DNA from: Limimaricola sp.
Lineage (GTDB): Bacteria > Pseudomonadota > Alphaproteobacteria > Rhodobacterales > Rhodobacteraceae
Assembly (NCBI RefSeq): GCF_016125575.1
Contig: NZ_WGLM01000005.1
Location: 186,001-250,000 of the forward strand
Length of the DNA stretch: 64,000 bases
Direction: 5' to 3'
Part shown: piece after piece, positions 1-64,000 of the stretch
How the letters are laid out: every line of letters starts with the position of its first letter
Numbering within the stretch: position 1 is the stretch's first letter
Made by a program: the position numbers and the translations under genes
Notes under the pieces: model-generated
Seen by the model: only the letters and a program-made list of their open reading frames with translations
Told to the model about the DNA's origin: nothing
The model's database searches: none

Positions 1-2496
1 TTCATCGACTACCGCATCGGACAACTCGACGGAACCAGTCAAAACTTGACTTAACCACTGTCGTGCCGGTTGAAGGTTCCCAAATGGTGGCTGGTTCGTG
101 TTTCCGCCGACTTCAAATGTCGCCGTCTCAAGGCTCTCCAAAGTCAACCATACAGTCGCAGCCAGCGCTCTATCCGCTTCCTTTGATTGTTTCGTGGCGT
201 CTGCATGCCAAGCAAGGGTCCCGTTGTTGGAAAGCATTCTAAGCAACTCAATAGCATTCTTGTTATTAGAAATCGCACCATAGGTGGTAATAAAGTTCTC
301 AGCACGAGAGGCGAAATAGTCTTCTTCACCGCCAAATGTTTGGTTCGTTAGCTGATCGTGCTGGTGTTGCAGTAACGCAAAAAGATCGGACGCATTCAAT
401 GAATTTGCCGACTTTAGCTGTTCGAAAACATAGTCAAATTTTAGCGGATCGTCTGACCAAATCTTTTTGAGGGGTTCCAAGAATGCCTTCGAAGAGATTG
501 AAGGCTTGAACTTCGAAAACGACAGGCCAATCTCATCACAATCATAGGCAACACCGAGTACAAATTGTACATTTTGAGGCAACCGAAATTCATTGAGCAA
601 GGGAGCGGCGAATGCTTCTAAGTTGCCTTCGGTATCATTGACGAGGGTACCGAGTGACTTGACCCAAATTCTACCATCATCGAAAGTTGCCTCCTTCGCG
701 TCGAAGCAGTTCGTCATCCATTCAGCCAAGCGAAGTGCTATCGGCGAACGCTGATCACTTGGGCATAGATCAATTATCGCGCGCAAGTTTTGCACGTCTT
801 TGGGTTCTTCAATTTTTGTAGAACTCAAATCATCTAGCCCCAAGAGAAATAACTTTAGCGCATGGGGAAAGGTCTGGTCATCCAGAGAAACGGAACTCAG
901 GTTTTGGGCGACTTGGGCAAATGTGGCTGCCGCTTCCTTTGCCCAAATTGATGCCTGCGCCTCCAAAATTTCAATCAAAACCTGTCGAAATCCCGGGGCA
1001 CCCGAAAGGGATTGAAGCTGATCGGGATCCTTATCCACGAGCGCCGCAGAAACAGGACCTTCCAGCAATACTTGGTACGCCAAATGCGGTTCAACGTTGT
1101 AGGCAATCGCCGCTAGGTGCCGGTTCAAGTCATCATCACTGGAATTAACCAAATATGGCGCTAACTTATCTGATATATCAGTTAGTAGCCGCGGTCCACG
1201 TTCTATATCGTCTCGAAAGACTTGATACAGCGCAATTGTGTCGAGAGGTATTTTCCCTTCCCACTGCGCGAAAATGCTTGAGACTTCATTGACGAAAGAA
1301 ATGACTTGCCTTGGAGTGACGGGGCGATTTTGTCCTAGCGTCGACCGTTGGAAGATTTTCGTTACGTTATAGATTGCGCTTCTATCATAAAAGTTCGGTA
1401 GCCCTTTTCGAAGAGTAGATTCAATGTGCTCGGATACATTCGAAGCAATTGGGGGCGATACCCGAAAGATTTCGTCAAATGTTTTTCGGAATAGATCTTT
1501 TTCGGAGGGGCCGTTCGGGCCACTGTCAGATATCGCCCCTAAGACGTGAGCTCGGTCATATGGTACGATCGCGGTGCACGCGCGTTGATCTTTGTTCGGG
1601 TTGGCCGGATCGCCAGAAAACACTGCTCGGATATCTGCCCAGGCGTTGGAAATACTGCCTTTTGGAAGGCGGTCGATGTTGTCGAATACGATGACGATCC
1701 GATCTTTGTTTTCTTGAAGAACCTCTAAAGTATCCAACAATGTGGTCTCAAATTCATACTCGTTGGGATCTTCTTCTCGAATATTTTGGGTAGTTGTCTC
1801 GTTTTCCTGCTGCTTGGTGAAAAGCGATGCCGACATCGAAAGTGCTTCGGCAAACTTTATTTCTTCCTTCTTGGCGCGCTTCCATACTCTGATAATGAAC
1901 GCCCCATAAAGGAAAAGAACTAAGAGAATAGCTACAAACCAAACTGGAAAATAAATACCTAATATCGTGAACGAAGGTGCTGAGCCGCTCGTGGGGTTAA
2001 TCGAAAATGGACTGAGCCAAGCAAATGCCAAAGGTAGCATCGGTCCGAACAAAATGAAGAGAACCCCAAACCAGTCAAGCCGCCTAAAAGAGTTTGATTT
2101 CGTTGTTACAGTCCGGTCACGAACTCTGTCGAGAAGTCCTTCCAGTCGAACAACACGGCTATTGTCATCGGAAAACTCACGCTTTCCCCAGTCGATCAGC
2201 TTCTCAAGGAAAGTGCGGCGGAATGGGCTGGTTTGGTTGCTCCACATGTCAAATGTGAAAAACCTAAAATTCGTATTTTCTGCCATTGACAACTCTTTAG
2301 AGGCGAGTTGAACCACCGTCGATTTCCCAGCCCCCCAATCGCCCTCCAACCCAATAGCACGATCTTCGTTATCAAATTCGACAATCGTTTTCGCCAGTTG
2401 ACGGGCCGTTCGCAGGTGTCCCTTGCCTTCAAAATCGTCGTCTTTGGACGGTTGGTCGACGACAATTTGGCGCTGGAAAATATTCGCTTCACTCAT
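1..2496 (-). CDS. KAP-family P-loop NTPase, membrane-anchored (3' end beyond window)
   Basis: The reverse strand is open without a stop from the ATG at 2496 to the window edge (832 codons), so the C-terminus is missing. Residues 52-60 form a Walker A motif (GDWGAGKST). Two hydrophobic segments lie at roughly 144-168 and 178-205, followed by a Walker B-like stretch (IVIVFDNIDR) near 270. P-loop, then membrane insert, then Walker B is the KAP NTPase arrangement (PF07693). Bacterial KAP proteins are often carried on mobile DNA; PifA of the F plasmid, which excludes phage T7, is a member. Base composition is clearly more AT-rich than in the rest of the window, and an IS remnant and a tRNA lie upstream, which suggests horizontal acquisition. 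A role in phage exclusion is inference only; no partner gene is visible here. Confidence 0.85.
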   Translation of the reverse strand, partial: MSEANIFQRQIVVDQPSKDDDFEGKGHLRTARQLAKTIVEFDNEDRAIGLEGDWGAGKSTVVQLASKELSMAENTNFRFFTFDMWSNQTSPFRRTFLEKLIDWGKREFSDDNSRVVRLEGLLDRVRDRTVTTKSNSFRRLDWFGVLFILFGPMLPLAFAWLSPFSINPTSGSAPSFTILGIYFPVWFVAILLVLFLYGAFIIRVWKRAKKEEIKFAEALSMSASLFTKQQENETTTQNIREEDPNEYEFETTLLDTLEVLQENKDRIVIVFDNIDRLPKGSISNAWADIRAVFSGDPANPNKDQRACTAIVPYDRAHVLGAISDSGPNGPSEKDLFRKTFDEIFRVSPPIASNVSEHIESTLRKGLPNFYDRSAIYNVTKIFQRSTLGQNRPVTPRQVISFVNEVSSIFAQWEGKIPLDTIALYQVFRDDIERGPRLLTDISDKLAPYLVNSSDDDLNRHLAAIAYNVEPHLAYQVLLEGPVSAALVDKDPDQLQSLSGAPGFRQVLIEILEAQASIWAKEAAATFAQVAQNLSSVSLDDQTFPHALKLFLLGLDDLSSTKIEEPKDVQNLRAIIDLCPSDQRSPIALRLAEWMTNCFDAKEATFDDGRIWVKSLGTLVNDTEGNLEAFAAPLLNEFRLPQNVQFVLGVAYDCDEIGLSFSKFKPSISSKAFLEPLKKIWSDDPLKFDYVFEQLKSANSLNASDLFALLQHQHDQLTNQTFGGEEDYFASRAENFITTYGAISNNKNAIELLRMLSNNGTLAWHADATKQSKEADRALAATVWLTLESLETATFEVGGNTNQPPFGNLQPARQWLSQVLTGSVELSDAVVDE

Positions 2497-2620
2497 TGCA
2501 GCATCCGAATTTGAATCACCCTAAATATGATTGTGCTGCTAACCTACCCGTCCACGAGAACGAAGACAAAACATATCGACGCTCACGCAGCATGTAGATA
2601 CTCCATGTCGGCGCCACACA

Positions 2621-3345
2621 GGGCTCTGTTGCACAAATCGGATGACGGGCGCGGCTCCCGTTTCCCCGGTCGGATTTATCCCACGGTCTCTGTGACGGGT
2701 ATGCCGAGGGCGGTGTAGCCGTTCAGGATGGCGATGTGGACCTAGATCTCGGCGACCTGCCGATCGAAGTCCCGGGCCATGAGCCGCTGGCCCAGTAGTT
2801 TCACGCTGTGCATCTTCGTTTCGACGCGGCTTCGGTGGTGATATCCGCTCCATCGTCGCCAGAATGCCCGGCCAAGGTATCTCGCGGCGCGGAGGGCCTC
2901 GTTGCGTGCCATGGCACCAGCAGTGATTACCTTCCAGGGCTTTGCGTTCCTGCAGGGCGGAATGACGGCATGAGCGCCGCGGTCGGCGATGGCGTCATGG
3001 CATTTGCGGGTGTCATACGCGCCATCTGCCGTGACTCTGCCGATCTCCTGATCCTCCGGGATTTGGTTGAGCGGGTCGGGCAGCACCGGCGCATCGCAGA
3101 TATGGCTGCCGGTGATCTCGACGGCCCGGATCTCCAGCGTTTGCTCGTCGATCCCAAGGTGGATCTTGCGCCAGACCCGTCGTTTGGCGCCGCCATGCTT
3201 GCGGGCATGCCACTCACCTTCGCCCTCGACTTTGATGCCCGTGCTGTCGATCAACAGGTGCAGTGGCCCCTTGGTCCCGCGATAGCGGATATTCACCGCC
3301 AGGGTCTTCTGACGACGGGACTGCGTGCTGAAGTCGGGCACCGTC
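2621..3345 (-). mobile_element. IS5-family insertion sequence remnant, truncated at its 5' side
   Basis: The left boundary carries GGGCTCTGTTGCACAAATCG at 2621-2640, which resembles the terminal inverted repeat of a common IS5-type element. The reverse strand between 2676 and about 3345 encodes the catalytic part of an IS5-type DDE transposase. No matching inverted repeat could be found around 3345-3560, so the element has lost the end that carries the transposase start. It sits between the KAP gene and tRNA-Ser. Confidence 0.8.
2676..3345 (-). pseudogene. IS5-family transposase, 5'-truncated with internal stop
   Basis: Recognisable family sequence starts at TVPDFST (about 3345) and runs through the first catalytic Asp (LIDSTGIK), the second (TADGAYDT) and the catalytic Glu (RVETKMH). 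A TAG codon at 2742-2744 follows QVAEI, where relatives have a Gln or similar codon. The same frame then continues with 21 more family-like residues (VHIAILNGYTALGIPVTETVG) to a TAA at 2676-2678. The reading frame upstream of 3345 stays open to an ATG at 3497, but that part does not resemble the N-terminus of the family. The gene is therefore both truncated and interrupted, and very likely inactive. Confidence 0.8.
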
Positions 3346-3772
3346 GGGGAAGCTGCACTGCAGCGCTGGCCAGCCTCGTGAGTGTCAGCTCTGGGCCGAA
3401 AGCGTAGCAGTAGGCGAGTTGCGTTTGCGCTCCGGGGGGCAGGCCGGTTCCGGCATCTGGGTGCCAGTTCTAAGTCTCTGACCGCGGGCTCGGACACGGG
3501 ATCACCCCTTGATAGGCGTCATCGGGTCAACAGAAGGACATCGAAAGAGGATGGCGTGGAAGATAGCTCTGGGTTCGTAGGAACGTCCCGAGGCGTCGCA
3601 ACGCCCGCCGTCTCTGTTGGGGCCCTCATAGCACTTCAGGCGCTTCGCTCCGACGCTCAATTTGCGTTGGAGCAGTTGGTCCATAGTCTTCGGTGTGGGG
3701 GAGGTTTAGGGGGAAGACCCTTTGGCCATTTTCGATATTTTGTAATGAAAACAGTACGTTACAATGATTTTT
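3346..3772. other. Unassigned DNA between IS remnant and tRNA-Ser
   Basis: No convincing gene is present. Open frames of 60 to 166 codons occur on both strands but have no recognisable motif, and the longest overlaps the IS remnant and the tRNA. The last 60 bases next to the tRNA 3' end are AT-rich, as expected for a transcript end, but I see no clear terminator hairpin. This may be debris of an integrated element. Confidence 0.4.
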
Positions 3773-3862
3773 TGGCGGAGAGACAGGGATTCGAACCCTG
3801 GGTGGGCTCACACCCACAACGGTTTTCGAGACCGCCCCGTTCGACCGCTCCGGCACCTCTCC
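3773..3862 (-). tRNA. tRNA-Ser (anticodon CGA)
   Basis: The reverse strand folds as a class II tRNA. The 5' acceptor strand GGAGAGG pairs with TCTCTCC, followed by discriminator G and an encoded CCA at 3775-3773. The anticodon loop is CTCGAAA, giving CGA for UCG codons. A long variable arm (GTGGGTGTGAGCCCAC) marks it as a Ser isoacceptor. The T arm is CAGGG-TTCGAAT-CCCTG. Its 3' end faces the low-GC block with the KAP gene and the IS remnant, the usual geometry for elements integrated at a tRNA. Confidence 0.97.
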
Positions 3863-3884
3863 GCGGTCTGGCAGGGCTTTAATC

Positions 3885-5942
3885 TCAGTCCTCGGGAGGC
3901 GCAACCCCCAATTCCTCGAGCGCGTCGAGAAGCGGCTTGAGGTCCTCGCGGTAGCGTTCCCAGCTGCGCACAGAGCTGCGGTAAATCGGCTGGCGGACCT
4001 GGGCCACCGACAGGGTGCGCACGTCGCGGGCGGTCTTGTGGGGACTCAGAACCGCCTCTTCGAAGGGCAGCCCGCAATAGTCCAGCAGCGCGCGTGTCTG
4101 CGCTTCGGGTTCGGCGGTCAGCTGGTCGTAATCGAGGGTGTAGTAGCTTTCGGGAAACACGTCTTCCCAGAACTTCAGCATCTCGACATAGCCGGCATAG
4201 ACCACCGCCAGCGCCCGCAGGTCCGAATTGTAAGGGTGCGAGCCGGTACGGAACTGGTTCTTGTAAATAGATAGCAGGTTGTCGCGCGGGTCGCGTTTCA
4301 GCATCACGATTTTCGACCGGGGCAGGGCGGCTTTCATCATCCCGATCAGGAAGTGATTCCACATGCCCTTGTCGGCAATACGAACGGCGTCGGGGGCCTC
4401 TATCCGGGCAATGCGGGCATAATCTTCGCCGGCCTTGTGCAGCGCAGAGGCATTGCCGAAAAGCTGCAGATAGGTCTTGCCCTTGCGCACCCGTTCGGCC
4501 CGGAAGATCTCGCCGATCCATGTTGCTTCACCAACGCCTGTGACGGTGGAATGCGATGACAGGATCTGTTCGGCCAGCGTGGTGCCAGAGCGCGGCAGAC
4601 CGGACACGAAGATCGGGTCAAAAGGCTGCGGGTTGGCAGCTGCAATGGCCGGCAAGTCAATCTCTGTGGCCAGCGCGCGCGCCTCGTCAAGGATTTCGCG
4701 ATAGCTGGCCAGATCGAGACCGGCGAGTTTCGCGGTGGCGGCGTTGGCCGCATTGAGAAAGCCAAAGACGCGATCGTATTCACCGGAATCCTCGAAGATC
4801 TTGCCAAGGGCAAAGCCCAGGCCGATGCGCGCATTCACGGGCAGGTCGGGGCGGTTGTAGATCTTCTCGATCCGCGGGATCAGCGGGTCGTCCTTCTTGA
4901 ATTTGTAAAGCCGGCTGAGCATTGCGTAGGCCCCGGCATCGTCGGGGTTCAGCTCGATCGCCTTGAGGAAGTGGTCGGCCGCGGCACTGATATCGCCCTT
5001 TGTCTGCGCGACCTTGCCGGCGATCATCCATGTTTCCGCCTCTTCCGGCGAAAGCTGCTCCAGCCGATTGCGGATGTCGGCGGCCTCGTCGGTCTTGCCG
5101 ATCTGGAAGAGTGTATTGGCAAGGGCGTGCAGAACGCCGGGATTGTCGGGCTCTTTCTTTTCGGCCGCGCGAAGTAGTTCAAGGCTCTTCGTGGGATTGC
5201 CGATCTCAAGAAGCGCGCGGGCGTAAAGCACCATCACACCAATCGAATCCGGGCGCAATTCATGGGCGCGCCGTAACTGGCGGGCCGCCTCCCGATCCTG
5301 ATTGACCGTCATCAGGTAGCGGCCGAAATTGGTACGGATCTGCGGGGCAAGCGGGTCTTGCGAGATCGCCACGCGGTAGGTGGCGATCGCCTCTTCCTCC
5401 CGCATGTGCAGCCCCAGCGCGGTTGCCAACCCGTTGGTGATGACACTGACCTCGCCGAAGCGCGCGTGCAGATCCTGGGCCAGTGCCAGCCCGTTTTCCT
5501 TGTCACCGCGCAGGATGACACGGATCATCCGGTCGACCTCGGCGCGGGGCGCGCCGCCCAGGTCCACCTCGACGCCACGATTGGCCTTGGCCATCAGGTC
5601 TGCCTTCTCGGCCGGCGGCAATGGTGCCTGCGCCAGATCCCGGGTGAACCGCTTTATCTGGGAGGCGTTACCCAGATCGGCCAGCGCGATCAGCATGGCC
5701 CGCCAGATCACGCCCTGCTGCGGTGCGGCCGCGCGCGCGGCTGTCAGGTGCGGTAGCGCCTCGTCGGGTTTGCCGGCCTCGGTCAGGATACGGCCAATCT
5801 GGAATTGCGCCTGCGCCATCCGCGGGGCGACGGCCACGATCTCTTTGTAGATACCCAAGGCCTGAAGCGGCTGCCCCTGTTTCTGCAGATCGAGGGCGCG
5901 CTGAAACTGGGTCTTCACGGCCTGGGGCGAGAGAGGCGGCAT
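3885..5942 (-). CDS. TPR-repeat sulfotransferase family protein
   Basis: A 685-residue protein. The first ~350 residues are helical TPR-like repeats (for example around 185-235 and 295-345). A C-terminal sulfotransferase domain follows (Sulfotransfer_3 type). Its 5'-phosphosulfate loop is SGLPRSGTT at 447-455, and a 3'-phosphate-type motif RDPRDNLLS lies roughly 100 residues later. Such enzymes transfer sulfate from PAPS, and the TPR part probably binds the acceptor, which is unknown. The start at 5942 is preferred because GGAG lies 8 bases upstream; an in-frame ATG at 5954 has no such site. The frame is open much further upstream, but only antisense to the next gene. No signal peptide is seen, so a cytoplasmic location is likely. 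Confidence 0.85.
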   Translation of the reverse strand: MPPLSPQAVKTQFQRALDLQKQGQPLQALGIYKEIVAVAPRMAQAQFQIGRILTEAGKPDEALPHLTAARAAAPQQGVIWRAMLIALADLGNASQIKRFTRDLAQAPLPPAEKADLMAKANRGVEVDLGGAPRAEVDRMIRVILRGDKENGLALAQDLHARFGEVSVITNGLATALGLHMREEEAIATYRVAISQDPLAPQIRTNFGRYLMTVNQDREAARQLRRAHELRPDSIGVMVLYARALLEIGNPTKSLELLRAAEKKEPDNPGVLHALANTLFQIGKTDEAADIRNRLEQLSPEEAETWMIAGKVAQTKGDISAAADHFLKAIELNPDDAGAYAMLSRLYKFKKDDPLIPRIEKIYNRPDLPVNARIGLGFALGKIFEDSGEYDRVFGFLNAANAATAKLAGLDLASYREILDEARALATEIDLPAIAAANPQPFDPIFVSGLPRSGTTLAEQILSSHSTVTGVGEATWIGEIFRAERVRKGKTYLQLFGNASALHKAGEDYARIARIEAPDAVRIADKGMWNHFLIGMMKAALPRSKIVMLKRDPRDNLLSIYKNQFRTGSHPYNSDLRALAVVYAGYVEMLKFWEDVFPESYYTLDYDQLTAEPEAQTRALLDYCGLPFEEAVLSPHKTARDVRTLSVAQVRQPIYRSSVRSWERYREDLKPLLDALEELGVAPPED

Positions 5943-6071
5943 GGGAGGCTCCATCAAGGCGTTATTGCCCGGCGGTGTAGCGCCTTTGCCGCGGCAGGCC
6001 AAGCCGCCGCCGTTGTGCCGGTACCAGTCGCGGGTTAGAACGGCACGACCCAAGCAAAAAGGCGCCTGCCC

Positions 6072-6917
6072 ATGACCCTCAGTTTTCTTCGTGGTGCCGC
6101 AATTAGCCTGATGCTGGCGCTTGGTGCGGGCGCTCTGCGCGCCGACGAGGCGCCGGTTCCCGATCCTGTCGGCCAGATCGTCACGGCGATGCGCGGAGCC
6201 GAGATGATCGCGGTGATGCGCCTGGAGGGCGAGCAGTACGGCGATGCCTTGTCGCAGCAATATCTGGGCAGCCCCGGCACCGCCGGGTGGATCACGCAGG
6301 TCGACGCCATTTACGACCGGACGCTGACCATAGACCGGATTACCGAGGGGATGCGCGGGGCGCTGCAGGGGGCCGATACCGACGCGATCCTTACCTTCCT
6401 GACAAGTCAGACCGGCACGCGCTTTGCCGAGGCGGAATTGCAGGCCCGCCGTGCCATGCTGGACCCCCAGATCGAGGCGGCAGCTCTCGCCTCGGGGCGT
6501 CAAGCGGTTGCTGCGCAATCCCCGCGCGCGCTTCAACTTGGCCGCATGATGGACGCGACGGACATGGTCTCGACCAATACGGCGCTGACGCTGAACGATC
6601 TGCTGGCGCTGTTTCACGGGCTGCGCGACGGGCAATTCCCGGGCCTCGACATGAGTGATGCGCAGATCCTCGAAATTGTCTCGTCGCAGGCCAGCGACCT
6701 TGACCGGACCACCACCGATTGGCTGCACGGCTACCTGCAACTGGCCTATTCCAGCATTTCCGATGCCGATGTCGACGCCTACATCGCGTTTCTGGAGACC
6801 CCTGCGGGGCAAGCGTTCAACGCGGCGACATTCGCCACGTTCGGGACAATCTCTGAAGACATCAACACCGCGTTGGGCCACGCCCTTGCCGAGGCGGCGG
6901 GCCGCAAGCCGCTTTAG
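6072..6917 (+). CDS. Secreted DUF2059-like protein
   Basis: A 281-residue protein with a Sec-type signal peptide (hydrophobic core at about 6-20, cleavage probably after ALRA near residue 24). The C-terminal part ends in an alpha-helical segment with the pattern DVDAYIAFLETPAGQAFN, typical of DUF2059-type periplasmic proteins. The function of the family is unknown. It diverges from the sulfotransferase gene and converges with the following lipoprotein gene, with which it overlaps by 4 bases. Confidence 0.7.
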   Translation: MTLSFLRGAAISLMLALGAGALRADEAPVPDPVGQIVTAMRGAEMIAVMRLEGEQYGDALSQQYLGSPGTAGWITQVDAIYDRTLTIDRITEGMRGALQGADTDAILTFLTSQTGTRFAEAELQARRAMLDPQIEAAALASGRQAVAAQSPRALQLGRMMDATDMVSTNTALTLNDLLALFHGLRDGQFPGLDMSDAQILEIVSSQASDLDRTTTDWLHGYLQLAYSSISDADVDAYIAFLETPAGQAFNAATFATFGTISEDINTALGHALAEAAGRKPL

Positions 6918-7261
6918 CCGCCGTAAAGCAGCAGCGTGGTGACAAGCGCGCCGGGGTTTTCGGCATAAAGGGCGTAGTTGCCGCGCAACTGGACCCGCCG
7001 GGTTGGCCGGTCCTGGGCGGGCACCCCGGCTGCATCAAAGGCCGCGTCGAGGGCCGGGCCGCCGCCTGCCGCGATCTGGTCCAGAATCTCGGGCCATGTC
7101 GACTTGACGGCAATCTCCACCGCGCCGCGCCGCTGCGCATCGGCAGTCCGCTGCGCCTCCGTCCGGGGCGGTCCGAAGATGCTGTCCGAGAGGTTGCCAT
7201 CGGCGGTGCAGGCCGCCGCGAGAGCCAGCACAGGCAGCGATAGGAAGGGGCGGATGGCCAT
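6914..7261 (-). CDS. Small lipoprotein of unknown function
   Basis: A 115-residue protein. Its N-terminus has a short hydrophobic stretch ending in LALAAAC, a lipobox with Cys at 18, so it is probably a lipid-anchored envelope protein. The remaining ~95 residues match no family I can name. GAGGG lies upstream of the ATG at 7261. The frame is open far upstream, but that region is antisense to rplU and rpmA. It converges with the DUF2059-like gene and diverges from rplU. Confidence 0.65.
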   Translation of the reverse strand: MAIRPFLSLPVLALAAACTADGNLSDSIFGPPRTEAQRTADAQRRGAVEIAVKSTWPEILDQIAAGGGPALDAAFDAAGVPAQDRPTRRVQLRGNYALYAENPGALVTTLLLYGG

Positions 7262-7283
7262 TGGTAAGGTCCCTCTGTCGGGC

Positions 7284-7312
7284 TTGACTTTATACCGACT
7301 TACGCAGATAAG
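7284..7312 (+). promoter_or_regulatory. Probable sigma-70 promoter for rplU-rpmA
   Basis: TTGACT at 7284-7289 and GATAAG at 7307-7312 are separated by 17 bases. They lie 135 bases upstream of the rplU start, in the gap shared with the divergent lipoprotein gene. Confidence 0.55.
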
Positions 7313-7447
7313 CCCGCATCTCGGCAAGGACCTTGTCGGGACATGTACATAATGACGCCGATAGGCGCGCAGTCCAAGGGTGGCCATTCCGGCCGCGAAC
7401 GCCCCGAAAACGGGGGACCTGCCGACGCGGAAACGAAGGAAGAAACG

Positions 7448-7903
7448 ATGTTTGCGGTCCTCAAAACCGGCGGCAAGCAGTACAAGGTCGCTTCGGGCGA
7501 CGTGCTGCGTGTCGAAAAGCTGGCGGCCGACGCCGGTGAAAAAATCCAGTTCAACGACATCCTGATGGTTGGCGACAAGATCGGCGCCCCCATGGTCGAC
7601 GGCGCCGCCGTGCAGGCCGAGGTGATCGACCAGATCAAGGGCGAAAAGACGATTCACTTCGTTCGTCGCCGGCGCAAGCATTCGTCCAAGCGGACGAAGG
7701 GCCATCGCCAGCAACTGACGCTGGTGCGCATTACCGACATCCTCGAGGCGGGCGCTGACAAGACCGGCGTCAAGGCCGCGATCGGTGCGGGCAAGGCGCC
7801 TGCGGTTGTGGCCGAAGCCGCCCCCGCGACGGAAAAGCCCGCGGCCAAGAAGTCCGCCCCGAAAAAGACCGCGGCCGCCAAGGCCGCCGCTGCGAAGGAG
7901 TAA
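7448..7903 (+). CDS. rplU: 50S ribosomal protein L21
   Basis: A 151-residue protein. The N-terminal ~103 residues are standard L21 ([14 protein letters not shown] at the start and the basic [18 protein letters not shown] segment near 70-90). L21 binds 23S rRNA in the large subunit. A ~45-residue Ala/Lys/Pro-rich tail (repeated AAK, KKT and AAA runs) extends the protein beyond the usual ~100 residues; such tails occur in alphaproteobacterial L21. The ATG at 7448 is chosen because the homologous sequence starts there, although the frame is open upstream. It is co-transcribed with rpmA 7 bases downstream. Confidence 0.97.
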
Positions 7904-7909
7904 TCGACC

Positions 7910-8179
7910 ATGGCACACAAGAAAGCAGGCGGTTCGTCCCGCAACGGCCGCGACAGCGCAGGCCGGCGGCTTGGCGTCAAGAAGTTCGGCGGCGAGGCCG
8001 TGATTCCGGGCAACATCATCCTGCGTCAGCGCGGCACCAAGATGTGGCCGGGCGCGGGCGTGGGCATGGGTAGCGATCACACGATCTTTGCGACCACCAC
8101 TGGCGCCGTGAAGTTCCACAAGGGGCTGAAAGGCCGCACCTTTATTTCGGTGCTTCCGGTGGCGGAGGCCGCAGAATAA
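7910..8179 (+). CDS. rpmA: 50S ribosomal protein L27
   Basis: An 89-residue protein beginning [16 protein letters not shown] and containing GVKKFGG and IILRQRGTK, the signature of L27. L27 reaches into the peptidyl-transferase centre through its N-terminus, which here begins directly without the cleaved extension seen in Firmicutes. It follows rplU closely, with GGAG upstream of its start, and is followed by a terminator at 8206. Confidence 0.98.
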
Positions 8180-8205
8180 GCCGACCCGGCATGGCAATAG
8201 CTTCA

Positions 8206-8239
8206 GGGGGATCGGCGAGGCCGGTCCCCTTTCGCTTTT
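8206..8239 (+). terminator. Rho-independent terminator after rpmA
   Basis: GGGGATCGGC and GCCGGTCCCC form a 10-bp stem with one G-U pair and a 3-base loop, followed by TTTCGCTTTT. Confidence 0.75.
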
Positions 8240-8327
8240 GCGGCAGGAGCATGCCGGTGGCTGTCACGAAGAATTAGCCTCGATGGGTCAGAACGGCCCG
8301 CATGGGATGCCAGAGGAGGAGGTCCCG

Positions 8328-8867
8328 ATGCTCGGAACACTTGCGCCACAGCCGACGATCACGACCGAACGGTTCGTGCTGCGCCCGCTGCGCCGCTCGG
8401 ATGCGGGGTTGATCCGGCTTTACGCCGCGGACCCCCGCGTGGCGCGGGCCACCCAGTCGCTGCCACACCCTTTGCCGCCCGGTGCGGTCGAGGCGCTGAT
8501 CGACCGCGCGCTGAGCCCGGAACGCAGCACGGATGTCTGGGCGATCGACGGCGCGACGCACGGGCTGGACGAAGTGCTGGGGCTGATCAGTCTGGAGCGC
8601 ATGGACCGCGACCAGTCCGAGATTGTTTACTGGGTGGCGCCGGGGCTTTGGGGCACGGGCATTGCATCCGAAGCAGTGCGCGGATTGATCGAGGCCAACC
8701 CGCAAGGGGCCAAACAGATCTTTGCCGCCGTGTTTCAGGACAATCCCGGCTCGGCCCGTGTGCTGACGAATTGCGGATTTGACTACCTCGGCGATGCCGA
8801 GGCCTATTCTGTTGCGCGCGGCGCATTGGTGCCGACATGGACCTACGCACTGAAAACCGGGCGCTGA
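8328..8867 (+). CDS. GNAT-family N-acetyltransferase (RimJ/RimL-like), array unit 1
   Basis: A 179-residue single GNAT domain. It opens with the RimJ/RimL-like pattern TTERFVLRPLRRSDA. It has the acetyl-CoA-binding region at about 105-120 (GLWGTGIASEAV) and the late NPGSARVLTNCGF motif. The substrate cannot be predicted and may be a ribosomal protein N-terminus or a small amine. GAGGAGG sits 5 bases before the ATG at 8328, which decides the start over ATGs further upstream. Its end overlaps the next acetyltransferase gene by 31 bases, so the two are translationally coupled. Confidence 0.9.
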   Translation: MLGTLAPQPTITTERFVLRPLRRSDAGLIRLYAADPRVARATQSLPHPLPPGAVEALIDRALSPERSTDVWAIDGATHGLDEVLGLISLERMDRDQSEIVYWVAPGLWGTGIASEAVRGLIEANPQGAKQIFAAVFQDNPGSARVLTNCGFDYLGDAEAYSVARGALVPTWTYALKTGR

Positions 8868-9872
8868 TCCCGCCTGAAATCGTCACCGAACGGCTGCGGC
8901 TGCGCCCGCTGGCCGAGGGCGATCTGCCATGGATCGCCGCCGAGGCGGGTCGCTGGGATGTGGCGCGTTGGCTGACGCGGGTGCCGCACCCTTACACGCT
9001 GCAGGACGCCGCCGATTTCCTTGCACAGGTGCGCGCGGGGAGCATTGGCGCAGTCTGGGTGATCACCGAAGGCAACGTGCCGGTGGGTGTCGTCTCGGTT
9101 GGTGCAGAGCTCGGTTACTGGCTTAGCCCTTCGGCTTGGGGCCGGGGTGTCATGTCAGAGGCTGCAGGCGCCGCCGTCGCCGCGGCCTTTGCCGACCCGT
9201 CACGCGAGGAGATCGCGTCAAGCCATTTCGACGAGAATGACCGCTCGCGCCGAGTGCTGGACAAGCTGGGCTTTGTCGAGACTGGCCGCCACGCGCACGT
9301 CTCCCTCGCGCGGGGTGGCGAAGTACCGGGCCGCACCATGCGGCTGACCCGCACCGCCTGGGCGATGGCCATTGCCGACGTGTCGACCGCACGCCTGACA
9401 TTGCGGCGCAACCTGCCCGGCGACGCAGGCCCGATGCACGCCATTGCCAGCGACTGGGACGTGGTGCGCATGCTGGCAGGCTGGCCCTGGCCGCCCGACC
9501 CCGCCTTCACCGCCAGCCGGTGCGAGCCCGTGCCCTACGAGGACGGCCTGTGCGGCGCTGTCTGCCGCGACGGTCACCTGATCGGCGGGATGGGTATTTA
9601 TGGCGGAAAGCTGGGCTACATGTTCGCCCGCGACAGTTGGGGTCAGGGCTATGCCACCGAAATGGTGCGCGCCTTGGTCGATGCCAGCTTTGCCCGTTAT
9701 GACTGGGACGCCATCACCGCCGATGTCTGGGCTGATAACCCGGCCTCGGCCCGCGTGCTGGAAAAGGCAGGGTTTCGACGGATCGGCACGGCGCGGCGGC
9801 CTTGTGCGGCCCGCGGTGCGGATGTTGACGCTGTCGACTTTGCGCTGAGCCGGGCGGACTGGCGGGCCCGCC

Positions 9873-9880
<8 letters not shown>
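8837..9880 (+). CDS. Tandem double-GNAT acetyltransferase, array units 2 and 3
   Basis: A 347-residue fusion of two GNAT domains. The first (about 1-175) has TERLRLRPLAEGD, SAWGRGVMSEA and DRSRRVLDKLGF. The second (about 185-345) has STARLTLRRNLPGD, SWGQGYATEM and NPASARVLEKAGF. The second half shares a WPWP-x-D-x-AFTA-x-RC segment with the separate GNAT gene that follows, so units 3 and 4 look like recent duplicates. Substrates are unknown. It overlaps both neighbouring acetyltransferase genes (31 and 8 bases), indicating one operon. Confidence 0.88.
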
Positions 9881-12554
<2,674 letters not shown>

Positions 12555-12555
12555 C

Positions 12556-13821
12556 ATGAAAGACCTGACCGACATTCCCGCCCTGATGGCCGAGATCGGC
12601 AGCCGAGCCAAGGCCGCCGCGGCCGAACTGGCCTTTGCCAGCGCCGAGCGCAAGCATGCCGCCCTTGTCGGCGCGGCCCATGCCGTCTGGGAAAACCGGC
12701 AGGCAATCATCGACGCCAATGCCGAGGACCAGGTTTTTGGCGAGGCCAAGGGGATTAGCGCAGCCATGATGGACCGGCTGATCCTGGACGAGCGGCGCGT
12801 GCGCGCCATCGTGGATGGCTTGCGCGCCGTGGCCGAACAGGCCGATCCGGTTGGGCAGGTCATGGCCGAATGGGACCGTCCCAGCGGGCTGCACATCCAG
12901 CGCGTGCGCACGCCGCTTGGCGTGGTGGGCGTGATCTATGAAAGCCGGCCCAACGTCACCGCCGACGCGGGCGCGCTGTGCCTGAAGGCGGGCAACGCGG
13001 TGATCCTGCGCGGCGGCTCGGAAAGCTTTCATTCCTCCACGGCGATCCACGCCTGCCTGCAGACCGGCCTGCGCCAGGCGGGCCTGCCCGAGGACGCGAT
13101 CCAGCTGGTCCCGACGCGCGAGCGCGCCGCCGTCAGCGCGATGCTGACCGCCACGGGCGTGATCGACGTGATCGTGCCGCGCGGGGGCAAGGGGCTGGTC
13201 GGGCTGGTGCAGGCCGAAGCGCGGGTACCGGTCTTTGCCCATCTCGAAGGGATCTGCCACGTCTATGTCGACCGCGATGCCGATCTGGAGATGGCCCGCG
13301 CGGTGGTGCTGAACGCCAAGACCCGGCGCACCGGCATCTGCGGCGCCGCCGAGTGCCTGCTGATTGACTGGCAGTTCTACACCAAACACGGTGCGGTCCT
13401 GATCGAGGACCTGCTGAAGGCGGGCGTCGAAGTGCGGGCCGAGGGCGAGCTGGCCAAGGTGCCCGGAACGGTGCGCGCGAAGGCGGATGACTTCGGGCGC
13501 GAATTCCTCGACATGATCATCGCGACGAAACTGGTCGATGGCGTGGACGAGGCGATTGCTCATATCCGTCGCTACGGCAGCCAGCACACCGAATCGATCC
13601 TGACCGGAAACGATGCCACCGCCGCGCGCTTCTTCGAACGGCTCGACAGTGCGATCCTGATGCGCAACGCCTCGACCCAGTTCGCAGACGGGGCCGAGTT
13701 CGGGATGGGCGCCGAGATCGGAATCGCAACGGGCAAGCTGCATGCGCGTGGCCCGGTCGGGGCCGAGCAGCTGACCAGTTTCAAGTACCTGGTGACCGGC
13801 AACGGAACGATCCGGGCCTGA
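12556..13821 (+). CDS. proA: Gamma-glutamyl phosphate reductase (glutamate-5-semialdehyde dehydrogenase)
   Basis: A 421-residue NADPH-dependent enzyme that reduces gamma-glutamyl phosphate to glutamate semialdehyde, the second step of proline synthesis. It is an aldehyde dehydrogenase fold protein with the catalytic Cys in [10 protein letters not shown] (near residue 258), the [15 protein letters not shown] region and [18 protein letters not shown] towards the end. Length is normal for the family. It is transcribed with proB, and the enzymes usually act as a channelling pair. Confidence 0.97.
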
Positions 13822-13826
13822 TAGCC

Positions 13827-14426
13827 CTAGAACCGCAGGGTGACGCTGCCATCGGCAATATCGAGCGACAGCATGCGCCCTGCCTGCGCCAGCGCCTCGG
13901 GCAAAAGCGCGAACTGCACCTGCGCAGGGCCGATCGCGGCACGATGACGCGGCGTCGTCAGACAGGCCCACAGATCGTCATCAAGGCGAATGCGGGCGGC
14001 CTCGGCCACGATCTGCCAGTCTGGCCCGTCGCGGCGCACCGCGATGTCGCCGCCATGCGGCATCGCCGATTCGAGGCATTGCAACGCAAGAAAGACCATA
14101 CGCACTGCGTCACGGGGCTGATCGTCGGCCGGCTCCCACATGTAGGACAAGCGCCCGCCGCGCGCCGAAGCGCCCAACACCGCCGTCACCTCGGCGCGCG
14201 ATATCAACTGGTCCGGCGCGGCGGCCCCGTAGGCAATGCGGAAAAAGCGGATGCGCGCGCTGGCGCTTTCGACACTTTCGCTGATGAGGGCCATCTCGGC
14301 CCCTTCGGCCGTACCGGTCAGGTGCAACAGTTCGATGCCGTTGCCGATCGCGCCCAGCGGGCTGATAAGGTCATGGCATATGCGCGAGCCGATCAGCGCC
14401 GGCAGGTCCAGCCGGTGCGTGCTCAT
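13827..14426 (-). CDS. chpT: Histidine phosphotransferase ChpT
   Basis: A 199-residue protein. The DHp-like N-terminal helix carries the phosphorylated His in RICHDLISPLGAIGNGIELL (His near 19). The C-terminal half is a degenerate HATPase-like fold without ATP-binding boxes. ChpT passes phosphate from the hybrid kinase CckA to CtrA and CpdR in alphaproteobacteria; CtrA is encoded in this window at 46640. The ATG at 14426 places the His helix right at the N-terminus; upstream in-frame ATGs cannot be excluded. It converges with proA and diverges from the DUF3553 gene. Confidence 0.85.
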   Translation of the reverse strand: MSTHRLDLPALIGSRICHDLISPLGAIGNGIELLHLTGTAEGAEMALISESVESASARIRFFRIAYGAAAPDQLISRAEVTAVLGASARGGRLSYMWEPADDQPRDAVRMVFLALQCLESAMPHGGDIAVRRDGPDWQIVAEAARIRLDDDLWACLTTPRHRAAIGPAQVQFALLPEALAQAGRMLSLDIADGSVTLRF

Positions 14427-14450
14427 CCGCGCAACGCCAAGGAGGTCTGA

Positions 14451-14636
14451 ATGCACGAGATCACCGCGATATTGCAGCCCGGCATGCTGGTCAGCCATCC
14501 CGACAGGCCCGATTGGGGCGTGGGACAAGTGCAGTCGAATATCGAGGGCAAGGTCACCGTCAATTTCCGCGAGGCCGGTAAGGTAGTGATAGATGGCAAC
14601 CGCGTCTCCCTCGTGCTGGTTTCCGCAGAACCTTGA
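14451..14636 (+). CDS. DUF3553 small protein
   Basis: A 61-residue protein with LQPGMLVSHPDRPDWGVGQV followed by VTVNFREAGKVVI, the DUF3553 pattern. The fold is probably a small beta barrel related to CarD/TRCF-type interaction domains. The function is not established. AAGGAGG lies 6 bases before the ATG. It diverges from chpT. Confidence 0.8.
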   Translation: MHEITAILQPGMLVSHPDRPDWGVGQVQSNIEGKVTVNFREAGKVVIDGNRVSLVLVSAEP

Positions 14637-14760
14637 TGACACAACCCAAGGTAGCAAAGGTGAAATCCGAGTCAACTGCCTTCGTGGGCCTGAGGGGTTG
14701 CGCCATGCCGGGGCCTGCCCCTAGATGCGCGGCACGGATACGTAGTGCTGTCACGGGCGC

Positions 14761-15534
14761 ATGAAACAATCCTTTCCAGATTTCGAAGTACGCCTCGCGC
14801 GTGATGCGGCTGACCTGCGTGCGGCGCAGGCCTTACGCTACGAGGTGTTCGTGGCCGAACTGGGTGGCGACGGGCCGCTGGTCGATCATGCTGCGCGGCT
14901 GGAGCGGGACCGGTTCGACGATGTCGCCGATCATTTGCTACTGATTGATCCGATGCGCGAGGATAGGCCCGTCGTGGGCGTCTATCGCCTGATGCGGGCA
15001 GAGCAGGCCGCGAAAGCAGGCGGGTTCTACACTGCCGCAGAATATGACATCGGGCCGTTGATACGGTCGGGCAGACGGCTTCTGGAGCTTGGCCGGTCTT
15101 GCCTGCATCGTGACTATCGCGGTGGCACCGCGATGGTGCACTTGTGGAATGCGCTGGCCGATTACGTCGCGCAGCATGCTGTCGAGGTTTTATTCGGCAC
15201 CGCGTCGTTTCATGGCACGGACGTTGCCGCGCTGCGCCAGCCATTGTCCTTTCTTCACCATGGCCATCTCGCACCACCCGAATTGCGGGTGCGCGCGATC
15301 GACGAACGCTTTCAGGACATGAACCTGCTGCCGGCAGATGCCGTCGACCGGTTGGCCGCGCTGCGCCAGATGCCGGCGCTGATCAAGGCCTACCTGCGTC
15401 TGGGCGGCATGGTGGGCGAGGGGGCCTTTGTCGACCATGCCTTCAACACCACCGACGTCTGTCTTGTGATGGACACCGCGCGCATGAACGAGACCCGGCG
15501 CGCGCTTTACACCCGCGCGGGCCGCGGCGCATGA
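14761..15534 (+). CDS. olsB: L-ornithine N(alpha)-acyltransferase OlsB
   Basis: A 257-residue GNAT-like acyltransferase. It has LRAAQALRYEVFVAELGG near 20-37, the LELGRSCLHRDYRGG segment near 108-122 and a C-terminal region with GEGAFVDHAFNTTDVCLV. OlsB uses acyl-ACP to N-acylate ornithine, forming lyso-ornithine lipid. OlsA follows with a 4-base overlap, the classic arrangement for the phosphorus-free membrane lipid that many Rhodobacterales make, especially under phosphate limitation. I did not find a clear Pho box. Confidence 0.88.
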   Translation: MKQSFPDFEVRLARDAADLRAAQALRYEVFVAELGGDGPLVDHAARLERDRFDDVADHLLLIDPMREDRPVVGVYRLMRAEQAAKAGGFYTAAEYDIGPLIRSGRRLLELGRSCLHRDYRGGTAMVHLWNALADYVAQHAVEVLFGTASFHGTDVAALRQPLSFLHHGHLAPPELRVRAIDERFQDMNLLPADAVDRLAALRQMPALIKAYLRLGGMVGEGAFVDHAFNTTDVCLVMDTARMNETRRALYTRAGRGA

Positions 15535-16406
15535 CGTGGATCGACGCCCGCCCCGACGCACCGCCGTTGGGTCTGTCCGGCTGGACATTGGCGATCTTGC
15601 GCGCGCTGGTTCTTGGCGTCGTCGTCTTTGGGGGTCTGGGCCTGCTGTTGCTGGTGCGATTGGTGGAGCGGCCACTATGTGGCGCGCACCGGCCGGTTAC
15701 GCCTTTCATCACGCAAAGCGTCTGCCGCGCGGCCTTTCCCATTCTCGGCATCCGCTACCGGCTTGAGGGGCGGCCGATGCGGCAGGCAGGTGCCATCGTT
15801 GCCAACCATTCCGGCTGGCTCGACATCTTCGCACTCAATGCCGCGCAGCGGATCTACTTCGTCTCGAAATCCGAGGTGGCGCGCTGGCCCGGTATCGGCT
15901 GGCTGGCACGGGCAACCGGCACCGTCTTCATTCGCCGCGATCCGCGCGAGACGCTTGTGCAGATCGCCGTCTTTCGCGAGCGATTGGCATTGGGCCACAG
16001 GCTGCTGTTCTTCCCCGAAGGCACCTCAACCGATGGGCGAAGGGTGCTGGCGTTCAAGCCAACGCTTTTTGCCGCCTTCTTTGACGACGGGCTACGCGAA
16101 ACAATGCTGATCCAGCCCGTCTCGGTCATTTATCAGGCCGGAGCAGGTGCGGACCCGCGACAATACGGCTGGTGGGGCGACATGGCCTTTGGGCCGCATC
16201 TGCTGGCGACGCTGAGCGCACGCCGTCAGGGCAGCGTCACGGTGATCCATCATCCTGCGATCCGGGTCGCCGATGTCGCGAACCGCAAGGCGCTGGCCCG
16301 CGCGCTGGAAGAAACGGTGCGCAGCGGGCTGGCACAGGCTGGCGTGCTGGACGATCAGCCCATTGCCGCGCGCAATGCGGCAAGTGCCGCGACCGGATCG
16401 TCCTGA
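15531..16406 (+). CDS. olsA: Lyso-ornithine lipid O-acyltransferase OlsA (PlsC family)
   Basis: A 291-residue membrane acyltransferase. A transmembrane segment lies at about 20-43. Then come the PlsC blocks: NHSGWLD (HX4D catalytic motif, near 89-95), the FIRRDPRET region and FPEGTSTDG. It adds the second acyl chain to lyso-ornithine lipid; related enzymes also act as 1-acylglycerol-3-phosphate acyltransferases. The ATG at 15531 overlaps the olsB stop. The frame is open far upstream inside olsB, but only out of phase with olsB. Its last 52 bases overlap the convergent ThiE-like gene. Confidence 0.88.
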   Translation: MTWIDARPDAPPLGLSGWTLAILRALVLGVVVFGGLGLLLLVRLVERPLCGAHRPVTPFITQSVCRAAFPILGIRYRLEGRPMRQAGAIVANHSGWLDIFALNAAQRIYFVSKSEVARWPGIGWLARATGTVFIRRDPRETLVQIAVFRERLALGHRLLFFPEGTSTDGRRVLAFKPTLFAAFFDDGLRETMLIQPVSVIYQAGAGADPRQYGWWGDMAFGPHLLATLSARRQGSVTVIHHPAIRVADVANRKALARALEETVRSGLAQAGVLDDQPIAARNAASAATGSS

Positions 16407-16978
16407 CGCCAGATCTCGTCGCCGATGCCAAAGAAATCCGCCATCGGCGCCAGTTGCCGGATCAAGGCCGTGTCAAGCGCGCCCTCGGCCACGACAGGCA
16501 CCTCGATCATCTCGGACCACCACTGGAAAAGTTCGCTCTCGGCCCGCCGCCCGTCACCAAGCGGCGTCTGACCGACCGGTCCGAAACTGACATAGTCCGC
16601 CCCCAGTTCCCCAGCGGTCATCCCGTCATGACGGGAATTCCCGCAGTCAGTGCCGACGATGGCGTCCTCGCCAAGGTCTTTGCGCACCTTGCGAACCGAA
16701 CGGGCGGCATCGGTCAGGTGGACGCCGTCGAGGCCCAAACGTTCGACCAGCAGCACATGCGCCTCGATCACCAGCGCCACGTCGCGGGCGTGGGTAATCT
16801 CGCGCAACGCATCGGCGGCGCGCGCCACGCGGTCCTCGTCGCGCGTGGCCAGTGCCAGCCGCACGCAGGCCACGGGGCCTGCATCGAGGCAAGCCGCCAG
16901 CCGGTCAGGAAATGCCGACAGGTCGAATTCGGGCGGGGTAATCAGGTAGATCTGGGGCAGGTCGGCAGGCTCGGCCAT
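16355..16978 (-). CDS. thiE: Thiamine phosphate synthase-like protein (ThiE/TenI)
   Basis: A 207-residue TIM-barrel protein with GLDGVHLTDA, VGTDCGNSRHDGMTAGELGADYVSFGPV and VVAEGALD, matching the ThiE/TenI family. ThiE joins the thiazole and pyrimidine moieties to make thiamine phosphate; TenI-type relatives are thiazole tautomerases. Where typical ThiE has a GxSxH segment, this protein has GTDCGNSRHD, so the exact reaction is less certain. No TPP riboswitch is seen upstream. It overlaps the end of olsA by 52 bases tail to tail. Confidence 0.75.
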   Translation of the reverse strand: MAEPADLPQIYLITPPEFDLSAFPDRLAACLDAGPVACVRLALATRDEDRVARAADALREITHARDVALVIEAHVLLVERLGLDGVHLTDAARSVRKVRKDLGEDAIVGTDCGNSRHDGMTAGELGADYVSFGPVGQTPLGDGRRAESELFQWWSEMIEVPVVAEGALDTALIRQLAPMADFFGIGDEIWRQDDPVAALAALRAAMG

Positions 16979-17039
16979 GTTGGATTCCGCTCAAGGACGT
17001 CTTCAGTCGCGCCGTTCTAGCCGCCTTTGAAAGGATTGG

Positions 17040-17369
17040 CTACTTCGGCGGCAGTGTGGCGAGATAGGCCAAGGCCAGCGCCATGACCCGCCCGCGCCGC
17101 GCGTCATCGGCCATCAGATCGTCGTCGGCATCGACGAAGCCTGCCATCGACCGCCCGGTGAATTGCATCGGCCCGGTGCCGGGGATCGCGCGGGCGGCTG
17201 CTTCGCTGTCCTTGCCGACGCGGAACATCGCGCCTTGGGCACTGACGCCGCAAAGCATATTGCCGTGTTGCAAAAAGCAGATGCCGCCGAACATCCGTTT
17301 CTCGGTGATGCCTTCCACCTCGGCCAGATCGCCCCGGATCAGTTCCACCAGTCCCGCGTCAAAGGCCAT
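17040..17369 (-). CDS. TfoX N-terminal domain protein
   Basis: A 109-residue protein with ITEKRMFGGICFLQHGNMLCGV near 20-42, the signature of the TfoX-N domain (PF04993). The C-terminal DNA-binding half of full TfoX competence regulators is absent, as in many stand-alone proteins of this family whose function is unknown. AAGGAGA lies 5 bases before the ATG at 17369. It diverges from trmJ. Confidence 0.8.
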   Translation of the reverse strand: MAFDAGLVELIRGDLAEVEGITEKRMFGGICFLQHGNMLCGVSAQGAMFRVGKDSEAAARAIPGTGPMQFTGRSMAGFVDADDDLMADDARRGRVMALALAYLATLPPK

Positions 17370-17434
17370 TGCCGTCTCCTTGCCATGCCTGCCTTGCCAC
17401 GATACCACGCCGCAGCCGTCAAGGAGGACCAAGA

Positions 17435-18178
17435 ATGCCCACCGGAACGCCGCAACCTGCCTTCGTCCTGATCCGCCCGCAGATGGGCGAGAACATCGGC
17501 GCCGCCGCCCGGGGCATGTGGAATTTTGGCCTTGACCGGATGCGGGTGGTCAATCCGCGCGATGGCTGGCCCAATTCCAAAGCCGTGGCGATGGCCAGTG
17601 GCGCGGGGCGGCTGCTGGACGAGGCCCAGCTTTACGACACGACAGCCGACGCGATTGCCGATTGTTCTTACGTCTATGCAACGACAGCCCGTCCGCGCGG
17701 TTTGACAAAGCCCGTTCTGGCCCCCGATGCCGCGATGGCCGAGGCGGCGACCCGCGTGGCACGCGGCGAAAAGGTGGCCGTTCTCTTCGGGCCCGAGCGC
17801 ACGGGGATGGAAAACGAGGATATTGCCCGCGCCAACGCCATCATCACAGTGCCGGTCAACCCCGATTTCCCTTCGCTCAACCTTGCGCAATGTGTTCTCC
17901 TGACGGGCTATGAATGGCGTCGGGCAACCGAGACGGTCATGCCCGGTCGGGTCGAGATGGCCGGCGCCGTCTGGGCCGAGCAGATCGAGATCGAGAAACT
18001 TGCAGAGCATTACGAGACGCAGCTTGACGAGGCCGGCTTCTTCTTTCCGGACCACAAGGCCGAAAGCATGAAGCTTAACCTGCGCAACCTCTGGAGCCGG
18101 ATGCCGATGACGCGGGCCGATGTGCAAACGCTGCATGGCGTCCTGCGGCAGATGGTCCATTGGGCCAAGGCGCGCTGA
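17435..18178 (+). CDS. trmJ: tRNA (cytidine/uridine-2'-O-)-methyltransferase TrmJ-type
   Basis: A 247-residue SPOUT-family enzyme. The N-terminus has PAFVLIRPQMGENIGAAARG. The SAM-binding knot includes VLFGPERTGMENEDIARA and ITVPVNPDFPSLNLAQCV. These are the diagnostic blocks of TrmJ, which methylates the ribose of nucleotide 32 in the tRNA anticodon loop. A C-terminal helical extension is present. AAGGAGGACC precedes the ATG at 17435; the open frame upstream is antisense to the TfoX-N gene. Confidence 0.9.
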   Translation: MPTGTPQPAFVLIRPQMGENIGAAARGMWNFGLDRMRVVNPRDGWPNSKAVAMASGAGRLLDEAQLYDTTADAIADCSYVYATTARPRGLTKPVLAPDAAMAEAATRVARGEKVAVLFGPERTGMENEDIARANAIITVPVNPDFPSLNLAQCVLLTGYEWRRATETVMPGRVEMAGAVWAEQIEIEKLAEHYETQLDEAGFFFPDHKAESMKLNLRNLWSRMPMTRADVQTLHGVLRQMVHWAKAR

Positions 18179-18238
18179 AGCTTGCCGCGCCCCGGCCCAA
18201 CGCCTAGGTTGCGCGCCACTACCGGACGGAGCGAATAG

Positions 18239-19408
18239 ATGGCCCAGAAACCTGGCAGCAAACCCCGCGCGATCTTTGAAGAGGTGGCAGACGGCAACCG
18301 GGCAAGTCTTGCCGCCACGGCGCCCGGCGGAATCGACAAGGCGCGGCGCGGCGCCCGCGGTGCGATCCGGGCCTGGCTGATGGTAATCTTCGCGCTGGTT
18401 GCGATCATGATCGCGGTGGGCGGGCTGACGCGGCTGACCGGCTCTGGCCTGTCGATCACCGAATGGGCGCCCGTCACCGGGGCCCTGCCGCCGATGAACG
18501 CAGCCGACTGGCAGACCGAGTTCACCCGGTACCAGGCGACGCCGCAATACCAGTTGCAGAACAACGGCATGAGCCTGAATGCCTTCAAGGCATTGTTCTG
18601 GTGGGAATGGGGACACCGGCAGCTGGGCCGCACTATCGGGTTGGTCTGGGCGCTGGGGTTCGTTTTCTTCTGGGCCACCAAGCGCATTCCGCCGGGCTGG
18701 ACCGGACGGCTGCTGCTATTGGGCGCGCTTGGCGGGCTGCAAGGGGCGATCGGCTGGTGGATGGTTTCCAGCGGATTGCAGACGGGCATGCTGCGCGTGG
18801 CCTCCTACCGGCTGGCCACGCACTTGGGGCTGGCGTTCATCATCTTCGGCTTTACCGCGTGGTTCATCTTCCAGCTGGGCCGGCGCGAGGCTGACCTGTT
18901 GCAGGCACGCCGGCAGGCCGAACCGCGGCTCTTTGGCCTTGGCACGACGGTCATGTCGCTGGGTTTCTTGCAGATCCTGCTGGGGGCGCTGGTGGCAGGC
19001 ATCGACGCGGGCCGGGCCTTTCCATATTGGCCAACGATGGATGGTGCGTCGTTCCTGCCGCCCGATCCGTTCACGCTGGCACCGGTCTGGCGCAACTTCT
19101 TCGAGGATCCGGGGCTGGTGCAGTTCATTCACCGCTGCACAGCCTATCTGTTGGTGCTACTCGTTCTCTTCACGTGGACGCGCGCGCGCCGCTCCCCCAA
19201 TGCCTCGATCCGGGCAGGCTTCACCATGCTGGCGATCTGGGTTCTGGTGCAGATGACGTTGGGCATCTTCACGGTGCTTTATTCGGCTCCGGTCCATCTT
19301 GCCATCGTCCACCAGGTGGGCGCGGTGGTGCTGTGGGTGCTGATCCTGCGGGCGCGTTTCCTTGCCCGCTATCCCTTGCCGCAATCCATCCGGGGAACCA
19401 CACGATGA
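18239..19408 (+). CDS. ctaA: Heme A synthase (CtaA/Cox15)
   Basis: A 389-residue polytopic membrane protein with about eight transmembrane segments in two repeats. The first repeat has VGGLTRLTGSGLSITEWAPVTG and a conserved FWWEWGHRQLGR; the later ones contain histidines such as FIHRCTAY and IVHQVGAV that bind heme. The enzyme oxidises the C8 methyl of heme O to give heme A for aa3-type cytochrome oxidase. The length fits type 2 alphaproteobacterial CtaA. Its stop overlaps the following carboxypeptidase start by 4 bases. Confidence 0.95.
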   Translation: MAQKPGSKPRAIFEEVADGNRASLAATAPGGIDKARRGARGAIRAWLMVIFALVAIMIAVGGLTRLTGSGLSITEWAPVTGALPPMNAADWQTEFTRYQATPQYQLQNNGMSLNAFKALFWWEWGHRQLGRTIGLVWALGFVFFWATKRIPPGWTGRLLLLGALGGLQGAIGWWMVSSGLQTGMLRVASYRLATHLGLAFIIFGFTAWFIFQLGRREADLLQARRQAEPRLFGLGTTVMSLGFLQILLGALVAGIDAGRAFPYWPTMDGASFLPPDPFTLAPVWRNFFEDPGLVQFIHRCTAYLLVLLVLFTWTRARRSPNASIRAGFTMLAIWVLVQMTLGIFTVLYSAPVHLAIVHQVGAVVLWVLILRARFLARYPLPQSIRGTTR

Positions 19409-20886
19409 CCGCCAATACCGATGCCTATGCCGAGCTTATGGCGTTCCAGCACGAGACCGAGGCGCTGGGGCAGATCGCCGGGCGCCTGGGCTGGGACCAG
19501 GAAACCATGATGCCCGCGGGCGCAACGCCGCAGCGGGCCGAAGAACACGCTGCCATCGCCAATGTCCTGCACGCGCGCCAGACCGACCCGCGGGTGGGAG
19601 AGTGGCTGGACCGCGCAGTCGCCGCCGACGCGGTTGCCGCCGCCAACCTGCGCCACATCCGCCGGTCCTACGACCGCACCATGAAGGTGCCGGCGCGGCT
19701 GGCCGCCGAACTGGCGCGCACCACGTCGCTGGCCCACCGGGTCTGGGCGCAGGCCCGCGCCGACGAGGATGTCGCGGCCTTCCTGCCGATGCTGGACAAG
19801 GTCGTGACTCTTCGGCGCGAAGAGGCAGCTTGCCTTGCCGGCGATGGCGACCTCTACGACGCGCTGCATGATGACTACGAACCCGGCAACAAGTCGGCCG
19901 ATCTGGTGACGATGTTCGCCGCGCTGCGCCCGCGGCTGGTGGCCCTGCGCACGGCGATCCTCGCGCGGCATCAGCCCGCGCCATTGCGTGGCACCTTCGA
20001 CGAAGCGGGGCAGCTGAAGCTGTCGCGCCTGCTGGCGCAGACCTTCGGCTACGACATGGACAAGGGCCGGATCGACAAGGCGGTGCACCCGTTCTCGTCC
20101 GGCTCTGGCCTTGACGTGCGGATCACCACGCGCACCAGCCCGACCGATCCGTTCAACTGCTTCTACTCGACCATCCACGAGGTGGGGCATGCCTGTTACG
20201 AACAGGGCATCGATGCCGACTACCTGCTGACGCCCCTGGGCAACGGCGTGTCGATGGGCGTGCATGAAAGCCAGAGCCGGATCTATGAGAACCAGCTGGG
20301 CCGCAGCCGCGCCTTTACCGGCTGGCTTTACGGGCAGATGCGCGACACCTTCGGTGACATCGGCGTGACCAGCGAAGAGGCGTTTCATGCCGCGGTCAAC
20401 CGCGTCCACAACGGCTACATCCGCACCGAAGCGGACGAGGTGCAGTACAACCTGCACGTCCTGCTGCGGTTCGATCTCGAACGCGCGCTGGTGACCGGCG
20501 ACCTTGCCGTGGCCGACCTCGAGGCGGCGTGGAACGACCGGTTTCTGGCCGATTTCGGATTTGCCGTCGACAAGCCCTCGAACGGGATCTTGCAGGACGT
20601 GCACTGGTCGGAGGGGCTGTTCGGCTATTTCCCGACCTACACGCTGGGCAACGTCTATGCCGGCTGCCTGCATGCCGCGATGCGTGCCGCGCTGCCCGAT
20701 CTGGACGACGACCTGTCCCGCGGCGACCTCGCGCGCGCCACTGGCTGGCTGCGCAAGAACCTGCAGAGGCACGGCGGCTTGCGGGAGCCTCGCGCAACGA
20801 TCATTCACGCGACCGGCGCGGAACCGTCAGAAGGGCCGCTGCTCGATTACCTCGAGGCGAAGTTCGGCGCCATTTACGGGCTTTAG
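19405..20886 (+). CDS. Metallocarboxypeptidase, Taq family (M32)
   Basis: A 493-residue cytosolic zinc carboxypeptidase. The zinc motif is HEVGH (in TIHEVGHACYEQGI, near 260) with the downstream glutamate in the GVHESQSRIYEN segment, typical of M32. The N-terminus contains the family pattern GWDQETMMPAGA. It removes C-terminal residues from peptides and may help recycle peptides or metals. The start at 19405 forms an ATGA overlap with ctaA; the frame is open further upstream but antiparallel codon content favours this start. It ends directly at a terminator-like repeat. Confidence 0.93.
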   Translation: MTANTDAYAELMAFQHETEALGQIAGRLGWDQETMMPAGATPQRAEEHAAIANVLHARQTDPRVGEWLDRAVAADAVAAANLRHIRRSYDRTMKVPARLAAELARTTSLAHRVWAQARADEDVAAFLPMLDKVVTLRREEAACLAGDGDLYDALHDDYEPGNKSADLVTMFAALRPRLVALRTAILARHQPAPLRGTFDEAGQLKLSRLLAQTFGYDMDKGRIDKAVHPFSSGSGLDVRITTRTSPTDPFNCFYSTIHEVGHACYEQGIDADYLLTPLGNGVSMGVHESQSRIYENQLGRSRAFTGWLYGQMRDTFGDIGVTSEEAFHAAVNRVHNGYIRTEADEVQYNLHVLLRFDLERALVTGDLAVADLEAAWNDRFLADFGFAVDKPSNGILQDVHWSEGLFGYFPTYTLGNVYAGCLHAAMRAALPDLDDDLSRGDLARATGWLRKNLQRHGGLREPRATIIHATGAEPSEGPLLDYLEAKFGAIYGL

Positions 20887-20945
20887 GGGGCGCTGCCCCC
20901 GCGCGCCTTGCGCGCTCCCCCGGAGTATTTCGGGCAAGATGAGGG
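20886..20945 (+). repeat. Stop-linked terminator-like repeat, copy 1
   Basis: A GGGGGC-GCT-GCCCCC hairpin starts at the last base of the stop codon. A second hairpin GCGCGC-CTT-GCGCGC follows at 20901-20915. Then comes CCCCCGGAGTATTT and GGGCAAGATGA. The same layout recurs at 26146-26187 and 44919-44975 on the other strand. It separates two convergent genes and probably ends transcription of the ctaA-carboxypeptidase unit. Confidence 0.75.
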
Positions 20946-20946
20946 G

Positions 20947-21732
20947 TCAGGGCTTCCAGGCGGGCGGGCGCTTGTCGAGGAAGGCCGCGATGCCTTCATC
21001 GGTGTCGGGCTCTAGCATGTTGGTTGTCATGACCTGGCCAGCCAAGGCATAGGCCGCCTCGGTGTCCAGCGCGGCCTGGTCGTAGAAGGCGCGCTTGCCG
21101 ATGCGCACCGCGACGGCGAGCTTGTTGGCAACCGTGCGGGCCAGCTCTTGCGTTGCGGCTTCCAGATCGGCGGCGGGGACGGCGCGGTTGATCAGGCCCA
21201 GGCGATGGGCCTCGGCCGTGTCGATCAGGCGGCCCGTCGTCAGCATCTCGAAGGCGGCCTTGCGCGGCACGGCGCGGGTCAGCGCCACCATCGGGGTCGA
21301 ACAGAAAAGCCCGATATTGACGCCATTGACGCCAAAGCGGACGTGGTCGGCCGCAACGGCCATGTCGCAGGTCGCGACCAGCTGGCATCCAGCGGCGACA
21401 GCCACGCCCTGGACCTGCGCGATCACCGGCTGCGGCAGACTTTGCAGGCTGAGCATCAGCCGTGAACAACGTGCAAAGAGATCGGCGAAATAGGCAGCCC
21501 CCTTGTCGGGAGACTGGCGGCCGGCCTGCATTTCCTTCAGGTTGTGGCCCGCGCAGAACGCCTTGCCCGTCGCGGCGAGGATGACCACGCGAATGCTGCG
21601 GTCCTCGGCCAGCCTGTCGCATTCGGCCTGCAACGCCGCGATCATCGCGTCCGACAGCGCATTGAGCTTTTCCGGCGCGTTCAGCGTCAGTGTGGCGATG
21701 CCGTTCTCGTCGTTGCGTGTCACCAGCGTCAT
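20947..21732 (-). CDS. Enoyl-CoA hydratase/isomerase family protein
   Basis: A 261-residue crotonase-fold protein. It has LNAPEKLNALSDAM near the start, the CoA oxyanion-hole segment GKAFCAGHNLKEM near 62-74, and PVIAQVQGVAVAAGCQLVATCD followed by FGVNGVNIGLFCSTP. This sequence type resembles ECHDC3-like proteins rather than FadB-type hydratases. A Cys occupies part of the second active-site region where many hydratases have Glu, so classical hydratase activity is not assured. It diverges from the thioesterase gene. Confidence 0.88.
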   Translation of the reverse strand: MTLVTRNDENGIATLTLNAPEKLNALSDAMIAALQAECDRLAEDRSIRVVILAATGKAFCAGHNLKEMQAGRQSPDKGAAYFADLFARCSRLMLSLQSLPQPVIAQVQGVAVAAGCQLVATCDMAVAADHVRFGVNGVNIGLFCSTPMVALTRAVPRKAAFEMLTTGRLIDTAEAHRLGLINRAVPAADLEAATQELARTVANKLAVAVRIGKRAFYDQAALDTEAAYALAGQVMTTNMLEPDTDEGIAAFLDKRPPAWKP

Positions 21733-21801
21733 GCTTGCCTCTTCAGTCGTTTTGCCTCAATTCGAGGGCACTCTAGGGCAGCGAACGGGCAGGGGGAAGC
21801 G

Positions 21802-22233
21802 ATGGCGCTGATGATGGACAAGACGGCGTTGACGGCCTTCCTGCAATCCGAGTTTCCGCAGGTTGCGGATGACTTCGCCGTCGAGACGGTGGAGGAGGGG
21901 GCGATGACCCTCCGGCTGAAGGTGGCCGAACGGCACCTGCGTCCCGGCGGTACCGTTTCGGGGCCCACGATGTTCGGGCTGGCCGATGTCGCGGTCTACC
22001 TTGCGATCCTTGCGATGATCGGGCCGGTGGCGCTGGCAGTGACAACGAACTGCTCCATCGACTTCATGCGCAAGCCCGCCGCGGGGCGCGATCTGCTGGC
22101 GCGGGCGCGGATATTGAAGTTGGGCCGCAGCCTTGCCGTGGGCGAGGTCCACCTAGTCAGCGAGGGCGCTGAAGAGGCCGTGGTGGCGCGTGCGGGCCTG
22201 ACCTATGCAATCCCGCCGAAAAGTATGGGGTAA
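21802..22233 (+). CDS. PaaI-type hotdog-fold thioesterase
   Basis: A 143-residue hotdog-fold protein with RPGGTVSGPTMFGLADVAVY near 48-67, the helix bearing the catalytic Asp, and TTNCSIDFMRKPAAGRDL. This is the PaaI/YiiD-like acyl-CoA thioesterase arrangement; the acyl group is unknown. AGGGGGAAG precedes the ATG at 21802, which is preferred over upstream ATGs that lie antisense to the hydratase gene. The divergent enoyl-CoA hydratase suggests a shared fatty-acid or CoA-ester role. Confidence 0.83.
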   Translation: MALMMDKTALTAFLQSEFPQVADDFAVETVEEGAMTLRLKVAERHLRPGGTVSGPTMFGLADVAVYLAILAMIGPVALAVTTNCSIDFMRKPAAGRDLLARARILKLGRSLAVGEVHLVSEGAEEAVVARAGLTYAIPPKSMG

Positions 22234-22290
22234 AATAATACCTATTTTGCAAAGCATTGATAACTAATAATTATTGCAGGATCAATGCGC

Positions 22291-22318
22291 TTGACGGTAC
22301 GCATGGCATCGCTATAAC
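22291..22318 (+). promoter_or_regulatory. Probable sigma-70 promoter and leader of rplM-rpsI
   Basis: TTGACG at 22291-22296 and TATAAC at 22313-22318 are separated by 16 bases. The leader to 22373 holds a GC hairpin around 22336-22356 (GGGGGGC and GCCCTCCCC) that could serve autogenous control, which is inference. The upstream 22234-22290 stretch is strikingly AT-rich. Confidence 0.6.
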
Positions 22319-22373
22319 CCGCCCATCCGAACGTTGGGGGGCGCTGGCCCTCCCCGAACCTTTCTGGTGAGAT

Positions 22374-22835
22374 ATGAAAACCTTTACCGCTACCCCGGCG
22401 GATATCGACAAGAAATGGATCCTGATCGACGCCGAAGGCGTGGTTCTGGGCCGTCTTGCCTCGATCATCGCCATGCGTCTGCGCGGCAAGCACAAGCCGT
22501 CCTTCACGCCGCACATGGACATGGGCGACAATGTCATCGTGATCAACGCCGAGAAGGTGCAGATCACCGGTAACAAGCGCTCCGAGAAAAACTACTGGCA
22601 CACGGGCCATCCCGGCGGGATCAAGTTCCGCACCACGGGTGAACTGCTGGACGGCGCCCATCCCGAGCGTGTCATCATGCAGGCCGTCAAGCGGATGACG
22701 CCCGGCAACGCGCTGGCCCGCAAGCAGCTGGCCCACCTGCGGGTCTTCGCCGGTACCGCCCATGGCATGGACGCGCAAAAGCCCGAGGTTCTCGACGTTG
22801 CGTCGATGAACAAGAAGAACACGAGGACCGCTTGA
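22374..22835 (+). CDS. rplM: 50S ribosomal protein L13
   Basis: A 153-residue protein with [38 protein letters not shown] and the [11 protein letters not shown] block, all standard L13. L13 is an early assembly protein of the 50S subunit. It is transcribed with rpsI, whose start lies just after its stop. Confidence 0.98.
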
Positions 22836-22837
22836 TC

Positions 22838-23326
22838 ATGGCCACCGAAATCAAATCGCTCGATCAATTGTCGGAAGTGGCCGAGGGCACTGCGCCGGTC
22901 GCCGAGGTTGAAACCCCGCGCGAGCCGGTGCGTGACGCGCTGGGCCGCGCCTACGCCACCGGCAAGCGCAAGGATGCGGTCGCCCGCGTCTGGATCCGCC
23001 CCGGTTCCGGCAAGGTGACCGTGAACGGCAAGGAAATGGCCGTCTACTTCGCGCGTCCTGTGCTGCAGATGATCCTGCGCCAGCCCTTCACCGTCGCCGG
23101 TGTCTCGGGCCAGTTTGACGTGAATGCGACGGTCGCCGGTGGTGGTCTTTCGGGCCAGGCCGGTGCGGTCAAGCACGGCATCTCGAAGGCGCTGCAGCTT
23201 TACGACCCCACCCTGCGCGGCGCGCTGAAGGCCGCCGGTTTCCTGACCCGCGACAGCCGCGTGGTGGAACGCAAGAAATACGGCCGCCGCAAGGCCCGCC
23301 GGAGCTTCCAGTTCTCCAAGCGCTGA
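22838..23326 (+). CDS. rpsI: 30S ribosomal protein S9
   Basis: A 162-residue protein. A ~30-residue N-terminal extension precedes the S9 domain ([21 protein letters not shown]). The C-terminus ends in [17 protein letters not shown], whose terminal lysine-arginine tail reaches the P-site tRNA. The ATG at 22838 is chosen over an in-frame TTG at 22832 that overlaps the rplM stop. A strong terminator follows. Confidence 0.97.
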
Positions 23327-23353
23327 TCGGCGTTCAGAGACCCCTATATGCAG

Positions 23354-23384
23354 AAAGGGCCGCGGATTTCCGCGGCCCTTTTTC
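23354..23384 (+). terminator. Rho-independent terminator of rplM-rpsI
   Basis: GGGCCGCGGA and TCCGCGGCCC form a 10-bp stem with a TT loop, followed by TTTTT. The preceding AAA could extend the stem with the T tract, so it may work in both directions. Confidence 0.92.
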
Positions 23385-23401
23385 GTTATCCGGTCCCGCG
23401 C

Positions 23402-23875
23402 TCAGAACGGAATGTCGTCGTCAAGGTCGCGGCCGCCGCCCGCCGGGGCCGAGGGGCCGCTGTCATAGCCGCCGCCCTGATCAGAGCCGTAGCTGCCGCC
23501 GCCACCGCCGCTACCGCCACCTTCACCACGGCCACCCACAAGCGTCAGCGCGCCGGAATAGGGGCGCAGCACCACCTCGGTCGTGTAACGGTCCTGACCG
23601 GACTGGTCCTGCCACTTGCGGGTTTCCAACTGACCTTCAAGGTAAACGGTGGACCCCTTGCGCAGGTATTGCTCGGCGATGCGCCCCAGAGGCTCGTTGA
23701 AAATCGCAACGGAATGCCACTCGGTCCGCTCTTTGCGCTCGCCGGTGTTGCGGTCCTTCCATGTGTCAGAGGTCGCGACGCGCAGGTTCACCACCTTTCC
23801 ACCGTTCTGGAAGGTGCGCACTTCCGGGTCGCGGCCGAGGTTCCCCAGCAAGATCACCTTGTTCACACCGGCCAT
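23402..23875 (-). CDS. ssb: Single-stranded DNA-binding protein
   Basis: A 157-residue protein. The OB fold spans about 1-112 ([19 protein letters not shown] at the start and [11 protein letters not shown]). A Gly/Ser-rich flexible linker follows, ending in the acidic tip DLDDDIPF that recruits replication and repair partners. Length is normal. The region 23876-24055 upstream shows no further gene, and I found no LexA box there. Confidence 0.97.
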
Positions 23876-24055
23876 GTCATCCTCCGTCCGATAGGTGTTG
23901 AATCCGTCTTTTCGTGCCCCGTTACATCATCGCAACAAGGTTAATGAAAGAAAAATATCTGCAGGGCGAAGCAGGGGCCAGAGGCACTGATCGGGCCGGC
24001 CGCGCATCGTAATCGCAGGCTCCGGCCGCCCCGATCCGGGCGTGCCCGATCGTCG

Positions 24056-26131
24056 CTATTCGGCGGCGATCTTGATCACCGGTTCCATCGCGGCCAGCTC
24101 TTCATCCGAAAGGTGGCACTTGATGTGGTGCCCTTCGGCCATCTTGCGCAGCGGCGGCACCTCGGTATCGCACAAATTGCCCGGCACTTTCGACTTCCAG
24201 CTGCAGCGCGTCTGGAACGGGCAGCCCGATGGCGGGTTCATCGCCGAAGGAATGTCGCCTTCCAGCACGATGTGCTTCTTCTGGACCTTGGTGTCGGCAA
24301 TCGGCACGGCCGACAGCAGCGCCTCGGTATAGGGGTGGTAGGGCGGGCTGAAGACCTGATCGGTCGTGCCCAGTTCCACCACGTGGCCGAGGTACATCAC
24401 CATCACCCGGTCCGAGAGATAGCGCACGATCGACAGGTCGTGACTGATGAAGAGAAGTGTCGTCTTTTGTTCGCGCTGAATTTCCATCAGCAGGTCCGTG
24501 ACCGCCGCCTGCACCGACACGTCAAGGGCCGAAACAGGTTCGTCCGCGACAACGATGCGCGCACCGCCGGCAAAGGCGCGGGCGATACCCACGCGCTGTT
24601 TCTGCCCGCCTGACAGCTGACGCGGCATTCGGTCGGCAAAGGCACGCGGCAGCTTGACCAGGTCCAGCAGCGTCAACATCCGGTCGCGCCGCTCGGAATC
24701 GTTCTTGCCGACCTTGAAGATCTCAAGTGCCCGCATGATTTGCCGGCCCACCGTCATCGAGGGGTTCAGCGTGTCGAAGGGGTTCTGGAACACCATCTGG
24801 ATATCGGCGACATCCTTGGTCAGGCGCCGTTCGATCGGGGTCGACTGGATCTCGCGGTTGTCGATCAGGATCTTGCCGTCGGTCGCCGTCTCCAGCCCCA
24901 TCAGCACCTTGGCGAAGGTCGATTTGCCACAGCCCGATTCTCCGACGATGGCCAGCGTTTCGCTTTCGCGGGCCTCGAAGCTAAGGGTCTCGTTGGCCTT
25001 GACCACCTTCTTGTCGCCACCACCGAACAGCGCGTTGGCCGCAACCTCGTAATATTTCTTGAGGTTGTCCATCTTCAGGACCACCGGGCCGATGTCGCCC
25101 TTGGTCTTGGTGATCACGTCGGCGGGCGGCGCATCCCAGTCAATCTCGTCGAAGCGCAGGCAGCGGGACCAGTGCCGCTCGTTGCCCGGCACGCCAACGA
25201 TGGGAATGTCGCGCGCGTCACAGCGGCCCTCCTGAAAATAGTCGCAGCGCGGGCCAAAGTTGCAGCCCGGCGGGCGCTCATGGGGCAGGGGGAAGTTGCC
25301 GGGAATGGCCACCAGCGGGCGCGCATTCTTGTCCGCACCCGGCAGCGGGATCGACCGGAACAGCGCCTGCGTGTAGGGGTGGCGCATCGTGTCGAACACG
25401 TCCGAGATATTGCCGCGCTCCACCGCCTCGCCCGAATACATCACGCAGACCCGGTCGCAGGTCTCGAGGATCAGGCCAAGGTTGTGGCTGATGAACAGCA
25501 TCGAGGTGCCGTACTTGCGGCCAAGATCCTTGACCAGCTCCACCACGGCCGCCTCAACCGTCACGTCCAGCGCGGTTGTCGGCTCGTCGAGGATCAGCAG
25601 TGCCGGCTTGGACATCAGCGCCATGGCGATCACGATACGCTGCTGCTGGCCACCCGAAAGCTGGTGCGGGTAGGCGCGCAGGATGCGCTCGGGGTCGGGC
25701 AGCTTCACGTCGGTGACCACTTCCAGCGCCCGCTTGCGCGCCTCGGACTCGCTGATCCCCTCGTGGATCATCGGCACTTCCATCAGCTGCTGGCCGATCT
25801 TCATCGCAGGGTTCAGGCTCGCCATCGGCTCTTGGTAGATCATGGCAATTTCCTTGCCCCTGATCTTGCGCAGCTCTTCGGGTGTCATTGAACAAAGATC
25901 GCGCCCGTTGAAGCGGATCGCACCCCCCACGATGCGGCCGTTGACGCCAAGGTCCTGCATCACGCCAAGCGCCACGGTGGACTTGCCGCAACCCGACTCG
26001 CCCACCAGCCCCAGCGCCTCGCCGGGCATGATCTTGGCCGAGAAATCCATCACCGCGGGGATCTCCCGCAGACGGGTGAAGAAGGAAATCGAAAGGTTGT
26101 CGATCTCCAGCAGGGGCTCAGTCTCGGTCAT
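24056..26131 (-). CDS. Fused double ATP-binding protein of a peptide-type ABC transporter
   Basis: A 691-residue protein made of two ABC ATPase domains in tandem (DppD-like then DppF-like). Walker A GESGCGKS occurs at 44-51 and again near 415. Signature motifs LSGGQQQR and LSGGQKQR follow in each half, with Walker B LLILDEP and VVADEP. Each half has the C-terminal Opp/Dpp extension with a cysteine-rich segment (GCNFGPRC and GCPFQTRC) that can carry an Fe-S cluster in this family. It powers the importer encoded by the genes upstream. Separated from them by repeat copy 2. Confidence 0.93.
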   Translation of the reverse strand: MTETEPLLEIDNLSISFFTRLREIPAVMDFSAKIMPGEALGLVGESGCGKSTVALGVMQDLGVNGRIVGGAIRFNGRDLCSMTPEELRKIRGKEIAMIYQEPMASLNPAMKIGQQLMEVPMIHEGISESEARKRALEVVTDVKLPDPERILRAYPHQLSGGQQQRIVIAMALMSKPALLILDEPTTALDVTVEAAVVELVKDLGRKYGTSMLFISHNLGLILETCDRVCVMYSGEAVERGNISDVFDTMRHPYTQALFRSIPLPGADKNARPLVAIPGNFPLPHERPPGCNFGPRCDYFQEGRCDARDIPIVGVPGNERHWSRCLRFDEIDWDAPPADVITKTKGDIGPVVLKMDNLKKYYEVAANALFGGGDKKVVKANETLSFEARESETLAIVGESGCGKSTFAKVLMGLETATDGKILIDNREIQSTPIERRLTKDVADIQMVFQNPFDTLNPSMTVGRQIMRALEIFKVGKNDSERRDRMLTLLDLVKLPRAFADRMPRQLSGGQKQRVGIARAFAGGARIVVADEPVSALDVSVQAAVTDLLMEIQREQKTTLLFISHDLSIVRYLSDRVMVMYLGHVVELGTTDQVFSPPYHPYTEALLSAVPIADTKVQKKHIVLEGDIPSAMNPPSGCPFQTRCSWKSKVPGNLCDTEVPPLRKMAEGHHIKCHLSDEELAAMEPVIKIAAE

Positions 26132-26145
26132 CGGGTTGTCCTTCT

Positions 26146-26187
26146 TCTGGCCTCAAATACTCCGGGGGTGCGGGGGCTGGCCCCCGC
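26146..26187 (-). repeat. Stop-linked terminator-like repeat, copy 2
   Basis: Read on the minus strand, GCGGGGGC and GCCCCCGC form a stem 11 bases after the permease stop. Then come CCCCCGGAGTATTT at 26168-26155 and a GGCCAGAAGAAGG run that may also provide the ribosome-binding site of the ATPase gene. Here the element lies inside an operon, so it may attenuate rather than end transcription. Confidence 0.7.
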
Positions 26188-26198
26188 GACCCGTCATG

Positions 26199-27647
26199 TC
26201 AGTCCTTCAGGCTTTCTTCACGCAGGCCGTCGGCCAGCAGGTTGAGCCCCAGAACGAGGCTCAGCAATGCCAGCGCGGGCGCCAGCGCGGGATGAGGATA
26301 AATCGACAAGAGCTTGCGCCCGTCGTTGATCGTGGAGCCCCAGTCGGGACTTTCGGGCGGCAGGCCCAGCCCGAAGAAGCCCAAGGTCCCCAGCAGGATC
26401 GTCGTATAGCCGATGCGCAGGCAGAAATCGACGATCAGCGGCCCGCGCGCGTTGGGCAGGATCTCCCACAGCATGATGTACCACGGGCCCTCACCACGGG
26501 TTTGCGCAGCCGCGACATAGTCGCGCGTGCGCAGGTCCAGCGTCAGGCCGCGCACGATGCGGAACACCGTGGGCGAGTTGACGAACACCACCGAGACGAA
26601 CACCACGAGGATCCCCGAAGGCACGTCGAACAGGTCCACCCCCGCAGGCAGGAAATGCACCACCGTGCCTTCCTGCGAAATCATCGACAGGTAGACCCAG
26701 CCCATCAGGCCAAGCACGATCACAAGGATCGGCGTGCGCTTGGCCGGCTGGGTGTGATAGCGCGAGTTCAGCAGGACCAGCGTGAAGATCAGCGGGAAGA
26801 TGAACAGGAACATCCCCATGAAGCTCGGGATGCCCGTCGACACGATTTCCGGCGTCACCAGCAGGTAGAACAGCAGGATCACCGGGAAGGCGAGGATGAG
26901 GTTGGCAAGGAACGACAGCGCCGTGTCCAGCCGGCCACCGTAATAGCCGGCGGGCAGGCCCAGAGTGATGCCGACCATGAAGGCAAACAGCGTCGCCAGA
27001 GGCGCGATCTGCACCACGATCCACGACCCTTCCACCATCCGGCTGAAGACATCGCGCGCAAGGTTGTCGCCGCCCAGCAGGTACCAGCCATAGCTGTCAT
27101 TGCTCTCCGGCACGGGCATCCCCGGCGGCTTGTTCTTCAGCGCCGCAACTTGGCTTAGCGGATCAAGGGTGGCGATCAGGTGAAAGACACCCGTGTAGAC
27201 CGCGGTGAAAACCCAGAACATCACGATGCCGAAGCCGATCATCCCGATCATCGAGTCGAACAGCTTGCCGTACAGGCCCAGCCGCCGCTTGTAGTAGATC
27301 GAGACCGCGAAGGTCGCGATCAGCGATATCCAGACAGGGGTAAACTGCTTGGACATCGCGCCGATGATGCCGACGTCGCCAACCGGCAGGAACACGCCCA
27401 GCACAAGGAAGGCCAGCACGATTACGATGAGCGCCAGGAACAGCCACTTGACCAGTTTTTCAAAAAGGCCAAGTGCGCCGCCGCGCGCCATCAGCGTGCC
27501 GTCGGGGTTCGATTGCAGGGTGAGGGCAGGGGCGAAGTAAGACAACACCGTCTGCACGACCACCGCCGCCACAAAGAGCAGGGCAACGATCTCCAGGGCG
27601 GGGTCGAGATAGGTACCGATCGGTCCGGTCCAGCTGAGAGGCTCCAT
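26199..27647 (-). CDS. ABC transporter permease, DppC-like with enlarged N-terminal and central parts
   Basis: A 482-residue inner-membrane protein. DppC-type permeases are usually near 300 residues. The extra length comes from about three added N-terminal membrane segments (roughly 17-40, 66-90 and 100-150) and a ~60-residue hydrophobic insert in the middle of the permease domain (about 275-340). The permease core is clear: DNLARDVFSRMVEGS, GLPAGYYGGRLD and the ATPase-coupling loop DYVAAAQTRGEGPWYIMLWEILPNA written here only as its position near 385-410. It pairs with the permease 13 bases upstream. Confidence 0.88.
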   Translation of the reverse strand: MEPLSWTGPIGTYLDPALEIVALLFVAAVVVQTVLSYFAPALTLQSNPDGTLMARGGALGLFEKLVKWLFLALIVIVLAFLVLGVFLPVGDVGIIGAMSKQFTPVWISLIATFAVSIYYKRRLGLYGKLFDSMIGMIGFGIVMFWVFTAVYTGVFHLIATLDPLSQVAALKNKPPGMPVPESNDSYGWYLLGGDNLARDVFSRMVEGSWIVVQIAPLATLFAFMVGITLGLPAGYYGGRLDTALSFLANLILAFPVILLFYLLVTPEIVSTGIPSFMGMFLFIFPLIFTLVLLNSRYHTQPAKRTPILVIVLGLMGWVYLSMISQEGTVVHFLPAGVDLFDVPSGILVVFVSVVFVNSPTVFRIVRGLTLDLRTRDYVAAAQTRGEGPWYIMLWEILPNARGPLIVDFCLRIGYTTILLGTLGFFGLGLPPESPDWGSTINDGRKLLSIYPHPALAPALALLSLVLGLNLLADGLREESLKD

Positions 27648-27660
27648 GGTCTGTCTCCCG

Positions 27661-28707
27661 TCAGGAAATGCGGATGCGAGGATTGAGGAACACGTAGCCG
27701 ATATCCGAAATCAACTGCGTGAAAAGCACGACGAAGACCGACACGACCGAGACGCCCATCAGCAACTGGATGTCGTTGTTGCTGGCGGCCGTCACGAGCG
27801 TCCAGCCGAACCCCTTGTAGTTGAAAAGGGTCTCGGTGATGACGACGCCGTTCAGGAGCCACGGGAACTGCAGCATGATGACAGTGAACGGCGCGATCAG
27901 AGCGTTGCGCAGTGCGTGCTTGAGAACGATGTTGCGGAACGACACACCCTTGAGGCGCGCAGTGCGGATGTACTGCGCCGTCATGACCTCGGTCATGCTC
28001 GCGCGGGTCATCCGGGCGATATAGCCCATGCCGTACATCGCGATCGTCAGCACCGGTAGGGTGAAGTTCACGAATGTCGCGTGTGCCATCGCGCTGGTGG
28101 CGGAGCCGTTGAACCATCGGAGCCCCATTGCCGCAGAGGCGAAGACGGCGATGAAGACGACGCCCGAGACGTATTCAGGTGTGGCTGTCGTTGTAATCGA
28201 TAAGGTCGATAATACCCTGTCGGTGCGCGACCCCTCGTTCATGCCTGCAAGAACACCGACGACCAACGCCGTTGGCACCATGACGATCAGCACCCATAAC
28301 ATCAGCTTGCCGGTCAGCCCCAGCCGGGTGCCCACGATCGACAGAACGCTGTCCTTGAAGACGCTTGATTGCCCCCAGTCACCCTGCAGCACACCGCAGA
28401 ATTTGTGCGCATCCTCAGGTTTCTGGTCGGGATGAATGCATAGGCCCCGGGTCACACCGTCGGTGCCCTCGATGACGTAGCCTGGAAGAACGCCCAGCCA
28501 TTCGCCGTATTTCACCAGCATTGGCTGCGCATAGCCACGGTTGGCAAGCCATGTCGTGACCGCATCGTCGGACATCCGCACGCTGGCTTCGGTCTTGGCC
28601 AGTTTCTCGAGGTTGGGCCCGAGATTGGTGAGGAAGAAGACGATGAAAGTCAGGCACAGCGCCGTCAGCAGCATAACGCCCAGACGGCGAAGGATGAACA
28701 GTCCCAT
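27661..28707 (-). CDS. ABC transporter permease, DppB-like
   Basis: A 348-residue inner-membrane permease with the DppB N-terminal pattern (FILRRLGVMLLTALCLTFI, then a periplasmic loop of ~90 residues). The coupling loop is near residues 215-235 (YIRTARLKGVSFRNIVLKHA). It would form the membrane channel with the neighbouring DppC-like protein. The long periplasmic loop contains LPGYVIEGTDGVTRG and two cysteines (GLCIHPD, KFCGV) that could form a disulfide. Confidence 0.92.
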   Translation of the reverse strand: MGLFILRRLGVMLLTALCLTFIVFFLTNLGPNLEKLAKTEASVRMSDDAVTTWLANRGYAQPMLVKYGEWLGVLPGYVIEGTDGVTRGLCIHPDQKPEDAHKFCGVLQGDWGQSSVFKDSVLSIVGTRLGLTGKLMLWVLIVMVPTALVVGVLAGMNEGSRTDRVLSTLSITTTATPEYVSGVVFIAVFASAAMGLRWFNGSATSAMAHATFVNFTLPVLTIAMYGMGYIARMTRASMTEVMTAQYIRTARLKGVSFRNIVLKHALRNALIAPFTVIMLQFPWLLNGVVITETLFNYKGFGWTLVTAASNNDIQLLMGVSVVSVFVVLFTQLISDIGYVFLNPRIRIS

Positions 28708-28834
28708 GTTGGCCCCCGTCAGTCATACGGCAGGGTTGGCCCCTGTCCGTTCGTATCAGGCCGCCGGCGACGGCCTGCCGATTGTCGCGGGCCGTGGTGG
28801 CCCGAGGATGATGCCAGTCGCGCTGGAGCGCGAT

Positions 28835-28860
28835 GGGCCGCCCGCAGTCACGGGCGGCCC
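28835..28860 (-). promoter_or_regulatory. Intercistronic hairpin after the binding-protein gene
   Basis: GGGCCGCCCG and CGGGCGGCCC form a perfect 10-bp stem with a 6-base loop, 20 bases after the binding-protein stop and without a T tract. Such hairpins commonly stabilise the upstream mRNA so that the binding protein is made in excess over the permeases. The rest of 28708-28879 holds no gene. Confidence 0.6.
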
Positions 28861-28879
28861 ACCTGACTCAAGGCCGCTA

Positions 28880-30556
28880 TCAGGCCTTGAAGCCCAGCTT
28901 GTAGACGTGGATCTCGAACGACGGGTGCATTTCGGCACCCACCACGGTCGGGCGGTAGTTGCGATAGAGCGACCGCCAGTAGGGCTGGATGATGACAGCG
29001 TTGTCACGCAGGATCGTTTCCACGTCCTTCATCACTTCCTTGCGCTTGTCGGCATCAGCGATGGACATCGCAAGGCTCAGCTTGGTGTCGAAATCCGCGT
29101 TGGAAAACGCGGTTTCGTTCCAGGCCTGCCCCGAGACATAGGCCAGCGCCAGCACCTGCACGCCCAGCGGACGGTGGTTCCACTCGGTGATTGACAGCGG
29201 GTACTTGGTCCAGTCGTTCCAGAAGGTCGAGCCCGGCAGAACCGTCCGCTTCAGCTTGATGCCCGCATCGCGCATCATCGCAGCCGCGGCATCACCCGAG
29301 TTCTTGTCGAACCCGTCGTCAAGCGTGATCAGCTCATGCTCGAAATCGGCCATGTTGGCGGCTTCAAGCAGCGCGACCGAACCCGACGGATCGTACTTGT
29401 AGGGCCCAATGTCGTAGTACTCGGGGTGGACCGGGGCTACGTGGAAGTTGTTCGCCACCGTACCGAGGCCGTTATAGCCAAGTTCCAGCACGGTCTTGTT
29501 GTCCACGGCCTGGCTCAGCGCCTGACGGACGCGGACGTCCTTGTAGGGCACCACGCCGTTGACTTCGGCGGCCTGGTTGAAACGCAGCACGATCGTTGCA
29601 CCGGTGACCACCTCGGAGGTGGGCCAGCCTGCCGCTTCGGCCAACTGGATGAAGTCGCCGGTGTTTTCATACAGCATGTCGATTTCGTCAGATTCGATCG
29701 CTGCGATCCACGACGCCGGGTCGGTGCCGTAGTCGATGAACTGGATCTCGTCCAGATAGGCGCCGTGATAGCCATCCACCGAATTGCCCCACCAGGTGTG
29801 GTTGGGGTTCTTCTTCAGAACCGCCTTCACGCCCACTTCGAAGCTGTCCAGCAGGTAGGCACCGGTGCCGATCTGCTCGTCCTGCATCTTGGCGGCGTCA
29901 AAGCTGGGGTGGACAACGGCGGCCGGATAGTCGGCCATGCCGGGGATGATCGAGATGTCCGGACCGTTCAGCGACAGTTTCACGGTGTGATCGTCGATCT
30001 TGGTGATCGCGCCATCCTTGGCCTTGCCGGTGGCGTCGTCGATCAGGCTGGCCATGCGACCGGCCATCGAGTTGCCCTCGACACCCTTGTCGCACCAGTA
30101 GTTGAGAATCCAAACCACGTGATCGGCGGTGAAGTCTTCGCCGTTGTTCCACTTCACGCCCTGACGGACATGCAGCGTGAACTCGGTCGCATCATCGTTG
30201 GCGTCCCAGCTTTCCAGCAGGATGCCGCGGAACGAACCGTCGCGGTTGTATTCAACAAGGTATTCCAGCCAGCCGCGGCTGACGTTGCCAAGCTGCGACC
30301 AGTCATAGGTGCGCGGATCTTTAAGCGCGAGCACGGATTGCTCGATGCGCATGACGCCGCCTTGGGTGGCGCCTTCGGTATCGGCTTGCGCGGGGGCCTC
30401 AAGGCCCAGCAGGCCATAAGCGGCACTCGCCGTCACACCCAGCGCGGTTGCACGCGTCAGGAACTCCCGGCGGCTAAGCTTGCCCGCCTTTTCTTCCTCG
30501 GCATACATCAGCGCGGCGGGGTGGATCGGCTTTCCCGTCGTGATCTCTTGAGTCAT
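28880..30556 (-). CDS. Tat-exported solute-binding protein (family 5, peptide/nickel type)
   Basis: A 558-residue periplasmic binding protein. A ~28-residue N-terminal lead precedes the twin-arginine motif LSRREFL (RR at 29-30), a hydrophobic stretch and a likely cleavage after APAQA near 57. The mature part is SBP_bac_5: [19 protein letters not shown], then [14 protein letters not shown]. The ligand is unknown; oligopeptides, nickel complexes and other solutes are possible. Tat export suggests folding or cofactor binding before export. The ATG at 30556 has GGGAGA 6 bases upstream. First gene of the four-gene transporter operon. Confidence 0.9.
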
Positions 30557-30705
30557 TATAGTCTCCCTGTAACCCATTTCTTTTCTTGGATCGGAGGGTG
30601 GCACGATGCAGGCCGGGCCGCAAGCGCGGTCCCCGTCCGCTAGGGCTCCCTACCTCTCTCGACCCCAATCCGAACCGTTTTGGACCGGGGAGTCAATGAC
30701 AGGTT

Positions 30706-30730
30706 TCGGCATTTCATGTGCGAATGCCGA
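30706..30730. promoter_or_regulatory. Inverted repeat, candidate operator 1
   Basis: TCGGCATT (30706-30713) and AATGCCGA (30723-30730) are perfect 8-base arms around 9 bases. It lies 150 bases upstream of the binding-protein start, between that gene and the AraC-type gene. Confidence 0.45.
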
Positions 30731-30749
30731 CTTTGGACATGTTCTGATC

Positions 30750-30767
30750 GCGACATTTGAATGTCGC
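30750..30767. promoter_or_regulatory. Inverted repeat, candidate operator 2
   Basis: GCGACATT and AATGTCGC are perfect 8-base arms around TG. It shares the inner CATT/AATG with the inverted repeat at 30706. No T tract follows on the minus strand, so a terminator for the AraC gene is less likely than a protein-binding site. Confidence 0.45.
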
Positions 30768-30789
30768 TGACGGAAAAGTGTTCGCGTAG

Positions 30790-31653
30790 TCAGTGTATGT
30801 TGCCCACTGGCCCTTGACGGCGGAAGCGCGTGGGCGTCAGGCCGGTTTCGGCCTGAAAGCTGCGCGTAAAGTAAGCAGCCGAGGCAAATCCCAGATCGCA
30901 TGCAATCTGCTGCACCGGTGTGCGCGTGTCGCGCAGCAGCATCCGCGCCTCGTACAGCACCCGATCGTTGAGAAGCTGTAGCGCCGAACGCCCGCAGGTC
31001 AGCTTGCAGCACCGGGTCAAGTGGGTCGGCGTAACCCCCAATGCAGCGGCATAGCCGGCCACGCCGGTGCGGGTGCGAAAGTCGCGTTCGATCAGGTCGG
31101 AATAGGCCGCGACCAGCCGCGCCGCGGCGCTGGTGGTGCGCAGCGCGACAGGGTCGGTGGCGTGCGCGGACTGCTGGCGCTCGAAGAATACAGACAGCAG
31201 GCCAAGCTGGTAGAGCGCCGCACGGTTGTGCCCGGCGCGGTCAGATTTCAGCTCGCGCTCGAGATTGTCGAAAAGACCGGCCAGTTCTTTCTGCGCGGCC
31301 ACGTCGCGCAACCGCAGGTGAACATGCTCTTCGGGCCAGTCGGCGGCCATCGCGGCGGGGATCTGCAACATCTGGCCGAACACCGTTGGCCCAACCTCAA
31401 AGCCGTACATCGTGCCGGCAGGGATGAAGATCATGTTGTTGGCGGTATAGCCGCTGGTCAGTCCCGCAACAGTGATCCGGCCCTGACCCTTGGCCACGAA
31501 CATCAGGCGCGGCACCGCATGGCTGCGCATCGCCTCGGTCCGCCAGCGACCGGCCTGTGGATTATGCGCAATTGGAAACAATGCCAGGTGCCCGCGGTTG
31601 ATTTCGGTCGGAATGTTCATCAATGCACCCATATGTTCGAATAGTGAAAGCAT
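30790..31653 (-). CDS. AraC-family transcriptional regulator
   Basis: About 287 residues. The N-terminal half is a cupin-like sensor (VPRLMFVAKGQGRITVAG, then MIFIPAGTMYGFEV). The C-terminal ~100 residues hold two helix-turn-helix units, with GVTPTHLTRCCKLTCGRSALQLL and the hallmark CDLGFASAAYFTRSFQAETGLTPTRFR in that region. It lies directly upstream of the ABC operon in the same orientation and probably controls it. The start is uncertain: ATGs at 31653, 31632 and 31620 all lack a strong ribosome site. Confidence 0.88.
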   Translation of the reverse strand: MLSLFEHMGALMNIPTEINRGHLALFPIAHNPQAGRWRTEAMRSHAVPRLMFVAKGQGRITVAGLTSGYTANNMIFIPAGTMYGFEVGPTVFGQMLQIPAAMAADWPEEHVHLRLRDVAAQKELAGLFDNLERELKSDRAGHNRAALYQLGLLSVFFERQQSAHATDPVALRTTSAAARLVAAYSDLIERDFRTRTGVAGYAAALGVTPTHLTRCCKLTCGRSALQLLNDRVLYEARMLLRDTRTPVQQIACDLGFASAAYFTRSFQAETGLTPTRFRRQGPVGNIH

Positions 31654-31712
31654 GACCGTGCTGTCGCTGTCGATCAACGAAAAATCATCGCGAAAATGGA
31701 AACAACTGTGGG

Positions 31713-32582
31713 CTAGCCTGTGGACAAAGCCGGGATAACCCGCCAGTCGCGCATCCGCGCTCGGAACCATGTCCGCTGACGTTTGGCATAGCGCCGGGTG
31801 GCCACCACGGCGGCCTCTTCCGCTTCGGACAAGGTGATCTCACCGCGCAGATGAGCGACCAGTTCAGGCGCACCGATGGCGCGATGAGCGGGCAGGGCAG
31901 GGTTCCAGTCCGGCAGCACAGCACGCACCTCGTCCAGCGCACCATTGGCCAGCATTGCCGCAAACCGCTGCGCCAACCGGGGTGTCAGCACTGCCGGCGG
32001 GGCATCAACCAGCAGGCGGGTGGCAGTTTCCGGCGGCAAGACCGGCGCCGGCGTTTCTGCATGCCACGCGGCAATGCCGCGCCCCGTGGCTTGCAACACC
32101 TCCCACGCCCGTTGCACCCGCGCGCGATTGCGCTGATCAAGTATCGCGGCGCTTTCAGGGTCGAGACCGGCAAGAAGCGCCTCCAGCGTCAATGCATCTG
32201 CGGTTGCGCGAATGTCGGGTGGGGTCGCGGGGATCGCGGCCAACCCCTCGGTCAGCGCAGAAAAGTAGAGCCCGGTGCCCCCCACGATGATCGGGCGGGA
32301 CGGCCCGGACAAAAGTGGCACCACGTCACGCAACCACTGGCCCGTGGAATAGTTGTTGTCCGTCACGTGGCCATAAAGAGCATGCGGCGCGCGCGCCTCG
32401 TCCTCGGGTGTCGGGCGCGCGGTCAGCACGCGCCAAAGTGCAAAAACCTGCAGCGCATCGGCGTTGATAACGGTCCCGCCCTGCCGCTCGGCGATCTGCA
32501 GAGCCAGCGCGGATTTGCCCGAACCTGTTGGCCCCGCGATCAACACCGGGCGGTCGGCAGGTACGCCCGCCAGATCGATCAT
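31713..32582 (-). CDS. miaA: tRNA dimethylallyltransferase
   Basis: A 289-residue enzyme that transfers the dimethylallyl group to A37 of tRNAs reading UNN codons. P-loop [12 protein letters not shown] near 18-29, the DALQVF motif, [17 protein letters not shown] and the [12 protein letters not shown] tRNA-binding motif near the end are all present. The family usually has DSMQVY or DALQVY; Phe replaces Tyr here. It diverges from pyrH. Confidence 0.95.
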
Positions 32583-32700
32583 GCGCGAGAAGCCTGCATT
32601 TGGCCCGCCCTCTCCATTGCACCTGCCGCCCTTTTGGGACATTTTGCGCCGCAACGAAAGGCGTCCGCCGAGGACACCGCCACAACCCCGGGGGACAGCC

Positions 32701-33426
32701 ATGAACGACACCGACAAACCCAAGTTTCGACGCGTCATGCTGAAGATCTCGGGCGAGGCGCTGATGGGCGATCTGGGCTTTGGCCTGCATCCGCCGACCG
32801 TTCAGCGCATCGCGCGCGAGGTCAAATCGGTGCAGGATCTGGGTGTCGAAATCTGCATGGTGATCGGCGGCGGCAACATCTTTCGCGGGTTGCAGGGCAG
32901 CGCGCAAGGGATGGAACGGACGACGGCCGACTACATGGGCATGCTGGCCACGGTGATGAATGCGCTCGCGATGCAATCGGCGCTAGAGGCGCTTGGTGTC
33001 TTCACCCGCGTGATCAGTGCGATCCCGATGGACCAGGTCTGCGAGCCCTATATCCGGCGCCGCGCGGTGCGCCACCTTGAAAAGAAGCGGGTCTGCATTT
33101 TCGCCGCGGGCACCGGAAACCCCTATTTCACTACCGACACCGCGGCCACGCTGCGCGCCAACGAGATGAGTTGCGAGGCGATCTTCAAGGGCACCAAGGT
33201 GGATGGCGTCTACGACAAGGACCCCAAGAAATTCCCCGATGCCAAACGCTATGACCGGGTCAGCTATGACGAGGTCCTGCAAAAGCATCTTGGCGTGATG
33301 GATGCCAGCGCCATCGCGCTGGCCCGCGACAACCACCTGCCAATCATCGTCTTCTCGCTCGACGAACCGGGCGGTTTCCGCGGCATTCTTGCCGGCAAGG
33401 GGACCTATACGACAGTCTCGCAATAA
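32701..33426 (+). CDS. pyrH: UMP kinase
   Basis: A 241-residue amino-acid-kinase-fold enzyme making UDP from [17 protein letters not shown] starts the fold; [21 protein letters not shown] and [14 protein letters not shown] are diagnostic. It acts in pyrimidine nucleotide synthesis. The ATG at 32701 matches the family start. It begins the envelope/isoprenoid cluster and is followed by frr, as in many bacteria. Confidence 0.97.
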
Positions 33427-33534
33427 CGCGCGGGTATACAAGGCCGGCGCCTTGCGGCTATAGACAGGCAAAATCAGGGGCTCGGCGCATCAAGGGCCCC
33501 GCAACTACCGGGCCCCGCGAGGGAAAGCAGAGAC

Positions 33535-34098
33535 ATGGCAGACGAATTCGAGCTTGATACCGACGATCTTGAGCGCCGGATGGACGGCGCAATCCACGCG
33601 CTTCGCACCGAACTGGCGAGCCTGCGGACGGGCCGCGCATCTTCCTCGATGCTCGAGCCGATCATGGTCGACGCCTATGGCCAGATGACGCCGATCAACC
33701 AGCTGGGCACCATCAACGTGCCCGAGCCGCGCATGGTCACTGTCAACGTCTGGGACAAGGGCATGATCGGCAAGGTGGAAAAGGCCATCCGCGAAAGCGG
33801 GCTGGGCATCAACCCGCAGACCAATGGCCCGATCATCATGCTGCCGATCCCCGAGCTGAACGAGGAACGCCGGCGCGAGCTGACCAAGGTCGCGGGCAAT
33901 TATGCCGAACATGCCCGCGTGGCGATCCGCAACCTGCGCCGCGATGGCATGGACCAGATCAAGAAGGCCAAGGCCGATGGCCTGTCAGAGGATGACCAGA
34001 AATTCTGGGAGGCCGAGGTGCAGGAGCTGACGGACCGCTTCATCAAACTCGTCGACCAGACGCTGGAAACCAAGCAGGCCGAGATCATGCAGGTCTGA
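33535..34098 (+). CDS. frr: Ribosome recycling factor
   Basis: A 187-residue protein with the tRNA-mimic fold: [22 protein letters not shown] at the start, [18 protein letters not shown], and [23 protein letters not shown]. With EF-G it splits post-termination ribosomes. GAGGGAAAG precedes the ATG. Confidence 0.98.
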
Positions 34099-34120
34099 CC
34101 TGCCCCAGCCCGGAGCACCC

Positions 34121-34849
34121 TTGCCCTTGTCCGATCCCCAGACCCAGAACGGCCCGCGCCACGTGGCGATCATCATGGACGGCAACGGCCGCTGGGCACA
34201 GATGCGCGGACGGCCCCGGCTGTTCGGTCATCACGCAGGGGCGCGGCGGGTTCGAGAGATCGTGGAGGCCTGCCCCGACCTCGGGGTGAAGTATCTGACG
34301 ATCTTCGCCTTCTCGACCGAGAACTGGAAGCGGACCCAGACCGAGGTTGCCGGGCTGATGAGCCTCTTTCGTCGCTACATCCAGCGCGAGTCACGCGATC
34401 TTTTCCAGCGCGGCGTTCGGGTCCGTTTCATCGGCGACCGCATCCGGCTTGATGACAAGCTGGTCACGCTGATGGACGAACTGGAACTGCTGACGGCCGG
34501 GAATGACCGGGTGCATCTGACCATCGCGCTGAACTATGGCGGGCGCGACGAGGTCACGCGCGCGGCCAAGCGGCTGGCCCTCGAGATCGAGAAAGGGCGG
34601 CTGAGCCACAAGGATGTCGACGCCGAGACGCTGTCGCGCTTTCTCGACACCCATGTGCTGCCCGACCCGGACCTTGTGATCCGCACCAGCGGCGAGGCGC
34701 GGATCTCCAACTTCCTGCTCTGGCAGTCGGCCTATGCCGAATACATCTTCGTCGACACCCTCTGGCCCGATTTCACGGCCGCGGAATTCGCGCGCGTGCT
34801 GGCCGAATACGGCGTGCGCGACCGCCGTTTTGGCGCCGTGAAAGCCTGA
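34121..34849 (+). CDS. uppS: Undecaprenyl diphosphate synthase (isoprenyl transferase)
   Basis: A 242-residue cis-prenyltransferase with the substrate motif IIMDGNGRWA near residue 17-26, FAFSTENWKR and RTSGEARISNFLLWQSAYAEY near 190-210. It makes the C55 carrier lipid for peptidoglycan and O-antigen. The start is TTG at 34121 with CGGAG upstream; no ATG fits before the DGNGRW motif except internal ones. cdsA follows after 2 bases. Confidence 0.96.
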   Translation: MPLSDPQTQNGPRHVAIIMDGNGRWAQMRGRPRLFGHHAGARRVREIVEACPDLGVKYLTIFAFSTENWKRTQTEVAGLMSLFRRYIQRESRDLFQRGVRVRFIGDRIRLDDKLVTLMDELELLTAGNDRVHLTIALNYGGRDEVTRAAKRLALEIEKGRLSHKDVDAETLSRFLDTHVLPDPDLVIRTSGEARISNFLLWQSAYAEYIFVDTLWPDFTAAEFARVLAEYGVRDRRFGAVKA

Positions 34850-34851
34850 TC

Positions 34852-35643
34852 ATGGCCGGAGCCACCGAGCGCTGGTCTGATCTTGGCACACGGGTTGTGT
34901 CGGGCGTGCTGATCGCGGTGCTGGGCTTTCTGGGCGTGATCGCAGGTGGCACGGCGTTTGCCGTTCTGGTCGCGGCTGCGACCGGCGCGATGGTGTGGGA
35001 GTTGGTGCGTCTGGCCGATCCTGCCGCGGGCGGACGCGCCCTGATCCTCGGGATCCTTGGTGGCGGGCTGCAGGTAGGGGTCGCCGCACTTGAACCGGGC
35101 TATGGCCTGGTGCTTTTGATCGCAGTGCCGCTGGTGGCCGCGGCGATGGCCAGCCGGCTGCGCCTGCCACTGGCGGTCTATGGTGCGGCGATGATGCTGG
35201 CGGCCTGGTCGCTGGTGCTGTTCCGGGCGGGCGGCGTGCTGGGCGTGCTCTGGATCATTCTTGTCGTCATGGCCTCCGACATCGCCGGCTATTTTGCCGG
35301 GCGGATGCTGGGTGGGCCAAAGTTCTGGCCGCGCATCAGCCCGAAAAAGACCTGGAGCGGCACCGTGGCCGGTTGGCTGGGGGCCGCCTTCGTTGGCGGT
35401 ATCTTCGTGGCCTATGCCGGCGCAAGACCGCTGCTGATCCCGTTGTCGATGCTGACAGCCTTTGCCGGCCAGATCGGGGACATCGCCGAAAGCGCCCTGA
35501 AACGTGCGGCGGGGGTCAAGGACAGCTCGTCCCTGATCCCCGGCCATGGCGGCGTTCTCGACCGTCTCGACGCGCTGCTGGGCGCGGCACTTTTCGTTTT
35601 CGTGGTGCGGTTGGCCTCGGTCGGACTGGGGGTTGCACCGTGA
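34852..35643 (+). CDS. cdsA: Phosphatidate cytidylyltransferase
   Basis: A 263-residue integral membrane enzyme that forms CDP-diacylglycerol from phosphatidate and CTP. It has multiple membrane helices and the CdsA signature region near the end (SPKKTWSGTVAGWLGAA and later KRAAGVKDSSSLIPGHGGVLDRLD). Its stop overlaps the GTG start of dxr. Confidence 0.95.
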   Translation: MAGATERWSDLGTRVVSGVLIAVLGFLGVIAGGTAFAVLVAAATGAMVWELVRLADPAAGGRALILGILGGGLQVGVAALEPGYGLVLLIAVPLVAAAMASRLRLPLAVYGAAMMLAAWSLVLFRAGGVLGVLWIILVVMASDIAGYFAGRMLGGPKFWPRISPKKTWSGTVAGWLGAAFVGGIFVAYAGARPLLIPLSMLTAFAGQIGDIAESALKRAAGVKDSSSLIPGHGGVLDRLDALLGAALFVFVVRLASVGLGVAP

Positions 35644-36818
35644 AAAGGGTCAGCGTTCTTGGCGCGACCGGATCGATCGGACAGAACACGCTGGACCTGA
35701 TCGCGCGCGCGCCTGACGATTACGAAGTCGTCGCACTGACCGGCGGGCGCAACCTCGATCAACTGGCGGCAGATGCGGTCCGCTTGCGGGCACGCCGGGC
35801 CGTCACCTGTCATGACGACGCCTATAGCGCCTTGAAAGAGCGGCTTGCCGGCACCGGTATTGCGGTGGCCGCGGGGGCTGCGGCGGTGGCAGAGGCGGCA
35901 ACAGAGCCCGCGGACTGGGTCATGTCGGCCATTGTCGGCGCGGCCGGGCTGGTGCCGGGGATCGAGGCGCTGAAACAGGGAACGTCGCTGGCGCTGGCCA
36001 ACAAGGAATCGCTGGTGACGGCCGGCGCGCTGGTTCTGGGTACGGCACGCGCGCATGGCGCCACGATCCTGCCGGTCGACAGCGAACATTCGGCGGTATT
36101 TCAGGCGCTTGTGGGCGAGGATATGGCGGCGGTCGAGCGGATTATCATCACCGCCTCGGGCGGCGCCTTCCGCGACTGGCCGTTGGAAAGGCTCGCGACC
36201 GCGACGCTGGCCGAGGCCAGCCAGCACCCCAACTGGGCGATGGGCCAGCGTATCACGATCGACAGCGCATCGATGTTCAACAAGGCGCTGGAACTGATCG
36301 AGGCGCATGAATTCTTCGGCGTCGCCCCCGACCGGATCGAGGCGGTGATTCACCCCGAAAGCCTGATTCACGCGCTTGTCGGTTTCAACGACGGGGCGCT
36401 AATGGCGCATGTTGGCCCACCCGATATGCGCCACGCGATCGGCTACGCGCTGCACTGGCCCGAACGGCGGCACCTGCCGGTCGCGCGGCTGGATCTGGCG
36501 CAGATCGGTCAGATGACATTCCGCGCGCCGGATCTTGACCGCTATCCCGCGCTGGGCCTTGCGCGGCGGGTCATGGAGCAGGGCGGACTGACGGGGGCCG
36601 CCTTCAACGGCGCCAAGGAACGCGCACTGGATGCCTTCATCGCCGGACATATCGGATTTCTGGACATGAGCCGCGTGGTCACGGAAGTTTTGGACAAGAT
36701 GTCTTCCCAAGACGGGCTGCAAAATGTCGCAATGTCCCTAGATACCGTTCTGCACACAGATCGACTGGCCCGAGTCAGGGCCGACGAAGCGATCGCCCAA
36801 TGGAATGAGAGCGCATGA
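35640..36818 (+). CDS. dxr: 1-deoxy-D-xylulose-5-phosphate reductoisomerase
   Basis: A 392-residue enzyme of the MEP isoprenoid pathway. NADPH-binding VLGATGSIGQNTLDLI at the N-terminus, LANKESLVTAG, PVDSEHSAVFQAL and ASGGAFRDWP with the flexible-loop region, and NWAMGQRITIDSASMFNKAL are present. It starts at GTG 35640, overlapping the cdsA stop by 4 bases, and its own end overlaps rseP by 4 bases. It supplies precursors used by UppS two genes upstream. Confidence 0.97.
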   Translation: MKRVSVLGATGSIGQNTLDLIARAPDDYEVVALTGGRNLDQLAADAVRLRARRAVTCHDDAYSALKERLAGTGIAVAAGAAAVAEAATEPADWVMSAIVGAAGLVPGIEALKQGTSLALANKESLVTAGALVLGTARAHGATILPVDSEHSAVFQALVGEDMAAVERIIITASGGAFRDWPLERLATATLAEASQHPNWAMGQRITIDSASMFNKALELIEAHEFFGVAPDRIEAVIHPESLIHALVGFNDGALMAHVGPPDMRHAIGYALHWPERRHLPVARLDLAQIGQMTFRAPDLDRYPALGLARRVMEQGGLTGAAFNGAKERALDAFIAGHIGFLDMSRVVTEVLDKMSSQDGLQNVAMSLDTVLHTDRLARVRADEAIAQWNESA

Positions 36819-38140
36819 CCCAGATCCTGCCTGAATTCGGGAGTACCCTGTTCACCCTGGCGGCCTTTCTTGTGGCACTGTCGATCATCGTCGCGGTCCA
36901 TGAATACGGACATTACATCGTCGCCCGGTGGTCAGGCATCAAGGCCGATGTCTTCTCGCTGGGTTTCGGACCGGTCGTCTATAGCCGGGTAGACCGGCGC
37001 GGTACGCGCTGGCAACTCGCCCTTCTGCCGCTGGGCGGCTATGTGAAGTTCCACGGCGACAGCAACGCCGCCAGTGTCGGCAGCACGCCGGTGGCTGCCT
37101 CTGAACAGCGCCAGACGATGCTTGGCGCGCCACTTTGGGCCCGTGCGGCCACTGTCGCGGCCGGGCCCGTCTTCAACTTCATCCTGTCGATCGGCATTTT
37201 TGCCAGCGTTGCGATGCTGCATGGCCAGACGGCAGACCCGCTGACGATGTCGAAGGCCGATCCGCTGCCGCCGGGCTATGTGCAGCAATTGCAGCCGGGT
37301 GACCAGATTCTGGCGATCGCGGGACAGGCCACGCCGGCCTCGGCCGATTTCGATGGTTATCTCGAGCGCCTGCCGGTCGAACCGGTGCTGGACTATACCG
37401 TGCGCCGCAACGGGGCCGAGACGGTGGTGCAGGGGCCCTATCCTTATCCGCCGGCGATTATCGGCGTCAGCCCGACCTCTGCAGCAAACGATGCCGGTCT
37501 GAAACCGGGCGATGTCATTACCGCGATCGACGGCAAGCCGATCTTTGCCTTCTCGCAGATCGTGTCCAACGTGTCTGCTTCGGGTGGCAAGCCGCTGCTT
37601 CTGGACATCTGGAACAACGGTCAGACGCGGACGGTCACGCTCAGCCCGCGCCGGGTGGACCTGCCCAAGGCCGGCGGCGCCTTCGAGACGCGGTGGCTGA
37701 TTGGCGTGACCGGCGGATTGTTCTTCGAGCCGGTGACGATGGCCGTCGGGCCGTTGCAAGCTGTGCAGATGGCGGTCAGCCAACTGTGGTTCATCCTGAC
37801 GTCATCCTTGTCGGGGTTCGTTCACATGATGTCCGGCGCGATCTCGTCGTGCAACATCTCGGGGCCGATCGGCATCGCCCAGACCAGTGGTGCGATGGCG
37901 GCACAGGGTGCAGCCAGTTTCATCTGGTTCGTCGCAGTCCTTTCGGCGGCAGTCGGGCTTCTCAACCTGTTCCCGATTCCTGTTCTTGATGGCGGCCACC
38001 TGGTGTTTATCGGCTGGGAAGCCATAACCGGCCGCGCGCCGGGCGGGCGCACCCTGCAGGTGCTGATGGCCGCCGGCCTGTCGTTGATCCTGGCCCTGAT
38101 GGCCTTTGCCGTAGCCAACGACCTGTTCCTCTGCCACTGA
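36815..38140 (+). CDS. rseP: Site-2 intramembrane zinc protease RseP/MmpA
   Basis: A 441-residue inner-membrane protease. The zinc motif HEYGH lies in the first membrane segment (near 29-33); two PDZ-like domains occupy the middle (PGYVQQLQPGDQILAIAGQ, then ANDAGLKPGDVITAIDGKP); the third zinc ligand region is FPIPVLDGGHL near 390. Such proteases release anti-sigma factors or, as MmpA in Caulobacter, degrade polarity factors. It sits before bamA as in many Proteobacteria. Confidence 0.95.
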   Translation: MTQILPEFGSTLFTLAAFLVALSIIVAVHEYGHYIVARWSGIKADVFSLGFGPVVYSRVDRRGTRWQLALLPLGGYVKFHGDSNAASVGSTPVAASEQRQTMLGAPLWARAATVAAGPVFNFILSIGIFASVAMLHGQTADPLTMSKADPLPPGYVQQLQPGDQILAIAGQATPASADFDGYLERLPVEPVLDYTVRRNGAETVVQGPYPYPPAIIGVSPTSAANDAGLKPGDVITAIDGKPIFAFSQIVSNVSASGGKPLLLDIWNNGQTRTVTLSPRRVDLPKAGGAFETRWLIGVTGGLFFEPVTMAVGPLQAVQMAVSQLWFILTSSLSGFVHMMSGAISSCNISGPIGIAQTSGAMAAQGAASFIWFVAVLSAAVGLLNLFPIPVLDGGHLVFIGWEAITGRAPGGRTLQVLMAAGLSLILALMAFAVANDLFLCH

Positions 38141-38279
38141 GCACGGATCAGCCGATGGGGAACGGGTGCAGTCCGGAGCAGCCCTGAACGTCGCGCTTTG
38201 GCCAGTCATTTGCCGCGATCTTGCCATATTTGGTCGCCATTTCTGGGCCTGTAACGTTTTTTGCCAATGGATTCCGATC

Positions 38280-38405
38280 ATGCAGACCCTGACCTCCAGC
38301 TATCGCGGACTGTCCTTCCTGATCGACATCAACCGTGACCGTCTTGTCGCGGTGGTGGTGATCCTCATGTCGCTATGGGTGGCATCCCATATCGGTGTGC
38401 ACTGA
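38280..38405 (+). CDS. Small single-pass membrane protein (41 residues)
   Basis: The ATG at 38280 opens 41 codons encoding a soluble N-terminus (MQTLTSSYRGLSFLIDINRD) and one hydrophobic helix at about 22-36. The frame is open upstream as well, but that stretch lacks protein character. It lies between rseP and bamA with its own terminator at 38484, as if independently transcribed. No ribosome site is strong. I do not recognise a named family. A GATTC (GANTC) site lies just before the start. Confidence 0.5.
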   Translation: MQTLTSSYRGLSFLIDINRDRLVAVVVILMSLWVASHIGVH

Positions 38406-38409
38406 ACGC

Positions 38410-38440
38410 TCCACAGACCTGTCCACAGATCAATCCACAG
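38410..38440 (+). repeat. Three TCCACAG direct repeats, 12-bp period
   Basis: TCCACAG occurs at 38410, 38422 and 38434, exactly 12 bases apart. TCCACA is the core of the DnaA box (TTATCCACA). With two flanking bases the third copy, CAATCCACA, matches 7 of 9. The repeats lie right after the small membrane-protein gene and before the terminator. Confidence 0.55.
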
Positions 38441-38483
38441 GCTTGCGCCGGGTCAGCGGCGATGCAGTGACACAACGGATTTG

Positions 38484-38512
38484 GAACGCCCTTCGGGGCG
38501 TTCTTGTTTTTG
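38484..38512 (+). terminator. Rho-independent terminator before bamA
   Basis: GAACGCCC-TTCG-GGGCGTTC with the stable TTCG loop is followed by TTGTTTTT. A TTGACA hexamer (38510-38515) overlaps its end and may be the -35 box of a separate bamA promoter; the -10 around 38533 is poor. Confidence 0.9.
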
Positions 38513-38573
38513 ACAAGACCCTGCATTCCCGCTACTCCAATGACACCTTGGGGTGTCTGACTAGGCGGTATCG

Positions 38574-40889
38574 ATGCGCAATATCTCGGGCGGCATAGCC
38601 GCATACGTCGTATCCTTTGTGTCTCGGGGGCTAGCGGCGCTGGTACTTGCGGTGACGCTGCTGGGCGCAACTGCGGCCTACGCGCAATCCTTCGTCTTCT
38701 CGTCCATCGCGGTGCAGGGCAACACCCAAATCGAGTCTGCAAGCATCGTGACACTTGCCGCGCTGCCGCTTGGACAGGCCGTTTCGGCCGGCGATGTGAA
38801 CGACGCTGTGCAGCGAATCCGGGAGTCGGGTTTCTTCGAATCGGTCGATGCCGTGCCCAACGGATCGACACTTGTGATCCGCGTGGTGGAATATCCCGTG
38901 ATCAATCGCATCAACATCGAAGGCAACAACAAGCTCAAGGATGCGGACCTTCTGAAGCTCGTGCAGTCGCAGCCACGCCATATCTACAATCCGTCACAGG
39001 CCGAGGCCGATGCCGCTGCCATGGCGCAGGCCTATGCCGACAAGGGCAGGGTGAACGCCAGCGTCACGCCGCGCATCATCCGCCTGTCCGACAACCGCGT
39101 TGACCTTGTCTTCGAGGTGTTCGAGGGCGGCGTGACCGAGGTGCAAAGCATCGGTTTTGTCGGCAACCAGGACTTCTCGGACCGCCGGCTGCGGATGGTG
39201 TTGGACACCAAGCAGTCGGGCATCCTGCACGCGCTGATCCAGAAGGACAATTACAGTGCCGACCGGGTTGCGATGGACCGCACGCTGCTGACAGATTTCT
39301 ACCACTCGCGCGGCTATCCCGATTTCGTCGTGCAAAGCGTTGACGTGCGCCTGACCGAAGCGCGCGATGCCTACCTGATCACCTACAACGTGGTCGAGGG
39401 TCAGAAATTCACCTTCGGTGATGTCACCGTGGCCTCCGACCTTCCCGATGTGAACCTCGCGGAATTCCAGTCGGCGATCCGGCTGCATCGCGGCGTCACC
39501 TATTCGCCCACGCTGATTGATGCCGACATCACGCGGATGGAGCGGCTGGCGGTGCAGAAGGGCCTCAACTTCATCAAGATCGAGCCCAAGATCACGCGCG
39601 ATGACCGCAACCTGACGCTGGGCCTGACGTACCAGATCAGCCGCGGCGAGCGCGTTTTCATCGAACGGATCGACATTTCCGGTAACACCACCACGCTGGA
39701 CCGCGTGATCCGCAACCAGTTCACTGCCGCCGAAGGCGACCCCTTCAACCCGCGCGCCATCCGTGAAGCGGCTGCGCGCATCCGTGCGCTGGGATACTTC
39801 GCGAACGCCGACGTGCAGGCCCGTCAGGGCACCGCGCCCGACCAGGTCATCGTCGACGTGAACGTGACCGAACAGCCCACGGGTTCGCTGTCGTTTGGTG
39901 CAAACTACTCGACCGATGCGGGCCTCGGATTGGTGGCCAGTTTCCGCGAATCGAACTTCCTTGGACGCGGGCAGCAGCTCTCGTTCTCGATCTCGACGGC
40001 GAAGTCCAACCGCAACTTCGGCTTCAACTTTACCGAACCGAACCTGCTGGGCCGCGACCTCGCTCTGGGTCTGAACCTGTCCTACAAGACCACGACCAAC
40101 CAGAACGCGCTTTATGACACCCAGTCGTTCACCTTCGCGCCAAGCCTCAGCTTCCCGCTGGGTGACAATTCGCGGCTGAAGCTGGGCTATAACCTGAACT
40201 ACTCCGAAATCAGCAACGTCAGCACAACCGATCCCTACATCCTCGCCGACCAAACGGCAGGCGGGCGCTGGACCAATAGCGTTGACTATACTTACAGCTA
40301 CGACACGCGCCGCACGGGCCTGAACCCCAATGCCGGTGTGCTGCTGCAGTTCGGGCAGGAATTCGGCTTTGGCGATGTCCAGTACATCGCGACCACCGCC
40401 CGCGCCGTGGCAGAAACGAAGGTTCTGAACGAGGAAGTCACGCTCAGGGCCAGCCTGCAGGGTGGTGCGTTGAGCTATACGCAAGGTTCCAGCCGGATCA
40501 CCGACCGTTACTTCCTCGGCAGCAACTACCTGCGCGGGTTCAAGCCGGGCGGTATCGGACCGCGCTATATCGATGGTGGAACCAACGACGCACTGGGCGG
40601 CAACTATTATGCCGTGGCCTCGTTCGAAGCCGAGTTTCCGCTCGGCCTGCCGACCGAGTATGGTGTGACCGGCGGCGCGTTCATCGATTACGGCTCGGTC
40701 TGGGATACCGGTTTGCCCAGCGATCCCAAGATCTTCTATAACGACTTCACGCCGCGCACGGTGATTGGCCTGTCGATCTTCTGGAAAACGCCGGTCGGGC
40801 CTTTGCGGTTCAACTTTACCCGCGCCCTGTCGAGCGAGACCTACGACCAGACCAAGAACTTCGACGTGACGGTCTCGACCAACTTCTGA
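38574..40889 (+). CDS. bamA: Outer-membrane protein assembly factor BamA
   Basis: A 771-residue protein. A signal peptide ends near residue 38 (TAAYAQS). Five POTRA domains fill about 40-430, recognisable by repeated IxxIxIxGN patterns such as VQGNTQIES and IDISGNTTTLD. A C-terminal 16-strand barrel ends in Phe. The RGF motif of loop 6 occurs as YLRGFKPGG. BamA inserts beta-barrel proteins into the outer membrane. The ATG of the following Skp-like gene overlaps its stop by 1 base. Confidence 0.97.
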   Translation: MRNISGGIAAYVVSFVSRGLAALVLAVTLLGATAAYAQSFVFSSIAVQGNTQIESASIVTLAALPLGQAVSAGDVNDAVQRIRESGFFESVDAVPNGSTLVIRVVEYPVINRINIEGNNKLKDADLLKLVQSQPRHIYNPSQAEADAAAMAQAYADKGRVNASVTPRIIRLSDNRVDLVFEVFEGGVTEVQSIGFVGNQDFSDRRLRMVLDTKQSGILHALIQKDNYSADRVAMDRTLLTDFYHSRGYPDFVVQSVDVRLTEARDAYLITYNVVEGQKFTFGDVTVASDLPDVNLAEFQSAIRLHRGVTYSPTLIDADITRMERLAVQKGLNFIKIEPKITRDDRNLTLGLTYQISRGERVFIERIDISGNTTTLDRVIRNQFTAAEGDPFNPRAIREAAARIRALGYFANADVQARQGTAPDQVIVDVNVTEQPTGSLSFGANYSTDAGLGLVASFRESNFLGRGQQLSFSISTAKSNRNFGFNFTEPNLLGRDLALGLNLSYKTTTNQNALYDTQSFTFAPSLSFPLGDNSRLKLGYNLNYSEISNVSTTDPYILADQTAGGRWTNSVDYTYSYDTRRTGLNPNAGVLLQFGQEFGFGDVQYIATTARAVAETKVLNEEVTLRASLQGGALSYTQGSSRITDRYFLGSNYLRGFKPGGIGPRYIDGGTNDALGGNYYAVASFEAEFPLGLPTEYGVTGGAFIDYGSVWDTGLPSDPKIFYNDFTPRTVIGLSIFWKTPVGPLRFNFTRALSSETYDQTKNFDVTVSTNF

Positions 40890-41599
40890 TGCGCGTCCTG
40901 CGTGCCTTTCTGGCCGCGGCGCTGCTGGGGCTGGCGCCGGTGGCCGCCCCGGCGCAGGGGACCGCCGCGCAGCCACCGTTGCTGCAGGGCGGTCTGCTGA
41001 CGATCGATCCTGACAGGTTGTTCACGCAAAGCCTGTTCGGCAAGCGAGTGCTGGCCGATGCCCAATCCCAGACCGAGGCGCTTGCGGCCGAAAACCGCCA
41101 GATCGAGGCGCAACTGACGGCCGAGGAGAAAGACCTGACCGCCAAGCGGCCAAAGATGTCGCCGCAGGATTTCAGGGTCGAGGCTGATGCCTTTGATGCC
41201 AAGGTGCAGGACATCCGCAAGCAGCAGGATGCCAAGGAGCGCGCGCTGCAGGACATCGTGACCAAGGGCCGCGAGGCGTTCTTCAACGCGGCGCGCCCGG
41301 AGTTGGGTCGTCTGATGCTCAGCCGTGGCGCGGTGGCGATTCTTGACCGGCGCAGCCTGTTCTTGTCAGTCGCGGTGATCGACATCACCGACGCCGCCAT
41401 TTCCGCCATCGACAACGCGATCGGGGACGGCGCGCAGCTTGATGCCGGTCAGTCGAATGGCAGCGGCTCGTCCGACACAACCACGCAGGGCGGTTCAACT
41501 CAAAGCGCGCCCGTGCAACCGTCGCCTGCGCTGAACCCGGCCCCCGATCCTGCCACGGTTCCTGCGACCTCGGACCCGGCCCCCGCGACAGGCAACTGA
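40889..41599 (+). CDS. Skp/OmpH-family periplasmic chaperone
   Basis: A 236-residue protein with a signal peptide (cleavage near APAQG, residue 22-23). The central part (about 45-150) is predicted coiled coil rich in Gln, Glu and Lys, matching OmpH/Skp. A ~65-residue Ser/Thr/Pro-rich tail (repeated PAP and PATxP patterns) exceeds the normal ~160-residue Skp and looks disordered. Skp chaperones unfolded outer-membrane proteins to BamA, encoded immediately upstream. Confidence 0.85.
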
Positions 41600-41694
41600 G
41601 CGCGCCCTGCTTGCCCCGGTCTGGCCTTGTTGCTAGTCAGACGGAACGCCACCCGCGGCCCGGCGCCGCCGCCGCGCCCGCCAAGGAGACCCCG

Positions 41695-42186
41695 ATGACC
41701 CAGACTGATTCCGCTGCAGCACCGGCCCCGGTGACCGAGGCCGGCATCGACCTGATCCAGCGCATTCTGCCGCATCGCTATCCGTTCCTGCTGGTCGACC
41801 GGGTGACGCAGATCGAGGGCACGACCTCGGCCGTCGGCCTCAAGAACGTCAGCATGAACGAGCCGCATTTCCAGGGCCATTTCCCCGGCAACCCGATCAT
41901 GCCCGGCGTCACGATCGTCGAGGCGATGGCGCAGACCGCGGCGGTGATGGTCGGGGCGACGTTGGGCCTGACCGACGGCAACATGCTGATCTATTTCATG
42001 GCGATCGACGGCTGCAAGTTCCGCCGCAAAGTGGTGCCGGGCGATCAGCTGCGCATGGAGGTGACGACCACACGGGGCAAGCCCGGCGGCAAGGTCTGGC
42101 GCTTCCGTGGGGTCGCCACCGTCGAGGGCGAGATGGCCGCCGAGGCCGAATTCACCGCGATGATGGACCTGCGGTCGGCGGAATGA
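41695..42186 (+). CDS. fabZ: 3-hydroxyacyl-ACP dehydratase FabZ
   Basis: A 163-residue hotdog-fold dehydratase of fatty-acid elongation. [14 protein letters not shown], then [23 protein letters not shown], containing the catalytic His and Glu, identify it. The ATG at 41695 has AAGGAGA 5 bases upstream; a ~20-residue Ala-rich lead precedes the domain. It overlaps lpxA by 4 bases; both draw on 3-hydroxyacyl-ACP. Confidence 0.96.
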
Positions 42187-42968
42187 CGGCACAGGTCCAC
42201 CCCACGGCGCTTGTCGAGGATGGCGCGCAGCTTGGCGACGGTTGCGTGATCGGCCCTTTCTGTGTTGTGGGTCCGCAGGTCGTTCTAGGCCCGCGCGTGG
42301 TGCTGAAAAGCCATGTCGTGGTGACAGGTGATACCGAGATTGGCGCGGACAGCATCGTCTTTCCCTTCGCCGTGGTGGGCGAGATCCCGCAGGATCTGAA
42401 ATTCGCGGGTGAAAAGACGCAACTTCGGATCGGCGAACGTAACCGGATCCGCGAGCATGCCACGATGAACCCCGGCACATCTGGCGGTGGCGGCGTGACG
42501 CGCATCGGCGATGATGGCCTGTTCATGGCGGGATGCCACATCGCGCATGACGCGCAAGTGGGCGACCGGGTGATCGTCGTCAACCAGTCCGCTGTCGCGG
42601 GCCATTGCGTGATCGAGGATGACGTCATCATCGGCGGGCTGTCGGGCGTGCATCAATGGGTCCGCATTGGCCGCGGCGCAATAATCGGCGCGCTGACGAT
42701 GGTGACCAATGACGTGGTGCCCTATGGCCTTGTGCAAGGTCCGCGTGGGGTGCTGGACGGGCTGAACCTCGTCGGGCTCAAGCGCAAGGGCGTGGACCGG
42801 GCGGATATCACCGCGCTGCGCGCCGCGTTTCAGGCACTCAAGGATGGCGAGGGCACGTTTCAGGATCGCGCACGCCGTCTGAAGGGCGAAAGCGACAGCC
42901 CCTTCGTGCAGCAGATGGTCGATTTCATTCTCGGCGAGAGCGACCGCAGCTTTCTGACACCCGGCTGA
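42183..42968 (+). CDS. lpxA: Acyl-ACP--UDP-N-acetylglucosamine O-acyltransferase
   Basis: A 261-residue left-handed beta-helix enzyme built from hexapeptide repeats, with the catalytic His in [12 protein letters not shown] (near 122-125) and [19 protein letters not shown]. It is the first enzyme of lipid A synthesis, adding a 3-hydroxyacyl chain to UDP-GlcNAc. It starts within fabZ and shares 1 base with lpxI. Confidence 0.97.
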
Positions 42969-43774
42969 TGCTGGCCCTCGTCGCAGGAACCGGCGAATTG
43001 CCCGCTGCACTGGTCGCGCGGCTGACCGAGGCGGGCGAAGACGTGCTGATCTGCCAGCCAGAGGGTGTAGCGCCGGAGCTGCCGGCCAGCATGCCGCGCC
43101 TGACCTTTCGACTGGAAACACTCGGAAGCCTGATCGCTGCCCTTCAAAATCGCGGCGTGGGGCGCGTTTGCATGGCCGGCGCCGTCCGGCGACCGGTGAT
43201 CGACCCCGCGCTGATCGACCCGGCCACTGCGCCGCTTCTGCCGCGGTTGACGGCGGCGTTGGGGCAGGGCGATGACGGTGCGTTGCGCGCCCTCATCGGC
43301 ATTTTCGAAGAGGCCGGCCTGCAAGTTGTCGCCGCGCATCAGATTGCGCCCGACCTGCTGCCGCAAACCGGCATCCACACCCGGGCCACGCCTGACGACG
43401 CTGCCCGCGCCGGTGCCGCCCTGGGCGAGGCGACAGTGGCTGAAATGGGGCGGGCCGATCTGGGTCAGGCTTGCGTGATCGGCGCGGACCGGGTGATCGC
43501 GCGCGAGGACGAGGCCGGAACCGACGCGATGCTCGCCACGCTCGGCGCCGTGCCGCCCGGGGCGGTCCTCTTCAAGGCGCCCAAACCCGGTCAGGACAGG
43601 CGCGCCGACCTGCCGGTCATCGGTCCCGAAACCGCACGCGCGGCGGCAAGGGCCGGCCTCGCCGGCATCGTCATCGAGGCGGGTGGCGTGATGGTGATGA
43701 ACCTCGCCGAGGTCATAGAGATCCTGAATGCCGCGGGTCTCTTTCTGTGGGTTCGGCCCAAGGGGGCGACATGA
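42968..43774 (+). CDS. lpxI: UDP-2,3-diacylglucosamine pyrophosphatase LpxI
   Basis: A 268-residue DUF1009 protein. LALVAGTGELPAALVARL at the start, GRVCMAGAVRRP near 60-72, GEATVAEMGRADLGQACVIG and IVIEAGGVMVMN are the family blocks. LpxI replaces LpxH in many Alphaproteobacteria, hydrolysing UDP-diacylglucosamine to lipid X. It lies between lpxA and lpxB, consistent with this step. Confidence 0.95.
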   Translation: MLALVAGTGELPAALVARLTEAGEDVLICQPEGVAPELPASMPRLTFRLETLGSLIAALQNRGVGRVCMAGAVRRPVIDPALIDPATAPLLPRLTAALGQGDDGALRALIGIFEEAGLQVVAAHQIAPDLLPQTGIHTRATPDDAARAGAALGEATVAEMGRADLGQACVIGADRVIAREDEAGTDAMLATLGAVPPGAVLFKAPKPGQDRRADLPVIGPETARAAARAGLAGIVIEAGGVMVMNLAEVIEILNAAGLFLWVRPKGAT

Positions 43775-44913
43775 AGGTCTTCCTGATCGCGGGCGAACCT
43801 TCGGGCGATCGTCTGGGCGGCGCGCTGATGGCGGGCCTGAAAGCATTGCATCCAGACCTGACTTTCGATGGCGTCGGCGGGCCGCTGATGCAGGCCGAAG
43901 GGTTGAACAGCCGTTTCCCGATGGATGAACTCAGCGTCATGGGGTTGGCCGAGATCCTGCCGAAATACCGCGCGCTCAAACGCCGCATTTCCGAAATGGC
44001 AGAGGCCGTTCTGGCCACCGCACCAGACGTCTTGATCACCATCGACAGCCCCGATTTCTGCCTGCGCGTCGCGGCCCTGGTCAAGGCGCAGGCACCGGTC
44101 CGTACCGTGCATTATGTTGCCCCGTCGGTCTGGGCGTGGCGGCCCGGCCGCGCGGTGAAGATGGCGCGCTACATCGACGAGGTTCTGGCGCTTCTGCCAT
44201 TCGAGCCGCCCTTGATGCAGGCCGCCGGCATGGAATGCACCTTCGTCGGTCATCCGGTGGTGGCTGAACCCGTTGCAACCATGGCCGAAGCTGCCGCCTT
44301 TCGCGCCGCGCATGGCATTGGCGAGGTGCCGTTGATCCTCGCGCTGCCCGGCTCGCGCAAGGGCGAGGTTGGCCGATTGGCGCCGGTCTTTGGCGCAAGC
44401 ATCGACAGGGTGCTGAGCGTTCATCCCAATGCTCGGGTCGTGGTGCCTTGCGCGGCCCCCGTGGCGGGCCTCGTGGCGCAACTGACGCACAAATGGCCCG
44501 GACGGCCGATCCTGATCGATCCGGCCACAGCGCGGCCCGGCGAGAAGGCCGCGGCCTTTCGCGCCGCCGACGTGGCGCTGGCGGCCTCCGGCACCGTCTC
44601 GCTCGAACTGGCCGCGAACGGCACGCCGATGGTGATTGCCTACCAGATGGCATGGCTGACGCACCAGATCGTGTCGCGCCGATTGCTCATTGATACGGTG
44701 ACGCTGGTCAATCTTGTCAGCGAAACCCGCACCGTGCCTGAATTCATTGGCCCTGCCTGCCGGCCCGACCGGATTGCCGAGGCGCTGCTGGCCACGATGG
44801 CCAACCCGCAGGCCCAGCAGCAGGCCATGCAGTTGACAATGGAACGTCTAGGGCAGGGGGGCGAGGCGCCGGGCCTGCGCGCGGCCCGCGCGGTGCTGGC
44901 CGGTCTTGCCTGA
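43771..44913 (+). CDS. lpxB: Lipid-A-disaccharide synthase
   Basis: A 380-residue GT19 glycosyltransferase. FLIAGEPSGDRLGG at the N-terminus, YVAPSVWAWRPGR, FVGHPVV and ALPGSRKGEV are diagnostic. It joins lipid X and UDP-diacylglucosamine to form the lipid A disaccharide. The ATG at 43771 overlaps lpxI by 4 bases. No lpxD lies between the Skp-like gene and fabZ, unlike in Escherichia coli. Confidence 0.96.
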   Translation: MKVFLIAGEPSGDRLGGALMAGLKALHPDLTFDGVGGPLMQAEGLNSRFPMDELSVMGLAEILPKYRALKRRISEMAEAVLATAPDVLITIDSPDFCLRVAALVKAQAPVRTVHYVAPSVWAWRPGRAVKMARYIDEVLALLPFEPPLMQAAGMECTFVGHPVVAEPVATMAEAAAFRAAHGIGEVPLILALPGSRKGEVGRLAPVFGASIDRVLSVHPNARVVVPCAAPVAGLVAQLTHKWPGRPILIDPATARPGEKAAAFRAADVALAASGTVSLELAANGTPMVIAYQMAWLTHQIVSRRLLIDTVTLVNLVSETRTVPEFIGPACRPDRIAEALLATMANPQAQQQAMQLTMERLGQGGEAPGLRAARAVLAGLA

Positions 44914-44918
44914 CCGTG

Positions 44919-44975
44919 GCTTCATCTTGCCGGAAATACTCCCGCCGGAGGCCTCGCGGCCCCGCAGGGGCGAGA
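44919..44975 (-). repeat. Stop-linked terminator-like repeat, copy 3
   Basis: Read on the minus strand, GCCCC-TGC-GGGGC begins 4 bases after the mnmA stop. GGCCTCCGGCGGGAGTATTT and CCGGCAAGATGAAG follow. The GGAGTATTT core lies at 44943-44935. It separates the convergent lpxB and mnmA genes. Confidence 0.7.
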
Positions 44976-46115
44976 TCACCGCCCGCGCCAGATCCAGCCG
45001 CCGCCCAGCACGCGGCTGCCCTCGGGCGCATAGAAGACGCAGGCCTGTCCGGGGCTGACACCCTCTTCGGGGGCCAGCAGTTCCACCTCGGCCTCCGTCG
45101 CCGACAGCGGCCGCAGCAGCGCAGGCATCGCAGGCTTGGTCGAGCGAACCTTGACCAGCACCTCACGCGTGCCGCCGGCGGCGAAATCGCCCTCGCCCAG
45201 CCAGTTGATCTCGCGCAGGGGGACGTGGCGTGTCGCCAGCATCTCCTTGGGGCCAACCACCACCTGCCGCCGGTCGACATCAAGGCGCACGACGTAAAGC
45301 GGATCGGCCAGCCCGCCGATGCCAAGGCCCCGCCGTTGCCCGATCGTGTAATGGATCACGCCCCGGTGCGTACCCAGCACGGTGCCGGAAGCATCGACGA
45401 TCTCGCCGGGTTCGGCCGCACCGGGTCGCAGCTTCTCGATCACCGCGGCATAGTTGCCCGACGGGACAAAGCAGATGTCCTGGCTGTCGGGCTTGTCCGC
45501 CACCGGCAGGCCATGCCGCGCCGCCAGCGCGCGCGTCTCGGCCTTGGAGGCGAGGTGTCCCAGCGGGAAGCGCAGGAAATCGAGCTGTTCAGGCGTGGTC
45601 GAGAACAGGAAATAGGACTGGTCGCGCGCCGGATCGGCTGCGCGGTGCAATTCGGGGCCGTGCAGGCCCATCTTGCGCTGGATGTAATGGCCCGTCGCCA
45701 TGCAATCGGCATCCAGATCGCGCGCGGTCTGCATCAGGTCCTTGAACTTCACCCGCTCGTTGCAGCGGATGCAGGGCACGGGCGTGGCGCCGGCAAGATA
45801 GCTGTCGGCGAACTCGTCGATCACCGCCTCGCGAAAGACCGATTCGTAATCGAGCACGTAGTGAGGGAAGCCCATCGTCTCGGCCACGCGGCGCGCGTCG
45901 TGAATGTCGCGGCCCGCGCAGCAGGCACCCTTCTTGGCCAGCGCCGCGCCGTGGTCGTAAAGCTGCAGCGTCACGCCCACCACGTCATAGCCCTCGGCTG
46001 CCAGTTCGGCGGCCACGACAGAGCTGTCCACGCCGCCCGACATCGCCACCACGACGCGGGTGTCGGCGGGGGCCTTGGGCAGGCCCAGCGAGTTCAGCGC
46101 GGGATCGAGCGGCAT
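44976..46115 (-). CDS. mnmA: tRNA-specific 2-thiouridylase
   Basis: A 379-residue PP-loop enzyme that thiolates U34 of tRNAs for Gln, Glu and Lys. PP-loop [13 protein letters not shown] near 24-36, the catalytic Cys pair in [10 protein letters not shown] and the later DSQDICFV segment (second catalytic Cys) are present. The ATG at 46115 fits the family; upstream in-frame codons are Arg/Pro-rich noncoding. Confidence 0.96.
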
Positions 46116-46273
46116 CGGCGTGGTCCTTGGGCGGGGCGCGGGCGGCATTGATGGCCCGCAGGTGCGCGGCAATATCAGAAAATCCGAACGAGTCTCAACC
46201 CCCCGGTTTCATCCCTCCTTAAACCCGTTCGCCTGACGATGCGCGGTGCAAAGCGTTCACGGAGGGGTGAGAG

Positions 46274-46552
46274 ATGTATTTGCGCAAAGTGGACGGGCCA
46301 AGGTCGGTAACCTTGCCCGATGGATCGATCATGACGCGGGCCGATTTGCCGCCCGGCGATACGCGGCGTTGGGTCGCCTCGCGCAAGGCTGCAGTCGTGC
46401 GGGCAGTCACCGCGGGGCTGATCTCGCGGGCCATCGCACTGGAACGGTATGGCCTTTCGGACGAGGAATTCAGCGCGTGGGAGCGTGCCATTTCTGCCCA
46501 TGGCGAAGCCGCATTAAAGGCCACGGCGGTGCAACGCTATAGACAACCTTAG
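46274..46552 (+). CDS. sciP: CtrA inhibitor SciP (DUF1153)
   Basis: A 92-residue protein of the DUF1153 family, with MYLRKVDGPRSVTLPDGS, then WVASRKAAVVRAVTAGLIS and ALERYGLSDEEFSAWERA, a helix-turn-helix. SciP in Caulobacter binds CtrA-controlled promoters and blocks activation by CtrA in G1. GGAGGGG precedes the ATG. It lies 87 bases upstream of ctrA on the same strand, so activator and antagonist are paired. One GAGTC (CcrM-type GANTC) site lies upstream at 46190. Confidence 0.88.
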   Translation: MYLRKVDGPRSVTLPDGSIMTRADLPPGDTRRWVASRKAAVVRAVTAGLISRAIALERYGLSDEEFSAWERAISAHGEAALKATAVQRYRQP

Positions 46553-46589
46553 ATTGTATGTGCAGGAGTGGATCGTGGGTAACGTGTGA

Positions 46590-46613
46590 TTAACCTTTTC
46601 AGGTCAGGGTTAA
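46590..46613. promoter_or_regulatory. Candidate CtrA half-sites upstream of ctrA
   Basis: TTAACC (46590-46595) and GGTTAA (46608-46613) are inverted around 12 bases, 27-50 bases before the ctrA start. The full CtrA box is TTAA-N7-TTAA, so the spacing is not canonical, but each half matches TTAACC. Autoregulation of ctrA is known in Caulobacter; binding here is inference. Confidence 0.4.
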
Positions 46614-46639
46614 CGACGACGAGACAGCGGAGACCTGCG

Positions 46640-47353
46640 ATGCGCATCCTACTGGTGGAAGACGACCCGACGACATCGAAAAGCATCGAGTTGATGCTGA
46701 CCCATGCCAACCTGAACGTCTACGCCACGGACCTTGGTGAAGAGGGCATCGACCTTGCCAAGCTCTACGACTACGACCTGATCCTGCTGGATCTGAACCT
46801 GCCTGACATGAACGGGCATGAGGTGCTGCGGCAATTGCGGCTCGCCCGGATTGACACGCCCATTCTCATCCTGTCGGGCGAAAACGCGACCGAAGCCAAG
46901 CTGAAGGGCTTTGGCTTCGGCGCTGACGACTACATGACCAAGCCATTTCACCGCGAGGAACTGGTCGCGCGGATCCACGCGATCATCCGCCGCTCCAAAG
47001 GCCATGCGCAATCGGTGATCCGGACCGGGCGTATCGCCGTCAATCTTGATGCCAAGACGGTGGAGGTAGGCGGCGCCTCGGTGCACCTGACCGGCAAGGA
47101 ATACCAGATGCTGGAGCTGCTCAGCCTGCGCAAGGGCACGACGCTGACCAAGGAAATGTTCCTTAACCACCTTTATGGCGGGATGGACGAGCCGGAACTG
47201 AAGATCATCGACGTCTTCATCTGCAAGCTGCGCAAGAAGCTTAGCCTGGCGACCGGCGGAGAGAACCATATCGAGACGGTCTGGGGCCGCGGCTATGTCC
47301 TGCGCGACCCCGAACCCTTGCAGAATGCCGAACGGCTGGCGATGGGGGCCTGA
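46640..47353 (+). CDS. ctrA: Cell-cycle response regulator CtrA
   Basis: A 237-residue OmpR-type regulator. The receiver has the acidic pair at 8-9, phospho-acceptor Asp51 ([12 protein letters not shown]) and the KPF Lys near 103. The winged-helix domain (about 125-225) contains [25 protein letters not shown] and the CtrA-specific [12 protein letters not shown] 46640 matches the family start. CtrA controls cell cycle in Caulobacter and motility and gene-transfer agents in Rhodobacterales. ChpT, its phosphodonor, is at 13827. Confidence 0.96.
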
Positions 47354-47431
47354 GACGCCCGCCTGAGTTCTTGCAAGGTGCTGCACAGGCTGGACGGGGC
47401 GGGGCGGCGCAAATAAGGTCTGCGCCGGTAG

Positions 47432-51681
<4,250 letters not shown>

Positions 51682-51707
51682 CACCTAAACCTACAATGTT
51701 CGCACAT

Positions 51708-51722
51708 GTTCTCACAAAGTTC
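51708..51722 (+). promoter_or_regulatory. LexA box (alphaproteobacterial GTTC-N7-GTTC)
   Basis: GTTC at 51708-51711 and GTTC at 51719-51722 are separated by exactly 7 bases, the SOS operator described for Rhodobacter sphaeroides recA and other Alphaproteobacteria. A third GTTC at 51698 has 6-base spacing. The box is 65-79 bases before the start of a small membrane protein gene. Confidence 0.7.
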
Positions 51723-51786
51723 TTTACACGCCGTTAACGATATGGAACAAAGAGGCAACGAAGCAGACACGAAACAGGAGGCACCG

Positions 51787-51918
51787 ATGGCCCGCAAGAT
51801 TACCCAAGCCCTGAACCGCGCCGAACAAAGCCCGCTGGGCGACGCGATTGGCGCGGCCTCGCTTCTGGTCATGCTGGTGGCGTCGCTGTCGCTGCCCGCG
51901 CTTTTTGGAGGAATTTGA
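51787..51918 (+). CDS. SOS-associated small membrane protein (43 residues)
   Basis: The ATG at 51787 follows AGGAGG by 5 bases and opens 43 codons. Residues 1-18 are polar and basic (MARKITQALNRAEQSPLG) and 19-40 form one hydrophobic helix (start DAIGAASLLVMLVASL), ending in PALFGGI. A longer frame from 51706 exists but lacks a ribosome site. The LexA box directly upstream suggests DNA-damage induction. In Caulobacter the LexA-controlled SidA (29 residues) and damage-induced DidA are small membrane proteins that inhibit division through FtsW/FtsN; this gene is analogous in size, topology and control, though I see no sequence similarity I can claim. Confidence 0.7.
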   Translation: MARKITQALNRAEQSPLGDAIGAASLLVMLVASLSLPALFGGI

Positions 51919-51939
51919 ACTGCCCGGCGTCTCGTGCCG

Positions 51940-52072
51940 GTCGTCCGGTCATCGCCCTGTCCCAAGCTACGCGATGACGGCCTGATCTCTGCCTGTCCTC
52001 AGCGCCCATTCCGGGGGTTGCCTGCCCCCGCCGGACGTCGCCCGGGTCCCACACGAGAACGCACTGCCTGCC
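51940..52072 (+). ncRNA. Hairpin-rich transcribed region, candidate small RNA or 3' UTR
   Basis: Between the small membrane-protein gene and a terminator lie about 150 bases without an ORF. They hold a stem GTCATCGC (51948-51955) with GCGATGAC (51971-51978), and a second hairpin GGGGG (52013-52017) with CCCCC (52027-52031). It does not match tmRNA, 6S or SRP RNA as I know them. It could be a 3' UTR or a 3'-derived small RNA. Confidence 0.3.
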
Positions 52073-52109
52073 GCCGCCATCCTGTCCCGGATGCGCGGCG
52101 GTTTTTTCT
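52073..52109 (+). terminator. Rho-independent terminator
   Basis: CCGCCGCCATCC and GGATGCGCGGCGG form a long stem with one bulge and a 6-base loop, followed by TTTTTT. It ends transcription from the small membrane-protein gene before the convergent NifU-like gene. Confidence 0.88.
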
Positions 52110-52111
52110 TG

Positions 52112-52564
52112 TCAGGAGGGATGCGTGGCGCGCGCGGCCTCCATCGCCTCTAGCGTCGCCTCGAAGGCCAGCATGATCGAGCCGTGACGGTTGCGGTACT
52201 CGCGCGCAGGCTCCAACGCGGCAAGGGCGGCAAAGGGCGCCTCGGGCACAGGGCCGCCGGATGTCAGCATGGCGTGCAACTGGTCGCGCCCGCGCCGCAC
52301 CGTGGCCTCGTCCAGCCCCACCACAGCCGCCCCAAGGACCGAGGCTGCCGCCTGTCCCAGCGCGCAGGCCCGCACCTCTTGCGCGAAATCGGCGATCCGG
52401 CCGTCCTGCATGACAAGATCGACCGTGATGGTCGAACCGCAGGCGGGCGCGCGGCGGCGCACGCTGGCATCGGGCGCTGCCAGCCGCCCCGTGCGGGGCA
52501 TGGCCGTGGCCAGGCCGAGGATGCGGGCGGAATAAAGCCGGGTAAGATCGCTGTCGTCAGTCAC
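52112..52564 (-). CDS. NifU-N/SufU-like iron-sulfur scaffold family protein, ligands incomplete
   Basis: A 150-residue protein of the IscU/SufU fold. The first two ligand cysteines are present (PACGST, Cys42; RACALGQ, Cys67). The Asp that follows the first Cys in SufU (CGD) is Ser, and the third Cys is replaced by a REYRNRHGS segment. It may be a degenerate scaffold or have another role. It diverges from hisI. Confidence 0.78.
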   Translation of the reverse strand: MTDDSDLTRLYSARILGLATAMPRTGRLAAPDASVRRRAPACGSTITVDLVMQDGRIADFAQEVRACALGQAAASVLGAAVVGLDEATVRRGRDQLHAMLTSGGPVPEAPFAALAALEPAREYRNRHGSIMLAFEATLEAMEAARATHPS

Positions 52565-52645
52565 TTCATCTGCTCCTGGGGTTTCGCCGGGCGCCGTCCT
52601 CGCCTAGATAGGCGCTCGACGCGCCCTTGCCAAAGGAATTGACCG

Positions 52646-53005
52646 ATGTCCTTCGATCCCGCGACGTTGCGCTATGATGCGGCTGGCCTGATCCCCGCCA
52701 TCGCGCAGGATGCCGCAAGTGGCGAGGTGCTGATGCTGGCCTGGATGAATGCCGAGGCCGTGGCGCGCACGCTGGAAAGCGGGCAGGTGACCTACTGGTC
52801 GCGCTCGCGGCAGGCGTTCTGGATCAAGGGCGAAACCTCGGGCCATCGGCAGGAACTGGTCGAGATGCGCATCGACTGCGACCGCGACTGCCTGCTGGTG
52901 ATGGTGCGCCAGACCGGGCCTGCCTGCCATACCGGGCGGCGCAGCTGCTTCTACACCGCGCTGCGCGACGGGGTAGAGACGGAGATTCTTCAACCTATGG
53001 CTTAG
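52646..53005 (+). CDS. hisI: Phosphoribosyl-AMP cyclohydrolase
   Basis: A 119-residue enzyme for the third step of histidine synthesis, opening the adenine ring of [38 protein letters not shown], and the metal-site block [11 protein letters not shown] with CHTGRRSCF are present. It is the stand-alone form without the HisE pyrophosphatase domain. Its stop lies in a hairpin shared with gluQRS. Confidence 0.97.
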
Positions 53006-53018
53006 GGTCGCACCCTAA
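53002..53018. terminator. Hairpin holding both stop codons of convergent hisI and gluQRS
   Basis: TTAGGGT-CGC-ACCCTAA is a perfect 7-bp stem. The hisI TAG (53003-53005) lies in one arm and the gluQRS stop (53015-53017) in the other. There is no T tract on either side, so termination strength is uncertain. Confidence 0.5.
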
Positions 53019-53848
53019 AGCCCTACCATCAAACATATATCCTTAGGCGAACGCCCCTCGGCGCGGTAGGTGGCAAGGGCGCGCGCATCGTCGCGCTTGG
53101 CCAGCCGTTTGCCCTGATCGTCGCGGATCAGACGGTGATGGTGGTAGATCGGCCGCGGCAGGCCCAGCACCGCCTGCAACAGGACGTGAATCTGCGTGGC
53201 CTCCTGCAGGTCGGCGCCGCGCACGACATGGGTGATCCCCTGCGCCGCGTCGTCCACCACGACCGACAGGTGATAGGACGTGCCCATTCCGCGCCGAGCC
53301 AGCACCACGTCGCCCACAGTTGCGGGCAGCGCCGCGGGATCAACCCTGTGCCATCCCGCATTCTCGCCGGTTTCCTCGAACCCCAGCGGCCCCAGTCCTG
53401 CGACTGCACGGCCCATGTCCAGGCGCAGGACGGCATCCGAGGGCAGGACCGGGGGGCGGGGTTTGTCTCGGCAGGTGCCGGGATAGACGGGCCCGTCGGG
53501 GCCCATCGCGCCTTCCTGTGGCGCGCCGAGGGCCGCGGCGATATCGCGCCGCGCACAGGTGCAGGGGTACAGCAGCCCCATGTCCCACAGCCGGATCAGC
53601 GCCGCGTGGTAGGTGGGAAGGCGCGCGGACTGGCGCATCACCGGTTCGGGCCAGCGCAGACCCAGCCAGAGCAGGTCGTCGAAGATCTGCGCCTCCCACT
53701 CCGGGCGGCAACGCGACTGGTCGATATCCTCGATCCGAAGCAGGAACGTGCCGCCCGCTGCCTGCGCCATGTCAAAGGCGGTGAGGGCCGAAAAGGCGTG
53801 GCCAAGGTGCAGCGGCCCCGTCGGCGAGGGCGCAAAACGGGTGATCAT
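53015..53848 (-). CDS. gluQRS: Glutamyl-Q tRNA(Asp) synthetase
   Basis: A 277-residue truncated class I synthetase lacking an anticodon-binding domain. RFAPSPTGPLHLGHAFSALT at the N-terminus contains the HIGH motif; zinc cysteines occur in YPCTCARRD and GTCRDK; the KMSKS-like motif is KRLAKRDDA near 250. It attaches glutamate to queuosine in tRNA-Asp. It overlaps the upstream methyltransferase gene by 4 bases. Confidence 0.95.
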   Translation of the reverse strand: MITRFAPSPTGPLHLGHAFSALTAFDMAQAAGGTFLLRIEDIDQSRCRPEWEAQIFDDLLWLGLRWPEPVMRQSARLPTYHAALIRLWDMGLLYPCTCARRDIAAALGAPQEGAMGPDGPVYPGTCRDKPRPPVLPSDAVLRLDMGRAVAGLGPLGFEETGENAGWHRVDPAALPATVGDVVLARRGMGTSYHLSVVVDDAAQGITHVVRGADLQEATQIHVLLQAVLGLPRPIYHHHRLIRDDQGKRLAKRDDARALATYRAEGRSPKDICLMVGL

Positions 53849-54459
53849 CGGCGCTGCAGGACGATCACCTCGGAGCCAAGCCCCTTGTCGGGCAGGTGCG
53901 GCCCATGTTCGCGCGCCACCAGTCGCGCCGTGCCGTCGTCAAGCAGGGCCTGCAATTGCCCCATGTAGGCCGCGTCCTTCAGCGTGGGGTCATTGTAGGA
54001 AAAAACAAGCAGCCCATCGGGCGCAAGGCGGTCGACAAGCAGGACCAGCGTTTCGGGTGGGGCGGCGCCAAGGCTGACCACGCCGCAGGCGAGGATCGCC
54101 GGATAAGCGCCTGTTTTAATGTCAAGATCGCCGGGATCAGACAACCAAAGACGACGGTACCAGCCAGAGCCTTCGGCCAGCGCCAACATTTCCGGCGTGA
54201 TGTCGGTGCCGTCGACGCAAGTGAATCCCGCCTCGGCCAGCGCCTTGCCAGACAGCCCGGTACCACAGCCGAAATCCAGAACGGGCGTATCCAGCGCAAC
54301 GTGTTGCGCCAGCATCGCCGCTGCGCGGATGGGGGTGACATAGCCGGATCCCAGCACATCCGCATCATAGGTCGCGGCCCAGTCGCGGTAGAGGGCGACC
54401 GTATCCTCGACTGAGCGGGTCGTCCAAAGGGCGGTGCTGAGAGAGTCGTCATCCGTCAT
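53845..54459 (-). CDS. SAM-dependent class I methyltransferase
   Basis: A 204-residue protein with the SAM-binding motif VLDFGCGTGLSGKAL near 60-74, motif II TDITPEMLALA and a SYNDPTLKD segment. A RDWAATYDADV lead resembles Williams-Beuren type (WBSCR27-like) methyltransferases. The substrate is unknown. Coupling with gluQRS suggests, weakly, a tRNA-related role. Confidence 0.85.
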   Translation of the reverse strand: MTDDDSLSTALWTTRSVEDTVALYRDWAATYDADVLGSGYVTPIRAAAMLAQHVALDTPVLDFGCGTGLSGKALAEAGFTCVDGTDITPEMLALAEGSGWYRRLWLSDPGDLDIKTGAYPAILACGVVSLGAAPPETLVLLVDRLAPDGLLVFSYNDPTLKDAAYMGQLQALLDDGTARLVAREHGPHLPDKGLGSEVIVLQRR

Positions 54460-54481
54460 GTCAGCAGGCTAGCGCCCCCGA

Positions 54482-55837
54482 TCATGCCGCGTCCAGTGCC
54501 TGCGCGCCCAGCCAGTCCTGCCAGTCGGCCTTGGCGCGGTCGGTATACCCCTGGTACCGGTCCTTGCGCCCGCGCCGCCCGCCGCGCACGCCGTCCAAGG
54601 GCGGAAACAGCCCGAAATTGACGTTCATCGGCTGAAATGTCTTGGCCTCGGCCCCGCCAGTGATGTGGCTGACCAGCGCACCCATCGCCGTTGTGGCCGG
54701 GACCGGCGGAATGGCACGGCCCAGCATCTCGGCCGCGGCCAGCCGGCCGGCGAGCAGGCCCATCGCGGCGGATTCGACATAGCCTTCGACGCCAGTGATC
54801 TGCCCGGCAAAGCGGATGTTCGGACGCGACCGAAGCCGCATCTGCCCGTCCAGCAGCGTGGGCGAGTTGATGAAGGTGTTGCGGTGTATCCCGCCCAGAC
54901 GCGCGAACTCGGCGTTCTCAAGTCCCGGAATCATCCGGAAAACAGCCTTTTGCGCGCCGTACTTCATCTTGGTCTGGAACCCAACAATGTTGAAGAGCGT
55001 CCCCAGCGCATTGTCACGGCGCAACTGGACCACGGCATAAGGTTTGTTAGCCGGATTATGCGCGTTGGTCAGGCCGATCGGCTTCATCGGGCCAAAGCGC
55101 AAAGTTTCGCGCCCGCGTTCGGCCATCACCTCGATCGGCAGGCAGCCGTCGAAATAGCCCGCCGTTTCGCCCTCGTGAAACTCGGTCTTCTCGGCGGCCA
55201 GCAGCGCGTCGATGAAGGCCTCGTATTGGTCCTTCGTCATCGGACAGTTCATGTAGGCGGTGCGTTCGTCCTCGGTCTCGCCCTTGTCATAGCGCGACTG
55301 CATCCAGGCCACGTCCATGTTGACGGTCTCGGCATGGACGATTGGGGCGATGGCATCGAAAAAGGCCAGCGCCTCGGCCCCGGTCTCGGCCCGTATCGCC
55401 TCGGCCAGCGCGCCAGAGGTCAGCGGGCCGGTGGCGATGATCCACTGGCCCTCGCCAGGCAGTTCGGTGATTTCCTCGTTGGAAACCGAGATGTTGGGGT
55501 GCGTTTTTAATGCTTCTGTCACGCTTTGCGCGAAAGGATCACGGTCAACGGCCAGGGCACCGCCCGCGGGCAGGCGGTGGCGTGTGGCCATCTCCATGAT
55601 CAGCCCGCCCGCCGCGCGCATCTCCCAGTGCAGAAGGCCGACCGCGTTCTGCGTGTCGTCATCCGAGCGGAACGAATTGGAACAGACCATCTCGGCCAGC
55701 AGGCCGGTGCGATGGGCGAAGGTGCCGACCTTGGGCCGCATCTCGTGGATGACGACGCGCAGACCGGCCTGTGCGGCCTGCCAAGCGGCCTCGGACCCGG
55801 CCATGCCGCCGCCGATGATATGGAGAACCTCAGACAT
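54482..55837 (-). CDS. trmFO: Methylenetetrahydrofolate-tRNA (uracil-54-C5) methyltransferase, FADH2-oxidising
   Basis: A 451-residue flavoprotein with FAD-binding [16 protein letters not shown] near the start, [12 protein letters not shown] near 50, [12 protein letters not shown], and [15 protein letters not shown] near the end. It forms ribothymidine at position 54 of tRNA using methylene-THF. The full length is normal. The Cys in the CSNSF block is the known family landmark. Confidence 0.96.
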
Positions 55838-55869
55838 GGCGCCGATGTAGCCGTGGACCCGACGAAATG

Positions 55870-55891
55870 AAAGGGGGAGCGGCGCTCCCCC
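55870..55891 (-). terminator. Rho-independent terminator of the beta-barrel gene at 55910
   Basis: On the minus strand GGGGGAGC-GCC-GCTCCCCC is followed by TTTCATTT, 18 bases after the stop codon. It lies before trmFO in the same orientation. Confidence 0.75.
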
Positions 55892-55909
55892 GATCTGTTG
55901 TCGGTGGCT

Positions 55910-56623
55910 TCAGAGGCCCGGAATCAGCTGCGAGACGTTACGATTCCGGAACGTGGCACCCCGTGCAGTGCCAAACCGGTAGGTCGCACCAATCCCGTAG
56001 AATGTCTCGCCCAGATCGCCGCTCGAGGTATTGAACGAGGCATTGCCGGTTTCCGCGTAAAGCGCAAATCCGCCCCCCAGCTTGACCTGCGCGCCAAGCG
56101 ACAGGCGCGACGCGCTAAGGTCCATCCCGCTGTCAATCGAATCGTAGCGCGCGGTGATATCGAAACTGTCGTCAATGGCGACCTTGCCGAAAACGCCGTA
56201 GACAGTGTACCCGTTAACCGAGGAGGCCGTGGGTTTCGCGTAATAGCCCTCGACGGCCAGCGCACGGTATTCCGTTCCGGCCTCCAGCCCGAAGAAATTG
56301 CTGTCCTCGCCGTCAATCGTCTCGTTGCCGAAGAAAAGCCCCGCCGTCGAGGTCTCGCTCAGGTGATAGAGCCCGTGAAAGACATAGCTCGTGCCGTTGA
56401 AATCGTATTCGTTGAAATGGGTGCGCGACAGGTCCACCTGCATCCCAAGGTTGCGACTGAAATCAACTTCGGCCGACGTCTGGATCAAGGACGCATTCGC
56501 GTCACTCAGGTCGCCCGTAAAGGACGAATAGCCCAAGGTGATTTCGCCGCCGGCAATCTGTTGCGCCTGTAACGGGGTGGTTGCCGCAAAAAGCGCGGCA
56601 ACAGCAATTGCTGTTCTGATCAT
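55910..56623 (-). CDS. Predicted outer-membrane beta-barrel protein
   Basis: A 237-residue protein with a signal peptide (hydrophobic core 5-15, cleavage after PLQAQ near 20). The rest alternates polar and nonpolar residues in many short strands with aromatic girdle residues (FHGLYHL, VYGVFGKV, YGIGATYRF). It resembles small porin-like or autotransporter-barrel proteins but has no named family I recognise. No C-terminal Phe; it ends SQLIPGL. Its neighbour at 56770 has a similar plan. Confidence 0.6.
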   Translation of the reverse strand: MIRTAIAVAALFAATTPLQAQQIAGGEITLGYSSFTGDLSDANASLIQTSAEVDFSRNLGMQVDLSRTHFNEYDFNGTSYVFHGLYHLSETSTAGLFFGNETIDGEDSNFFGLEAGTEYRALAVEGYYAKPTASSVNGYTVYGVFGKVAIDDSFDITARYDSIDSGMDLSASRLSLGAQVKLGGGFALYAETGNASFNTSSGDLGETFYGIGATYRFGTARGATFRNRNVSQLIPGL

Positions 56624-56769
56624 GTTCCTGCCTCATGCTCGAATAACGGGGCTTCGCCCTCTGGTGGTAAAAATGTATCAGATATACGTATTTAATCAAA
56701 CCTGAATGACCCCAATTCGGATTGAGCCATTTCAACTTTTGATTGTGCGCACCCGAGGCGGCATCTGGA

Positions 56770-57516
56770 TCAATCCAGAGTTACCAGGCCCCTGTCGATG
56801 AGCTGCGCATATGGATCGGCGTGGCCGAACATCTGGGGGATGGCAGGGGTCAACGGCGTTCGGCCCAGTACCATGCGCAGGCCGACATGGACGTCGCTTT
56901 GCGTTGGTGCCGCATCGGGGCCCATGAGGCCGCCGACCGACAGGCCGGCAAAAACATCGACATTGCCCGTCAGGCGATGATGGAGGTCTATGTTCAGGTC
57001 CGCAGTTGTGGCGTGAAAGTGGTATTCGTCCCAGGCCGCCAGGGTCAGCGCCGAACTGAGCCAGGTATCGTCGCTGAAAGCATGGCGCAATTCCGCCGTG
57101 ACATAGACGGTGTCATAGGTGGCGAATGTCGACCCGCCAATGCCACCCGCCAAGCCCAGAACGCTGCGCGGCCCGATGTCCAACAGCCCCTCTGCACCGA
57201 AAAGGACGTACCTGTCGGCACGTCCGTCCAGATCTGTCAGACTGAGGAAAAGTCCATATTTCTGGCCGGCTTGCGGGGTCATGTAAATGTGGCCAGCCAA
57301 GGTTCCGCGCGACGCGTTGGCTGACCAGAGATAACCGACGTCCAGCTGCAGGCCGTGGTAGGCCGTCAGCGCAACATCGACCGATCCCGTGAAGCTCTGT
57401 GACGCCTCGCCGTAGCTCAGGCCAACGTCGGCACCCGCAACCCCGAGGCTGGATTGCGCCAGCGCGGGCGCGGCCGCAAAGGCAAACAGGGCAATGACAA
57501 GAGATGAACGGATCAT
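56770..57516 (-). CDS. Predicted outer-membrane beta-barrel protein
   Basis: A 248-residue protein with a signal peptide (AFAAAPALAQ, cleavage near 21). The next ~200 residues form alternating strands such as DVGLSYGEASQSFTGSVDV and LQLDVGYLWSANAS. The last ~25 residues (MFGHADPYAQLIDRG) are not strand-like. The ATG at 57516 starts a signal sequence almost identical in its first three residues to that of the gene at 55910 (MIR). The two genes look like diverged paralogues or a pair exporting related barrels; the function is unknown. Confidence 0.55.
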   Translation of the reverse strand: MIRSSLVIALFAFAAAPALAQSSLGVAGADVGLSYGEASQSFTGSVDVALTAYHGLQLDVGYLWSANASRGTLAGHIYMTPQAGQKYGLFLSLTDLDGRADRYVLFGAEGLLDIGPRSVLGLAGGIGGSTFATYDTVYVTAELRHAFSDDTWLSSALTLAAWDEYHFHATTADLNIDLHHRLTGNVDVFAGLSVGGLMGPDAAPTQSDVHVGLRMVLGRTPLTPAIPQMFGHADPYAQLIDRGLVTLD

Positions 57517-57631
57517 GACGGCCTCTGGCAAGTGAAAATCGCGTGCCCCACACCCGATGCCCGCTGATGCCATGCCAGCGCGTTTAATAAAATATTAATG
57601 TTATTAATTGGTTAACTGGTAAACCGAAAGG

Positions 57632-57653
57632 GGCGGGAGATTACTCTCCCGCC
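57632..57653 (-). terminator. gyrA terminator-like hairpin with the stop codon in its loop
   Basis: GGCGGGAGA and TCTCCCGCC pair perfectly (9 bp), with the loop GTAA containing the gyrA TAA. Only CCTTT follows before CGG, so the T tract is weak. Confidence 0.6.
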
Positions 57654-60373
57654 TCGGGGTCAACCGTTTCGGCGATCCATGCCACGCTGGATACTTCTTC
57701 ACCCGGCGATGTCGCGAAGACGCGAACGCCACCCGCGCTGCGCGAGCGGAAGCTGATGCCATCGACCGGCACACGGATCGACTGGCCAGTGGAGGTGACC
57801 AGCATGATCTGGTCGCCGTGCTCCACCGGAAAGGCGCTGACAAGCGGCCCGCCGCGCATCGCACGGTCCATCGCCGCCACGCCCATGCCACCGCGCCCGC
57901 GCACCGGGTAGTCGTGGCTGGACGACAGCTTGCCCTGACCCTTGGCGGTGATCGTCAGGATCAGGTTTTCCGCCGCCGACATCTCGGCAAAGCGTTCCAG
58001 CGACAGCTGACCGGCCTCGGCCACCTCGTCATCCTCGTCTGCCTCGGCCTCGTCAGGGGCGCCTTCCTGCGCACGGCGCATCTTGAGGTAAGCGGCGCGT
58101 TCCTCGGGTGTCGCCTCGAAGTGGCGGATCACGGCCATGCTGACGACATGATCGTCCTTGGCCAGCCTGATCCCGCGCACACCGGTCGAATCGCGGCCCT
58201 TGAAGACCCGCACATCGGTGGTGGGAAAGCGGATGGCGCGGCCGGAATCGGTGACAAGCATCACATCGTCATCCTCCGAACAGATCCGGGCATTGACCAG
58301 CCGCGTCTCCTCGTCGGGCAGCTTCATGGCAATCTTGCCGTTGCGCATGACATTGGTGAAATCCGACAGCGCGTTGCGCCGCACGTCGCCGGCGCTTGTG
58401 GCAAACACGATCTGAAGGGCGTCCCATTCTTCCTCGGGCCGGTCGACAGGCATGATCGCGGCCACGCTGACGCCACCGGGGATCGGCAGGATGTTGACGA
58501 TGGCCTTGCCCTTGGCGGTACGCCCGCCAAGCGGCAGCCGCCAGCACTTCAGCTTGTAGGCCATCCCGTCGGTGGTGAAGAACAGAAGCTGGGTATGCGT
58601 GTTGGCGACGAAGAGGGTGGTGACCACGTCCTCTTCCTTGGTCTGCATCGACGACAGGCCCTTGCCGCCGCGCCGCTGCGCGCGGAACTCGGTCAGCGGC
58701 GTGCGCTTGATGTAGCCGCCCGAGGTCACGGTCACCACCATGTCCTCGCGCTCGATCAGGTCCTCGTCTTCCAGATCCCCGGCCCAGTCGACAATCTCGG
58801 TGCGGCGCGGCACGGCGAAGGCGTCGCGCACCTCGCGCAGCTCGGTTGCGATGATCTCCATGATCCGTTCGCGGCTGGCGAGGATGGCAAGGTAATCCTT
58901 GATCTTGCCGGCAAGGTCCTGAAGCTCGTCGGTCACTTCCTTGACGCCCAGCTGGGTCAGGCGCTGCAGGCGCAGATCAAGGATGGCACGGACTTGAATA
59001 TCCGACAGGTTGTAGGTGCCGTCGTCGTTGATCGTGTGGGTCGGGTCGTCGATCAGCTTGATGTATTCGGCGATCTCGTGCGCGGGCCAGCGGCGCGCCA
59101 TCAGCTTTTCGCGCGCATCGGCCGCATCGGCGCTGGCGCGGATCGTGGCGACAACCTCGTCAACGTTGGATACGGCCACGGCCAGACCGCAAAGGACATG
59201 ACTGCGTTCGCGCGCCTTGCGCAACTCGAACGCCGTGCGCCGGGCCACCACCTCTTCACGGAAGGCGATAAAGGCCGACAGGAACCCGTAAAGCGTTAGT
59301 TGTTCCGGCCGTCCGCCGTTCAGCGCCAGCATGTTGCAACCAAAGGAGGTTTGCATCGGCGTGAAACGGAAAAGTTGGTTCAGAACGACCTCGGCGGTCG
59401 CGTCACGCTTCAGTTCGACAACCACCCGCACGCCGGAACGGTCGGATTCGTCCTGCACATGCGCGATGCCTTCGATCCGCTTGTCGCGCGCGGCCTCGGC
59501 GATGCGGTCGATCATCACCGACTTGTTCACCTGGTAGGGAATCTCGTCGATGACGATGGCCCAGCGGTCCTTGCGCAACTCCTCGACATGGGTTTTCGCA
59601 CGAATGATGACCGAGCCGCGCCCCTCCAAGTAGGCCTTGCGTGCGCCAGAGCGGCCCAGCATCAGCCCGCCGGTGGGAAAATCGGGGCCGGGGATGTATT
59701 CGATCAGGTCTTCGGAGCCCAAGTCGGGATTGGCCATCAGCGCCAGCGTGGCGTCGATCACCTCGCCAAGGTTGTGCGGCGGAATGTTGGTGGCCATGCC
59801 AACAGCAATGCCGCCCGCGCCGTTGACCAGCATGTTGGGAAAGCGCGCGGGCAGAACCGTGGGCTCGCGGTCCTTGCCGTCGTAGTTGTCTTGGAAATCG
59901 ACGGTGTCCTTGTCGATATCGGCCAGCAGCGCCAGCGCGGGCTTGTCCATCCGCACCTCGGTGTAGCGGTAGGCCGCGGCCTTGTCGCCGTCCATCGAGC
60001 CGAAGTTGCCCTGACCGTCGAGCAGCACGAGGCTCATCGAGAAATCCTGCGCCATCCGCACCAGCGCGTCGTAGATCGCCGAATCGCCATGCGGGTGGTA
60101 TTTGCCCATCGTCTCGGCCACCGGGCGCGAGGACTTGCGGTAGGGCTTGTCCGGCGTGTTGCCGGTTTCGTGCATGGCGTAAAGGATGCGCCGGTGCACC
60201 GGTTTCAACCCGTCGCGCAGATCGGGGATGGCACGGCTGACGATCACGCTCATCGCGTAATCGAGATACGAGGTTTTCAGCTCATGCTCGATCGAGATGC
60301 GAGGCCCGTCGTGCGACGACCGCTCCGGTGCGCTTTCATCATCGTTATCAGGGGGTTGCGGGATGTCGCTCAA
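57641..60373 (-). CDS. gyrA: DNA gyrase subunit A
   Basis: A 910-residue topoisomerase subunit. The catalytic Tyr is Y137 (AAAYRYTEV). The quinolone region reads [17 protein letters not shown] with Ser98 and Asp102, equivalent to E. coli Ser83 and Asp87, the sensitive residues. The GyrA-specific box QRRGGKGL near residue 560 and beta-pinwheel repeats in the C-terminal third set it apart from ParC. An acidic ~25-residue insert ([10 protein letters not shown]) interrupts the pinwheel near 770-790. It is transcribed alone, from the promoter at 60418. Confidence 0.98.
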
Positions 60374-60417
60374 GGTGTCCGCCTGTCTGCTGAGAAACGC
60401 TAGATATTGTTGCGGGT

Positions 60418-60447
60418 GTTATAACAGACCCCGCAGATAGGGTGCAA
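60418..60447 (-). promoter_or_regulatory. Probable gyrA promoter
   Basis: On the minus strand TTGCAC (60447-60442) and TATAAC (60423-60418) are separated by 18 bases, 45 bases upstream of the gyrA start. Confidence 0.55.
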
Positions 60448-60478
60448 TGGACGATGGGCCCTGCCTTTGGCAGCCGAG

Positions 60479-60500
60479 CAGATTGAGTGATAACAATCTG
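60479..60500. promoter_or_regulatory. Inverted repeat between gyrA and the usg-like gene
   Basis: CAGATTG and CAATCTG are perfect 7-base arms around 8 bases. It lies about 32 bases beyond the gyrA -35 box and 72 bases before the usg-like start, next to a TTGACA hexamer at 60506. A regulator site is possible. Confidence 0.35.
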
Positions 60501-60571
60501 TTTTTATTGACATTTAATCTGGCTGTGCTGGACTGGCGGTGCTGTCGTCAAGAACAGGAGCAAATCCGGCA

Positions 60572-60853
60572 ATGACCGAGACGGAAATGATGTTGAAAGG
60601 CTACGGCCTGACCACGGCGGAAATGTTCTATCACATGCCCGACCACCCGCATGTGATCAACACCTTCGTCTGGCAGGATTACGATCAGGCACCCGACCAC
60701 GCGCGGCTGTTTCGCTTCATCGAATACTGGCAGGAAAGCATCGAAGGGCCGCTGCATTCGGTTCGCTTCGTGCACCGCAAGATGATCAGCCCGGGCGAAT
60801 GGCGCAACCTTGTCGGCGAATACTCAATCGAGACCGGGCTGCGTCTTCACTGA
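60572..60853 (+). CDS. Usg family protein
   Basis: A 93-residue protein with LKGYGLTTAEMFYHMPDHP and FVWQDYDQAPDHARLFRFI, matching the small Usg family first named from an ORF upstream of trpF-type genes; the function is unknown. The ATG at 60572 is chosen because AGGAG lies 13 bases upstream and the family starts near METEMMLKGYGLT. It diverges from gyrA. Confidence 0.85.
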   Translation: MTETEMMLKGYGLTTAEMFYHMPDHPHVINTFVWQDYDQAPDHARLFRFIEYWQESIEGPLHSVRFVHRKMISPGEWRNLVGEYSIETGLRLH

Positions 60854-60916
60854 CAGCATGCTTGCGCATCTTCTGCCCGATACCCATCTTCGCAAGGTAA
60901 CGAGCATTGGAGGTGC

Positions 60917-61240
60917 ATGATGGCCGAGAAGACCGACAAGACCGAACCGAAGGTCGAAGATCTGCAGGCGCAGATCGAACTTCTGCGCAAGGACGTGGCC
61001 GAACTGGGCCGCCTGATGGGCGCAATCGGCGAGGCGCAGGTCAATGGCGTCAAGCAGAGCGTCCGAGACAAGGCCGAACAGGTGCGCGACAAGGTTCGCC
61101 ACGAGGGCGAGGCCTATGCCCACAAGGCCGAGGCCCAGATCGAGGCCGCGATTGACGCGATGCAACACCAACCGGCGACGACGCTGGCCATCACGGCCGG
61201 CCTTGGCTTTCTCGTTGGCCTTCTGATGGGCCGACGCTGA
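60917..61240 (+). CDS. DUF883-like membrane-anchored helical protein
   Basis: A 107-residue protein. The first ~75 residues are charged and helical (repeated KxEQVRDKV and HEGEAYAHKAEAQIEA patterns), followed by TLAITAGLGFLVGLLMGRR, a C-terminal membrane anchor with the Gly-x-x-x-Gly and RR end of the DUF883/ElaB/YqjD group. Members of that group bind ribosomes or membranes in stationary phase. Two ATGs (60917 and 60920) are possible. It precedes a holin-like gene by 4 bases. Confidence 0.8.
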   Translation: MMAEKTDKTEPKVEDLQAQIELLRKDVAELGRLMGAIGEAQVNGVKQSVRDKAEQVRDKVRHEGEAYAHKAEAQIEAAIDAMQHQPATTLAITAGLGFLVGLLMGRR

Positions 61241-61244
61241 CGAC

Positions 61245-61556
61245 ATGTTGAAGCTGATCGAAGAACGACTGGGCCGGGGTCTGAAGGTTGCGATGACGTC
61301 GGTCTTCGCCGGCCTCGTGTTGCTGGCCGGCTTCGCCTTTCTTGTCGCCGCGGGCTATCAGGTGACCGTGCTTTGGCTTGGCACGCCATGGGCCGCGCTG
61401 GCCATCGGCGGGGCCCTGATCGTGCTTGCCCTGCTGATCCTTCTGGCACTGCGCCTCAGCCGCCCAAAACCGCCGGCCGTCACGCCTGCGGCCGTCATCG
61501 CCGCCTTCATGGCAGGGGTTCAGGCGGGCAGGGGGATCCCGCCGAAGGCTGACTAG
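61245..61556 (+). CDS. Phage holin-like family small membrane protein
   Basis: A 103-residue protein with two membrane helices at about 16-40 and 48-70 and a basic Pro-rich tail. The layout resembles the holin-X/YqjE family that accompanies YqjD/ElaB-like genes in many Proteobacteria. Despite the name a lysis role is unlikely outside phage. It ends 4 bases into the convergent ornithine cyclodeaminase gene. Confidence 0.65.
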   Translation: MLKLIEERLGRGLKVAMTSVFAGLVLLAGFAFLVAAGYQVTVLWLGTPWAALAIGGALIVLALLILLALRLSRPKPPAVTPAAVIAAFMAGVQAGRGIPPKAD

Positions 61557-62596
61557 CCTGCGCGCTGCAGCATCCCGTAAAGGTCCCGCGGATCGTCCGG
61601 ATCGGCCAGCATGTCCAGATCATCATAGAACCGTGTGCCCTTGATGCGGGCATGAACGTAGCGCAGCACGCTGAAATCCTCGATCGCGAAACCTACGCTG
61701 TCAAAAAGCGTAACCTGTGCGGCATCGGTCCGCCCCGGCGCGGTGCCCGCCATGACACGCCACAGCTCCGTCACCGGATGATCGGGGTCAAGCTGCTGGA
61801 TTTCACCCTCGACGCGGGTCTGGGGCGGATACTCAACGAAAATCTCCGAACGCATCAGGATGTCGCGGTGCAGTTCCGTCTTGCCGGGGCAATCGCCGCC
61901 CACGGCGTTGATGTGAACGCCTGCGCCAACCATGTTATCGGTCAGGATGGTCTGGTTGCGCTTGTCGGCGGTCACCGTGGTGACGATCTGCGCGCCCTCG
62001 ATTGCCTGTTCGGGCGAGGTACAGCTGACCACGCGCAGGCCCGTCCCGGCGAGGTTGGCCGCGCATTTCGCGGTTGCGGTCGGGTCGATGTCATAAAGCC
62101 GCACGGTGTCGATGCCGCAGACCGCCTGGAAGGCAAGACACTGAAACTCGGACTGCGCGCCGTTGCCGATCACGGCCATTGTCCGCGCGCCTTTCGGCGC
62201 AAGGTGGCTGGCCGCAAGCGCCGACATCGCCGCTGTGCGCAGCGCGGTCAGCATGGTCATCTCGGTCAGTAGAATGGGATAGCCCGTCGCGACATCTGCC
62301 AGCAGGCCGAAGGCGGTGACAGTCTGCAGCCCCTCTTTCATGTTCTTGGGGTGGCCGTTGACGTATTTGAAGCCGTAATGCGCCTTGTCGGCCGTCGGCA
62401 TCAGCTCGATCACGCCCACGTCGGAATGGCTCGCCACGCGTGGGGTCTTGTCGAATTCTTCCCAGCGCAGGAAATCGGCCTCGATCGCTGCGGCAAGGTC
62501 GCGCAGCACCTGTGCCAGACCGATATGGCGCACCAGCCCCATCATGTTCTGCACCGAAACGAAGGGAACCAGCGCAAGGCGCGAGGGCGGTGTCAT
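61553..62596 (-). CDS. Ornithine cyclodeaminase
   Basis: A 347-residue NAD-dependent enzyme of the ornithine cyclodeaminase/mu-crystallin family. TEMTMLTALRTAAMSALAA with the substrate Arg/Lys region, a Rossmann segment MAVIGNGAQSEFQ near 135-147, and INAVGGDCPGKTELH are present. It converts ornithine to proline and ammonia. Arginase is directly upstream with a 4-base overlap, giving arginine to ornithine to proline. Confidence 0.93.
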   Translation of the reverse strand: MTPPSRLALVPFVSVQNMMGLVRHIGLAQVLRDLAAAIEADFLRWEEFDKTPRVASHSDVGVIELMPTADKAHYGFKYVNGHPKNMKEGLQTVTAFGLLADVATGYPILLTEMTMLTALRTAAMSALAASHLAPKGARTMAVIGNGAQSEFQCLAFQAVCGIDTVRLYDIDPTATAKCAANLAGTGLRVVSCTSPEQAIEGAQIVTTVTADKRNQTILTDNMVGAGVHINAVGGDCPGKTELHRDILMRSEIFVEYPPQTRVEGEIQQLDPDHPVTELWRVMAGTAPGRTDAAQVTLFDSVGFAIEDFSVLRYVHARIKGTRFYDDLDMLADPDDPRDLYGMLQRAG

Positions 62597-63522
62597 GCGA
62601 AGCTCCGTGTCGGGCGGTCGAAGATGCGCCGTCCCAGCAACGAGGCTGCCAGGTCGACCATCACCGACGCGGTGCGCCCACGATCGTCAAGGAAGGGGTT
62701 CAACTCGACAAGGTCGAGCGAGCAGACAAGACCGTAATCGCAGAGCATCTCCATCACGAGATGCGCCTCGCGCATGGTGGCGCCACCGGGGACGGTGGTC
62801 CCTACGGCGGGGGCAACCGAAGGGTCTAGGAAATCGACATCAAGCGAGACGTGAAGCAGGCCATCGGCCGCCTCGACCTTTTCAAGGAAGGCCTCAAGCG
62901 GTGCGCGGATGCCCTGTTCGTCGATCATCCGCATGTCCACGCGCACGACATCGGATTCCTCCAGCGCAATCCGTTCCGGCCCGTCAACCGATCGCAGGCC
63001 AATCATGCAGACGTGGTCCTGCGGCACGACGGCGGGCAGGGGCGGAAACGCCTCGAACCCATCACGTCCCGTCAGATAGCCCACCGGTGTGCCGTGCAGG
63101 TTGCCACTATCTGACGTCAGCGGCGTGTGAAAATCGCTATGCGCATCCAGCCACAGTACGAAAAGCGGCTTGCCCAGCCGTTCGGCGTGGGCAGCCATTC
63201 CGGCGACCGAGCCCAAAGAGAGTGCATGATCGCCGCCCATGAAAATTGGCATGCCGTGGGCCGCGGCCTCTTGCGCCGCACGCATCAGCGCGCGCGTCCA
63301 GCCGACGTTCTGGTCCAGTTCCCAGACCAGCGGGTTGGACGAAGGCGCGACGGTGACTGCGTCAGGGGCGATGTTGCCCATGTCGGTGACGGGGTGGCCG
63401 AGAGCCGAGATCGCCTCGGCCAGTCCGGCGGTGCGGTAGGCGTCGGGGCCCATCAGGCAGCCGCGGCGGCGCTTGCCGCAGTCAACCGGGGAACCGATCA
63501 GGATGATGTTCTGTTGTGTCAT
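62593..63522 (-). CDS. rocF: Arginase
   Basis: A 309-residue dinuclear manganese hydrolase that makes ornithine and urea from arginine. Metal motifs GGDHALSLG, DAHSDFH and SLDVDFLDP are all complete. IGSPVDCGKRRRGCLMGPDAYR at the N-terminus favours arginase over agmatinase. The ATG at 63522 is preferred; the frame is open upstream to 63705. It probably shares a promoter region with the divergent Lrp gene. Confidence 0.93.
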   Translation of the reverse strand: MTQQNIILIGSPVDCGKRRRGCLMGPDAYRTAGLAEAISALGHPVTDMGNIAPDAVTVAPSSNPLVWELDQNVGWTRALMRAAQEAAAHGMPIFMGGDHALSLGSVAGMAAHAERLGKPLFVLWLDAHSDFHTPLTSDSGNLHGTPVGYLTGRDGFEAFPPLPAVVPQDHVCMIGLRSVDGPERIALEESDVVRVDMRMIDEQGIRAPLEAFLEKVEAADGLLHVSLDVDFLDPSVAPAVGTTVPGGATMREAHLVMEMLCDYGLVCSLDLVELNPFLDDRGRTASVMVDLAASLLGRRIFDRPTRSFA

Positions 63523-63608
63523 GGCGTCGTTATCTTTCCGTTTTGAGGATGGTGAAAGCGGGTATTTCGTGCAAAAAGGGTCGTCATTGCCCGAAAAGGA
63601 CAGCCCAT

Positions 63609-64000
63609 ATGGACGAACTGGATCAACGTCTGCTGGCAGCGCTGAAGCGTGACGGGCGCGCCACGCTGTCAGAGCTCGCGGCCGATCTGGACGTGACACG
63701 AACAACGGTGCGCGCGCGCATGGCGCGGCTGGTTGATGGCGGCGAGATTGCGGGGTTCACCGTGATGACCCGCGCCGACGTCGCGGCCAGCCCGGTGCGC
63801 GGGTTGATGATGTTGGGCATCGAGGGGCGCGGCACCGAGAAGATCATGTCGCGTCTGGCGGGCCTGCCGCAGGTGACGGCGGTGCATTCCACCAATGGCA
63901 GTTGGGACCTGATCGTCGAGATCGGCACGCAGACGCTGGAACAGCTGGACGAGGTGCTATTCGCCGTGCGCCGGATCGAAGGGGTGACGCGGAGCGAGAC
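63609..64000 (+). CDS. Lrp/AsnC-family transcriptional regulator (3' end beyond window)
   Basis: Starts at ATG 63609; 130 codons are visible with no stop. The N-terminal helix-turn-helix reads LDQRLLAALKRDGRATLSEL then LDVTRTTVRARMARL. The RAM ligand-binding domain follows (VRGLMMLGIEGRG, then SWDLIVEIGT). Divergent from arginase and ornithine cyclodeaminase across an 86-bp gap; by analogy with PutR/BkdR-type regulators it probably senses arginine or ornithine and controls them. That link is inferred from position. Confidence 0.93.
   Translation, partial: MDELDQRLLAALKRDGRATLSELAADLDVTRTTVRARMARLVDGGEIAGFTVMTRADVAASPVRGLMMLGIEGRGTEKIMSRLAGLPQVTAVHSTNGSWDLIVEIGTQTLEQLDEVLFAVRRIEGVTRSE

Follow-up and report, generated by a model that had tools for sequence, protein, structure and literature searches.

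Small membrane proteins made under SOS control are the closest described counterparts of the locus analysed here. DivS, like YneA, SosA and ChiZ, is an SOS-induced membrane division inhibitor of Gram-positive bacteria. SidA of Caulobacter binds FtsW/FtsN and arrests division while leaving the Z ring in place. In Caulobacter crescentus, the SOS-induced inner membrane protein SidA (29 aa) acts on FtsW, and DidA has been described alongside it (PMC4211646). YneA, SosA and ChiZ are DNA-damage-induced small membrane proteins that block late division (PMC13396833), and together with SidA they present the arrest of late division by SOS small membrane proteins as a recurring solution (PMC13396833, PMC4211646). 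The membrane helix of YneA, a protein which also carries an extracellular LysM domain, binds TM7 of FtsW, and low-confidence models suggest FtsW as the target of SidA, SosA and ChiZ too (PMC13396833).

Our analysis supports the existence of a LexA-boxed, conserved, single-span membrane micro-protein encoded just downstream of recG in Rhodobacterales. Like SidA, it is alphaproteobacterial, it is placed under SOS control (here by its box), and it is a tiny single-span membrane protein (here a predicted one). It differs from SidA in its length of about 40 aa, in that its gene mostly follows recG, and in the structured RNA that comes after the gene. A profile of the micro-protein (profile A1) was searched against 385 genomes of the class at E ≤ 0.01. 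It found its own genome, four other members of the family, and one weak partial match (E 0.0027), with no credible match outside Rhodobacteraceae. We liken the micro-protein to SidA by analogy. YneA, SosA, ChiZ and DivS are likewise small membrane proteins under SOS control; they block a late step of division, as is proposed for the micro-protein. Unlike YneA with its LysM domain, the micro-protein ends a few residues past its membrane helix.

Rhodobacteraceae are abundant marine bacteria with standard models in Rhodobacter, Ruegeria, and Dinoroseobacter. In the open-access literature we found no description of the gene or of its RNA, which subscription papers or supplements may mention, and no SOS division checkpoint for this family. 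As the gene is so widespread and seems to be controlled by a double LexA operator, the existence of such a checkpoint can be put to a direct test. The in-silico LexA sites of D. shibae that are named in the main text of PMC6473078 do not include the micro-protein gene.

In the window, the 64-kb stretch of DNA that was analysed, all parts of the unit lie on the forward strand. Its immediate upstream neighbour, outside the unit, is the recG ORF (696 aa, 49591-51681, forward strand); the position downstream of recG, which had been claimed beforehand, was found in the window and in relatives alike. The putative LexA operator O1, GTTCTCACAAAGTTC, is an exact GTTC-N7-GTTC at 51708-51722, just as the earlier note had described it. 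An extra GTTC half-site is located 6 nt ahead of O1 (51698-51701), and a presumptive -35 element, TTTACA (51723-51728), abuts it on the other side. A degenerate second LexA box in the opposite orientation, O2 (GAAC-N7-CAAC, 51745-51759), would cover the -10/start region; this box was absent from the earlier note. The Shine-Dalgarno sequence AGGAGG (51776-51781) is indeed well positioned, with a spacing of 5 nt to the ATG at 51787, and the proposed 43-codon gene corresponds to an ORF of 43 aa (51787-51918) that starts 105 bases past the recG stop (51681). According to the ORF list, the translation, the alignment, and AlphaFold2, this ORF is made up of a short N-terminal helix and one membrane helix with a D-x-x-G core. 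It is followed by a structured RNA with an intrinsic terminator at its end (51919-52107), which was recognised from motifs, fold, an arm-pairing test, and alignment. The downstream neighbours are an ORF on the other strand that we take to be NifU-like and an ORF that is presumably HisI-like.

The gene and its box are widely conserved. We searched 61 genomes, including 37 from Rhodobacteraceae, with the protein sequence and obtained matches in 26 genomes at the threshold of E ≤ 1. Five weaker matches (L054-L058), at chance level and with no recG neighbour, were dropped. The resulting ORF-first set consists of 23 loci, window included, all of them just 3' of recG, in which O1 is present in 23/23, the adjoining TTTAC in 21/23, and O2 in 22/23. 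Profile A1, built from these loci, matched 354 of 394 genomes of the same family, searched one per genus, at E ≤ 0.1. By our count by eye, 11 of these matches have E above 0.001, so that some of the weakest could be due to chance. The best 30 loci of the profile search carry O1, O2, and recG without exception (30/30 each). As they share eight genomes with the ORF-first set, the two sets amount to 45 distinct strong loci, and O1 is placed between recG and the ORF in every one of them. Meanwhile, 30 weaker matches displayed O1 in 27 cases and recG in 28. Lack of conservation in related genomes had been named beforehand as an outcome that would speak against the gene; instead, both ORF and box turned out to be strongly conserved. 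Most genera of Rhodobacteraceae, a large family with members in the sea and in soil, thus seem to possess a DNA-damage gene that has been overlooked and that encodes a membrane protein some 40 residues long.

Genomes with no or only a weak match were sampled as well (n = 30), and 25 of their recG loci were readable. By eye, about 20 of these keep a short membrane ORF, about 18 of them with an exact box. Several of the exact boxes stand in reverse orientation near the position of O2, and some of the divergent membrane ORFs do not have the G. The remaining five of the 25 loci displayed neither box nor membrane ORF by eye, hence the gene can be lost; lexA is present in four of these five genomes. 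No pattern coupled loss of the gene to loss of lexA, which was found in 26 of the 30 sampled genomes. Occurrence outside Rhodobacteraceae was supported neither by the search of 385 genomes nor by the 27 closest non-family recG loci, none of which combines a box with a membrane ORF (L373 has the box only, and L361 a hydrophobic ORF only). Since 354/394 genera match inside the family and nearly none outside, the gene looks like a family-level innovation. Second profile matches in 14 genomes were rejected as second copies of the gene: these are partial membrane-helix matches, of which three are phage-type ORFs and several others look like chance.

The same GTTC-N7-GTTC motif occurs within 350 bases upstream of the lexA match at 18/18 loci of the family (19 genomes, one without a lexA match) and upstream of the recA match at 16/19, where the boxes are in reverse orientation (GAAC-N7-GAAC read towards the gene). 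Together with the conservation of the box in the three sets of loci above, this bears out the earlier proposal of a LexA-boxed gene. The lexA promoters of six genera (L096-L099, L103, L110) display two overlapping N7 boxes, with three GTTC in a row, and resemble the GTTC triplet upstream of the micro-protein gene.

A scan of named genomes with a promoter-only pattern, devoid of coding information, returned at least 118 stretches. Among the matches listed, 117 of 118 lead to the ORF at E < 1e-3, and the remaining one (L295) ends 33 bases after the pattern. Stretch-wide counts use all 118 listed, detailed counts of bases, proteins, and RNAs use the first 80 loci, and this promoter-first set overlaps the ORF-first and profile genome sets (e.g., L274 and G005). 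We take most of its genera to be Rhodobacteraceae, a few being titled only Alphaproteobacteria, Rhodobacterales, Paracoccaceae, or Pseudomonadota. The four bases of the upstream GTTC half-site are kept in 69, 75, 70, and 74 of 80 loci, though they lay outside the search pattern. The GAAC half of O2 belonged to the pattern and its second half (NAAC) lay outside it; 7 nt after GAAC, the matches listed read NAAC in 118/118 and CAAC in 107/118. The distance from O1 to GAAC is 38 bp in 106 of the 118 stretches listed. Two LexA boxes apparently bracket the -35 element, the second of them degenerate and in the recA-like orientation, and the transcript would start over the O2 region. The -10 hexamer is poor, and no promoter was called in the consensus scan of the locus. 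Judging from these operators, we consider it highly probable that the gene is under SOS regulation, with LexA repressing at O1 and O2 and RecA-triggered cleavage of LexA inducing the gene after DNA damage.

In 115 of the 118 promoter-first stretches, among the matches listed, recG lies ahead of the promoter pattern. Two of the three stretches without recG end early, with 72 and 65 bases of upstream sequence. The third, from Loktanella sp. DSM 29012 (L288), displayed no recG match in 6.7 kb upstream; here the gene and its operators are kept after other ORFs, presumably PepA-like and HolC-like, which indicates that the gene can stand without recG. The link with recG looks positional, given that operators and a terminator belong to the gene itself and that this one stretch has no recG match upstream.

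ORFs could be extracted from 79 of the 80 promoter-first loci, that of L279 running off its locus. Their length is 40 aa in 54/79 cases, a count that leans towards 40 because the start was taken as the ATG giving the length nearest 40. The D and G of D-x-x-G are invariant (79/79), one L is kept in 78/79, and a P in 77/79; an SD-like sequence precedes the ORF in 74/79 relatives. Of the single-base codon differences, counted over non-independent pairs among 79 sequences, 63.5% are synonymous, where random changes would give 28.7%, and the reading frame is clearly under purifying selection. As had been claimed, a single hydrophobic helix is predicted in the window protein, both by hydropathy (Kyte-Doolittle maximum 2.13 over 19 residues) and by AlphaFold2, which placed helices at residues 4-11 and 16-40 (mean pLDDT 76.7, pTM 0.40). 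The 17-residue membrane core contains no charged residue in 80/80 proteins, and the micro-protein would be inserted in the membrane. A basic N-terminus had been claimed as well and is present in a mild form: positions K6 and R11 are conserved as basic, and the N-terminal part through the invariant D has a mean net charge of +0.36 over 80 proteins, so that across the family it is not more than mild. With 23 members as queries, Pfam and NCBIfam gave no significant match (best E 0.13 and 0.064), and the window protein matched none of the PHROGs families.

Based on these features, we propose that most Rhodobacteraceae have retained this locus as an autonomous transcription unit under repression by LexA. 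When bound to O1, beside the -35 element, and to O2, over the -10/start region, LexA would keep the gene off, and DNA damage would turn it on through RecA-triggered cleavage of LexA. Translation of the mRNA would then yield a membrane protein some 40 residues long (43 in the window), with a short amphipathic helix on the cytoplasmic side followed by one uncharged membrane helix that begins with the invariant D-x-x-G. This helix may dock on a membrane partner in the late divisome, for which the septal synthase FtsW-FtsI is the likeliest candidate, and such docking would hold septation back until the damage is repaired, in the manner of SidA in Caulobacter. The remainder of the transcript folds into a closing helix holding hairpins with C-rich loops, with a terminator at the end.

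SulA (Pfam PF03846) was found in none of the 61 genomes, that of the window included, with a positive E. coli control, which makes another division inhibitor plausible. The case for such an inhibitor combines the LexA boxes, the docking-type helix, the absence of SulA, and the recurring use of this solution elsewhere. A SidA-like late divisome inhibitor acting through docking on FtsW-FtsI, drawn by analogy, has in our judgement slightly less than an even chance of being correct. The overall reading, a LexA-controlled micro-protein that delays division plus a structured RNA on its transcript, is put forward just as tentatively.

TisB and other SOS-controlled type I toxins are also small and under SOS control. 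Hence, the micro-protein might instead be an SOS membrane toxin of the TisB kind, a peptide that depolarises the membrane and slows growth, with a structured 3' RNA controlling its translation. The similar size, the LexA box, the apparent double operator, and a structured RNA that immediately follows the ORF on its strand all fit such a toxin, which we nevertheless regard as unlikely. TisB-like toxins have an amphipathic helix with charges along the membrane core, whereas the core here is uncharged in all 80 proteins and contains an invariant D and G, features of a docking helix more than of an amphipathic pore former. Most toxin pairs are not known to be kept at one locus across most genera, whereas this gene is kept in most genera of the family and mostly at one locus. 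The untranslated regions of the transcript do not favour a toxin either: pairing between the 3' RNA and the 5' untranslated region was not supported (397/400 permutations pair at least as well). As for an antisense partner, the consensus scan found no sigma-70-like site on either strand, and there was no Rfam match.

Many small single-span proteins regulate other membrane proteins. In the same way, the target of the micro-protein during DNA damage could be another membrane protein, such as a protease, a transporter, or the CckA-CtrA relay, while the divisome is not affected directly. LexA has been tied to CckA and to gene transfer agents in this group (PMC9638019, PMC6473078), which is in line with such a role. 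However, our analysis gave no positive evidence for any such partner, and we judge this improbable as well.

The divisome reading that we prefer includes the structured RNA after the ORF, an element that was absent from the earlier note. The RNA of the window (51919-52108) folds at -90.6 kcal/mol (z -4.1, 0/200 shuffles). In this fold, a long closing helix P1 (5' arm 51927-51947, 3' arm 52032-52062) surrounds three hairpins, namely P2 (51948-51978, loop CUGUCCC), P3 (51979-52006, loop CUGCCUGUCC), and P4 (52012-52030, loop UGCCU). The terminator stem (52070-52102) and a T run to 52107 come next; the terminator region 52050-52112 has a z of -4.0. In related sequences, window included, the 3' motif CTGCCTG occurs in 59/76 against 2.4 expected, and CTGTCCC in 53/76 against 2.9 expected.

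Because MAFFT alignments of the whole set recovered little of the RNA beyond the terminator, we compared each species' own helix arms with permuted arms (400 permutations) and aligned a subset of ten sequences. The arm test took in only RNAs with placeable arms or motif, out of the 79 ORF loci and the window. Own arms paired better than permuted arms in P1 (n = 59, z -15.3), P2 (n = 46, z -7.8), P4 (n = 25, z -7.3), and the terminator (n = 59, z -14.4), with 0/400 permutations reaching them in each case, against z -1.0 and 65/400 in a negative control (n = 54). P3 was not supported as a helix across species (n = 41, z -1.6, 22/400). In the alignment of the ten sequences, chosen for alignability, P1, P4, and the terminator were recovered, and 9/31 pairs had changed on both sides. 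Compensatory changes were also seen in the terminator stem. When the 66 untranslated regions with a recognisable terminator, out of the 79 ORF loci and the window, were each folded alone, only 29 gave z below -2, and the mean was -1.96. Their CUGUCC/UUGUCC motifs are 71% unpaired, compared with 43% for the background. Collectively, these results strongly support a conserved and structured 3' RNA, with strong covariation in P1, P2, P4, and the terminator.

At the gathering cut-off, Rfam 15 returned nothing for this RNA, and only sX13 and BcKCsr2 appeared, far below their cut-offs. The evidence for the 3' RNA is strong, and it counts as an element of its own for which Rfam 15 offers no match. 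Since the ORF and the RNA lie close together, we infer that they share one transcript. The consensus scan called a single terminator-like site within the ORF (51876-51896), a number at chance level (0.4 expected); a real terminator at this site would divide the ORF from the RNA.

SgrS/SgrT and RNAIII are dual-function RNAs, and the locus resembles them in joining a small protein and a structured RNA on what would be a single transcript; it differs in its LexA-boxed promoter and in an RNA part whose function is putative. The sX13 RNA of Xanthomonas is built of three stems with C-rich loops and acts as a repressor of mRNAs that have G-rich motifs close to their start (PMC3771888). The 3' RNA also displays several stable stems with C-rich apical loops; unlike sX13, it is bounded by a closing helix and comes immediately after a coding gene. 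At 13.7 bits against a cut-off of 50, it was rejected as a member of the sX13 family, which serves here as a model for what the RNA might do. A regulatory role of the 3' RNA is probable. It may act in trans, its loops pairing with G-rich ribosome-binding sites, a proposal to which we give not quite half of our credence.

The RNA might even be the main product, with the ORF secondary. The helices covary strongly, and two or more loop motifs are found downstream of the ORF in 58/76, 15/22, and 20/30 loci, against 1/69, 0/21, and 0/30 in controls (L046 was omitted from this count). Even so, purifying selection on the protein is clear and some of its residues are invariant, and at some loci the ORF is retained where few of the RNA motifs are seen, all of which makes this reading very unlikely.

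A more far-reaching version of the divisome reading is a dual-function SOS transcript, in which the micro-protein docks on the divisome, the C-rich loops of the RNA repress G-rich ribosome-binding sites, and micro-proteins of phages with D-x-(I/L)-G hit the same host target. We offer it as a speculation that is probably wrong in at least some part. If true, one LexA-controlled RNA would delay division at the level of both protein and mRNA.

The phage-type look-alikes, which were absent from the earlier note, are small membrane proteins with D-x-(I/L)-G. They were observed in prophage-like regions, in phages of Roseobacter, Dinoroseobacter, and Rhodovulum, and in viral contigs (L343 and L346; L387 near 3000; L388, 2450-2584; L389, 2902-3099; L390-L396). 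The look-alike ORF at the genome end of CRP-403 is not annotated in its record. Second profile matches in L342, L344, and L345 (reverse strand) are small membrane ORFs beside phage-type genes, and five neighbours of these ORFs match PHROGs families. Against 50,697 phage records, one phage-type ORF matched only Rhodobacterales phages (6/6 records from four phages, E 1 to 10), another matched 7 records with mixed hosts, and a third gave no match. The motif pattern retrieved 8 loci in viral contigs, 6 of them with one nearly identical protein of about 44 residues in the same layout, and the profile matched viral-contig proteins at E 2e-4 to 6e-4 (84-kb set). D and G are common to all nine aligned look-alikes. 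As a lead, the likeness to the host protein over 25 residues might reflect common descent or convergence, and the presence of look-alikes in phages that infect these hosts hints at a membrane target common to both. Carriage of the host-type gene itself on plasmids or phages was rejected: one query found no such copy, and no viral contig carries the promoter.

In number, GTTC-N7-GTTC is at chance level both in the window (4 observed, 1.9 expected) and in the genome (64, compared with 73 for a reversed control pattern), and the box alone was ruled out as evidence. The idea that a random box came to lie near a random short ORF is compatible with the genome count, yet it is refuted by the conservation of ORF, operators, and promoter across relatives, and we give it practically no weight. 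The locus stands above chance because the position of box and ORF is conserved, not because of the box count. The further exact boxes of the window are located at 44605-44619 (reverse strand), 56613-56627, and 63307-63321 (both forward strand), a number that fits chance, and the box at 56613 shares bases with the beginning of an ORF on the reverse strand (55910-56623).
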